DNA of 37,790 bases from a virus: IMG/VR virus record IMGVR_UViG_3300025767_000054, positions 1 to 37,790 of that record. The stretch is one strand, 5' to 3'. The notes beneath the pieces are model-generated. The model had not been told where the DNA came from and searched no databases. It saw only the letters and a program-made list of their open reading frames with translations. Position numbers and translations under genes: made by a program. Positions 1-37,790 of the stretch are shown in pieces (the first letter of the stretch is position 1; every line of letters begins with the position of its first letter).

Positions 1-178
1 TCTTTTTTCTCACATTAGTGCTGTCTGCTTTTTCTACTGTAGAAGTGCTTTCTGCCATTTTAGGTGCATTTTTCTTAGTAGTTGCTTGAACAACAACTGG
101 TGGAGTTGGCGGAGTTGGTTCTGGTGCAGGTGGCGGACTAGGGCTTCTGCTTGGGGGACACATATTTAGTTCTCCTGT
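1..178. repeat. Terminal overlap, copy 1 of 2 (partner 37613-37790)
   Basis: The first 178 bases repeat the last 178 with one difference, T at 83 against C at 37695. In the gp7.3-like gene this is GCA against GCG, both alanine. The repeat therefore marks closure of a circular assembly of about 37612 bp made from slightly different genomes. Bases 1-163 are the first 54 codons of the gene that is complete at 37536-37775. It is unlikely to be the natural packaging repeat, because it lies inside a coding sequence in the middle of the structural operon and not next to terL. Confidence 0.9.
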
Positions 179-345
179 TGTAATTTATATTTTTCTCTTA
201 GATGCTTAACGACTGACCTTTGACCTGATTTATAAAAAATTTGTCTGTCGCTATCGTTAAGGTCTGCACATTGTTCTGGGAAAAGAACATCAAGATAATC
301 AATCAGTTCCTTACTTAGTACTGGTACTTCTATCTTTTTCTGCAT
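166..345 (-). CDS. Small conserved-type phage protein before the gp7.3-like gene (59 aa)
   Basis: A 59-residue frame running from MQKKIEVPVL to KYKLQQEN. The start is well supported: the candidate phage promoter at 354-371 would start RNA at about base 355, giving a ten-base leader GGAGAAAACA whose GGAG is the ribosome site. The stop codon lies 2 bases before the ATG of the gp7.3-like gene (TAAATATG), so the two are almost certainly co-translated. It is charged, with no signal peptide or membrane segment. By position it corresponds to the small genes before gene 7.3 of T7. Function unknown. Confidence 0.75.
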   Translation of the reverse strand: MQKKIEVPVLSKELIDYLDVLFPEQCADLNDSDRQIFYKSGQRSVVKHLREKYKLQQEN

Positions 346-658
346 TGTTTTCTCCTAAAGTGGTACTTAATCTGGTTCTTTCCTCAGCAATCTCACCTGC
401 AATTGCTGAGTAACCACAAGCATCAACATAGTCATCAATGTTGTGTTGTCCTTCCTGAGTTCTAGCTATCTTTAACAAAGCCATTAGATTAGCTACATCT
501 TCAGGTAATATTTTAATATTTAATTTAGTTTTGTTTTGTAAGTAACCTGACCAAAGTCTTCCAATATTCTCATGGTTCTTTACTTTGTCACCATGCTTAT
601 CTTCTCGGTCAGTACTAACTAGCTTTTTTGTTTGCTCTAGTATCTCTGTAGTGTTCAT
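311..658 (-). CDS. DUF6378-like phage protein (115 aa from the preferred start)
   Basis: The frame is open from 706, but an ATG at 658 (MNTTEILEQTKK) has GGAA upstream and reduces overlap with the exonuclease, so I prefer it. Visible elements fit the DUF6378-type proteins of marine phages: a GDKVKNHENIGRLWSGYL stretch, then DVANLMALLKIAR, then DDYVDACGYSAIAGE. These are probably helices of an all-helical domain. The function of that family is unknown to me. It is the last gene of the replication block; its 3' end contains promoter P1 and overlaps the next small gene by 35 bases. Assignment is from remembered motif pattern, not a search. Confidence 0.7.
   Translation of the reverse strand: MNTTEILEQTKKLVSTDREDKHGDKVKNHENIGRLWSGYLQNKTKLNIKILPEDVANLMALLKIARTQEGQHNIDDYVDACGYSAIAGEIAEERTRLSTTLGENNAEKDRSTSTK
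354..371 (-). promoter_or_regulatory. Candidate phage RNA polymerase promoter P1, structural operon
   Basis: Minus strand reads ATTAAGTACCACTTTAGG followed by AGAAAAC. It shares ATTAAGTNCCAC with copies at 7419-7436, 15385-15402 and 15458-15475. The layout matches T3 (CACTAAAGGGAGA) and SP6 (GTGACACTATAGAAG) promoters, with the predicted start at the GG. It lies in the end of the upstream gene and just before the 59-aa gene that opens the structural operon, as phi6.5 does in T7. Function is inferred. Confidence 0.7.
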
Positions 659-1502
659 ATTTGTAATTCCATAGTTTTGGTTGATTAGTAGCAAAGTCGT
701 ACTCATCTTTTCTAAGTATTCTTGCTAATTTGGCTTGATGATATGCGTCTTCAAATGATTGGTTATTTCTTTCATATTCTTCTATGACAGCGTTCCACAT
801 CTCATCTAAAGTTTTTTTATTATGAAGTACTCTATTAGCTTTAACAGCACCAACACCTACACAACCTTTATAACCATCAGCACTATCTCCAGTTAGAACT
901 TGTAAACAAAAATTATAATTAGCTTTATTTTCGTCTACAAACTCCAACTGGTCATCACCAATAAAACAATGCCAAGAGGGAATAGTTCTCATATCTTTAT
1001 CACCTGATATGATAACATTGTTTGTATTGTAATGTTGGGTAGCTAAAATGCCTATAACATCATCACCTTCTAAATTAGGTAGGCAATAGAAGTTATAGTT
1101 TTGTTCAACCCACTTTCTTAAAGGTTGATAACAAACTGGTTTTCTTATTTTCTTTCTATAAGATTTATATTCAGTATCTAATTCTTTTCTGTAATTTTTC
1201 TTATCAGAGAAAGCTACAATAATTTCTTTTGACTTTGTATATTGTTTGTAATGTTCCATGTTCTGTTTGAACAATTGTTTACCTACACTTAAGTCAGAAT
1301 GTAATGTCCATATATCATTACCCCAGTCAATAGGTTCTTCTAAACTAGAAGCAATCTTGTAAATAACTAGGTCACCATCTACTATCATCACTTTATTTTG
1401 ATTATCAAAGAAGTTATTCATATTAGTCATCTTCTTCTTCTCATGTTTTCTTGCTTTATTCTCACTATGTAAATGAAAGTGAGCATCAGTTAACTCTGTC
1501 AT
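615..1502 (-). CDS. T7 gp6-like 5'-3' exonuclease (295 aa)
   Basis: FEN-type exonuclease that in T7 removes RNA primers, degrades host DNA and acts in recombination. Shared with T7 gp6: MIVDGDLVIYKIAS near residue 39 (first acidic motif); FSDKKNYRKELDTEYKSYRK near 98; LEGDDVIGIL near 144; ISGDKDMRTIP near 165 (acidic metal site); GDSADGYKGCVGVG near 205 (helix-hairpin-helix region); and a C-terminal ARILRKDEYDF. Length is close to T7 gp6 (about 300). The ATG overlaps the previous stop (ATGA), with AAAGGAG 8 nt upstream, which fixes the start. It sits downstream of the polymerase and nuclease genes in the same minus-strand operon. Confident. Confidence 0.93.
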   Translation of the reverse strand: MTELTDAHFHLHSENKARKHEKKKMTNMNNFFDNQNKVMIVDGDLVIYKIASSLEEPIDWGNDIWTLHSDLSVGKQLFKQNMEHYKQYTKSKEIIVAFSDKKNYRKELDTEYKSYRKKIRKPVCYQPLRKWVEQNYNFYCLPNLEGDDVIGILATQHYNTNNVIISGDKDMRTIPSWHCFIGDDQLEFVDENKANYNFCLQVLTGDSADGYKGCVGVGAVKANRVLHNKKTLDEMWNAVIEEYERNNQSFEDAYHQAKLARILRKDEYDFATNQPKLWNYKYEHYRDTRANKKAS

Positions 1503-1804
1503 AGGTCTATCTCCTTTAGTTTTAATATGTTTGATTTTGGTATGACTGTTGAATTACCGCCTTCATTGATTGTGCCATCTTCATTAAAATTAACATCACC
1601 AATGAAAACGAATTTTTCTTTAGATTGGTGGACTAACCAACCCATAGTAATACATACTGCTGTATTAGATTTTTTAATTTCAGGAATAGTAGCCCAGTTA
1701 CTAAAACTAATAATATCACTCCACCAACATTTATAGAATTTATATGGAAAATCTTTTGGGTCTATGTCTGGTAAGACAAGTTTATTTTTTAATAGTTTCT
1801 TCAT
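1499..1804 (-). CDS. Conserved phage hypothetical protein (101 aa)
   Basis: Soluble protein with a WWSDIISFSNWATI stretch near residue 27, then CITMGWLVHQSKEKFVFIGD and a C-terminal IPKSNILKLKEI. This looks like a small beta-rich domain. I recall similar short proteins with a W-x-D-I-x-S...W pattern near replication genes of tailed phages, but know no function. It overlaps the exonuclease by ATGA and starts at the end of the PD-(D/E)XK-like gene, so all three are probably translationally coupled. Confidence 0.75.
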   Translation of the reverse strand: MKKLLKNKLVLPDIDPKDFPYKFYKCWWSDIISFSNWATIPEIKKSNTAVCITMGWLVHQSKEKFVFIGDVNFNEDGTINEGGNSTVIPKSNILKLKEIDL

Positions 1805-2169
1805 AATACTAAATCAAGTAAATCTCCTTTTGGAATGATGTGTCCTTTAGAAGTCCAATTATCTCCACCTGCTTTAATGGGATAAGACTTCATTAGTTTC
1901 TTTAGAATTTTAGTTGGTATTAAAACCCATATTTGATGGTTACGTTTTTCTAACCATAAACAAATTGCATAATATTTAGATTTTGTTGTGTAAATTCCTG
2001 AAGGTTTACCTCTACTTTCAATCTCAATAAAAACATTACCAGTCTTCTGACATATCCGGTCAGTCTTACATTCTATTTTTCCTTCTATGGCTTCTTGAAG
2101 TTCGTTTTCTTTTTGTTGACCGAATTTTAAATCTAAGTCAAAGTGAGGTTTTGCTTTAGTGTGTGTCAC
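1801..2169 (-). CDS. Putative PD-(D/E)XK-fold nuclease (122 aa)
   Basis: Possible restriction-endonuclease-fold protein. Visible elements are an N-terminal helix with E24 and E27, IECKTDR near 31, NVFIEIESRGKPSGI near 45 (candidate E-x-E/K core), and TKSKYYAICLWL near 62. I infer a DNA or junction nuclease, as small resolvase-like nucleases occur beside phage polymerases; the exact metal ligands are not certain. The start is GTG within the last codons of the DNA polymerase (14-base overlap), with no in-frame ATG before residue 93. It could also be a non-catalytic member. Confidence 0.55.
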   Translation of the reverse strand: MTHTKAKPHFDLDLKFGQQKENELQEAIEGKIECKTDRICQKTGNVFIEIESRGKPSGIYTTKSKYYAICLWLEKRNHQIWVLIPTKILKKLMKSYPIKAGGDNWTSKGHIIPKGDLLDLVL

Positions 2170-3925
2170 TCCAGTTTTGACCTACTTTTATTTCTCCATC
2201 TAATTGAGTTTTGAAATGAAAGAAGTCTTGTGTTTTCTTAAATATTGATTTTGCTATCTCTTTAAATTGTTCTATTTTTTCTTTTTTAACTATGAACTGC
2301 ATCTCATCATGGATATGTAAAACCATTGCATAGTCTTCTCCAAATTTAAAACCTGCTTTATGTAATTCTTCATTTATAATTACTGTGCCTTGTTTGACTA
2401 ACAATGCACCTGCGGATTGGATTAATGTATTTAAAGAACTAAACTCTGCTCTACAATTTAATCGTCTACCATCAATACCTTTTAGGTATCCATAATTTCT
2501 ATATTTTTGTTTGACTGCACTAATTAACATAGCTAGTGCAGGTAGGTTTCTAGTAAATCTTTCTCTTACTCTTTTGGCTTCTTCGTGAGTGACATCAAGT
2601 ATTTCAGAGAGTTTCTTATCTCCGCAACCATAAATGAAAGCATATATAAAAGTTTTAGCTTTAGCACGAGTGGTAAGTCCTGTAGCTTTTTGATTGGCGG
2701 TATGAATATCATCTTCCAAAAGTGTTTTTGAAAAATTCCCATTGTCATAATTATGAAGGTAATGACCCAACACACGCAACTCCAAACCAGAAAAATCAAG
2801 ACCACACATAACCATATCGGTAGGACAATTAAATAAGGAACGAAATTCTTTACCATACTCTGAACCACTCGCCACACATTGTGCCAAATTTGGTGAGTGA
2901 TGAGTACATCTACCTGTGACTGCACCATTCGTAATAACTTTTCCATAAATCTTACCTCTTTTGTTTAATTTTAAATACGCTTGTTCTCCATCACTTAACT
3001 GACCTAATCTTTTCTGTATCATTAAATGTTCAGAAATAATTTTAGCTTCAGGATAAGGTAGTGAACTTAAAACTTTTTCATTAACTTCTGGTTTACCTGT
3101 TTGAGTAAAATCTTTAGGTTTCCAACCAAGTACATTAATTAATCTATCTGCTATATGGTCTCTTGAATTAGGATTAAATATTTCAGTTTTATAAATAGGT
3201 ACTGGTACACCTGCTTTAATTCCTTTTTTCTTGTTATCTCTTTTATAGACTTTGTTACCACAAAACTTTTCCCAAGAAGGAAAAGCTAGAGTTAACTTTT
3301 CTTCTAACTCTAGTTTCCTCTTGGTTAGGATAGTATGTAGCGACTGAGCAGTCGTCTCATCAAAATACACACCATGTTGTTCTTGTAATGCAATCCATTT
3401 AGCAAAGTTATGCTCTAAATCTACAGACATAGAAGAATAGTTTTCTTTTTTAATTTTAGAGAATAGTAATGAAGTTACTTCAACATCTCTTTTACAGTAC
3501 TCCAACATATCTTGATTAAACTCACTAAAGTCAGAGTGTTCTTGATAATCACCTTTTCTTAAACCTAATCTGTAACCCCATGCTTCTAATGAGTGTCTTC
3601 CATATAGTTTTGCAGGTAATTCTTTACATTTAAAATCATGGTCTAATAAGTTAGTCCATATAAGCCTACTCATTAGCAAGGTATCAAAAATCTTACCTTT
3701 GTACTTATAATTTAAAACTTTTTCTAATACTGGAACATCAAAACCAATTAAATTATGTCCAATGATAATTGAAGATTTGTTTAGTAACTCTAGTGCATCA
3801 TTGATGTTATTAGGATTATAACTGTATACTTTATTAGTATTTATATCCTTACAAACGATACAATGAATTACTAAGTTATCTTTATCTAGAAACCCATTAG
3901 TCTCTAGGTCTATTATTAGTTCCAT
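2156..3925 (-). CDS. Family A DNA polymerase with 3'-5' exonuclease, T7 gp5-like (589 aa)
   Basis: Replicative polymerase. Exonuclease motifs: D6-L-E8 (ExoI), HNLIGFD at 57-63 (ExoII), YCKRDVEVT around D147 (ExoIII). Polymerase motifs: A at GLDFSGLELR (D377), B at RAKAKTFIYAFIYG (420-433), C at HIHDEMQ (H539-D540-E541). All catalytic residues are present. T7 gp5 has 704 residues; the shortfall lies between the exonuclease domain and motif A, where T7 carries the thioredoxin-binding thumb insertion (finding listed). The 5' end overlaps a small zinc-ribbon gene by 29 bases; no clear Shine-Dalgarno precedes the ATG, suggesting coupling. Confidence 0.96.
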   Translation of the reverse strand: MELIIDLETNGFLDKDNLVIHCIVCKDINTNKVYSYNPNNINDALELLNKSSIIIGHNLIGFDVPVLEKVLNYKYKGKIFDTLLMSRLIWTNLLDHDFKCKELPAKLYGRHSLEAWGYRLGLRKGDYQEHSDFSEFNQDMLEYCKRDVEVTSLLFSKIKKENYSSMSVDLEHNFAKWIALQEQHGVYFDETTAQSLHTILTKRKLELEEKLTLAFPSWEKFCGNKVYKRDNKKKGIKAGVPVPIYKTEIFNPNSRDHIADRLINVLGWKPKDFTQTGKPEVNEKVLSSLPYPEAKIISEHLMIQKRLGQLSDGEQAYLKLNKRGKIYGKVITNGAVTGRCTHHSPNLAQCVASGSEYGKEFRSLFNCPTDMVMCGLDFSGLELRVLGHYLHNYDNGNFSKTLLEDDIHTANQKATGLTTRAKAKTFIYAFIYGCGDKKLSEILDVTHEEAKRVRERFTRNLPALAMLISAVKQKYRNYGYLKGIDGRRLNCRAEFSSLNTLIQSAGALLVKQGTVIINEELHKAGFKFGEDYAMVLHIHDEMQFIVKKEKIEQFKEIAKSIFKKTQDFFHFKTQLDGEIKVGQNWSDTH

Positions 3926-4049
3926 TTTTAGTTAAATTGTTTTGCTTTACGTAACAACTTGCACAATGGTAAATTTTTTTACCTTGTTCTTCTTTAAAGA
4001 TGTCAGCAGGTTGTTCCTTGCAAAAATCACAAAGAGGTCTTTGTTTCAT
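3897..4049 (-). CDS. Small zinc-ribbon-like protein (50 aa)
   Basis: A 50-residue frame beginning MKQRPLCDFC with two cysteine pairs, C7-x2-C10 and C29-x2-C32, which should bind one zinc ion. The tail is basic and asparagine-rich. The ATG overlaps the stop of the upstream gene (TAATG) and its end overlaps the polymerase start by 29 bases, so translation is almost certainly coupled. Such mini zinc ribbons are usually nucleic-acid- or protein-binding; the actual role is unknown. The intact frame, paired cysteines and tight packing argue that it is real. Confidence 0.72.
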   Translation of the reverse strand: MKQRPLCDFCKEQPADIFKEEQGKKIYHCASCYVKQNNLTKNGTNNRPRD

Positions 4050-4318
4050 TAATGAATTAAATGAATTGAAATCTTATCTACACTTGGAAGTACATCTGAA
4101 ACTCTTGATATAGATTTTGTAATAACTTCATGTGCTTCTACATCACCACACATTATAACTGGATAAACATTCTCAAATTTAATTGCATTGTAAATTGCAG
4201 TCATAATAGTTTTGCAAGTTTCAAAAACTATTGTTTGTTGTTCTTGAGTTAATTTTAAATAATCTTCTTTATCTATTAAGAATGATAAAATAAATTTAGT
4301 TAAAAGTTTTTCATTCAT
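4049..4318 (-). CDS. Hypothetical protein between primase-helicase and polymerase (89 aa)
   Basis: Mostly helical small protein beginning MNEKLLTKFILSFL and ending ISIHLIH. I chose the ATG at 4318, which has AAGG 8 to 9 nt upstream, over the TTG one codon earlier. It overlaps the 3' end of the primase-helicase by 8 bases and ends in a TAATG overlap with the zinc-ribbon gene, so it belongs to the replication operon. No recognisable domain; the hydrophobic N-terminus is too short and interrupted for a clear membrane helix. Confidence 0.7.
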   Translation of the reverse strand: MNEKLLTKFILSFLIDKEDYLKLTQEQQTIVFETCKTIMTAIYNAIKFENVYPVIMCGDVEAHEVITKSISRVSDVLPSVDKISIHLIH

Positions 4319-5882
4319 CAAAACTACCTTCTTTTAATCTTCCTGTTTGTTTGTCATAAATTAAACTACAAGCTATTCCTGTATCACCTGAGTATCTGTT
4401 CTTAAGAACTCTTGCGGTCATTACATTGCTTTGAATTTCATCTTGTTGATTTCTCTCAAAACCAACTACTGCATCTGATAATTGTGCTAATGAATGACTA
4501 CCTCTCAAATGAGATAATGAAGTTTGAACACCTTCTTCATGTCCAGTTTTACCTTCTGGTCGTTTTAAATGTGAGACCACAAACATTGCACATTTAACTT
4601 CTTCAACAAGTTTACGAAGATTAGTCATTGTATTATCAATTAATCTTCTCTCGTCTCCATCAGCTAAACCTGAAATAACTATTGAGATATGGTCAAGTAT
4701 GATTGTCTTACAATCTAATGATTGAACCATGTATCTAATTCTGTTCATTAAATCTTCGGTGTCAGAACTACCGAAGTGGTCATAGAAACAAATGTAATCT
4801 TTTATATTATTCCATTCATTTATAATTTCTTCTTCAGTTAACTTTTCTTTTACTTCTGGTAAATGAATTAACTGATTTAAACCTACTGATACAATTCCTC
4901 TAACACTTCTCTTAACACTTTCCTCTAATGCTATGTAACCAACTTTTTCTTTTTGACTTATTAAGTGGTAAGCAATTTCTCTACAGACTTGAGACTTACC
5001 TGTACCTGAACCTGCTGTAAGTAATACTAACTCACCTTTTCTGATACCACCAAGTTTCTGATTAAAACCATTCCATTGGTAAGGAATTGTTTCTACATAA
5101 TCATCATTAAGTAATAATTCTTTTGTATTAACACCTTCTATAATACCTTGTGGGGTATAGGCTTTAGCTTCCCACATAGCATCAATAATTTTAGAGCCTT
5201 GACCATTCTGTAATAATTCACTTGGGTCTTTAGCAGGAAGTGATGCTATCTTTACTTTTTTTACTGGTAAAATATTTGCACATTCTATTGTTGCACTTTT
5301 ACCTGCTTCATCTTCATCAAACATTAATACAATGTTTTCAAATTTAGAAAGCCACTCTAATTCTTTTTTAATATATTTTTTTGCTGATGATGCACCTGAA
5401 GGTACTGATACTACTGGAAACTTATTGTTTTGAACTTTGCTTACAGTAAGTGCATCAATCTCACCTTCTGTGATGACAACCATCTTACCACCATCACGCC
5501 ATAGGTTCTGACCAAATAAAGTAATTTTATCAGTATCACCTAACCATATAAATCTTTTATCTTTAAATCTTAACTTCTGTGCAACTCTATTATAATTCCT
5601 GTCATAAAAGTTAGCTATGTGAACAGGCTCACCTTTGTATTCAGCAGTTTGATAATTAAACTTCTTACAAGTCTCACTATCAATTTTTCTACTTGGTAAT
5701 GCTTCTACTATTCCTTCAATCATATCTGGTATTATTTTCTGCTTTTCTACTTTTGGTAATTCACCATTTGTCTTTTCATAATTATGACAACCAAAACAAT
5801 AAGTGTGGTCTTCCCAAACACCTAAGTTGTCTTTAGAGCCACAATTTTCACATGGCGAATGATGTAGAAAATTAGTCGTCAT
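4311..5882 (-). CDS. Primase-helicase, T7 gp4-like (523 aa)
   Basis: Bifunctional replication protein that makes RNA primers and unwinds DNA as a hexamer. Domains in order: zinc-binding domain with C11, C14, C29, C32; TOPRIM primase fold with TEGEIDALT near 138 and FDEDEAGK near 188; linker; RecA-like helicase with Walker A GSGTGKS at 291-297, a later TIILDHIS Walker B stretch, and a SHLKRPEG motif followed by RGSHSLAQLSD. Length is near T7 gp4A (566). Its end overlaps the next gene and its start overlaps the amidase end by 11 bases. Confident. Confidence 0.95.
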   Translation of the reverse strand: MTTNFLHHSPCENCGSKDNLGVWEDHTYCFGCHNYEKTNGELPKVEKQKIIPDMIEGIVEALPSRKIDSETCKKFNYQTAEYKGEPVHIANFYDRNYNRVAQKLRFKDKRFIWLGDTDKITLFGQNLWRDGGKMVVITEGEIDALTVSKVQNNKFPVVSVPSGASSAKKYIKKELEWLSKFENIVLMFDEDEAGKSATIECANILPVKKVKIASLPAKDPSELLQNGQGSKIIDAMWEAKAYTPQGIIEGVNTKELLLNDDYVETIPYQWNGFNQKLGGIRKGELVLLTAGSGTGKSQVCREIAYHLISQKEKVGYIALEESVKRSVRGIVSVGLNQLIHLPEVKEKLTEEEIINEWNNIKDYICFYDHFGSSDTEDLMNRIRYMVQSLDCKTIILDHISIVISGLADGDERRLIDNTMTNLRKLVEEVKCAMFVVSHLKRPEGKTGHEEGVQTSLSHLRGSHSLAQLSDAVVGFERNQQDEIQSNVMTARVLKNRYSGDTGIACSLIYDKQTGRLKEGSFDE

Positions 5883-6387
5883 CTATTTCAGGTAAGTCTT
5901 CAGGTAATAATTCTGCTAGGTCGGCATCATCTGTAAGACCATCTTGAAATTTATATCCGCTTACATCTTCATGTAATAAATATTCTCTGACGTTAAAACT
6001 TGGACACTCTTTGTTTTCATCAAGCATATAATGCCCAACAATTTGTGCATCTGGGTATTTAACTAAAAGTTCTTCTAAAGTTTTCTTTAAACTTTCCCAT
6101 TGTTCAGCAGTAAAATTATCTTCTGCTTTTGAGTTATCGTATTCATTACTTCCACCGACTAAAGCTAATCCATAAGAACAATGATTGTAGCCTTTAACAT
6201 GAGCCTGAACATCATTATCACCTCTGCCTTGCTCTACAGTTCCATCTCTACGAATAACTTTGCCATAACCTATCTTTAACCAACCTCTTTCTCTGTGCCA
6301 TCTATCTATTTCTTTAGCACCAATATTCATTGATGGTGGTGTAGCTGTACAATGAATAACAATGTATTTTGTTTCTTGTCTTGCCAT
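5872..6387 (-). CDS. N-acetylmuramoyl-L-alanine amidase, T7 lysozyme (gp3.5)-like (171 aa)
   Basis: Zinc amidase of the PGRP/amidase_2 fold that cuts peptidoglycan at lysis; in T7 it also binds and inhibits the phage RNA polymerase. Family features: VIHCTATPPSMNIGAKEIDRWH near the N-terminus (first zinc His), GWLKIGYGKVIRRDGTVEQGR, HVKGYNHCSYGLALVGG, then GHYMLDENKECPSF with the remaining zinc His and Cys. The frame is open to 6429, but the ATG at 6387 (MARQETKYIV) aligns with the T7 start and has AGGA 8 nt upstream. An acidic 25-residue C-terminal extension is not in T7. Polymerase control here is unproven. Confidence 0.92.
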   Translation of the reverse strand: MARQETKYIVIHCTATPPSMNIGAKEIDRWHRERGWLKIGYGKVIRRDGTVEQGRGDNDVQAHVKGYNHCSYGLALVGGSNEYDNSKAEDNFTAEQWESLKKTLEELLVKYPDAQIVGHYMLDENKECPSFNVREYLLHEDVSGYKFQDGLTDDADLAELLPEDLPEIDDD

Positions 6388-6389
6388 AA

Positions 6390-6836
6390 TTAATGTCCTG
6401 CCTGTACTTGTTGAATTTCTTTTAACCAATCATTTGGAAAAGTTTGTTTTGTTGATTGAATACAATGATAAGGAAAATCATTAAGTTCACACCACTTGCC
6501 ATAAGTAGTTAAACTTTTTTTCCCAATCTTTGTTTTTGAATTTGAAAAGATAAACCTAATATCTAATTCAGGGTTCTGTTTTTTAATTAATTTCATTTTC
6601 TTTCTATCGGCACTATTAAAAGCACCTTTAGTTTCTATGATGAAAGAACCCTTGATAGGAAAATCAGGTGTATAAGTTTTTTTAATTTCAGGTTGAAAGT
6701 AAGTAATCTTTAAACCTTCATATTTAAAAGAAAGTTTATTTTTCTTTAAATAAGTAAAGACTACTTCTTCCAATCCTGATTTTAAAACAACACCTTTAGA
6801 AATCTGTACTCGTTTGAACTTCTGTCTGTGGTACAT
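6390..6836 (-). CDS. Endonuclease I / Holliday junction resolvase, T7 gp3-like (148 aa)
   Basis: Structure-specific nuclease that resolves branched DNA and helps degrade host DNA. Catalytic motifs match T7 gp3: SGLEE near residue 20, YTPDFPIKG near 55, FIIETKGAF near 66, then ELDIRFIFSNSKTKIGKKS and a YGKWCE stretch. Length is the same as T7 (149). GAGGAG lies 7 nt before the ATG, and the start overlaps the SSB gene by 41 bases; the stop is 2 bases before the amidase ATG. Confidence 0.95.
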   Translation of the reverse strand: MYHRQKFKRVQISKGVVLKSGLEEVVFTYLKKNKLSFKYEGLKITYFQPEIKKTYTPDFPIKGSFIIETKGAFNSADRKKMKLIKKQNPELDIRFIFSNSKTKIGKKSLTTYGKWCELNDFPYHCIQSTKQTFPNDWLKEIQQVQAGH

Positions 6837-7389
6837 TATTCATCTCCTCTGGTGATGTTGCATTTTCATATCCATCTTCTTTAGAAAACAAATTCATTTG
6901 TTTGCCTTCTACTAAGTCAATCACTTGGACTGCTTTTAAAATTGCAGTTACACCTGCACCAATTAGAGGCGTATGATAAGGTCTCAATTGGTATGCAACT
7001 TTAATCTTAGAGCCACCCCAAATGTTACATGAAGTTGGATTAAGAGGATTTTTCTTTGCATCAAAGAGTGCAGGTCTTTGACTAAAGGGTTCTTTAGTCT
7101 TCCTGTTCACTCCAGTAGCTTTCATTTTAAATTTAAAATTAACAAACCCACCTTCTTCAGAATATGGACTTGGTGCTACTTTTACAGTTTTACCTTTAAG
7201 TTCACTTTCAGCTTTAGAAATACTATCTTGCATAGCTTTCTCAAATTGTGCAACCATCTTAGTTGCTCTACCTTGTGATACTTTTAAGATAACTTTGTAT
7301 TCACCATTTTCGTTAAATTTAACGTCAGGTTTATTTAAGTGTGGGTATATCGCTTCTCCCAATTCACTTATGTATGTGGCTTCATTCAT
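6796..7389 (-). CDS. Single-stranded DNA-binding protein, T7 gp2.5-like (197 aa)
   Basis: OB-fold SSB that coats ssDNA and contacts polymerase and helicase through an acidic tail. Support: position between RNA polymerase and endonuclease I exactly as T7 gene 2.5, a phage-SSB-like N-terminal half with ISELGEAIYPHLNKPD, and an acidic C-terminus ending in phenylalanine (TSTDF). AAAGGAG lies upstream of the ATG, and the candidate promoter P2 would give a 31-base leader, making this the first gene of a phage-polymerase transcript. Confidence 0.9.
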   Translation of the reverse strand: MNEATYISELGEAIYPHLNKPDVKFNENGEYKVILKVSQGRATKMVAQFEKAMQDSISKAESELKGKTVKVAPSPYSEEGGFVNFKFKMKATGVNRKTKEPFSQRPALFDAKKNPLNPTSCNIWGGSKIKVAYQLRPYHTPLIGAGVTAILKAVQVIDLVEGKQMNLFSKEDGYENATSPEEMNNVPQTEVQTSTDF

Positions 7390-7418
7390 ATTTGTACTCC
7401 TTTGTTACGTTTGGTTAG

Positions 7419-7436
7419 CCATAGGTGGCACTTAAT
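7419..7436 (-). promoter_or_regulatory. Candidate phage RNA polymerase promoter P2, before ssb
   Basis: Minus strand reads ATTAAGTGCCACCTATGG, identical to P3 (15385-15402) over its first 12 bases and with the same GG at the predicted RNA start. It lies between the RNA polymerase gene and ssb, giving a 31-base leader that contains AAAGGAG. Position suggests it drives the replication block. A 26-bp repeat element (7445-7470) lies just upstream. Confidence 0.7.
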
Positions 7437-7444
7437 CAACACAG

Positions 7445-7470
7445 GTGTCGTTGACTGAAGTTTAAAAAAA
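7445..7470 (-). repeat. 26-bp element, copy A, directly after the polymerase C-cistron stop
   Basis: 23 of 26 bases match 10176-10201 in the same orientation. Shared cores on the minus strand are TTTTTTTAAA and TCAACGACAC. It begins immediately after the stop codon at 7471-7473 and precedes promoter P2. Both copies are followed by small complementary bases able to form weak hairpins. Possible roles are a regulator site or a duplicated promoter-upstream element. Confidence 0.75.
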
Positions 7471-9141
7471 CTAAACACAGAAAAAGATTGATTTTTTTAC
7501 CTGCTCTAAATCTAGATTTCCTTTTTCAGGTAATGGTGGAAATTTTTTCTGGTTTTTTTCAGATAACATTTGCTTCATCTCCATTGCCCAATTAGCTAAA
7601 ATATCTTTACTGTAGATTTCACAAAATGCTTCTCTCAAAGCCAATGACATATTATCAGCATCAGGTGCTAGAACTCCAAAACTGTCATGGATTAAACTAA
7701 AATTATCTATTCCAAGTTCTGAACCTTTAACTACTGATAAACTTAATACTGAACTATCTAATTGATGGATTAGATTAGGACATATAGATTGTTGGGTCTT
7801 TCTTCTGTCTATTTCTTCAGTCTCAGAACTAACAGACAACTTAATAATACTATCACCCATCTTTGTTTTAACTCGCTTACTTTCTTTTTTGTAAGCTGAC
7901 ATCATAATAGGTAGACCTAATGGACTTGTCCAAGCAACAGGTAAGTTTTCTGATGCAACAAGTTTTGCTACATCTTTTAAAAACTTCATTATATCTTTAG
8001 CACCAACAATAACTTCATTGATACTTTTCCATACAATTTTAGTTAAGTAGTAAGTTGATTTAAATAAATCATCACCAAAATTATGAGGTTTATTATTTTC
8101 AACTAATTCTTTTTCAACATGGTCTTGAATGTATTGCCTACAGGAATATTGAGTAAGACTGTAAGGTAAACACATTACAGGTTTCTTACAAATCTTTCTA
8201 TCTATCCCATATTCTAACCATTGTTTTGCCATTGGGTTTGTTTCTTGTTTTAATTTATCAATTACTTTTTCTGCAACTAATCCATAGACATCATTAGGCT
8301 TATTTGATGGTACTAAGTTTGTAGCTTTACCACCTACTTCATCTCTCATCATAGCTGAGTAATGTTGTAGACCTGAGTTAGAACAATCAGAATGTATTGG
8401 TAATGTAGTTATAAACTTAGGGTCAAAATCAGTTTCAGCAAAATCTCTATATTCAATACACCATGCTAAAAATGAAAATGGTTTATCAGCTTCACACCAC
8501 CAAGTATCTTGTAATGGATTGTTGGCAGTAGAAATAATTTTATCTGCATTATCAATTACCCATTGTCTTCTAATTGGTAATTCTTCTTTATCAGTTTCAC
8601 CAAACAGACCTGCACCTGCTACAGCAAAATTATTAAATGCTTCTTCAGTTGCCATAGGTTTACCAAACTTAAATTTAATTAATGCTCTTGCGTAGTCAGC
8701 ACTTTGTGGTGAAAGCATTGGTGACTTAGGATATATCCTACCTCTAAAGTCTAATTGATAAGGATACCAAAAACCAATATCTAAAAATTTTTTAGCTTCC
8801 TCAAGAATTTGTCTTATCTGAATATATTTAGATTTAGACTTTGCTCTTTCTTTGTAAACATTAGAGGCTTCTCTTTTCCATTTTGTTTTAGCTTCTTTGT
8901 TAATAGCTATATCAAATGGTTTAGGTGGTAGAGGAATGTCCTCAGGATTAATAGGTAATTTTCCTAATTGATAACTGTTTAGAATACAAGTTTCTAAAAC
9001 ATCAAACACAGGTTTATTAATTACCCATTCAGTTTTTTGCATGATATTTACAGATTGACTTACAATCGGAAACTCATGCCATCTGTTGTTTAGTTCTTCT
9101 AAATATCTTTTATTTGTTTGTTTTATGAAATTGTAGTGCAT
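7471..9141 (-). CDS. Phage RNA polymerase, polymerase-domain subunit (556 aa)
   Basis: Corresponds to T7 RNA polymerase from about residue 290 to the end. Catalytic residues are visible: D252 in SDCSNSG (T7 D537), R315 and K319 (T7 R627, K631), Y327 (T7 Y639), and H485-D486 in LIHDSFG (T7 D812). Other family stretches: YPYQLDFRGRIYP, SAMMRDEVGG, CPNLIHQLDSSVL. T7 G640 is serine here. The N-terminal domain is encoded by a separate upstream frame overlapping by 32 bases. The ATG at 9141 has GAGGAG 7 nt upstream, as strong as the best sites in this phage, so independent initiation is likely. A sequence error joining two halves cannot be fully excluded. Confidence 0.93.
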   Translation of the reverse strand: MHYNFIKQTNKRYLEELNNRWHEFPIVSQSVNIMQKTEWVINKPVFDVLETCILNSYQLGKLPINPEDIPLPPKPFDIAINKEAKTKWKREASNVYKERAKSKSKYIQIRQILEEAKKFLDIGFWYPYQLDFRGRIYPKSPMLSPQSADYARALIKFKFGKPMATEEAFNNFAVAGAGLFGETDKEELPIRRQWVIDNADKIISTANNPLQDTWWCEADKPFSFLAWCIEYRDFAETDFDPKFITTLPIHSDCSNSGLQHYSAMMRDEVGGKATNLVPSNKPNDVYGLVAEKVIDKLKQETNPMAKQWLEYGIDRKICKKPVMCLPYSLTQYSCRQYIQDHVEKELVENNKPHNFGDDLFKSTYYLTKIVWKSINEVIVGAKDIMKFLKDVAKLVASENLPVAWTSPLGLPIMMSAYKKESKRVKTKMGDSIIKLSVSSETEEIDRRKTQQSICPNLIHQLDSSVLSLSVVKGSELGIDNFSLIHDSFGVLAPDADNMSLALREAFCEIYSKDILANWAMEMKQMLSEKNQKKFPPLPEKGNLDLEQVKKSIFFCV

Positions 9142-10090
9142 TAGCTATCTCCTCAGGTTTGTTTTCTTTGTTAAATTTCTTTCCATAATAACCACCGGTA
9201 AAAGGTGATGACCAATCTCTTGGTGGTGCTACCATTGGTAAATACTTAGGAAAAAGAAGTTCATTTTTGATATTAAAGTTTTTAATTTCTTCAATAATCT
9301 TAGGTGTTGCTTCAACATAGGTTACAGTTTTATCTTTCCTATGCTTTCTATTTTGATGTTTAATAAGACCTAGTTTTTCTAGGTAACTAATCATCTTCAC
9401 ACCTAAGTGTATCTTTTCTACATTACTCCAATCATCAAATCTGAGACCATTTCTATTCATCATGTAAGTCCAAACTCTTGATTTATATTGATACCTATTA
9501 GCGTTTTGAGGTATGTTTTTACCTGCTAATTTTCTTGAGGTTTTTAAATAGCTATCTTTATTCTGCTCTTTAAATTGAGTAATCCTAGCTTCTTGCATTA
9601 AACCAGTAGCTATTTGAATAGATAGTTTATTAATAGTAGTTTCATCAGAAATACCATCAATTACATTTTTAAGAATAATTAGACTGCAAGTATCCCATAT
9701 CTCAGGCTTGTCTTCTAAAAATACTCCATTATCAAATGCTGAAGTAGGTAGACATTGGCATATTATTTTTAAAGCTGTTTGGTGATTACCTGCCTTACCA
9801 CTACTCATAAGTCTAATATCTTCATTAATTAATTTAGATACTTCTGTGATATATTTTTGTTGAAGAACAAGACCATACAAAGTTGTACTTTCTTGTCCTT
9901 TGGCTTTGGCATCATTAACAGTTTTTTTATATCTGTTAGCACCACCTCTAAGCATATCTTCTTCATGCTCTAATTCTTTTTGGATTATTTTTAAGTGGTT
10001 TTCTTTATTGGCAAATTTACCACCTACCCCAACTCTTACTAATTCTTCTAGTTGTAGTTGGAATGGTGTCTTATGTGTTTCTGCGGACAT
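9110..10090 (-). CDS. Phage RNA polymerase, N-terminal-domain subunit (326 aa)
   Basis: Corresponds to about the first 290 residues of T7 RNA polymerase, the domain that contacts upstream promoter DNA and changes shape during elongation. Family stretches: HEEDMLRGGANRYKKTV near 42, SSGKAGNHQTALK region, SRVWTYMMNRNGLRFDDWSNVEKIHLGVKMI near 209, and MVAPPRDWSSPFTGGYYGKKF near 285, equivalent to T7 VPPKPWTGITGGGYW. After that it runs through EEIANALQF and ends with the unrelated tail HKTNK. The next cistron is in the +1 frame relative to this one. The start ATG has GGAG 11 nt upstream. Sequence GAG GAG within its own codons doubles as the ribosome site of the next cistron. Confidence 0.9.
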   Translation of the reverse strand: MSAETHKTPFQLQLEELVRVGVGGKFANKENHLKIIQKELEHEEDMLRGGANRYKKTVNDAKAKGQESTTLYGLVLQQKYITEVSKLINEDIRLMSSGKAGNHQTALKIICQCLPTSAFDNGVFLEDKPEIWDTCSLIILKNVIDGISDETTINKLSIQIATGLMQEARITQFKEQNKDSYLKTSRKLAGKNIPQNANRYQYKSRVWTYMMNRNGLRFDDWSNVEKIHLGVKMISYLEKLGLIKHQNRKHRKDKTVTYVEATPKIIEEIKNFNIKNELLFPKYLPMVAPPRDWSSPFTGGYYGKKFNKENKPEEIANALQFHKTNK

Positions 10091-10175
10091 AATAAGAACT
10101 TCTCCATAGATGTAACGAACACTAGTGAGTGTCTATTAGTGATACTTGTAGTTTGTCTACAAGACCACCACATTT

Positions 10176-10201
10176 GTGTCGTTGAGTTAAATTTAAAAAA
10201 A
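10176..10201 (-). repeat. 26-bp element, copy B, upstream of the polymerase N-cistron
   Basis: Matches copy A (7445-7470) at 23 of 26 positions, same orientation. The two copies bracket the two polymerase cistrons. The bases following on the minus strand (CACAAATGTG) can form a small stem. It lies 85 bp before the N-cistron ATG. Confidence 0.75.
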
Positions 10202-10337
10202 ATACTTATGATTAAAGAATAATAATCACAAGTGTTGTTGAAAAGAGAAGTGCAGTTCTTCCTAAGACTATTGACCTTGTCATTACCCTTGTTAACTACA
10301 CCTCTCTGTTTCAGTTTAGTAGATAAAGTAATCATAT

Positions 10338-10360
10338 CGTAGACACTTACGTAGACACTT
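10338..10360. repeat. Two tandem 11-bp repeats next to the tRNA (possible integrase arm sites)
   Basis: The plus strand carries CGTAGACACTT at 10338-10348 and again at 10350-10360, a perfect 11-bp repeat with 12-bp period, 13 bases from the tRNA 3' end. Tyrosine integrases typically bind direct repeats flanking an att core that overlaps a tRNA 3' end. That role is inferred from position. Confidence 0.6.
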
Positions 10361-10373
10361 TTTCTACTATTTT

Positions 10374-10457
10374 TGGTAGGCGAGAAAGGACTTGAACCTT
10401 CACCACTTGCGTGACCAGTTCCTAAGACTGGCGTGTCTACCATTCCACCACTCGCCC
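10374..10457 (-). tRNA. tRNA-Leu, anticodon UAG, with encoded CCA; likely attP core
   Basis: The 84-base minus-strand sequence folds as a leucine tRNA. The acceptor stem GGGCGAG/CTCGCCT has a G-U first pair, then discriminator A and CCA. There is a D-arm with GGTAGA, an anticodon stem CCAGT/ACTGG with loop CTTAGGA (UAG), a long variable arm CAC-GCAA-GTG and a T-arm GAAGG/CCTTT with TTCAAGT. It lies 36 bases downstream of the integrase stop. Integrating pelagiphages are known to use host tRNA genes as targets, so this copy probably carries or restores the attachment site. A 147-codon frame reading through it is spurious. Confidence 0.92.
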
Positions 10458-10493
10458 AACTTTTAAAATGTGAATTGATAGCACTTTTCATAC

Positions 10494-11759
10494 TTATTTC
10501 AACGCCCTTCTACTATTGTGACCAATCATACTATCATTAATCTCTAATTCAGTTCTATTGTTTTGCAACGATAATATTGCATTTTGTAAAACTTGAGAAC
10601 TAGACTTAGTATAATAAGTTAGTGTTGTTTCAATAACAGAATGACCTGCAAGTTCCATAGCAACTTTAGGATTTACATTCTTCTCAGCTAGACGTGTAAT
10701 AAAAGTATGTCTAGTTGTGTATGGTGTAAACTTTTGATTGAAGTTACACATACGAATGTACTTATCCCAGTTACTTCTTCTTTGACTTGCTGAACCTGCA
10801 AACACTTTTCTATCTGGTCTAGCTTGAGCATCTTTTAATCTTCTCTTAGCTATATCCAAACATCTTTGTGTTAATGGTAATTCAACAGACCAACCTTTTG
10901 TTTTACTTCTCCAAAAAGTTACTGACTTTCTACCGAAGTCAACATTATCAATAATGAAATTATCAAGTTCACCATCATGTCTCATTCCAGTATCAAAAGC
11001 CCATGCCCATAAATCATACCAATATTGGTCACCACATTTAAGAATAACTTGTAAAAATTGTTCTTGCTCAAATTCTGCAAATGCAGGTTTACGTTTGGTT
11101 TCACCTCTAGGTAAATCAACAATACCCATATTCTTAACTCTAGGGTCAGGATTAATTAACTGGTCATTAGTTAATAATCTTTTCTTTAGTGCATATCTAA
11201 AGATACCTCTAAGAACACCTAGTCTTTTATTAATTGAGTTGTTGCTTACAGTTCCAGTCATATTCTTTTCTCTTTCAGCAATCTTTCTTGCTACCCATGA
11301 CTTAAAACCATCTACATCTTCATCAGTCCAATAAGATAACTTTCTGTCTGCACCATAATATTCTTGTAGGTCATTATAAAAATGATTTACTAAATATTTT
11401 TGTTTGTCACTTTTCTGACCCCACTCTGGTTGAAACATCATTTGAAATACAGAACCTAATGTACCAACTCCTACTGCTGAAGGTTTGTGAAAAGAAATAT
11501 TAGGATTATCTAATTGAGACTTAAATTGTCTTTTGACATTTAAGGCTTCAGGTAAAGTATTTTCAAATGCTTCTTTTATTTCAGCATCAGTCATACCTTT
11601 ACTGATAGGCATATTGATAACCTTAGTTAAAGTCTTTGCATTGCCATTAATCATTTTAGATTGTTTGACATACAATGACTTATCGTTTCTATGTAAAGTA
11701 ATACCTTGAGGACAACTTTGTTGTATATAGGTTTTTACTTGTGTGCTTAATTTAATCAT
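10494..11759 (-). CDS. int: Tyrosine site-specific integrase (421 aa)
   Basis: Phage integrase that joins attP to a host attB. Numbered from the chosen ATG (MIKLSTQVK), the catalytic domain has R260 in FDTGMRHDGEL, K286 in the SKTKG hairpin, R350 in PYTTRHTFITRL, H373 in AGHS, and nucleophile Y382 in TLTYY. The first residue of the HxxR box is Tyr, not His. The N-terminal half should hold the arm-binding and core-binding domains (SAM-like, LSYWTDEDVDGFKSW). Start choice: AGGAG lies 6 nt before this ATG but directly abuts the ATG two codons earlier. It overlaps the previous gene and is followed by the tRNA-Leu. A temperate capacity is inferred. Confidence 0.93.
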   Translation of the reverse strand: MIKLSTQVKTYIQQSCPQGITLHRNDKSLYVKQSKMINGNAKTLTKVINMPISKGMTDAEIKEAFENTLPEALNVKRQFKSQLDNPNISFHKPSAVGVGTLGSVFQMMFQPEWGQKSDKQKYLVNHFYNDLQEYYGADRKLSYWTDEDVDGFKSWVARKIAEREKNMTGTVSNNSINKRLGVLRGIFRYALKKRLLTNDQLINPDPRVKNMGIVDLPRGETKRKPAFAEFEQEQFLQVILKCGDQYWYDLWAWAFDTGMRHDGELDNFIIDNVDFGRKSVTFWRSKTKGWSVELPLTQRCLDIAKRRLKDAQARPDRKVFAGSASQRRSNWDKYIRMCNFNQKFTPYTTRHTFITRLAEKNVNPKVAMELAGHSVIETTLTYYTKSSSQVLQNAILSLQNNRTELEINDSMIGHNSRRALK

Positions 11760-12204
11760 ACACATCTCCTGTCATTGCTGATTTGACTGCACGTTCAACT
11801 ACTTGTCTTGGTTTATCTTTCCATTCACTAGTAGAACCCATGAAAAGTTTTTGTAGTTTACGCCCAGACATGGTTAATCTAATCCAAGTATACTTATGTG
11901 ATTTTCCATGTGGATTTATAACAACTTCTAGAAATCCATAATCAGATAATCTATGTAAGTTTCTTACAGTAGAAGTATTTGATATAGAAATACCGAACAA
12001 TCTAAAATACCATTCAGCAATCACTCTAGTGTTGAGTTCTTCATCAGGTAAACAACAAATTGTTTTAAAAACTAAAACAGTTTGATTAGGAATACCATTT
12101 TGAAATGTAGTAGCATTTTCTGATACACTCTTAGATGCTTTTCTTACAGCATCATTAAAAGCATAATCAAATTGAATGTTACTTATTGTGCAACTTAACG
12201 ACAT
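11752..12204 (-). CDS. Putative winged-helix DNA-binding protein (150 aa)
   Basis: The central part looks like a winged helix-turn-helix: LNTRVIAEWYFRLFGISISNTSTVRNLHRLSDYGFLEVV, where the STVRNLHRLSDYGFL segment fits a recognition helix, followed by a wing (PHGKSHKYTWIRLTMSGRKL). Such proteins are often regulators. It lies directly before int, overlapping it by 8 bases, so it could control integration or excision. GAGGAG lies 6 nt upstream of the ATG, fixing the start. No database match was possible; function is inferred from pattern and context. Confidence 0.7.
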   Translation of the reverse strand: MSLSCTISNIQFDYAFNDAVRKASKSVSENATTFQNGIPNQTVLVFKTICCLPDEELNTRVIAEWYFRLFGISISNTSTVRNLHRLSDYGFLEVVINPHGKSHKYTWIRLTMSGRKLQKLFMGSTSEWKDKPRQVVERAVKSAMTGDVYD

Positions 12205-12652
12205 TACTTTCTCCTCTATCCTCTCGTAAGTTTAAAACTGTCAGAGATTTAGGTTTGTTATGTCGTACCATAGTATTTGTGATTAGGTCTTTCAACATTG
12301 ATATTCTAGTATCTTCAAATAAATAAAATAGATTTTCTTTATCTATTTCTTGAGACTTAGAAAGTTTATCAAATGTATATGAGATATTGCAGTCACCGAT
12401 TTTAATTGATGAACTTTTTTCTTTGTCATCATTTACTTCTTCAGTCTTACAATAAAATGGAAGTTTTCCTATATGAGAGCAATAAAATACTTCATTAGGA
12501 TACTGACTTCGTAAATCTGAAATGTGATAATCAAAATCATTCACTTTTCTTCTCAGTTTACATCTAGCATACCACCATACCTTACACGCAACTTTAGCAC
12601 CAAGCATAATTAGCTTGGTCGACAGTTTTGTTTTTGGTTTATTTTTATACAT
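12179..12652 (-). CDS. Hypothetical protein in the lysogeny block (157 aa)
   Basis: Begins with a basic stretch (MYKNKPKTKL), then a mildly hydrophobic segment LIMLGAKVACKVWWYA that might touch membrane, then a charged soluble domain ending VVKLHNK. Six cysteines are spread without a clear zinc pattern. The start is supported by AAGGAG 7 nt upstream and by a promoter-like sequence (CACTTG ... TTTATATAA) in the 143-bp gap before it. It overlaps the winged-helix gene by 26 bases. I do not recognise it. Confidence 0.65.
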   Translation of the reverse strand: MYKNKPKTKLSTKLIMLGAKVACKVWWYARCKLRRKVNDFDYHISDLRSQYPNEVFYCSHIGKLPFYCKTEEVNDDKEKSSSIKIGDCNISYTFDKLSKSQEIDKENLFYLFEDTRISMLKDLITNTMVRHNKPKSLTVLNLREDRGESNVVKLHNK

Positions 12653-12795
12653 ACTTAATCTCCTTATATTGATTTTTTATATAAACACAAGTGCCTTCAC
12701 TAATGTTTATGTAATTAATAATGATTCTAATTAGCAAAAAATAGATATTCATTATGAGGCTTTTGGGATTGTGCTTTCGCAATACTATCATAACC
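12653..12795 (-). promoter_or_regulatory. Intergenic region with possible host-type promoter for the int block
   Basis: 143 bp without a gene. On the minus strand the last 50 bases read CACTTG then TTTATATAA and an AAGGAG ribosome site before the 157-aa gene. The spacing between the two boxes is shorter than ideal, so the promoter is only a suggestion. The part nearer 12796 has a GC-richer stretch (GCGAAAGCACAATCCC) without obvious function. Confidence 0.35.
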
Positions 12796-12960
12796 CTATT
12801 CTAGTTCGTCTTCAGGTGTTTGATATACAACTACTTCTGAGGGTTGTTCTGGTGTTAGGTTAGTTTCGGCATTATGTAATGCTTTTGCTAACACACCTTT
12901 ATCAACCTTAGAGACCATGTGACCCCAGTCTTCAAAAGTATCAAGTACTAGTATTTGCAT
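12796..12960 (-). CDS. Small acidic protein (54 aa)
   Basis: Frame beginning MQILVLDTFEDWGHMVSK and ending QTPEDELE, net acidic, no hydrophobic segment. AAAGGA lies about 9 nt before the ATG, and the gene begins only 4 bases after the stop of the RHH gene, so the pair forms an operon. The layout (small DNA-binding protein followed by small acidic protein) could be a regulator with a partner or inhibitor, but nothing in the sequence proves that. Confidence 0.68.
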   Translation of the reverse strand: MQILVLDTFEDWGHMVSKVDKGVLAKALHNAETNLTPEQPSEVVVYQTPEDELE

Positions 12961-12964
12961 AGTT

Positions 12965-13171
12965 CTATCCTTTGTTTGCTATGAGTTTCTTAAAAGAAAC
13001 CTCATGTACGTTATCAATATGAGGATAAGTTTTAGCTAATCTTTCAATTGCTATTTCAACTATCTTACTTCTACTTAGTGTAGTGTTTGGTACTATTCTT
13101 TGTCCTAAATCAGTTGCAGTTTTCCAAGTACCAATTTTAATTGCTACTGACTTATATTTATTTGAGTTCAT
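12965..13171 (-). CDS. Ribbon-helix-helix (Arc/CopG-like) regulator (68 aa)
   Basis: Predicted small dimeric DNA-binding protein: N-terminal strand KSVAIKIGTW (residues 7-16), helix KTATDLGQRI, then LSRSKIVEIAIERLAKTY as the second helix, a typical RHH pattern where strand residues contact the major groove. Length is typical of phage Arc/CopG proteins. An imperfect 15-bp palindrome at 13340-13354 and a highly structured leader lie upstream, suggesting self-control. The ribosome site (AATAGGA) is within the leader stem. Likely part of the lysis-lysogeny decision; target unknown. Confidence 0.72.
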   Translation of the reverse strand: MNSNKYKSVAIKIGTWKTATDLGQRIVPNTTLSRSKIVEIAIERLAKTYPHIDNVHEVSFKKLIANKG

Positions 13172-13174
13172 ACT

Positions 13175-13309
13175 ATTCCTATTTGTTAGTGTTAGTAGAA
13201 CCTTTAGTTCAACAGGTAGAAAGAATGATAAAACCCTGCTCTGTTATAAGAACTTAGAGTACGTTGCGTACTAAAAGCTGAACTAAAAGTTCTACAGGAC
13301 AAATAGGAT
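13175..13309 (-). ncRNA. Candidate structured leader RNA hiding the RHH gene ribosome site
   Basis: On the minus strand two long complementary pairs nest. TCCTATTTGT (near 13300-13309) pairs with ACAAATAGGA just before the RHH ATG, and TAGAACTTTTAGTTCA (13279-13294) pairs with TGAACTAAAGGTTCTA (13195-13210) over 16 bp with one G-U. The interior holds a perfect hairpin AGTACG-CAA-CGTACT (13258-13272) and an AACAG/CTGTT pair. The outer stem includes AATAGGA, the likely Shine-Dalgarno. It could be a riboregulator, or alternatively a small inverted-repeat element at DNA level. Confidence 0.6.
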
Positions 13310-13339
13310 TAATAAGTTTTAATTACAATTTTCTAAGAC

Positions 13340-13354
13340 TGCCATGACATGACA
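13340..13354. promoter_or_regulatory. Operator-like imperfect palindrome
   Basis: On the minus strand TGTCATGTCATGGCA is a 15-bp dyad with one mismatched pair. It overlaps TTGTCA, which could act as a -35 box for the RHH transcript, so binding there would repress it. Auto-repression by the RHH protein is a guess. Confidence 0.4.
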
Positions 13355-13385
13355 ACTCTACTAATCATAGCCATATCGTAGCAAC

Positions 13386-13577
13386 TCAATCTTTTAAGTA
13401 TTTTATAAGCATTTTGTAAGACTGATTATTTTTTATAATCGTAGTATTTGTTTCACTTCTTTGTATGGCTCTATTAACTACAAACTCACCTACAATTTCA
13501 GTAAGTTCATATTGAGTATAAACTTTTTCTTCTCTTTCATAAGTCTTAAGATTAATTAATAGAGTACTAAATTTCAT
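13386..13577 (-). CDS. Hypothetical protein (63 aa)
   Basis: Short soluble protein from MKFSTLLINLKTYEREEK to KMLIKYLKD, with an alternating pattern compatible with a strand-helix fold. It overlaps the 3' end of the upstream 330-aa gene by 11 bases and has no good ribosome site, so it is probably coupled. Not recognised. Confidence 0.6.
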   Translation of the reverse strand: MKFSTLLINLKTYEREEKVYTQYELTEIVGEFVVNRAIQRSETNTTIIKNNQSYKMLIKYLKD

Positions 13578-14559
13578 TAGATTGTGGTTGGTCTAACTTA
13601 AGTACTTCTACATGATGTCTCATTTTCTTAAACCATTTAGAGAACTGAGTATAATCTGGTAAGACTACTCCATATTCTTTAAATAAATCTTTACAGTATT
13701 CAGATTGCCAAAGCATCTTAACAGTATAACTAAGTTTATTTTTATCTTTCTTAGATATATCTACTTGTTCTTTAAAATGTTTAACAAGGTTAACTACAGA
13801 CTGCGAACCTCTCCAAAATTCTTTATCAAGCCTATGGTTTCTCCATCTAGATTTAGTATCAGTCATGCCTTCACAAATATAAAGTAAGGCTTCCTCTGCT
13901 GTTACATTCATTTGTTCACATAGAAACCTAAGATTATTAAATCCAGTTACCTTATAGTCTTTACCTTCCTTAGTAAGATAGGTCTTAGCAATATCTACAG
14001 GATTACTAAGATTGTGTCTTTCCATGTAAGAAGTTAATCCAGTACCAGTTATGGCTCTACGTTTGCTACCTTCAGGTTTAACCTTAGGTATCTTTACTGA
14101 ACCCAATAGAGTGGCATTAGGTTTAGGTTTGTAGGCAAAGGCAAAAGGATTAAACATAGGATTTAATACACTTTTGTATTCTATGGGTTTACCTGTCAGT
14201 AAACTCACAGCATCAATATCTTTTCTTAGTTTCTTTATTGGTGCAGTAAGTTTTTCATTAGTCTTCTGTATCTTTGCACTTAGGTCAGCTAAAGGTTTCA
14301 GAGGTTTAAGTGCCTTGTCTCTTTCATCTTTTAATCTCTTGGCTAATGCTGATGGTGAGTAGTCTACCCACTTACCTTCATGGTATCTCATAAAGGGATT
14401 ATTAGGTTGAGGATTAGGTGGTGTATTCTTAAGAAACTTATCAATCCTCTTTTGTAAATCTTTGGTTGGCTTACGTCTTACACCTGCGAAGATTATAGGT
14501 TTAGACTTTGGTTTGTCATTTAGCTTTACTTTGTATGACTTGGGTTTTGACTTAGGCAT
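13567..14559 (-). CDS. Early Lys/Pro-rich hypothetical protein (330 aa)
   Basis: The frame is open to a TTG at 14598, but the first ATG (14559, MPKSKPKSYKVKLNDK) starts an obviously basic N-terminus and is preferred; there is no clear ribosome site, only A-rich sequence. Residues 1-170 are lysine- and proline-rich and probably disordered, with a short coiled-coil-like stretch (LAKRLKDERDKALKPL). The C-terminal part (from about residue 185) looks folded, with ERHNLSNPVDIAKTYLTKEG, a CEQMNVTAEEALLYICEG helix and QFSKWFKKMRHHVEVL. A nucleic-acid-binding or host-takeover role would fit its early position but is unproven. Confidence 0.7.
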   Translation of the reverse strand: MPKSKPKSYKVKLNDKPKSKPIIFAGVRRKPTKDLQKRIDKFLKNTPPNPQPNNPFMRYHEGKWVDYSPSALAKRLKDERDKALKPLKPLADLSAKIQKTNEKLTAPIKKLRKDIDAVSLLTGKPIEYKSVLNPMFNPFAFAYKPKPNATLLGSVKIPKVKPEGSKRRAITGTGLTSYMERHNLSNPVDIAKTYLTKEGKDYKVTGFNNLRFLCEQMNVTAEEALLYICEGMTDTKSRWRNHRLDKEFWRGSQSVVNLVKHFKEQVDISKKDKNKLSYTVKMLWQSEYCKDLFKEYGVVLPDYTQFSKWFKKMRHHVEVLKLDQPQSNEI

Positions 14560-14633
14560 AAATATTTTTAATACAGATAATGAGAAAGATAAACGCAAAT
14601 TTTTTTAATGACAAAAAATCTGAAAATTTCTGC

Positions 14634-14667
14634 AAAATAATAAAGCAGTAGTCTCAAAGACCACCGC
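14634..14667 (-). terminator. Rho-independent terminator after the first early gene
   Basis: As minus-strand RNA, GCGGUGGUCU pairs with AGACUACUGC over 10 bp (two G-U pairs) around a UUG loop, followed by UUUAUUAUUUU. The G-U pairs and the U-run work only in this orientation. It lies between the 76-aa early gene and the 330-aa gene. Confidence 0.75.
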
Positions 14668-14823
14668 AATCCATTGGTATATCTATGTAATCATAATTTA
14701 TTTAGTAGATTGTCTACGATATTGATTTTTATAGTACCCCCACCCACCTAAATATTTTTAATGGCGTAGGGGGAAAAATAAATTCTGAGCCTATACATAA
14801 GGTTGTCAGATTTTTATGCCAAA
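14668..14823 (-). other. Intergenic stretch with opposed C5/G5 runs
   Basis: No open frame longer than 16 codons. Bases 14737-14741 are CCCCC and 14769-14773 are GGGGG, so a 5-bp all-GC stem could form across a loop of 27 bases, and the minus strand reads GGTGGGTGGGGG. Such runs stand out in this AT-rich genome. A small perfect hairpin GTAGA-TTG-TCTAC lies at 14705-14717. Confidence 0.5.
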
Positions 14824-15054
14824 TTATTCCTGAAGAAAATCATTGAGCCTCTCTGAAATAGAGTAATCAATGGCATAGTTCAGGAAATCCTCAGTATGCT
14901 TAATAATAAACTTTTTACTACTCATAGGGTCAACCTTCTTAGCCTTAGGGTTAATACCATTAGCTTTAACAATTGCTTCATCAATAAGTTTAATAGCCTT
15001 CTTGTTAGGCTTATTCTTACTAAATAAAGAATTTAGATATATTACTTTAGTCAT
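14824..15054 (-). CDS. Small early hypothetical protein (76 aa)
   Basis: The frame extends to 15132, but a TATAAT at 15131-15136 would place the RNA start inside that extension, and the 26-residue extension looks random, so I choose the ATG at 15054 (MTKVIYLNSLF). The protein is lysine-rich (SKNKPNKKAIKLIDEAIVKANG), likely helical. As the first gene after the presumed genome end it corresponds in position to T7 gene 0.3-type anti-host genes, which are unrelated in sequence among phages. Function unknown. Confidence 0.6.
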   Translation of the reverse strand: MTKVIYLNSLFSKNKPNKKAIKLIDEAIVKANGINPKAKKVDPMSSKKFIIKHTEDFLNYAIDYSISERLNDFLQE

Positions 15055-15061
15055 ATTAAGA

Positions 15062-15107
15062 AAGCGTTTCCGGTAATAGAGGGATAATAGAGTAAGCGTT
15101 TCGGGTA
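15062..15107 (-). repeat. Two 14-bp direct repeats in the early leader
   Basis: Plus strand AAGCGTTTCCGGTA (15062-15075) and AAGCGTTTCGGGTA (15094-15107), 13 of 14 identical, period 32 bp, roughly three DNA turns. They lie between the TATAAT at 15131-15136 and the ATG at 15054. They could be regulator sites or RNA-level repeats. Confidence 0.6.
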
Positions 15108-15130
15108 TTGGATAGATACTTAATGTTACC

Positions 15131-15136
15131 ATTATA
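15131..15136 (-). promoter_or_regulatory. Candidate host sigma70 -10 box (TATAAT) for early genes
   Basis: Minus strand GGGTATAATGG, a perfect -10 hexamer. A weak -35 (GACATA at 17-bp spacing, or AAGACA at 19) lies upstream. It is near the presumed left end of the virion DNA, where T7 keeps its host-read promoters. Confidence 0.45.
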
Positions 15137-15474
15137 CCCTAGAGTATACCTAGTATGTCTTGTACTACCTTAAATAGAAAAGTAGTAAGTATAATATTAA
15201 GTTACCCCTTAGTTAACCTAAGTTATACTTTAGTCTTACTTAATATTAATAGATATATAAGACATAGTAAGTTCATTACTAAGTATTAATCCTACTACTA
15301 CTTATCTATGTCCTTAATCAAAGCCTTATTAAAACTTTTTACAAAGTCACACATAAGATAACTTAAGATATACTTAGTCTATCTCCTGTAGTGGCACTTA
15401 ATTAAAAAACCTTGATTTATCTATCTTTTTTGTTTCTTCTAAATAGGTGTTTCTTTATCAAGAGTGGAACTTAA
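15137..15474. other. Gene-free AT-rich region between terL and the early genes; likely genome end
   Basis: About 340 bp with no gene; only an 18-codon frame (15298-15354 minus) is seen. It is rich in TTAAGT/ACTTAA-type words and short dyads such as CTTAG-TTAAC-CTAAG. It holds promoters P3 and P4 at its terL side and TATAAT at its early side. In T7-like phages the packaged DNA ends between terL and the first early gene, so the physical termini and direct terminal repeat should be here; a circular assembly hides them. Confidence 0.5.
15385..15402 (-). promoter_or_regulatory. Candidate phage RNA polymerase promoter P3 near genome end
   Basis: Minus strand ATTAAGTGCCACTACAGG, followed by AGATAG and preceded by A. 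AATTAAGTGCCACTACAGGA lines up with T3 AATTAACCCTCACTAAAGGG and with SP6 in GTG-CACTA-AG. It points toward the early genes, about 330 bp from the first ATG. By position it resembles T7 phiOL or phiOR. Confidence 0.72.
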
Positions 15475-15475
15475 T
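15458..15475 (-). promoter_or_regulatory. Candidate weaker phage promoter P4 overlapping the terL stop
   Basis: Minus strand ATTAAGTTCCACTCTTGA: same first 12-base core but TTGA instead of AGG at the predicted start, so probably weaker. It starts within the terL stop codon, 73 bp upstream of P3. Confidence 0.5.
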
Positions 15476-17142
15476 TATATCTTAATCCAAGAATTAGGGG
15501 TACTAGACCCAAAATATTTCTCTAAATCTAATCTTATCTGTTCTTCTTTTCTTTGATTAAAGGCTAAATCTTGGTCTTTTGCTAATTGCTGTATCCAGTA
15601 ATAACAAGACATCTGTAAGGCATCTATTCTGTCATCATGGGTTAATGTATTAGCACCTTTTTGAAGTCTACTTATCTGGTAGAATAATTGATACCTTAAA
15701 GCTGTCTCAGCAGGATACATAGCATTTGTATCTTCATAATCCTTCTTAATGACTGTAGGACACACTATAAGCCTATGTTGGCTCATAATAGGCTCTAGGG
15801 TATCTAATATACGTCTATGCTTGTTAGATTGCTGTCTAATAGCCTCTGTAGTACATGGATATTGCTTTATTAGGTAAGGTTTAAGTAATTCACTAAACAT
15901 TCCTTGACCAAAGTTTTCTTCAATTAATATCTTTTTAACTTTATGCTTCTTAGCTACTTCCACAAGTTTTGACAAAGTGTGTTCACTATAGCCACTATTA
16001 AAACCGCCAATATCAACCAGATATATATTTCCATTTAAAAACTTAGTAACACTATATGCTGTTTCATCTTTACCTTTACCTGATGGGTCAATAGACATTA
16101 CACAACCACTATAGTCTAACCAACTACCTTGTACTTGCATGGGTCTATAATAACCATCACCTTGAAGACCTACACAAGGTAAGTCGTTATGTTGTAGTTC
16201 AGGACTAGAAGCCCATATAACTTTCTCCGGTGCATTATCAGGGTTAAGTGTCATTACACTTAGGTCAGATAATTTTAATGGGTATCTATTTAAGTCAGAT
16301 AAAGAACTATCTAATTGATATTGCATATTGAAACCAATACGCCCATAACTAGCTTCTCTATCTAATAAATCTTTTTCATCAAACCTTGTAGGGTCTGTAG
16401 GTTTACCTACCATTTCTAATGACCAACTATTGTTAATCATAGGTGCAAGGTTAGCACCATAAGATAACATTTGTTTTTCATTAGGGTATCTTGCAGTCCA
16501 ATACCTAATTTTATAACCTCTCTCTTGAAGTTTATTATAAATAGATTGTTCTACTTGCGGTGTACCTAAAAATACTATTCTACTATTTTCTTTAGGTTTA
16601 ATAATTGCTTCAAATTCTTTAATAGCTTCACCTAACTTATCTCTCATAAATTGAGTTTGTGTATTACCTGAAGTCTCTACGTCATCTGCAATAATAATAT
16701 CTGCTCTACTTCCTGTAAGCTGTGAAGTGATACCTAAAGATTTAACTGAAGGTTGTTGTGATGCTAATGCAGTTGCTACATCAAAACTTATCTTAGATTG
16801 TCTTTGGTCACCTTTAGGATACAAATGTTTTAGAATAGGCATCTCAGACATAAGTCTTAAACAGAATGTACTGAAATCATCTGCTCTATTCTTTGAAGCG
16901 GATACGACTAGAATATTTAAGTCGTTATCTAATAATAATCTCCAAAGTACATAACTAGCTGTAATCCAACTCTTTCCGACCCCTCTAAAAGCACTAATGA
17001 TACACCTTGTTGAACCATTAGCTAAATAATCAGCTATATCATATTGTACTGGTGTTGGTTCAGGTAATCGTAAATGCTTCCAAGTAAGGTATAAAAAATT
17101 TCTAAAATCGTTAATTTTTGACGACTGTTCTATCTTTTGCAT
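15475..17142 (-). CDS. terL: Terminase large subunit, T7 gp19-like (555 aa)
   Basis: DNA packaging motor and nuclease. ATPase: Walker A in SAFRGVGKSW near residue 51, Walker B in ADIIIADDVET, coupling motif region FLGTPQVEQSIY. Nuclease: MSIDPSGKGKDETAYSV, KILIEENFGQGMF and HDDRIDALQMSCYYW supply the acidic metal-binding residues. Length is near T7 gp19 (586). I use the ATG at 17142 rather than the TTG one codon upstream. It overlaps the terS 3' end, and its stop overlaps the P4 promoter match. Confidence 0.96.
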   Translation of the reverse strand: MQKIEQSSKINDFRNFLYLTWKHLRLPEPTPVQYDIADYLANGSTRCIISAFRGVGKSWITASYVLWRLLLDNDLNILVVSASKNRADDFSTFCLRLMSEMPILKHLYPKGDQRQSKISFDVATALASQQPSVKSLGITSQLTGSRADIIIADDVETSGNTQTQFMRDKLGEAIKEFEAIIKPKENSRIVFLGTPQVEQSIYNKLQERGYKIRYWTARYPNEKQMLSYGANLAPMINNSWSLEMVGKPTDPTRFDEKDLLDREASYGRIGFNMQYQLDSSLSDLNRYPLKLSDLSVMTLNPDNAPEKVIWASSPELQHNDLPCVGLQGDGYYRPMQVQGSWLDYSGCVMSIDPSGKGKDETAYSVTKFLNGNIYLVDIGGFNSGYSEHTLSKLVEVAKKHKVKKILIEENFGQGMFSELLKPYLIKQYPCTTEAIRQQSNKHRRILDTLEPIMSQHRLIVCPTVIKKDYEDTNAMYPAETALRYQLFYQISRLQKGANTLTHDDRIDALQMSCYYWIQQLAKDQDLAFNQRKEEQIRLDLEKYFGSSTPNSWIKI

Positions 17143-17326
17143 CAAATGGAAGTTCTTCTATAAGTTTCTTTAATGGACTGTCCTCAACAGGAACAGCATC
17201 TATGTTGTTATCTTTTAGAAACTGTCTTGCTACATTTAAGTCTGCACTTTTAGCATCTGGGTCTTTTACTCTTTTAAGTAATTCAGTTGCTAATACTTCA
17301 TGTAATTCTTTTAATTTTTCACTCAT
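17111..17326 (-). CDS. terS: Terminase small subunit, T7 gp18-like (71 aa)
   Basis: DNA-recognition partner of TerL. It shows a T7-type small-terminase pattern: LHEVLATELLKRVKDPDAKSADLNVARQFLKDNNIDAVPVEDSPL, i.e. a helical N-terminal domain followed by a short flexible tail. It is shorter than T7 gp18 (89). It begins 4 bases after the stop of the membrane protein gene and overlaps terL by 32 bases, exactly the T7 17.5-18-19 order. Confidence 0.85.
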   Translation of the reverse strand: MSEKLKELHEVLATELLKRVKDPDAKSADLNVARQFLKDNNIDAVPVEDSPLKKLIEELPFDAKDRTVVKN

Positions 17327-17330
17327 AATA

Positions 17331-17507
17331 TTATCTAGAATTTATGTAGTTATAAACTCTACCTATTTGTTTATCTATTTGTAGTAGTTCTCCATTCATC
17401 ATTCTTGTAAATTCTTTTAGTTCTACAATTGATATTAAAACCCAACCTGAAAGACCTGCTAATATAAAACCTACTAGAGCAACAAGAGTTTTAATATCTA
17501 TCTTCAT
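17331..17507 (-). CDS. Small one-helix membrane protein, candidate holin (58 aa)
   Basis: Frame beginning MKIDIKTLVALVGF. Residues 8-28 form one strongly hydrophobic helix (TLVALVGFILAGLSGWVLISI), followed by a charged, probably cytoplasmic tail with a short coiled-coil. Size, single helix and position just before terS match the T7 holin gene 17.5 (67 aa). AAGG lies upstream, and the ATG overlaps the previous stop (ATGA). It would let the amidase reach the cell wall. The XhlA-like 79-aa protein nearby is a rival candidate. Confidence 0.7.
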   Translation of the reverse strand: MKIDIKTLVALVGFILAGLSGWVLISIVELKEFTRMMNGELLQIDKQIGRVYNYINSR

Positions 17508-17659
17508 ATACCTTGTAATCTTGGGTCTTTAGTAGTTATGTTTTTTGTGGCTTTTGGTCTTGAAATGCTATCCATACTTCTTTTACGAAGTTGAAACTTT
17601 GCTGATTGTTGTTTTCTTCTTTCATCAATATGTTTTTTTAAATCCCATTTAAAGTTCAT
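17504..17659 (-). CDS. Small basic protein in the lysis-type cassette (51 aa)
   Basis: Frame from MNFKWDLKKHIDERRKQQ to KDPRLQGI, highly basic, no membrane segment. Both ends are ATGA overlaps, with the 37-aa gene before it and the holin-like gene after. The overlaps and intact frame support it. It could be a small virion or lysis accessory protein; not recognised. Confidence 0.6.
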   Translation of the reverse strand: MNFKWDLKKHIDERRKQQSAKFQLRKRSMDSISRPKATKNITTKDPRLQGI

Positions 17660-17769
17660 TTCTTTTTTCTCTTTTTATCTTTAGGAAAATTAAAAGTTAA
17701 AACTTCATCTACTCTTTCAAAGATGCTATCTATGAAACCAAAGAATTTATATAAATATCTATCAATCAT
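17656..17769 (-). CDS. Very small coupled protein (37 aa)
   Basis: Frame MIDRYLYKFFGFIDSIFERV ending in a lysine-rich tail (KDKKRKKK). Its ATG lies 8 bases inside the previous gene and its TGA overlaps the next ATG (ATGA). The amphipathic N-terminal half with aromatic residues might sit on a membrane. Real status rests on the unbroken chain of overlaps. Confidence 0.5.
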   Translation of the reverse strand: MIDRYLYKFFGFIDSIFERVDEVLTFNFPKDKKRKKK

Positions 17770-17971
17770 ATTTTATCTCATTACAAAAGTAGTTCATGTA
17801 AAGTTTATTGTTTTCAATACTGTCTTTCATCTCTACAGAGAAAGTTTGTATTAGTTTTCCTCCAGCACCTACACACTCTGACCATGAATTAAATTCAGTA
17901 GGTAGTGTTGAAGTATTGTTGCAAAAGCCAGTTATAGCTGAGCAAATACTAAACGCTAAAATAAATTTCAC
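17762..17971 (-). CDS. Small secreted-type protein (69 aa, GTG start)
   Basis: Begins MKFILAFSICSAITGFCNN, a signal-peptide-like segment with a small-residue/Cys end, so it may be an exported protein or lipoprotein (outer-membrane spanin subunits are short lipoproteins). The rest has three more cysteines and no clear domain. It starts with GTG inside a GTGA overlap with the upstream 79-aa gene. Spanin role is a suggestion only. Confidence 0.6.
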   Translation of the reverse strand: MKFILAFSICSAITGFCNNTSTLPTEFNSWSECVGAGGKLIQTFSVEMKDSIENNKLYMNYFCNEIKYD

Positions 17972-18207
17972 TTAAATTGGAAAAAGCCTATTATACCTGC
18001 TAACAAAGTTCCAAAAAATACAAGCACACTAATAGCACCTTTACCTTTAGAAACATCTTGTCTCAAAGATTTAACTTCTCGTTTTAACTCATTAATACTT
18101 TCGTTTAATGTCTTCATTCTTTCAGCACATAGTTTCTCGTGGCTTGAAAGTCTTACTCCAGTTGCTTGTTCAGCAATTAGACTTGGAGTAACTTTTTTTC
18201 TAGGCAT
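17968..18207 (-). CDS. Coiled-coil plus C-terminal membrane helix protein, XhlA-like (79 aa)
   Basis: Residues 20-55 are a charged helix with heptad spacing (MKTLNESINELKREVKSLRQDV), followed by one hydrophobic helix AISVLVFFGTLLAGIIGFF near the C-terminus. This is the layout of XhlA-type proteins and of some inner-membrane lysis proteins. It starts 2 bases after the previous stop, with no ribosome site, so it depends on coupling. Likely an inner-membrane component of lysis (holin or spanin partner). Confidence 0.68.
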   Translation of the reverse strand: MPRKKVTPSLIAEQATGVRLSSHEKLCAERMKTLNESINELKREVKSLRQDVSKGKGAISVLVFFGTLLAGIIGFFQFK

Positions 18208-18209
18208 TG

Positions 18210-18392
18210 TTACATTGGTGGATTATCTATTACCACACCACCATCTGCTATCCATTCTTGAATTGCTTGGTAGTCTGTGTTTGCTTCGTTTAATGGTATA
18301 TCTATTGTTCTATCTTCAAATATAACTCTAATAGATGATTTTTTATTATCTATATAAGAATATTCTATTGTTATTGCATTATCTAAATCCAT
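18210..18392 (-). CDS. Small phage hypothetical protein (60 aa)
   Basis: I choose the ATG at 18392 (MDLDNAITIEYSYID) because GGAG lies 7 nt upstream; a second ATG five codons earlier overlaps that site. It ends with DYQAIQEWIADGGVVIDNPPM, a motif that recalls short proteins next to tail-fibre genes in marine phages. It follows the second fibre gene with a 5' end touching that gene's stop. Function unknown. Confidence 0.65.
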   Translation of the reverse strand: MDLDNAITIEYSYIDNKKSSIRVIFEDRTIDIPLNEANTDYQAIQEWIADGGVVIDNPPM

Positions 18393-18393
18393 A

Positions 18394-19563
18394 TTATAAC
18401 TCCGCATCTACTACAAATGATGTTTCATCTGTACTTTGTGATTTAAATCTTAAATGTACGCCTTGACCACCACTAAAAGAAGCACCGCCTACAAGTAATA
18501 CTAAATTTTTATCACTAGATACAGTTCCACTTCTTGTTACAACATTTGTATTATGTTGAGTAACTGTTGCATTATGATAACCTTGTTCTAAAGCGTTAGA
18601 TGTATTTTTTAAAACAAGAGTTGGTTGAGACCTCATTAAAGTTGGTAAAGGCATAAAATAAACTCCTTGTGAACTTGTATTAGCATAACCCCAAGCAAAA
18701 ACGTATCCATCACCACTAGTACCTTCATTTGAAGGAACATAACAATATCTATGGCATCTGTTTAAATTCACATCTCTAGGCAAGAACTCAAAATCAGATG
18801 CTGATGTTCCAGCTTCTAATTGTACTCCTGTGATGTAAAAAGTTGCACCTGATGTGCCAATCCAATTAGAAGAACCAGATGTTCTAACATCTAATCCTCC
18901 TCCCCAACTTCCTGCAGTTGTATTAAAATTACTTCCGCTTCCTAAATCCCACCAAACTTGAATTCCTTGTCCATTTGTAGTTAACCAAGTACCAGCTGTA
19001 TCTCCTTCTATTGTAATTGTTTTATATTCAAAAGTATCAGCAGAATTAATTGTATAAGTTTCAACATAACTTCTATTTGGAGCATCTTTGTTAAATAATG
19101 CTAAAGCATAAGTTCCTGTAATGCTTGAACGAACCCAAAATGAAAGAGTTACTGTTTTAGCTGAAGCAGAACCCCAACTTAAATTAACTATGTTTGAACC
19201 TTCTATTATATGACGAACACCATACGCATCACCAGCTGAAGTTGTAGTTGATGCTAAAGATGTAGTTAAAAATGAGTTTTTAAAATAAGTTGGTGCAGTA
19301 GTGCTTTGTTGTCCAGACATTTTATTTGCTACAGCACCAAACATATGAAATCTATCAACAGCATAAGTGTTGGTATTAGTCCCATTGTTTATAGTCGCAT
19401 TACGTTGGTTAATACTCATATCTCCATTGATAATTAAGTTTCTAAATGGTTGATGAACAGGATTATTTTTAGTTATATAATTAGTTCTATCCTCAAATGC
19501 CATTGAACCTAAATCAGCATTAGTAGGTACTTGGTTCGGTGCGTTTCCTATAAGTTTAGCCAT
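18394..19563 (-). CDS. Second fibre-like / receptor-binding protein (389 aa)
   Basis: N-terminus MAKLIGNAPNQVPTNADLGSMAFED, then NLIINGDMSINQRN, a beta-sandwich region (VNLSWGSASAKTVTLSFWVRS), a FYITGVQLEAGTSASDFEFLPRDVNLNRCHRYCYV hallmark, and a C-terminal beta-rich domain. This NLIINGDM...QLEAG...RYCY architecture is common at the ends of phage tail fibres, so it is probably a tip or accessory fibre that binds the host surface. T7 has only one fibre gene. It lies downstream of the 122-aa gene. Confidence 0.75.
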   Translation of the reverse strand: MAKLIGNAPNQVPTNADLGSMAFEDRTNYITKNNPVHQPFRNLIINGDMSINQRNATINNGTNTNTYAVDRFHMFGAVANKMSGQQSTTAPTYFKNSFLTTSLASTTTSAGDAYGVRHIIEGSNIVNLSWGSASAKTVTLSFWVRSSITGTYALALFNKDAPNRSYVETYTINSADTFEYKTITIEGDTAGTWLTTNGQGIQVWWDLGSGSNFNTTAGSWGGGLDVRTSGSSNWIGTSGATFYITGVQLEAGTSASDFEFLPRDVNLNRCHRYCYVPSNEGTSGDGYVFAWGYANTSSQGVYFMPLPTLMRSQPTLVLKNTSNALEQGYHNATVTQHNTNVVTRSGTVSSDKNLVLLVGGASFSGGQGVHLRFKSQSTDETSFVVDAEL

Positions 19564-19564
19564 A

Positions 19565-19933
19565 TTATTCTCCTAGCCATTTTCTGTAAGGTGTTTGAGG
19601 TGCATCAATAGTTGGCAATCCTGTCACCACCTTATCTGTTTTAATATTTGCATGAAATCCATCTATCGCAATCATTTCTGGGTATTCATTACCTTCATCA
19701 TCTGTAAGTGTGTTACCACTCTCTTTATAAATTGTTCCAATCATATCTAATTGACATAGTGCTACCCAATCGTACTTACCAGTTTTTACAAACTCACCAT
19801 TAGCTTCATAATCGTAATCTTCTGGTGGATTGTTTAAAGCATCTTCCATGTCGTATTCTTTTTTAGCAAGATTAGCAGTTTCTAATGCTTCCCACATTTC
19901 TTGTTCGGTATTAGTTTTTAAATAATAGTTCAT
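19565..19933 (-). CDS. Fibre-associated hypothetical protein (122 aa)
   Basis: Acidic soluble protein from MNYYLKTNTEQEMWEALE to YRKWLGE. It is placed 2 bases after the large fibre and 1 base before the second fibre, so it may be a fibre assembly chaperone or a small fibre component, as genes in such positions often are. No motif proves it. Confidence 0.6.
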   Translation of the reverse strand: MNYYLKTNTEQEMWEALETANLAKKEYDMEDALNNPPEDYDYEANGEFVKTGKYDWVALCQLDMIGTIYKESGNTLTDDEGNEYPEMIAIDGFHANIKTDKVVTGLPTIDAPQTPYRKWLGE

Positions 19934-19935
19934 GG

Positions 19936-22900
19936 TTATTCCTCAGTTAAATCTATGACTTCATTTTTAGTTAATTTAATAGGATAATATGAAAGTTTTT
20001 TAATTGTTCCATAATTACCATTAATTTGATATTTTACTCTTTTAAATATTCTCAATCTATTAATAAAAGGTATTTCAGCAGATGTATCTGTTGTTTCATT
20101 ACTTCCATTACCAGAACCATCAACATTATTTCTTTCGTAAGCGATAGCTGTTTTATAATATGTATTTGAAACAGCTGAACCACTATCTATAAAACGCTCA
20201 AAATAATTACTAGTTCCATTAATATTACCTGCTACTTCTGGAGTAGTATCTTGTTCAACATAAACTCTTATTGCTTCAGTATCAAATTGGTCATTAGTTA
20301 ATGCAAATGCACTAGCATAACTTGGTACTCCATTTGTTTGACCAACATAAGGTTTTGAAAATTCTCCATATAAAGTTCCTACACCTTGCTTTAACCAATC
20401 GTCTTGGTCAATGTTTAGCATTTCGCAATCATCACCACTCCTAGTAACCTGTGAACCAGTTGTTTTGATGTAGGAAGTTGGGAATGAACCTTGTTCCATT
20501 TGCCAACCCCAAACATAAACTCCAGAATATCCATCTCCTGCAAATGTTCCATTATCATTATTATCATATAAAAATATATGATTACCACCACCTGCAGGAG
20601 AACTAATAGTTGTAGCTGAAAAATAAACTCTATACCAACCATTTCCAACATCAATCATTCCACCATTACCACTATTACTAATTATAGTTCCAGTTGATAA
20701 ATTTACTCTTATTCCAACATTACTTACCCAATTTCCTACTGATGCTATACTAAGATTAACAATTTCTAATTCACCAGCTTTTAAGAATACTGAAAATGTG
20801 TAAGTCGTATTTCCTGTAATAGAAGATGGATATTCTGAAAAGAAATGATTATTATTATCCGTACTAGCGATTGCTTTTGTTGCTGTATTAGTTCCATCTG
20901 GTGCTATATTTTGATTTGAATTTAATGTTACTCTAATTGCACTAATACCAGAAGATAAATCACTATAAGGAAAAATATTAGTTCTCTGTTCCTCAATCAA
21001 TAAACCTAAGCTCTCACCTGTAGTAGGATTGTGGTCAAATCTAGCAACATTGTTTCCTGCTGTTTGAAGTGCAGGTTGATATTTGGTAATAGGTGAAGTT
21101 GTGGTTGGAGTGTAGGCAGTTAAGCTATCTCTTTGTTCAAATTGTAATCCCCAACCATAAATAAATCCTTGGTCATCTGTTACTGTTACAGAACCATCTG
21201 TTTCTGAAACAAAAAAAGCATTAAGTGCTGTTCTATTTGCATTTGGTGTATATGTTATAGAACATCTATACCACCCATTTCCTACATCTGTAATTGATGC
21301 TGTATGACCTGCATTTGTTGTGCCAACAGCACCAGTTGATAAATTAAACCAAGTGTTATGTGCTGTTCCATCTAAAATATTTTCATACAAAACTACAAAA
21401 TTTCTATTTGTTCCTGCTTTAAAATATCCAGATTGAGTATAAGATAACCCAGAAACAACTGTTGGTGACTGACCAATATACCCATACAAAGTATTACCAG
21501 ATATTTGTTGTAATCTGTCAGCAGTTGTTGTTCCATCTGGTGCAGTAGTATCATCTGCAAATTTATCTAATCTACTACCACCCCAACTATTTAATGCTTG
21601 AGAATTAATATATAAATTCTCCTCAGCTTTCACACTTGTATAACCATCATAGTAGGTAGCATTACTTCCTCTAGTAAAAGTAATTCTTGGGTCTAATACT
21701 TTTGAATTAGCAAAGTCTAAATTGAGTGATGGTCTAATAGAATGTCTGGTTGGTGCAACATCTGTAATCCCTTGTTGGATAGTATCAAATGAAGTTCCAT
21801 TGTAAACTTTTACAGCATTGGCAGTTGTATCATATACTAAATCACCTTCGTCATTATCTACTGATGGTTCACCTGCTTGTACTCTGTATCTGTCAGCAAA
21901 GTTATTGACATCAGATACATTGGTTGCAACTGTGTTTACATTAGCAATAGAACCTGCAACTGTATTAACATTAGATATATCAGTAGCTACAGTTCCAATA
22001 TCAGCTTGGTCATTTGCAACAGTTGTTACATTAGAAGATATACCTGCAACTGTTGTGATGTTAGCATCATTTCCTGCAACAGTAGTAATGTTAGCATTGT
22101 TACCTGCTACAGTATTTACATTCGCTATGTTAGTTGCAACTGTTCCAATATCTGTTCCATCATTAGCAACTGTAGTTACATCAGCATTTATTCCTGCTAC
22201 TGTGTTAATGTTTGAACTGTTTGCATTTACAGCGTTTATGTTTGTTGCATTACCTGCTACTGCATTAATGTTAGTTGAATTACCTGCAACTGAATTTACG
22301 TTTGTTATATCTGTAGCAACAGTATTAACATTAGCAATATTTGTAGCAACAGTTCCAATGTCAGTTGCATCATTAGCAACACTTGTAACATCTGAAGATA
22401 TTCCTGCTACTGTAGTTACATTAGATGAAACTCCTGCTACTGTGTTTACATTAGAAATATTAGTTCCAACAGTATTTACGTTAGTAATATTATTAGCAAC
22501 TGTATCAATCTCTGAAGTTGCTTCGTTTAAATCATCTGCAACAGTTTCTACTTCTGATACTGCTTCAGCTAAATCATTAGCGACTGTAATTACTTTAGCA
22601 ATATCTGTAGCAACAGTATTTACTGAACCAATGTTAGTAGCTACTGTATTGATATTAGCTTCATTAGAATTTACTGAATTGATATTTGCTTCATTAGAAT
22701 TAACTGCATTAATGTTAGCTATGTTTGCGTTAATATTATTTAAAGTTGTTTTATCTGAAGGGGATAACCAAGTGTTTTCTAAATAAGTTTTATTAACTGC
22801 ATCATTGTTATTTACTGGGTTTGCTAAATTCTTGATTACTTTATTATTAGCATCATATTTATCATCAGTATCTAATCCTAATTTACTTGCACTATCGTCT

Positions 22901-23205
22901 GTAATCTCTTGAGCAATGTAAAAGTTTTGGTCTGCTGACCTATCTAAATCACTTTCAGTAAGAACTGAACCATCTGTAAAATCTATTAATCTAGCGTCTG
23001 TAGGTGTTTGACGTTCAATTCTAACAACACTTGCATTAGCAGGTGCAGTAGTGAAAGTTAATGTTGATGATGAAATAGTAAAAGCACTTGTCTCTGTTCC
23101 ATCAATAAATGCTTTAACGTGTGTGCTATCTATAAATTCAAAAGGTATTGAGTACTGTGTAGTACTACCATTACCTGTGTAAGTTACTTGTGCTAAAAAT
23201 GCCAT
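19936..23205 (-). CDS. Tail fibre, T7 gp17-like N-terminus (1089 aa)
   Basis: Residues 1-150 are the T7-type tail-attachment domain (VTYTGNGSTTQYSIPFEFI ... DGSVLTESDLDRSADQNFYIAQE). Residues about 160-438 are about 28 ten-residue repeats of the type NIANVNTVAT, likely a long trimeric shaft. Two related beta-sandwich modules follow at about 530-705 and 740-920, each with VGNGWYR (641, 853) and WG-x-Q-x-E (685, 899), like carbohydrate-binding domains. The last 170 residues look like a LamG-type beta-sandwich. T7 gp17 has 553 residues, so this fibre is twice as long. It probably binds a surface glycan; the target is unknown. Confidence 0.9.
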   Translation of the reverse strand: MAFLAQVTYTGNGSTTQYSIPFEFIDSTHVKAFIDGTETSAFTISSSTLTFTTAPANASVVRIERQTPTDARLIDFTDGSVLTESDLDRSADQNFYIAQEITDDSASKLGLDTDDKYDANNKVIKNLANPVNNNDAVNKTYLENTWLSPSDKTTLNNINANIANINAVNSNEANINSVNSNEANINTVATNIGSVNTVATDIAKVITVANDLAEAVSEVETVADDLNEATSEIDTVANNITNVNTVGTNISNVNTVAGVSSNVTTVAGISSDVTSVANDATDIGTVATNIANVNTVATDITNVNSVAGNSTNINAVAGNATNINAVNANSSNINTVAGINADVTTVANDGTDIGTVATNIANVNTVAGNNANITTVAGNDANITTVAGISSNVTTVANDQADIGTVATDISNVNTVAGSIANVNTVATNVSDVNNFADRYRVQAGEPSVDNDEGDLVYDTTANAVKVYNGTSFDTIQQGITDVAPTRHSIRPSLNLDFANSKVLDPRITFTRGSNATYYDGYTSVKAEENLYINSQALNSWGGSRLDKFADDTTAPDGTTTADRLQQISGNTLYGYIGQSPTVVSGLSYTQSGYFKAGTNRNFVVLYENILDGTAHNTWFNLSTGAVGTTNAGHTASITDVGNGWYRCSITYTPNANRTALNAFFVSETDGSVTVTDDQGFIYGWGLQFEQRDSLTAYTPTTTSPITKYQPALQTAGNNVARFDHNPTTGESLGLLIEEQRTNIFPYSDLSSGISAIRVTLNSNQNIAPDGTNTATKAIASTDNNNHFFSEYPSSITGNTTYTFSVFLKAGELEIVNLSIASVGNWVSNVGIRVNLSTGTIISNSGNGGMIDVGNGWYRVYFSATTISSPAGGGNHIFLYDNNDNGTFAGDGYSGVYVWGWQMEQGSFPTSYIKTTGSQVTRSGDDCEMLNIDQDDWLKQGVGTLYGEFSKPYVGQTNGVPSYASAFALTNDQFDTEAIRVYVEQDTTPEVAGNINGTSNYFERFIDSGSAVSNTYYKTAIAYERNNVDGSGNGSNETTDTSAEIPFINRLRIFKRVKYQINGNYGTIKKLSYYPIKLTKNEVIDLTEE
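21892..22728 (-). repeat. 30-bp coding repeats of the fibre shaft
   Basis: About 28 degenerate 30-bp units encoding a decapeptide (x-x-x-N-[VI]-N-T-V-A-[TGN]). A longer block TVAND-x-x-DIGTVAT recurs at residues about 275, 345 and 395, indicating past duplication of several units together. It is a protein repeat, not a CRISPR array. Confidence 0.85.
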
Positions 23206-23215
23206 ATATTATTTG

Positions 23216-26200
23216 TTAATTAAAGGTTGTTGAAAAATCGTTTAGTTCAATGACTTTCTTTTTAAGAGTTTCATTAGTACGATTGTCTTGTTCAATTGCT
23301 TGAATATTGTTGTTTTGTATTTTTAAGTCTCTACTTAAATTTCTTCTGTCGTCTTTAGTATTTTTAAAGTTAGACATATTATTAAGAAGTTCTTGCTCAG
23401 CTTCATCTTTATAAAGATTATAAAAATACTTAATTCTTCTGTATTTCTCACCTTCATCACCAATACCTCTGCTTAATTTAACTGGGTCAGATAAAAGTTT
23501 ATAGCTGTCACTTTGAATTTCTTTTTCTAATTTTTGTCTTAAAGTTAATCCATCTATTTTGACAGTTGATAATAATTCATTAAAGGCAACTCTAGCATTT
23601 ACTCTACCATCTTTATATTCTTCAAGATTTAAACCTTTGTAATATAAAGGAATTGGCTCTGGTGCTTTACCTATTCTAAATATTTCATTTGCTACAATAT
23701 CATTTTTCTTTTTGCCTACTGCAACAGGATTGATAAATGAACTTATAAATCTTTGAACATCACCTTCAGGGTTTCTGTGTGCTTCACCCATAAAGTTATA
23801 TCTAGGTGCAATTGGCTCACCTAAACCTGTTCTCTTTTTAACTTCATCAATTAGATTGTAAGCATGACGTAAGTATGGGTCATTACTTAACTTACTAAAT
23901 ACATTAGGGTAAAAACTTCCAAGTTTATTTGTAAAATATCTTTGTACTGTTCTTTCATCTTTAGCAAATACTGCATCAACAATATCATGTACTGATTGTA
24001 GATAAGTTTTACTTAATACGTTATCTCTAACAGCACCTATAGTTGCTCTACCACCCATATAAATTTTATCTGCCATTGTTAATGGGTCGTTGTCAGCTTG
24101 ATTTAATAAAAACAACATTCCTGTTGCATTTAATTCTTCAAGTTCTGCTTCTTTAAATTTATTATAGTTAGATTGAATATCAGCAACGATACCAAAGAAA
24201 GCACCATAAGGGTCTAATCTTCCAAATGGTATTTGAGTATCTCCGATTATAAATGAATAAGGTTTAAAGTTGGTTAATGATTTTTTAGTTCTTAATAACT
24301 CTGCATCTTTAAATTTATCTAATGTTTTACCATCACCATCAGAAAACCAACCTTGATTGTGGTTTGTAGCTGATGACATTAAACCTGCCTGACCTAATAA
24401 GTATGATGAACTAAATAAAATAGTTCCCATAGCTAGTTGTCCTCTAGCCTTAACCATCATTCTTGGGTCGTTACTTTGTCCTAGAATATGTTTCCATCTA
24501 TAACCTAGAGCAAATGGACTTCTGTCTATAATAGCTTTAGCCAATTGAACTGGTGTTCTTACAAATGGAAATATTTGTTTTAAAAATGGGTATTCATTAA
24601 TACCATTTTGTAGTTTTAATAAGATACCTGATAATTCATTAGTGTAAGTAGCTTCTCTTGCGTAGGCTAATGCTTCTAAATTAGTTCCTCTACCTACTTC
24701 GTCAAAACCATCATTAAAAAATTCTTCTATAAATTTTTCTCTTTCTTTACCTTTAAGATTTAATTCTTTTGCTTTTGCTACTGATAATGCTCTTAGTTTT
24801 GAACGATAATTAATTTGTTTAAAAAATTCATCACCTGCATTTAAGGCTCTAGAAGGTAATCTAATAGCTTCACCTAATTTACCACCTACTTGTTTTGTAG
24901 TTGCAGTATCTAGTTTACTTCCAACACCTGCACCTTCTAAAATAAGTTCACCTTCTTTAAAGGCTCTTTTACCCATTTTAACACTATCGGCTAAGTATTG
25001 AGATAAACCTGCAAAAGTTTCTTCAGCTTCCTCTATATTTCTTTGAAAGACAGTAAGTTTATCTACATCATCTTTAACTAAATAAGCTGATATTTCTCCA
25101 CCTAACTTATCTTCTAAAGGTTTTGCTACTGCTGTAATTGCGTTACCTACAGCATTAACTATTTGTGTTTTAGGGTTAGATAGAAGTGCGTTAATCCAAA
25201 CTTCGTTTGCAATATCCCAAAATCTATTTTGAAATAAAGCCATAATAACTTTTTTAGTTACTTGAGGATTATCTAAAGTAGCTAATCTATCTAAAAATCT
25301 ATCTTTAGCTTGTTGTGTAATTTTTTGGTCAACACCTCTACCGAAGTTATTTAATTCATTTACTGCACTTTGTAAATTATCTGAAATAATCTTTCTTTTT
25401 TGAAAATCTTTTTTAGCAATTGAAAATGTAAATAAATTACCACCAGTATTAGATGCTACACCTGTTCTATTCTTTTGCATCTCTAAGATGTATGCTAAAG
25501 CATCATCAACATCTTTTTGCGGTCTTACACCATTTTTAGCTTGTCTTCTTAATGAAGGTAAAGCATCTATTAGTGAGTTTAATGCTATCTCATGTGCATA
25601 AATAAGCGGTGCTGTATCTTCAATTGAAATACCTAATTCTTTAAATTCTTTGTAAACCTTATTAATATCACCACCATAATTATCTAAGGCTTTTTTCTTA
25701 ATTACTTCTTCACTAAAGTCTCTGTTAGCTTTGTTATATGAACCTTTTACTGTGTCATACATTGCAGTAATTGTTTTGATAAAATCTCTAGATACTTCTT
25801 TCTTATCAAATGTATCTAAGTTAATCCATGAACGTGGTAGAGCAAATGCCTCATCAGCAGTCATCTCTCCATTTTTCCATTTCTTAAAGTTAATACTTAA
25901 ATCGTTAGTAGCTAACTTATTTAAAATCTGAATTTTAGTTTCTGGTTTAGTTGCTTTTGGTTTCTTAAAACCTTCAACATTTTCTAAAGCATTATTAACA
26001 ATCTTCATCTTTTCAGAGATTGTTGTAGCTTCGTCTAATTGAGACTTAGCGTTTCTTATAGCTTCTTGTGCTTTAGTGATATTTTCTACATCTTTTTTAG
26101 CCTGAGCATCATCTAACTTACCTTTGGCTTTTCTAGCTGTGTATTTACCAATACTAAATATACCTTCTGCAAATGCACCAAGACCTAAACCTTCTAAAGC

Positions 26201-26983
26201 ATTTTTAAATCTGGCTTCGTACCATTCATCATCTTCATCTGATTGAAGATAGCTTAACCATGTGTTTCCTACTGAAGGAAAAAATTCTGTAACAACATCT
26301 GTAAATCTACCTGTATCTTCGTCAAAAGCTATAAAGTCTCCAACCGCACCTTTTGCTGATGCTGAAGTAAATTTAGATAAATTAGATGTTTGTGTTGCTA
26401 AATTTGTACCTTTTCCAATTTTAAAGAATTTATCTACACCTTTAAATCCAATTAAAAATTGAACCGCACCTTCAACAAAACTAGCTGACATACTCTCAGT
26501 ATTGTCTTCAGGATTAATCTTTTTAGGGTCATAAAAGAAACCTTTAGTTTCCCAATGGTCTTTCTGACCTATGTTTCCTGTAATTGGTGCTAGGATACCT
26601 TTAACATTACCTTCTTCTACTGCTTGGTTGTAAGGTACATATTCAACTAATCCATTTTGAGCATCAGAACCATATCTGAAGCCACCAAAGTTGCTCTTTT
26701 CTCCTAAAGTGTCACCTAAATCCTCTACAAGGCTTGAAGCACTATTTAATGCTTTTCTTGAGCCTTCATAAGGTGCAACAACAAGATTATCATATAACCA
26801 ATTGTTCTTTAATGCTTCAGGTTGGTTAGCAAGTAGCCCACCTTCTGAAGTATTTGTATTATTTTGTTCAGTTAAATTCTGTTCATAATTAGTAATATTA
26901 TTAATTATCTCTTGTTTTTGTTCTTCAGAAAGACCTGCTTGAACCTGTATAGTTTCACCATTAGGTAATGTAAGTGTTTCCAT
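23216..26983 (-). CDS. Internal virion protein D, T7 gp16-like (1255 aa)
   Basis: Largest internal core protein, ejected to form the DNA channel in T7 (gp16, 1318 aa). Assigned from size, order (after gp14- and gp15-like genes, before the fibre) and composition: long helical stretches, a LSNPKTQIVNAVGNAITAV segment, GYRWKHILGQSNDPRMM and a terminal coiled coil. I see no transglycosylase motif at the N-terminus (METLTLPNGETIQVQAGLSEEQ), unlike T7 gp16. Its stop lies 10 bases before the fibre gene. Confidence 0.85.
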   Translation of the reverse strand: METLTLPNGETIQVQAGLSEEQKQEIINNITNYEQNLTEQNNTNTSEGGLLANQPEALKNNWLYDNLVVAPYEGSRKALNSASSLVEDLGDTLGEKSNFGGFRYGSDAQNGLVEYVPYNQAVEEGNVKGILAPITGNIGQKDHWETKGFFYDPKKINPEDNTESMSASFVEGAVQFLIGFKGVDKFFKIGKGTNLATQTSNLSKFTSASAKGAVGDFIAFDEDTGRFTDVVTEFFPSVGNTWLSYLQSDEDDEWYEARFKNALEGLGLGAFAEGIFSIGKYTARKAKGKLDDAQAKKDVENITKAQEAIRNAKSQLDEATTISEKMKIVNNALENVEGFKKPKATKPETKIQILNKLATNDLSINFKKWKNGEMTADEAFALPRSWINLDTFDKKEVSRDFIKTITAMYDTVKGSYNKANRDFSEEVIKKKALDNYGGDINKVYKEFKELGISIEDTAPLIYAHEIALNSLIDALPSLRRQAKNGVRPQKDVDDALAYILEMQKNRTGVASNTGGNLFTFSIAKKDFQKRKIISDNLQSAVNELNNFGRGVDQKITQQAKDRFLDRLATLDNPQVTKKVIMALFQNRFWDIANEVWINALLSNPKTQIVNAVGNAITAVAKPLEDKLGGEISAYLVKDDVDKLTVFQRNIEEAEETFAGLSQYLADSVKMGKRAFKEGELILEGAGVGSKLDTATTKQVGGKLGEAIRLPSRALNAGDEFFKQINYRSKLRALSVAKAKELNLKGKEREKFIEEFFNDGFDEVGRGTNLEALAYAREATYTNELSGILLKLQNGINEYPFLKQIFPFVRTPVQLAKAIIDRSPFALGYRWKHILGQSNDPRMMVKARGQLAMGTILFSSSYLLGQAGLMSSATNHNQGWFSDGDGKTLDKFKDAELLRTKKSLTNFKPYSFIIGDTQIPFGRLDPYGAFFGIVADIQSNYNKFKEAELEELNATGMLFLLNQADNDPLTMADKIYMGGRATIGAVRDNVLSKTYLQSVHDIVDAVFAKDERTVQRYFTNKLGSFYPNVFSKLSNDPYLRHAYNLIDEVKKRTGLGEPIAPRYNFMGEAHRNPEGDVQRFISSFINPVAVGKKKNDIVANEIFRIGKAPEPIPLYYKGLNLEEYKDGRVNARVAFNELLSTVKIDGLTLRQKLEKEIQSDSYKLLSDPVKLSRGIGDEGEKYRRIKYFYNLYKDEAEQELLNNMSNFKNTKDDRRNLSRDLKIQNNNIQAIEQDNRTNETLKKKVIELNDFSTTFN

Positions 26984-28776
26984 TATTTATTCTCCATATC
27001 TTTTCTGAATTGTTCTTTAGTAACTTTGTGTTTTTCTCTAAATTCTGCTGAAGATATTGCCTTCATATCAACAGTCATAATAGCTATCTGTTCTTTGGTA
27101 TATTTAGCTGTAGATTTATTTTGGTCTTTCTTCTTCTGTATTTCAGCATCAATATTTTCTACAATTGTGCCTGAACCAGAAAATCCTGTTTCACCTTTAC
27201 CAAATAAAGTAGTTCCTAATTCAGAGAAGTTTTTCAAATCCTTAAATATCTTTAAGAATTGTTTTTCAAAATCATCTTCTAATAGACTTGGTTTACCTTC
27301 ATACTTAGGGTCATTTTGGTTATCTCTAATCCAAGAATAAAGTTTGTTTTCAATATAAATAATACCATTAGTAGCTTTTAATTTATCACCCTGTGAAGCA
27401 TTAGAAGCTAAAACACTCTCAAGTGCTTTTATGTTATCTGAAACTGCTCTTGATGAATTAAATAATGGGTGTTCACCGAAATCTCTTGAATTAGCTATTC
27501 TTGTATCAAAATAATTATTTTTAGTTGCTCTTGTTATTCTTCCATCTTTAAATAATTGTGAAACTTTTTCATGTGCTTCAAGAAACTTTCTTTCCTTAAG
27601 TAATCCTTCTATCAAAATAATTGCATCTCTATCGTCTGACTTACCACCATCAAACAATTGGTCTGTTTTATATTGGTCTATTGCAATCTTTTCATCTGTA
27701 GTTCTTCTAGGGTCATTATAGTATTCAACTATATTAAAATCAGGATTGTTTCTTTGAGTTTCTAAATAATTGTAAGTTGTTAATCTTGAATTAGTTTTTT
27801 GTGCATTAATAAAATCATTTTGCCTAGATGTTTTTTCTTGCTGTTTTTCAATAAGTAATTGGTAGAGTTCTTCTTTTTTAGTTTTAATTCTTCCAATATT
27901 TTCAAGACTATCTGTTCCACCAACTAAATATTTAGGAACATTGTTTATGATTTTTTTAGCAAACTCATAATCAGTAGCAACTGAAACATAATCAGCAAGA
28001 CCTTGAAATGCTATATCAATAGTATCTCTACCATCACCTGTAACATCTATAATTGATTGTATTTCTTTATTAATGTCCTTAGCTATTAATTCAAATACTG
28101 TTGAACTTGTAACTTTTGTATCATCTATAGTTGGATTTAATTCATAGTTTTTATATTTAGAAACAATTCCAACTACTTTATTTTTTACTTTTTCATTAAA
28201 TTTCTTTTTAAATAACTCTAGTTGAGATTGTTTATGCTGTGCTTCTAAACTTGCTCTATAATTACTTGTTTCTTTGAAGAAACCTTCTTCTAAATCAATA
28301 GGATTAAAAACTCCTAAATTCTTTTCTGTAATAAATTCTTTAAGAGTATCTTGGTAAAAATTATCAAATCCACCTTCATTAATATCGTTAATGACATTTA
28401 AGTCTCCATACTTCTTAATTAATCTATCGTTAAATTCACTAGCATATTCATTAAGAGATAATTCTTTGTATTTGTCTAAATAGAATGGATTAGCAGTTTT
28501 ATCTATTTTACCTGCTTTAACAGCTTCTTTAAACTTCATCTTATTTTCTGCAAAGTCTTGAACTGCTTTAGCTGTATTTTCTTTTTTTTCTTTAACTAGG
28601 CTACCAATAACCATTGATGAACCTGCACCATTAACAAAATTATCTAATGAAGCTGTAAATTCTTTAAGACCTGCTATTTGTGGTTCTGCTTCAGGTCTGT
28701 AAAACATATTGAAGTCTCTTGAGACTACATCTGGTAATTCAGGTGTTAAATCTAGTTTAGGTGTTTTTCTAGCCAT
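26983..28776 (-). CDS. Internal virion protein C, T7 gp15-like (597 aa)
   Basis: Core protein by position and helical, charged composition. Begins MARKTPKLDLTPELPDVV, with YRPEAEPQIAGLKEFTASLDNFV typical of gp15-type N-termini. T7 gp15 has 747 residues, so this one is shorter. Its single-base overlaps with both neighbours (ends 26983, starts 28776) indicate tight coupling and a fixed ratio of core proteins. Confidence 0.82.
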   Translation of the reverse strand: MARKTPKLDLTPELPDVVSRDFNMFYRPEAEPQIAGLKEFTASLDNFVNGAGSSMVIGSLVKEKKENTAKAVQDFAENKMKFKEAVKAGKIDKTANPFYLDKYKELSLNEYASEFNDRLIKKYGDLNVINDINEGGFDNFYQDTLKEFITEKNLGVFNPIDLEEGFFKETSNYRASLEAQHKQSQLELFKKKFNEKVKNKVVGIVSKYKNYELNPTIDDTKVTSSTVFELIAKDINKEIQSIIDVTGDGRDTIDIAFQGLADYVSVATDYEFAKKIINNVPKYLVGGTDSLENIGRIKTKKEELYQLLIEKQQEKTSRQNDFINAQKTNSRLTTYNYLETQRNNPDFNIVEYYNDPRRTTDEKIAIDQYKTDQLFDGGKSDDRDAIILIEGLLKERKFLEAHEKVSQLFKDGRITRATKNNYFDTRIANSRDFGEHPLFNSSRAVSDNIKALESVLASNASQGDKLKATNGIIYIENKLYSWIRDNQNDPKYEGKPSLLEDDFEKQFLKIFKDLKNFSELGTTLFGKGETGFSGSGTIVENIDAEIQKKKDQNKSTAKYTKEQIAIMTVDMKAISSAEFREKHKVTKEQFRKDMENK

Positions 28777-29327
28777 TATGTTATTTTGCTACTTCTTGGT
28801 TTTAAATTGTTAATTTCTTTTTGTGCTTCTAAAGAATAATAAGTGTTAGCTACATTCAATGCTGATGAAGCAAATAACAATTCAGGATTAGGTGGTTGCA
28901 CATAAGTTGATTGACTTTCTTGACCAAACTGAATTGCTTCTAAATTTCTTTCAAACTGTGAAATGTTTATTGCAAGATTGTTTGCTAATGAATTTTTGTA
29001 TTTAGCTTCTGTTCTATAATAATCATTCATCAAAGCTAATGTAGAACCTGATAAAGCAATACCTGAACTTCCTCTTTCAGCTTCAAATTCAGAAATTTTC
29101 TTTCTAGTCTTTAATGTTGCTTCAAAACCTTTTTGTGAAGATTGTTTTACTTCTTGTCTAATTCTTAGTTGTTCAGAAGCATATCTTTGAAGTGCATTTT
29201 TCTTAGCAAGTTCGTTCTGTTGTTTTGCTCTGTTGTATTCAGCTTTTTGTTGTTGCTTCGCTTGTTGATATTGAATAAACGAAGAACCTGCACTAATTGC
29301 TGTTACTGCTAAAGTTGGATTACACAT
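28776..29327 (-). CDS. Internal virion protein B, T7 gp14-like (183 aa)
   Basis: Begins MCNPTLAVTAISAGSSFIQY, a short hydrophobic start found in gp14-like proteins, then a long Gln/Lys/Glu-rich helix (QQAKQQQKAEYNRAKQQNEL) and EAERGSSGIALSGSTLALM. In T7 gp14 (196 aa) inserts in the outer membrane during DNA ejection. Order and length agree. Confidence 0.85.
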   Translation of the reverse strand: MCNPTLAVTAISAGSSFIQYQQAKQQQKAEYNRAKQQNELAKKNALQRYASEQLRIRQEVKQSSQKGFEATLKTRKKISEFEAERGSSGIALSGSTLALMNDYYRTEAKYKNSLANNLAINISQFERNLEAIQFGQESQSTYVQPPNPELLFASSALNVANTYYSLEAQKEINNLKPRSSKIT

Positions 29328-29784
29328 ATAATTTTATAAATTCAAAAAAAGGTTTTTGATTAACTCCATAATTAATTTTTCTTAAAAACTTAAAACCACA
29401 CCATTTTAACCAACGAAGATGCAGTTCATTTCTGCAATCTACGAAGTTCCAAAGTATTGGATATTTGTGATTTAAAAGGTTAACTACTTTTCGACTTTCT
29501 CTTAAAAACGAAAATCTAATTCTATAAATATCTGGTGTAGCTAATAACCAAATAGTTCCCATTTCTCCTACTCCAAACATTCCTACAGGAATATTTTTAG
29601 TATCTACTATTGTTAAACATATCTCTGAACTATTAAAACCTCTGGTTAATGCTTGATATGGGTTAGAGCCAGAAGCATCTAATATTTCTCTTTTATCTTC
29701 AAATCTTAATCTAGGTGCTAAATATTCAACGTCTGTAGAAATTGTTTTTCTAATTCCATTAAACTCTTTGGGAAGCGGTAACAT
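29320..29784 (-). CDS. Internal virion protein A-like, GNAT-fold (T7 gp13-like, 154 aa)
   Basis: The frame is open to 29805, but the ATG at 29784 (MLPLPKEFNGI) has AAGG 5 nt upstream. Features: LRFEDKREILDASGSNPYQAL near the N-terminus, PVGMFGVGEMGTIWLLATPDI in the middle and LHLRWLKWCGFKFLRKI near the end, the pattern of GNAT-like phage assembly proteins in the gp13 position. Acetyltransferase activity is not implied; T7 gp13 is needed for virion maturation. Confidence 0.78.
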   Translation of the reverse strand: MLPLPKEFNGIRKTISTDVEYLAPRLRFEDKREILDASGSNPYQALTRGFNSSEICLTIVDTKNIPVGMFGVGEMGTIWLLATPDIYRIRFSFLRESRKVVNLLNHKYPILWNFVDCRNELHLRWLKWCGFKFLRKINYGVNQKPFFEFIKLYV

Positions 29785-32122
29785 AGTAACCTTGCCAACT
29801 AGCATTTATAAAGTTTGATGGTAAATGACTATCGTTCTTAATTGTTACAGTTAGCTTGTCATTTTCAGATTGAACTGCAAAAGTATAATCACCATCTTCT
29901 AAATTAACTGTTCCAAGTAATCCTGTACCTGTAATAGTACCAGTATAAGTAGTAGTTGATGTATCTCTGCCTACAGGCTTAACTTCTGTAGTAAAATAGC
30001 CAGTATCATTAAAAGAAACATTCCAATTTCTTATCTGTAATCTACCTTCTTTAACTGAAATTCTTGAACCCTGTGTATCTGCTGTTTGAATAAACTGTTG
30101 TGAAAAAGTAAACTTAAATTCATATTTTTCACCTATAAAATAATTTTGTGAAGTTATATCACCAGTTACTACAATAGATGTTCCTGATTGTGATACGATA
30201 GAAATTTCTTGTCCTGCTTTATTAGAAGCACCACTTCTACCTACAACTTTCATTGTATTATTTATTGTATATGGAAGTGTGATAGTAGTTTGATTTGTAC
30301 CTGCGTTATAACTTTCGGTAATTTCAGAGTTATCTAATTTTCTATCTAAATGAGTTAAATAAGTTTCACCGGTATCAGTTAATGCAGGTGATATATCAAT
30401 CTTTTCTAAATAAACACCATCACTTCTTTCATTGATAATAAATAATTCATTTTCTATAAAATCTATATTTAAGATATTATCAGTAGCATCAGTACCAAAA
30501 GTCCATTTACTCCAAGCACTTTGTAATCTTCTATTTTGTGAAACATAATATTGATAAACAAATAAAGAATTCTTTTCATCAGAACTTAAAGCTACTAAAA
30601 TATTTTCAGTAGTAGCACTAGCAAGTTTAAAGACATTACTAGGAATATATTTTGGTACATTAGCTGTAATATCGTCAGCTTGTTTTATATCTGTGTCTGA
30701 GGCTATATAAAGTTCTCTTATACCTGTAAAATTTCCTTTATTAAAACCGAAATAAACATTACTACCTGCACCTACAGGTTTGATGTTTTTATCTGTTTCA
30801 AACTCTGTTGTAACATTTATTGATATGTTTTCTGTAGTTAGTGTTGCACCACCACTTAAAATAAACTGTGTTTGGTCTGAAAATAAAAGTAATTCTTCAT
30901 CAAATGAAATTGCATGACGAAGTATAGAAACTTTAGTGTGAGTACTGGCTACATCAATTGGGTCAGTATCCAATACTTGAGTAATTGTTTCAGGGAAGAA
31001 CTCAAAGAACTCACCACTTCTTGACATAATAACATTTTCATCTGCAAGAAAACCTAATCTGTTTCTATGGAAAAATATGTCATTTATTCTTCTACCTACA
31101 AATGTTGGGTTGGGTACACTTTCTTCATCACCACAAATTCTATCTCCCCATTGAGGTACATCATAAGTTGTTCCGCTTATTGTATATGAAGAACCATCTG
31201 CTTGTGTAAATCTAAAGTTTCCATCTGCTGTTCTAATTAAAACATGAGGCATAGTATCAGCATCAAGTTTAAATTCTGTATCTGGTGCTATTGTTTCTTG
31301 CCAAAGATTATCTGCTTCAATAAATTTTACATAATAATCATCAAAACCATTTGATGCGTCACCAGTAACCTGAACAATTTGATTATTAATTGCAGGTACA
31401 GGTAAATCACTAAAATTTTGAACTTTATCTTTAACTACTTGTGAAGCATCATCACCAAAACCATCTGATGCTGTAATTTCTAAAGTTCCTGAAGATTTTA
31501 CAATAGCAAAACTAGAGTTACCTATTTTTGTTTTTGTAATACCTGATGGTGAACCTATAGCTGAAAACAATCCATCTCTGATTGCTTCACTATCTGTATT
31601 TGAAGAAGTAAAATTATAAGTAGTGCCATCAATAGTTATTGAATACTTTGTACTATTTACACCTTGTAATATTGAATAAACTGCCTGTTCTACTTTAGCA
31701 CCTGACGTGGTGTTGTCCATTTGAATATTTGTGTTTTTGTTAACTATAAAAGTATAGTCAGCAACAGTCATACAAGTAAAATCCTGTTTAGGATTAGAAC
31801 TTGTTAAATAATTAGTAGCACCAGTTTGATTTACAATTGTTTTAGCATTTCCCAAAATATCATAAACAGCAATACTACCATTAGTAATAGCCACAACGTA
31901 TCTTTCATTAGCATCTCTATTAATAGTGTGAATGTAAGCGTTACCAAAAGAAGTAGCTGATAACTTTGCTACATAATCAGTATTAGGTCTTTTTTTTAAT
32001 CCTTCTACTACTGAACTAAATCCATTAATTTGTTCTGAAGCCTGTGAGTTTAATCTTAAGACTTCAGGTTGCTGAGAAACACCTTGTACTAGATTAGGAA
32101 TTGTACGACTGACTAAAGCCAT
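29759..32122 (-). CDS. Tail tubular protein B / nozzle, T7 gp12-like (787 aa)
   Basis: Forms the tail nozzle. Near-identical length to T7 gp12 (794). N-terminus MALVSRTIPNLVQGVSQQPEVLRLNSQASEQINGF with VEGLKKRPNTDYVAKL is the family signature, and FHRNRLGFLADENVIMSRSGEFFEFFPET is typical of the propeller core. It starts in a TAATG overlap with the gatekeeper gene. Confidence 0.94.
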   Translation of the reverse strand: MALVSRTIPNLVQGVSQQPEVLRLNSQASEQINGFSSVVEGLKKRPNTDYVAKLSATSFGNAYIHTINRDANERYVVAITNGSIAVYDILGNAKTIVNQTGATNYLTSSNPKQDFTCMTVADYTFIVNKNTNIQMDNTTSGAKVEQAVYSILQGVNSTKYSITIDGTTYNFTSSNTDSEAIRDGLFSAIGSPSGITKTKIGNSSFAIVKSSGTLEITASDGFGDDASQVVKDKVQNFSDLPVPAINNQIVQVTGDASNGFDDYYVKFIEADNLWQETIAPDTEFKLDADTMPHVLIRTADGNFRFTQADGSSYTISGTTYDVPQWGDRICGDEESVPNPTFVGRRINDIFFHRNRLGFLADENVIMSRSGEFFEFFPETITQVLDTDPIDVASTHTKVSILRHAISFDEELLLFSDQTQFILSGGATLTTENISINVTTEFETDKNIKPVGAGSNVYFGFNKGNFTGIRELYIASDTDIKQADDITANVPKYIPSNVFKLASATTENILVALSSDEKNSLFVYQYYVSQNRRLQSAWSKWTFGTDATDNILNIDFIENELFIINERSDGVYLEKIDISPALTDTGETYLTHLDRKLDNSEITESYNAGTNQTTITLPYTINNTMKVVGRSGASNKAGQEISIVSQSGTSIVVTGDITSQNYFIGEKYEFKFTFSQQFIQTADTQGSRISVKEGRLQIRNWNVSFNDTGYFTTEVKPVGRDTSTTTYTGTITGTGLLGTVNLEDGDYTFAVQSENDKLTVTIKNDSHLPSNFINASWQGYYVTASQRV

Positions 32123-32727
32123 TAGTACACTCCATTGTTTCTAACAATTGTGTAAGCCTGTTCAGGTGTATCAAATATGGTGTAATCACCTGTTAAACTT
32201 TCAGCTTGTTTAAGAATACTTAACGCTTTTAATTCGTCTTCTTGTGAAAATTTATGAAGTGTATTTGCACCTAAAGTTCTATCGTGAAATATTCTAGCAC
32301 TTCTAATAGTTATATATCTTTTAGCTTGTTCAGGAATTTCATTAAATGGTAATAGATAGACTACTGTAGCGTTCTCAAAGTCTTTATCAAAAGTTTCTTC
32401 ATTCTTTGCAAGATTATAAAGAAAAGTATCTCTTTGAACTATATTGTAATCACCTTTAGAATATTTTCTTGGGTCTATTTCTACTCTAACTACATTGTTA
32501 GCTAGTGGAATTTTGTTATCGGTGTTTCTTGTTAAAGTTACATTTGTATGTGTATTAAAGTGCCAACCTTGTGATTGAACTTCTCTTGCAACTTCAGATA
32601 AAACATTTTTAGCAATTGTACCATCTACAGGTAAAGAACCTGTTAATGAGTTCAATGGTGCTTCACCAATTGTACTCAATATAGTATTTACTGCTTCTAG
32701 TTCGGAAGTTCTAGTTTGTGTTGTCAT
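32122..32727 (-). CDS. Tail tubular protein A / gatekeeper, T7 gp11-like (201 aa)
   Basis: Dodecameric adaptor between portal and nozzle. Family pattern: LEAVNTILSTIGEAPLNSL, EVAREVQSQGWHFNTHTNV, then RYITIRSARIFHDRTLG. Length matches T7 gp11 (196). It is separated from the capsid gene by the only structural-operon hairpin on that side (32742-32773). Confidence 0.94.
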   Translation of the reverse strand: MTTQTRTSELEAVNTILSTIGEAPLNSLTGSLPVDGTIAKNVLSEVAREVQSQGWHFNTHTNVTLTRNTDNKIPLANNVVRVEIDPRKYSKGDYNIVQRDTFLYNLAKNEETFDKDFENATVVYLLPFNEIPEQAKRYITIRSARIFHDRTLGANTLHKFSQEDELKALSILKQAESLTGDYTIFDTPEQAYTIVRNNGVY

Positions 32728-32741
32728 AATAATTTAAACAC

Positions 32742-32773
32742 AGGCGGAAGTTGTCTGTGTTAGCCTTCCGCCT
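32742..32773 (-). terminator. Strong hairpin after the capsid gene (Tphi-like)
   Basis: AGGCGGAAG pairs perfectly with CTTCCGCCT (9 bp, GC-rich) around a 14-base loop. It lies 27 bases after the capsid stop, where T7 has terminator Tphi. The following bases GUGUUUAAAUUAUU are only moderately U-rich, so it may be a leaky terminator or an RNA-processing or stability stem. The loop AACAC can alternatively pair with GTGTT just downstream. Confidence 0.65.
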
Positions 32774-32799
32774 ATGTATTCTGTAAGTATTAAGATTGA

Positions 32800-33753
32800 T
32801 TATGCAGTCTTGATTGAGATTGCACTTTCTGGTCTTAAAATACCATGACCCATTGCCATTCTAGCAGTCATAAGAGTACCAAGTCTTCTTGGGTCGTATG
32901 TGCTTTCCATAACTAGGTCTTTTAATTTAACAGTACCAATGGCACTTGAGTGCATAACCACAGCAAAAGTATTACTGAAGTCACCATTGTAAGTGTTATT
33001 AGCACCAGAGATTGACGCTGATAAATCAGTCGCAAATACTTCAGTAGCAGTATTAGATTTAACAATTGGCACTCCACCGATTGAAAGAACTGTACCTTTA
33101 CCGAAGTCTCCATTTTCTCTAGAGAAGTCTCTGTTTACTAACTTGTCTACGTTAGCTAATTGGTAGTATTGGTCTGGTGCTACGATACATACTCTACCTG
33201 CTGTAGGTATGTTTTTCTCATCTAATTTTTGAATTGCTTCAAAAACACTTTCGATAAGAGAAGTAGCGTTTGTGTTAGCGTCAGCATCTAAAATTTCTTC
33301 ACCTGCGTTACCACCAGTAACATTAGGTGTAGTAGTTCTTGAAGCTAAGATAGCTAACGATAGAAGGTGCTTATCAACCTTATTTGCAAGAGCCTGACCC
33401 ATTTCTTTTGAGTAAATGCTTCTTACATCATAATGATTTTTAAGTTCTTCTATTTCTGCAACGAAAGCATCAGCAAGTAACATATCATCTATGTTAATTA
33501 CTTTTTCGTTGTGTTTGATAGCTTGACCAGTAATCTCATTACCTGCTGTATGGTAATTAGCCGATACAGTACCAGTAACAGGAAATTGTGCTGATTTACC
33601 ATTAGAAATAGTTCTAACAGTAGTCATTCCTAACATTTGGTTTTCTCTACCAAAAGTAGATAGAACTTCTCCTGAAAATAATTTCAAAAAAAGTGCATTT
33701 GCATCACCTGCTGAGTTTACCTGACCAATGCTTGATATTGTTGCATTAGACAT
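32800..33753 (-). CDS. Major capsid protein, T7 gp10A-like (317 aa)
   Basis: HK97-fold shell protein. Strong T7-like stretches: ALFLKLFSGEVLSTFGRENQ, RTISNGKSAQFPVTGTVSANYH, IKHNEKVINIDDMLLADAFV, NHYDVRSIYSKEMGQALA, and a C-terminal MARMAMGHGILRPESA. Length is close to T7 gp10A (344). An AAGGAG site precedes the ATG. I see no evidence of a frameshift extension such as T7 gp10B. Confidence 0.96.
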   Translation of the reverse strand: MSNATISSIGQVNSAGDANALFLKLFSGEVLSTFGRENQMLGMTTVRTISNGKSAQFPVTGTVSANYHTAGNEITGQAIKHNEKVINIDDMLLADAFVAEIEELKNHYDVRSIYSKEMGQALANKVDKHLLSLAILASRTTTPNVTGGNAGEEILDADANTNATSLIESVFEAIQKLDEKNIPTAGRVCIVAPDQYYQLANVDKLVNRDFSRENGDFGKGTVLSIGGVPIVKSNTATEVFATDLSASISGANNTYNGDFSNTFAVVMHSSAIGTVKLKDLVMESTYDPRRLGTLMTARMAMGHGILRPESAISIKTA

Positions 33754-33879
33754 AGTTGTCTCCTTATATTTATTGGTTTGTTGTATAGACCTAACTACTT
33801 TCCATAATCAGAAGGTTATCTGTCGTAACAGGCAATCTTTTTTGAATTTGGTTAGACACCTCTCTGATGAGAGATGGTG
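33754..33879 (-). promoter_or_regulatory. Leader of the capsid gene with two small hairpins
   Basis: 126 bp. A stem-loop of 10 bp with one bulged base (33856-33880, loop GATG) begins at the stop of the preceding small gene, and a perfect CTGT-CGTA-ACAG hairpin lies at 33808-33819. The latter contains TTACGACA on the minus strand, partly like ACGACAC in the 26-bp elements. No copy of the ATTAAGTNCCAC promoter is seen, so the capsid may rely on read-through or on this different signal. Confidence 0.45.
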
Positions 33880-34053
33880 TTATTTGTTAAACCTAGAAGA
33901 CATTATCTTCCAAAACTCTTTATTATCTTTATCTATTTTTTTAGTGCATTTACATTTATCACAGGTACACACTCCATATTCATCTGCGTGTAAAGGCATC
34001 TTACAATGACAATCGTGATGACATTGTTTACATTTTTTAGATTTTTGTACCAA
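33880..34053 (-). CDS. Cys/His-rich mini zinc-binding protein (57 aa, TTG start)
   Basis: Frame with eight cysteines clustered in CKQCHHDCHCKM (residues 8-19) and CTCDKCKC (29-36), plus histidines, clearly able to bind one or two zinc ions. The only in-frame start before the first cluster is TTG at 34053, with GAGG 10 nt upstream; it overlaps the 89-aa gene by 17 bases. An ATG at residue 19 would lose half the ligands. The Cys pattern argues for a real gene. Function unknown. Confidence 0.62.
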   Translation of the reverse strand: MVQKSKKCKQCHHDCHCKMPLHADEYGVCTCDKCKCTKKIDKDNKEFWKIMSSRFNK

Positions 34054-34306
34054 GTTTCCAAGACCTCAATGACCAGTAAACAGGTGACAACTTTTTGTTA
34101 CCACTTACTTTTGCTAAAATAGGTTTCATTCTATCAAAGAAAGCCTTACGTCTTACTGGGTCGTCACGTTTGATTGACATTGAAGCGTCACCAAATCTAA
34201 CTGTTTTTACGCTATCGCCATCTTTAACAAATACTTTAAATTTTTTGTTACCTTTAGTTTCTCTAATAATTTTATTTAAAGGTTTCTTATCTTCCTTGTC
34301 TTGCAT
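34037..34306 (-). CDS. DUF5754-like small phage protein (89 aa)
   Basis: Pattern KKFKVFVKDGDSVKTVRFGDASMSIKRDDPVRRKAFFDRMKP followed by SPVYWSLRSWKLG recalls the DUF5754-type proteins common in marine cyanophages (KFKVYVKD...VNFGDP...IKRDDPERRKSFRARH). In those, cysteines usually occur in the C-terminal part; here none remain. Its role is unknown. The ATG lies 20 bases inside the preceding 50-aa gene. Confidence 0.7.
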   Translation of the reverse strand: MQDKEDKKPLNKIIRETKGNKKFKVFVKDGDSVKTVRFGDASMSIKRDDPVRRKAFFDRMKPILAKVSGNKKLSPVYWSLRSWKLGTKI

Positions 34307-34439
34307 ATTTTTTAAAGTTTCTTTTTTTAGATTTATTCATTGATGAAAGTTTTGGTCTTCTAGTATTTTGTGAAGTCTTTTTATATTTAGACCTTGTTTC
34401 ATGCTCAACCTTATTAAGGTCAAACTTCTTCTTAGCCAC
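34287..34439 (-). CDS. Small very basic protein (50 aa, GTG start)
   Basis: From MAKKKFDLNKVEHETRSK to NFKKYARQGR, nearly half Lys/Arg, probably disordered and nucleic-acid-binding. The GTG is 1 base after the previous stop (TAAGTG), and the end overlaps the 89-aa gene, so it belongs to a coupled chain. It could be a minor DNA-associated virion protein; unrecognised. Confidence 0.58.
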   Translation of the reverse strand: MAKKKFDLNKVEHETRSKYKKTSQNTRRPKLSSMNKSKKRNFKKYARQGR

Positions 34440-34568
34440 TTATGCTTTCTTTTTGTCTTTCCAGTTATTCTTCATGGCTTTGTAAGCCTTAGGTGAAACT
34501 GTACTATCTTTTTTACTTCTTGAGATACCAAGTTTTTTTCTTCTATTAATGTTTTTTACTAATGACAT
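34440..34568 (-). CDS. Small basic protein (42 aa)
   Basis: MSLVKNINRRKKLGISRSKK ... KNNWKDKKKA, basic. The ATG overlaps the stop of the membrane protein gene (TAATG). Conserved-looking short RRKKLGISRSK pieces of this kind occur before capsid genes in T7-like marine phages, as far as I recall. Role unknown. Confidence 0.6.
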   Translation of the reverse strand: MSLVKNINRRKKLGISRSKKDSTVSPKAYKAMKNNWKDKKKA

Positions 34569-34933
34569 TATTTTTTACCTCGTATGTTTTTAATTGTAGA
34601 TAATCCAAAGCTACCTGAGTAAACGATTAAAACTGCCCACCAAAACTCTTGAGTAGCGTTTGATAAAATTTCAAAACCTTTAGCCATATAAGGTTGTGTG
34701 TAAGGTATGAAACAAAAGAGAAATATTAAGGCTATCTTAATAGTTAATACCTCATCTTTAATACTATTGTTACCTGAACGTATCTGTTCAATTGATACTG
34801 ATTTTTCTAGTTCTATTTCTTTTGCTCTAATAATCTTTTTCTTTTCAATATTGTGTTGAATAGCACCAACTGTCTTATCAGCTATTATTCTAGTAATAGG
34901 ATTTTTAAGTATAGGAAGTATGAAATTAAGCAT
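34568..34933 (-). CDS. Membrane protein, possible GTA_holin_3TM-type holin (121 aa)
   Basis: I take the ATG at 34933 (MLNFILPILKNPITRIIADKTVGAI), with AGG 8 nt upstream, rather than the frame start at 34963. Layout: an amphipathic start, a charged helical middle (EKKKIIRAKEIELEKSV), then two hydrophobic helices (IKIALIFLFCFIPYTQ and EFWWAVLIVYSGSFGLSTI). That resembles the three-helix holin family known from gene transfer agents. Location inside the head genes is unusual for a holin. It overlaps the HNH gene by 8 bases. Confidence 0.62.
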   Translation of the reverse strand: MLNFILPILKNPITRIIADKTVGAIQHNIEKKKIIRAKEIELEKSVSIEQIRSGNNSIKDEVLTIKIALIFLFCFIPYTQPYMAKGFEILSNATQEFWWAVLIVYSGSFGLSTIKNIRGKK

Positions 34934-35147
34934 TTCTAGACCTATTGTATGATTTGGAAACAATCTTTAAGTTAGAAAGATTATTGTTCTTTGGGTTGCC
35001 ATCTTTATGATGAACGTCTTTACCATTGATGGCATTGCCCAGTTTCTTCTTCATTAACCTTCTGGCTAAATTTCTTTTTGCTCTATTTTTCTTTTGTTGT
35101 GATTGAGAATGATAATTCTGATATTCAGACTTATAATCTCTTGCCAT
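34926..35147 (-). CDS. Small HNH-type endonuclease (73 aa)
   Basis: Basic N-terminal half, then KDVHHKDGNPKNNNLSNLKIVSKSYNRSRN: the HH-x-D-G-x-x-x-N-N-x-x-x-N-L pattern is the HNH core with the second His/Asn in LSNL...N. It lacks zinc cysteines and is a minimal domain. It could be a homing-type endonuclease inserted between scaffold and capsid, or a packaging-associated HNH. Starts next to the scaffold stop. Confidence 0.85.
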   Translation of the reverse strand: MARDYKSEYQNYHSQSQQKKNRAKRNLARRLMKKKLGNAINGKDVHHKDGNPKNNNLSNLKIVSKSYNRSRNA

Positions 35148-35933
35148 TTAGAATACTGAACTCTTAGCTAATTTAAGTTCTACTTGTTTTCTGTAAGCAG
35201 GGTCGTTTGCATATCTTGGGTCATTCATAGCTTCTGTAACCTGAGCAACACTTTCAAATACTTCTGTTGATACATCATTAGTATCACCATTAATCATTTG
35301 TTGTGGTTGTTCACCAGATACACCTGCTCTATTTGCAATAGCTTGAACAGCAAATTTTACTTGTTCAATTGAACCTGTATCTAAAGTTTCATTAAAAGCA
35401 TTTTGTTCTGCTTCAGTTAAATTATTTTTAGCATACTCAATTACTTTAGAATAATTTTCTTCACCACCAACTGTGTCATGCACCATCTTAACTTCTGAGT
35501 TGGCGATTGCTTGTTGTCCTGCGATATAACCATCAACTAAGTTTTTATCTAAACCCATTTTAGAAAGTTCATTATAAGACTTTTCTGAAAGTTCACCATT
35601 CTGAGAATATTCAGTATAAAATTTAGTCATCTCTGAAGTTTCTGGTTGAGATTGTTCTTCAGTATTTTGAACTATTTCTTCTTGAGGTGCTGATTGTTTC
35701 TTTTCTAATTCTGAATATGCTTTAGCTAAATCTTCTGCACTAGCAAATTTTTCAGGTAACCATTCAGGTCTAGTTTCATCTGTAGATTTTGAAGTGTCAT
35801 CATTTGATTTTACTTCAACTCTAGTTCCATCTTCACTTACTTCTAAAGTTTGATTTTGTTCTGCTTGTTTTGCTTGTTCCTCTAATGAAATATTAGTATC
35901 ATCAGATTTTACTTCTACTGTTTGTGTACTCAT
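35148..35933 (-). CDS. Capsid assembly scaffold, T7 gp9-like (261 aa)
   Basis: Acidic, Gln/Glu-rich and probably extended N-terminal half (residues 1-105), then helices (FYTEYSQNGELSEKSYNELSKMGLDKNLVDGYIAGQQAI) and a C-terminal end LAKSSVF. Composition, size (T7 gp9 is 307) and place between portal and capsid fit a scaffold removed during maturation. The motif MNDPRYANDPAYRKQVELKLA is typical of such C-termini, which contact capsid subunits. Confidence 0.88.
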   Translation of the reverse strand: MSTQTVEVKSDDTNISLEEQAKQAEQNQTLEVSEDGTRVEVKSNDDTSKSTDETRPEWLPEKFASAEDLAKAYSELEKKQSAPQEEIVQNTEEQSQPETSEMTKFYTEYSQNGELSEKSYNELSKMGLDKNLVDGYIAGQQAIANSEVKMVHDTVGGEENYSKVIEYAKNNLTEAEQNAFNETLDTGSIEQVKFAVQAIANRAGVSGEQPQQMINGDTNDVSTEVFESVAQVTEAMNDPRYANDPAYRKQVELKLAKSSVF

Positions 35934-35936
35934 GTT

Positions 35937-37532
35937 TTACTCCTGTGGTATTTCAAGTTCACCACTTGCATTAACACTTGCACCAGAGTTAGCTAAACTT
36001 CTTCCTGCTTCAATTGCTACTCTAGGGTCTGCTAATGCTTGATTAGCAAACTGTTGCTGTTGTTGTGCTTGGGCTTCTTGTTGGATTTGTTCTTGAGACT
36101 TAATTAATCCTTGTGTGTCTATTCCATTAGCCACCGCAAATTTCTTAATTGCATCATCAAGATTTATATATTGTGCTAAAGTTTCAGCACCTAACGTATT
36201 GGATAAATCAGACATGAATTGAAGCAATCTTAATCTGTCTGATGCTCTCCCTAATGCTTCCATTCCTACAATGATTTTAGTTTTAACTAATTCTTTAGGT
36301 AGGTCAGGTAGCAACTTCTGTTCCTTTAACATTGCTAACTTTGTATTAATGTAAGGTAACTGAAATTCTGTTGTTAAAATTCCATACACTCCACCAAGTG
36401 CATCATTTAATTCATTAGCTACTAATTGTACTTCTGTAGCTGTAACTCTCTCTGCTTGTCTTTGAACTGAAGCATTTAATAAAAATGCAAATTGAAGTCT
36501 TTGCTCAATTCTACCCATCATTTCATAGCCAACTCTAAAGTCAGCAAATTTATTAGCTTGTAGAACTGAAACATCTGAAGCATTACCTTCAATAATTGCA
36601 CCATTAGGTGCTTTAGCTACTGAAGATGCTCTTGTTGAACCATTAGGTGCAATCATAAAGAGCATTTTAGAAGACGCACTACTGCCCTCTAAGATTGCTC
36701 TGGTCAATCCTTCAAGACTTCTTAAGTCTCCTTCAAAAGTCTCACAATGACCCCTTCCATAGTTCATTCCATCTATACGATTGAAACGTAGTGCAATGAA
36801 AGGCAATTTGTCTAAATCATAGTTTTTCTCAAATACTTTTTTCTTAGCTATTTCTTGATGAACATAAAATTTATCTTTTTGCCTAGTTACGCAAGTATAT
36901 AAATGTAAAGACTTAGTATCTTCTTTTAAAACTTCACCTAAACCTTTTTTAAGTTTTTCTGGTAAAGTATTTGGTGAAATACCTTCTTTAATAATAATTT
37001 TTAATATTTTACCTTGAGGGTCTCTTTTAACTACATAGTTATTTAATGAATAAGTTCTTAAACCATCATCTGTAATTTTTAATAAAACATTACCTGATAC
37101 TATAAGATGTTTTAATGCTTCATAAAAAGCTACTCTATCGTTATTTTCTTCAATACTGTCCATGACAGCTTTTTCAATTTTAGCTAGACCTTGTTCAATA
37201 GTTGCTTTTTGTTTTGGGTCACCTTCAATTTGTTTATAAACTAATTCATCAACATCTAATCTAAAGAATGGTGCTTGTGGTGGAAACAAAGCTAACATTA
37301 ATTTTGATGCAAGATTAGTTACACCTCTACTTCCTACTGATTGATATGGAGTAGGATATTCTGTAGCTTCATTGTTTCCTTTAGGTGGATATAAATGTGG
37401 AATAGTAAGTTCAGCAACCCTTCTTGCTCTTTCAAGATAGACTTCTCTATCTATCTCCATCTTTGTGTACTGACTTTCTAATAAAGATTTATCTTTAGCG
37501 ACAGTAGATGTATCTAATTTATATTGTTCCAT
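35937..37532 (-). CDS. Portal / head-tail connector, T7 gp8-like (531 aa)
   Basis: Twelve-fold ring through which DNA passes. Family stretches: TIPHLYPPKGNNEATEYPTPYQSVGSRGVTNLASKLMLALFPPQAPFFRL near residue 43; PFIALRFNRIDGMNYGRGHCE near 242; QRQAERVTATEVQLVANEL near 358; and a Gln-rich C-terminus (QQEAQAQQQQQFANQALADPR). Length matches T7 gp8 (536). It is 3 bases after the gp7.3-like gene and 3 before the scaffold. Confidence 0.96.
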   Translation of the reverse strand: MEQYKLDTSTVAKDKSLLESQYTKMEIDREVYLERARRVAELTIPHLYPPKGNNEATEYPTPYQSVGSRGVTNLASKLMLALFPPQAPFFRLDVDELVYKQIEGDPKQKATIEQGLAKIEKAVMDSIEENNDRVAFYEALKHLIVSGNVLLKITDDGLRTYSLNNYVVKRDPQGKILKIIIKEGISPNTLPEKLKKGLGEVLKEDTKSLHLYTCVTRQKDKFYVHQEIAKKKVFEKNYDLDKLPFIALRFNRIDGMNYGRGHCETFEGDLRSLEGLTRAILEGSSASSKMLFMIAPNGSTRASSVAKAPNGAIIEGNASDVSVLQANKFADFRVGYEMMGRIEQRLQFAFLLNASVQRQAERVTATEVQLVANELNDALGGVYGILTTEFQLPYINTKLAMLKEQKLLPDLPKELVKTKIIVGMEALGRASDRLRLLQFMSDLSNTLGAETLAQYINLDDAIKKFAVANGIDTQGLIKSQEQIQQEAQAQQQQQFANQALADPRVAIEAGRSLANSGASVNASGELEIPQE

Positions 37533-37535
37533 TTA

Positions 37536-37775
37536 TTATGCTGTTGGAAAGTTTATTCCACTTCCTGCTAAACCTGATGAAGTTAAAGGTATTCTTAAAC
37601 TTCCTCTGCCTCTCTTTTTTCTCACATTAGTGCTGTCTGCTTTTTCTACTGTAGAAGTGCTTTCTGCCATTTTAGGTGCATTTTTCTTAGTAGTCGCTTG
37701 AACAACAACTGGTGGAGTTGGCGGAGTTGGTTCTGGTGCAGGTGGCGGACTAGGGCTTCTGCTTGGGGGACACAT
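37536..37775 (-). CDS. T7 gp7.3-like tail assembly protein (79 aa)
   Basis: N-terminus is proline-rich (MCPPSRSPSPPPAPEPTPPT), then a Lys/Thr/Ser linker and a C-terminal RKKRGRGSLRIPLTSSGLAGSGINFP, matching the KKSLSVARSSGGGINI-like end of T7 gp7.3, which is a tail-associated protein needed for adsorption. It sits just before portal, as in T7. The same gene is repeated in part at bases 1-163 because the contig ends overlap. Match is by short C-terminal pattern and position. Confidence 0.72.
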   Translation of the reverse strand: MCPPSRSPSPPPAPEPTPPTPPVVVQATTKKNAPKMAESTSTVEKADSTNVRKKRGRGSLRIPLTSSGLAGSGINFPTA

Positions 37776-37790
37776 ATTTAGTTCTCCTGT
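37613..37790. repeat. Terminal overlap, copy 2 of 2 (partner 1-178)
   Basis: Identical to 1-178 apart from C at 37695 against T at 83, a synonymous alanine change in the gp7.3-like gene. Merging the ends joins the gp7.3-like gene to the 59-aa gene at 166-345 and thus links the replication and structural blocks in the T7 order. Confidence 0.9.

Follow-up and report, generated by a model that had tools for sequence, protein, structure and literature searches.

An undescribed structured RNA family with two invariant loops at an early-gene junction of temperate T7-like pelagiphages

The gap between two early genes of a marine phage genome contains a structured RNA element that belongs to a real, undescribed RNA family of temperate T7-like pelagiphages, one that is absent from Rfam. 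The element has a defined fold on the gene strand, occupies a single-copy syntenic position, and carries two short loop sequences that are conserved while the stems around them change. We infer that the stems act as a scaffold and that the loops are the functional part, read by a trans-acting factor in a cis role at the early-operon junction. The original prediction treated the same stretch as a leader that hides the ribosome site of the next gene, an RHH gene; this is partly supported, for the lineage of the analysed phage, and the conserved part of the element is not dedicated to that gene.

Genome, locus and fold

The window, that is the whole stretch of DNA that was analysed, is a virus record of 37,790 bases with its main genes on the minus strand. 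The phage is a temperate T7-like pelagiphage of the Fussvirus group with SAR11 as its host, and its terminase shares 89-93% identity with the terminases of HTVC041P, AP013543 (Fussvirus S30C28), Eyrgjafa and Gjalp. The record ends carry a direct repeat that is 99% identical (1-178 and 37613-37790) and that is probably the overlap of a circular assembly, so the genome would be close to complete. Two ORFs on the minus strand (7471-9141 and 9110-10090) hold the same position as two HTVC041P coding sequences, both annotated as RNA polymerase. Between these ORFs and a tRNA-Leu (10374-10457), near the presumed attachment site, the minus strand at 10150-10375 forms long hairpins and is strongly structured (z about -5 to -8), and a stable 13-bp hairpin resembling a terminator is found at 32700-32820 (minus strand) between the ORFs 32122-32727 and 32800-33753.

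The element lies past the terminase and ahead of the integrase, in the gap between the first two of the following genes:

13386..13577, minus strand: 63-aa ORF, upstream of the element
12965..13171, minus strand: 68-aa ORF with an RHH-like pattern, the first gene past the element
12796..12960, minus strand: 54-aa ORF, whose homologs are the first gene past the element in L045 and L051, with no RHH gene between

The 68-aa ORF has no Pfam or PHROG match, its best hit in a PDB sequence search is at E 0.054, and its AlphaFold model (pLDDT 55) is uninformative.

The multi-branched pairing that had been proposed for this gap is present in full, on the minus strand and thus on the gene strand. The outer stem joins arms that are 88% complementary, the long inner stem comprises 17 bp with one G-U, the 6-bp hairpin AGUACG-CAA-CGUACU and the short pairs occur as described, and AAATAGGA stands just ahead of the ATG of the 68-aa ORF. 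Folding with an energy model places the structure far beyond chance: the minus-strand RNA 13172-13312 reaches -46.5 kcal/mol (z = -7.1), dinucleotide shuffles average -23.1 +/- 3.3, and none of 200 shuffles is as stable. A sliding fold scan (120-nt windows, steps of 40) misses the 101-nt span closed by P1 and is uninformative on the element. The parts are as follows:

13195..13295, minus strand: core four-way-junction RNA element P1-P2-P2b-P3 (z = -7.2 when folded alone; covariance-model match; compensatory changes in 28 of 33 pairs)
13279..13295, minus strand: P1 5' arm GUAGAACUUUUAGUUCA, partner 13195-13211 (two-sided changes in 14 of 17 P1 pairs)
13195..13211, minus strand: P1 3' arm UGAACUAAAGGUUCUAC (fold, pair list, covariation)
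13252..13278, minus strand: P2 hairpin, stem GCUU..AGUACG/CGUACU..AAGU (two-sided changes in 9 of 10 pairs)
13263..13267, minus strand: P2 loop GCAAC, invariant (11 of 11 aligned members, including L045 and L051)
13240..13251, minus strand: P2b, small hairpin UCU-UAUAAC-AGA (fold and alignment by eye; the weakest helix)
13212..13239, minus strand: P3 hairpin GCAGG/CCUGU with an 18-nt pyrimidine-rich loop (two-sided changes in 4 of 5 pairs; 100% of cells paired)
13218..13223, minus strand: CUUUCU in the P3 loop, invariant (11 of 11 members)
13299..13314, minus strand: 5' arm of the outer stem P0, lineage-specific (duplex p = 0.002 in the window)
13171..13186, minus strand: 3' arm of P0, holding the ribosome-site-like AAATAGGA (inverted-repeat pairing, duplex test, accessibility)
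13332..13385, minus strand: tandem repeat of about 27 nt, hairpin-capable (GTTGC..ATGGC..GATTAG / GTTG..ATGGCAGTCTTAG), upstream of the element

The G and C of the P2 loop can alternatively pair to close a CAA triloop, and in L017, L032 and L006 P2b takes the tetraloop form C-GAAA-G or C-GCAA-G in the alignment by eye. Inspection by eye showed pseudoknots of GUUGC with GCAAC and of UAGAAA with UUUCUA in only part of the members, and they were not retained.

Smaller structures flank the element on both sides. The tandem repeat is common to L005, L006, L017, L032 and L125 and is missing or replaced in L037, L093 and L098, of which L037 and L093 carry another tandem repeat (about AGGACAAGTCG). 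Downstream, a short hairpin GAGGUUUCUUUUAAGAAACUC at 12983-13003 (minus strand) sits where the RHH-like ORF ends, immediately ahead of the 54-aa gene; it shows paired changes in relatives (GUGUC/GACAC, GUUCC/GGAAC) and is retained where the preceding ORF has been replaced or lost (L006, L032, L037, L093 and L125).

Distribution and covariation of the family

Homologous leaders were recovered by BLAST and by searches of the locus in L003/L004, L005 (AP013543), L006/L007 (Eyrgjafa/Gjalp), L017/L018, L032, L037, L093 and L098. A covariance model (R1) built from nine sequences, the window included, found two divergent members that were not part of it, L051 (E 2e-5) and L045 (E 1.4e-4). Both are included in a second model (R2), whose matches to them therefore do not count as independent. 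Every complete record with a credible match holds one copy, at one syntenic place with conserved ORFs on its upstream side and a variable gene slot on the other, and the window's own virus record yields no second copy. This distribution speaks against the alternative that had been offered at the outset, a small inverted-repeat element, and a multi-copy repeat element was rejected on the same count.

The records of HTVC011P, HTVC041P and HTVC025P lack the element and contain no credible match, nor was a credible member found in seven further records of T7-like marine phages, mostly pelagiphages (HTVC019P, HTVC031P, HTVC121P, Eistla, AP013544, AP013545 and CRP-114). L125 has neither the element nor the RHH gene, and since L125 and the three HTVC phages named first do without it, the element is dispensable. 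In comparison with L006, the region L125:2650-2870 is a clean joint loss of RNA element and RHH gene, with a short GAACTT repeat at its edges. Searches of Rfam release 15 with the window gave no match at gathering score among riboswitch, ribozyme, thermometer or small RNA families, and at a relaxed E-value nothing credible was returned for the window, L006, L032 or L051; a known RNA family was rejected on these grounds, and no description of the element was found in the literature.

Paired changes in aligned homologous leaders had been named as the check on the fold, and stems not preserved by such changes as what would speak against it; the stems are preserved in this manner. The alignment used here (A6) comprises 11 sequences with pairwise identity down to 41%, nearly identical subgroups among them, and its core is a four-way junction of P1 (17 pairs in the model), P2, the small P2b and P3. 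The two-sided compensatory changes that affect 28 of its 33 pairs amount to 72 cells, counts that lean towards the model because A6 was fitted to it. These paired changes also appear in a plain MAFFT alignment, for example GAACUUUUAGUUCA/UGAACUAAAGGUUC versus GAACUUUUGGUUUA/UAAACCAAAGGUUC, and RNAalifold on A6 likewise gives P1, P2 and P3. The covariation score is 0.627, compared with 0.248 for shuffled alignments, was reached by none of 500 shuffles, and stays at or below 0.166 when partners are slid. Cells with G-U pairs number 41 against five with A-C, an asymmetry which indicates that selection acts on the sense-strand RNA. All 11 members fold better than their shuffles (z -3.5 to -7.2). 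P1 of L051 and L045 is shorter and interrupted. Within these varying stems GCAAC and CUUUCU are identical throughout, the consensus of the P3 loop being ..CUUUCU(A/C).

The outer stem and candidate functions

The reading that we favour, tentatively and at a probability of roughly 0.45, is that of a cis-acting early-mRNA element whose loops are read by a putative trans factor and which sets processing or expression at the operon junction, the outer stem adding translational masking in some lineages. The element would be transcribed in the sense direction within the early mRNA of temperate T7-like pelagiphages, and P1 closes a four-way junction that presents the fixed loops GCAAC (P2) and CUUUCU(A/C) (P3). 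The putative factor that reads them would most likely be a host RNA-binding protein, and binding or cleavage at the loops would then decide the fate of the mRNA at the early-operon junction, be it processing, stability or expression of the next gene. In the window lineage, the added P0 would mask the ribosome site of the next ORF and thereby throttle its translation. Within about 1.2-1.5 kb neither loop has a conserved complement, and a nearby antisense partner of the loops was rejected for this reason.

The original prediction went further in making the masking of the ribosome site the purpose of the leader, with P0 sequestering the site as a translational switch of the RHH ORF that is opened by temperature, a ligand, a small RNA or a protein. 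In the window the predicted pairing does cover the site: the mean unpaired probability of the ribosome site is 0.31 with the upstream arm and 0.68 without it, and P0 is significant in a duplex test with shuffled arms (p = 0.002). Relatives give p = 0.006 in L003, 0.024 in L032, 0.064 in L017, 0.13 in L005 and about 0.1 in L093 and L098, whereas P0 is absent from L006, L037, L045 and L051 (p 0.39-0.89). Upstream arms swapped between phages pair about equally well in most cases. A stem that pairs with the ribosome site is thus strong in the window lineage and marginal in three relatives, the duplex and arm-swap tests indicate that the element is not conserved for P0, and masking as a conserved function was rejected. 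P0 is perhaps a window-lineage feature that close relatives share in a different register. Nor is the element always found upstream of an RHH gene. Eyrgjafa (L006) has kept it with a remnant of only about 20 codons before the 54-aa gene, in L051 and L045 it directly precedes homologs of the 54-aa gene, and in L093 a 91-aa gene that is not RHH is the first to follow it. The strongest conservation resides in the core and its loops, not in P0, and no support was found for a thermometer or ligand role. The element is therefore not dedicated to the RHH-like gene downstream of it in the window, and a switch for that gene is an unlikely account of the family.

By analogy with the early-gene junctions of T7, the element might instead be an RNase III processing site of an early polycistronic mRNA. 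The genome is T7-like, the position is early, P1 is long and near-perfect, further conserved hairpins lie nearby (12983-13003 and 13332-13385), and coaxial stacking of P1 on P2 or P3 is possible and would make a duplex of some two turns. RNase III does not depend on conserved loops, however, whereas in this element nothing is conserved more strongly than the loops, and P1 is shorter and interrupted in L051 and L045; such a site would seem improbable. Another candidate is a separate small RNA or decoy, released from the early transcript, that would use GCAAC and CUUUCU to act in trans on targets such as host RNAs or proteins. Its compact fold, its single copy, its persistence where the downstream RHH gene has been lost (L006) and the U-rich run that follows P1 in most members are consistent with this. 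Against it, a simple scan gave no convincing promoter, the window itself has only a weak U run, and a loop of the size of the junction exceeds what a good intrinsic terminator allows; an independent small RNA would likewise seem improbable. Lastly, a DNA-level inverted repeat (an operator, or a recombination or replication site) is very improbable, because the GAAC-N4/5-GTTC half-palindromes in the P1 arms of most members are lost in L005, L045, L051 and L135 while the pairing stays, the G-U excess favours RNA, and there is no second copy.

SAR11 bacteria are among the most numerous in the ocean, and early-gene control in their temperate T7-like phages is largely unknown. The literature yielded no expression data for phages of this group; a published pelagiphage transcriptome study covers HTVC022P and HTVC027P (PMC12753301). 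Eyrgjafa EXVC018P, predicted to be temperate, has been cultured on HTCC1062 (PMC8163748), which makes experimental tests practicable, and the presence in it of a covarying RNA with two invariant loops and no Rfam entry offers a concrete experimental handle.

Related loops and comparison with known systems

Loops of the CUUUC type also occur beyond the full element. L135 has a shortened form in which P1 is wholly different, P2 is missing and the pyrimidine loop with its CUUUC is kept, and in L044, L090 and L071 the element is replaced by plain hairpins, about 15 bp long, whose 21-23-nt loops have CUUUC towards the 3' side; the RHH of L044 is about 85% like that of L093. These three hairpins were picked up by searching 16 selected upstream regions for CUUUC and are for that reason a lead, not a test, although such a placement is rare in background sequence, where only one of 140 CTTTCT sites lies inside a hairpin of 10 bp or more.

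An exact pattern modelled on the P3 loop, AGGG(N1-2)TTATYCTTTCTMCCT, matches 115 stretches in viral contigs, nearly all of them hairpins of 7-10 bp. The 13 matches in bacteria and archaea, in one genome each of 84,980 species, mostly have stems of 3-4 bp and thus point to no clear host family for this loop. Perfect hairpins with the loop GUNUUAUCCUUUCUA form the L138 group and the L139/L159 group, on contigs that are distant relatives of Pontimonas phage phiPsal1 and other phages. The L138 group has four stem versions with paired changes around the fixed loop, upstream of the major capsid gene, at a locus with a short DNA match to phiPsal1, and the hairpins of the L139/L159 group mostly lie between convergent genes, after a holin-like gene. 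When such hairpins and the sequence around them were compared with named phages by BLASTN, nothing matched at the hairpin.

The P3-like loop elsewhere may reflect homology, convergence on a host factor or a shared terminator design. If either of the first two applies, its occurrence in unrelated phages points to a general host factor. A wider proposal, which we consider unlikely, is an undescribed family of phage RNAs in which a junction scaffold, or just a hairpin in some phages, displays CUUUCU (together with GCAAC in the complete element) to a bacterial factor that is widely conserved, nearly the same P3 loop having been reached independently in SAR11 phages and in contigs distantly related to actinobacterial phages. 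If true, loops of the CUUUCU type would serve phages in general as an RNA signal.

Compared with these hairpins, AGG-G(N1-2)UUAUYCUUUCU(A/C)-CCU in the L139 and L138 groups and in L293, the element has nearly the same loop in P3. The hairpins are plain, stand at operon ends without a four-way junction and belong to contigs distantly related to phages of other hosts. Among catalogued RNAs, the element is of the covarying kind that Rfam collects, yet has no match there. Antisense RNAs of the C4 / P4 CI type are likewise structured RNAs in the early leader of temperate phages with repeats nearby; the loops of the present element, unlike theirs, lack conserved complementarity to the flanks, and C4 / P4 CI is not among the Rfam matches. 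Bacteriophage T7 carries RNase III sites between its early genes, and these too are structured RNAs at early-gene junctions of a T7-like genome. The pelagiphage element differs from them in that it does not recur in this form at every junction and in that it is built as a four-way junction with invariant loops.
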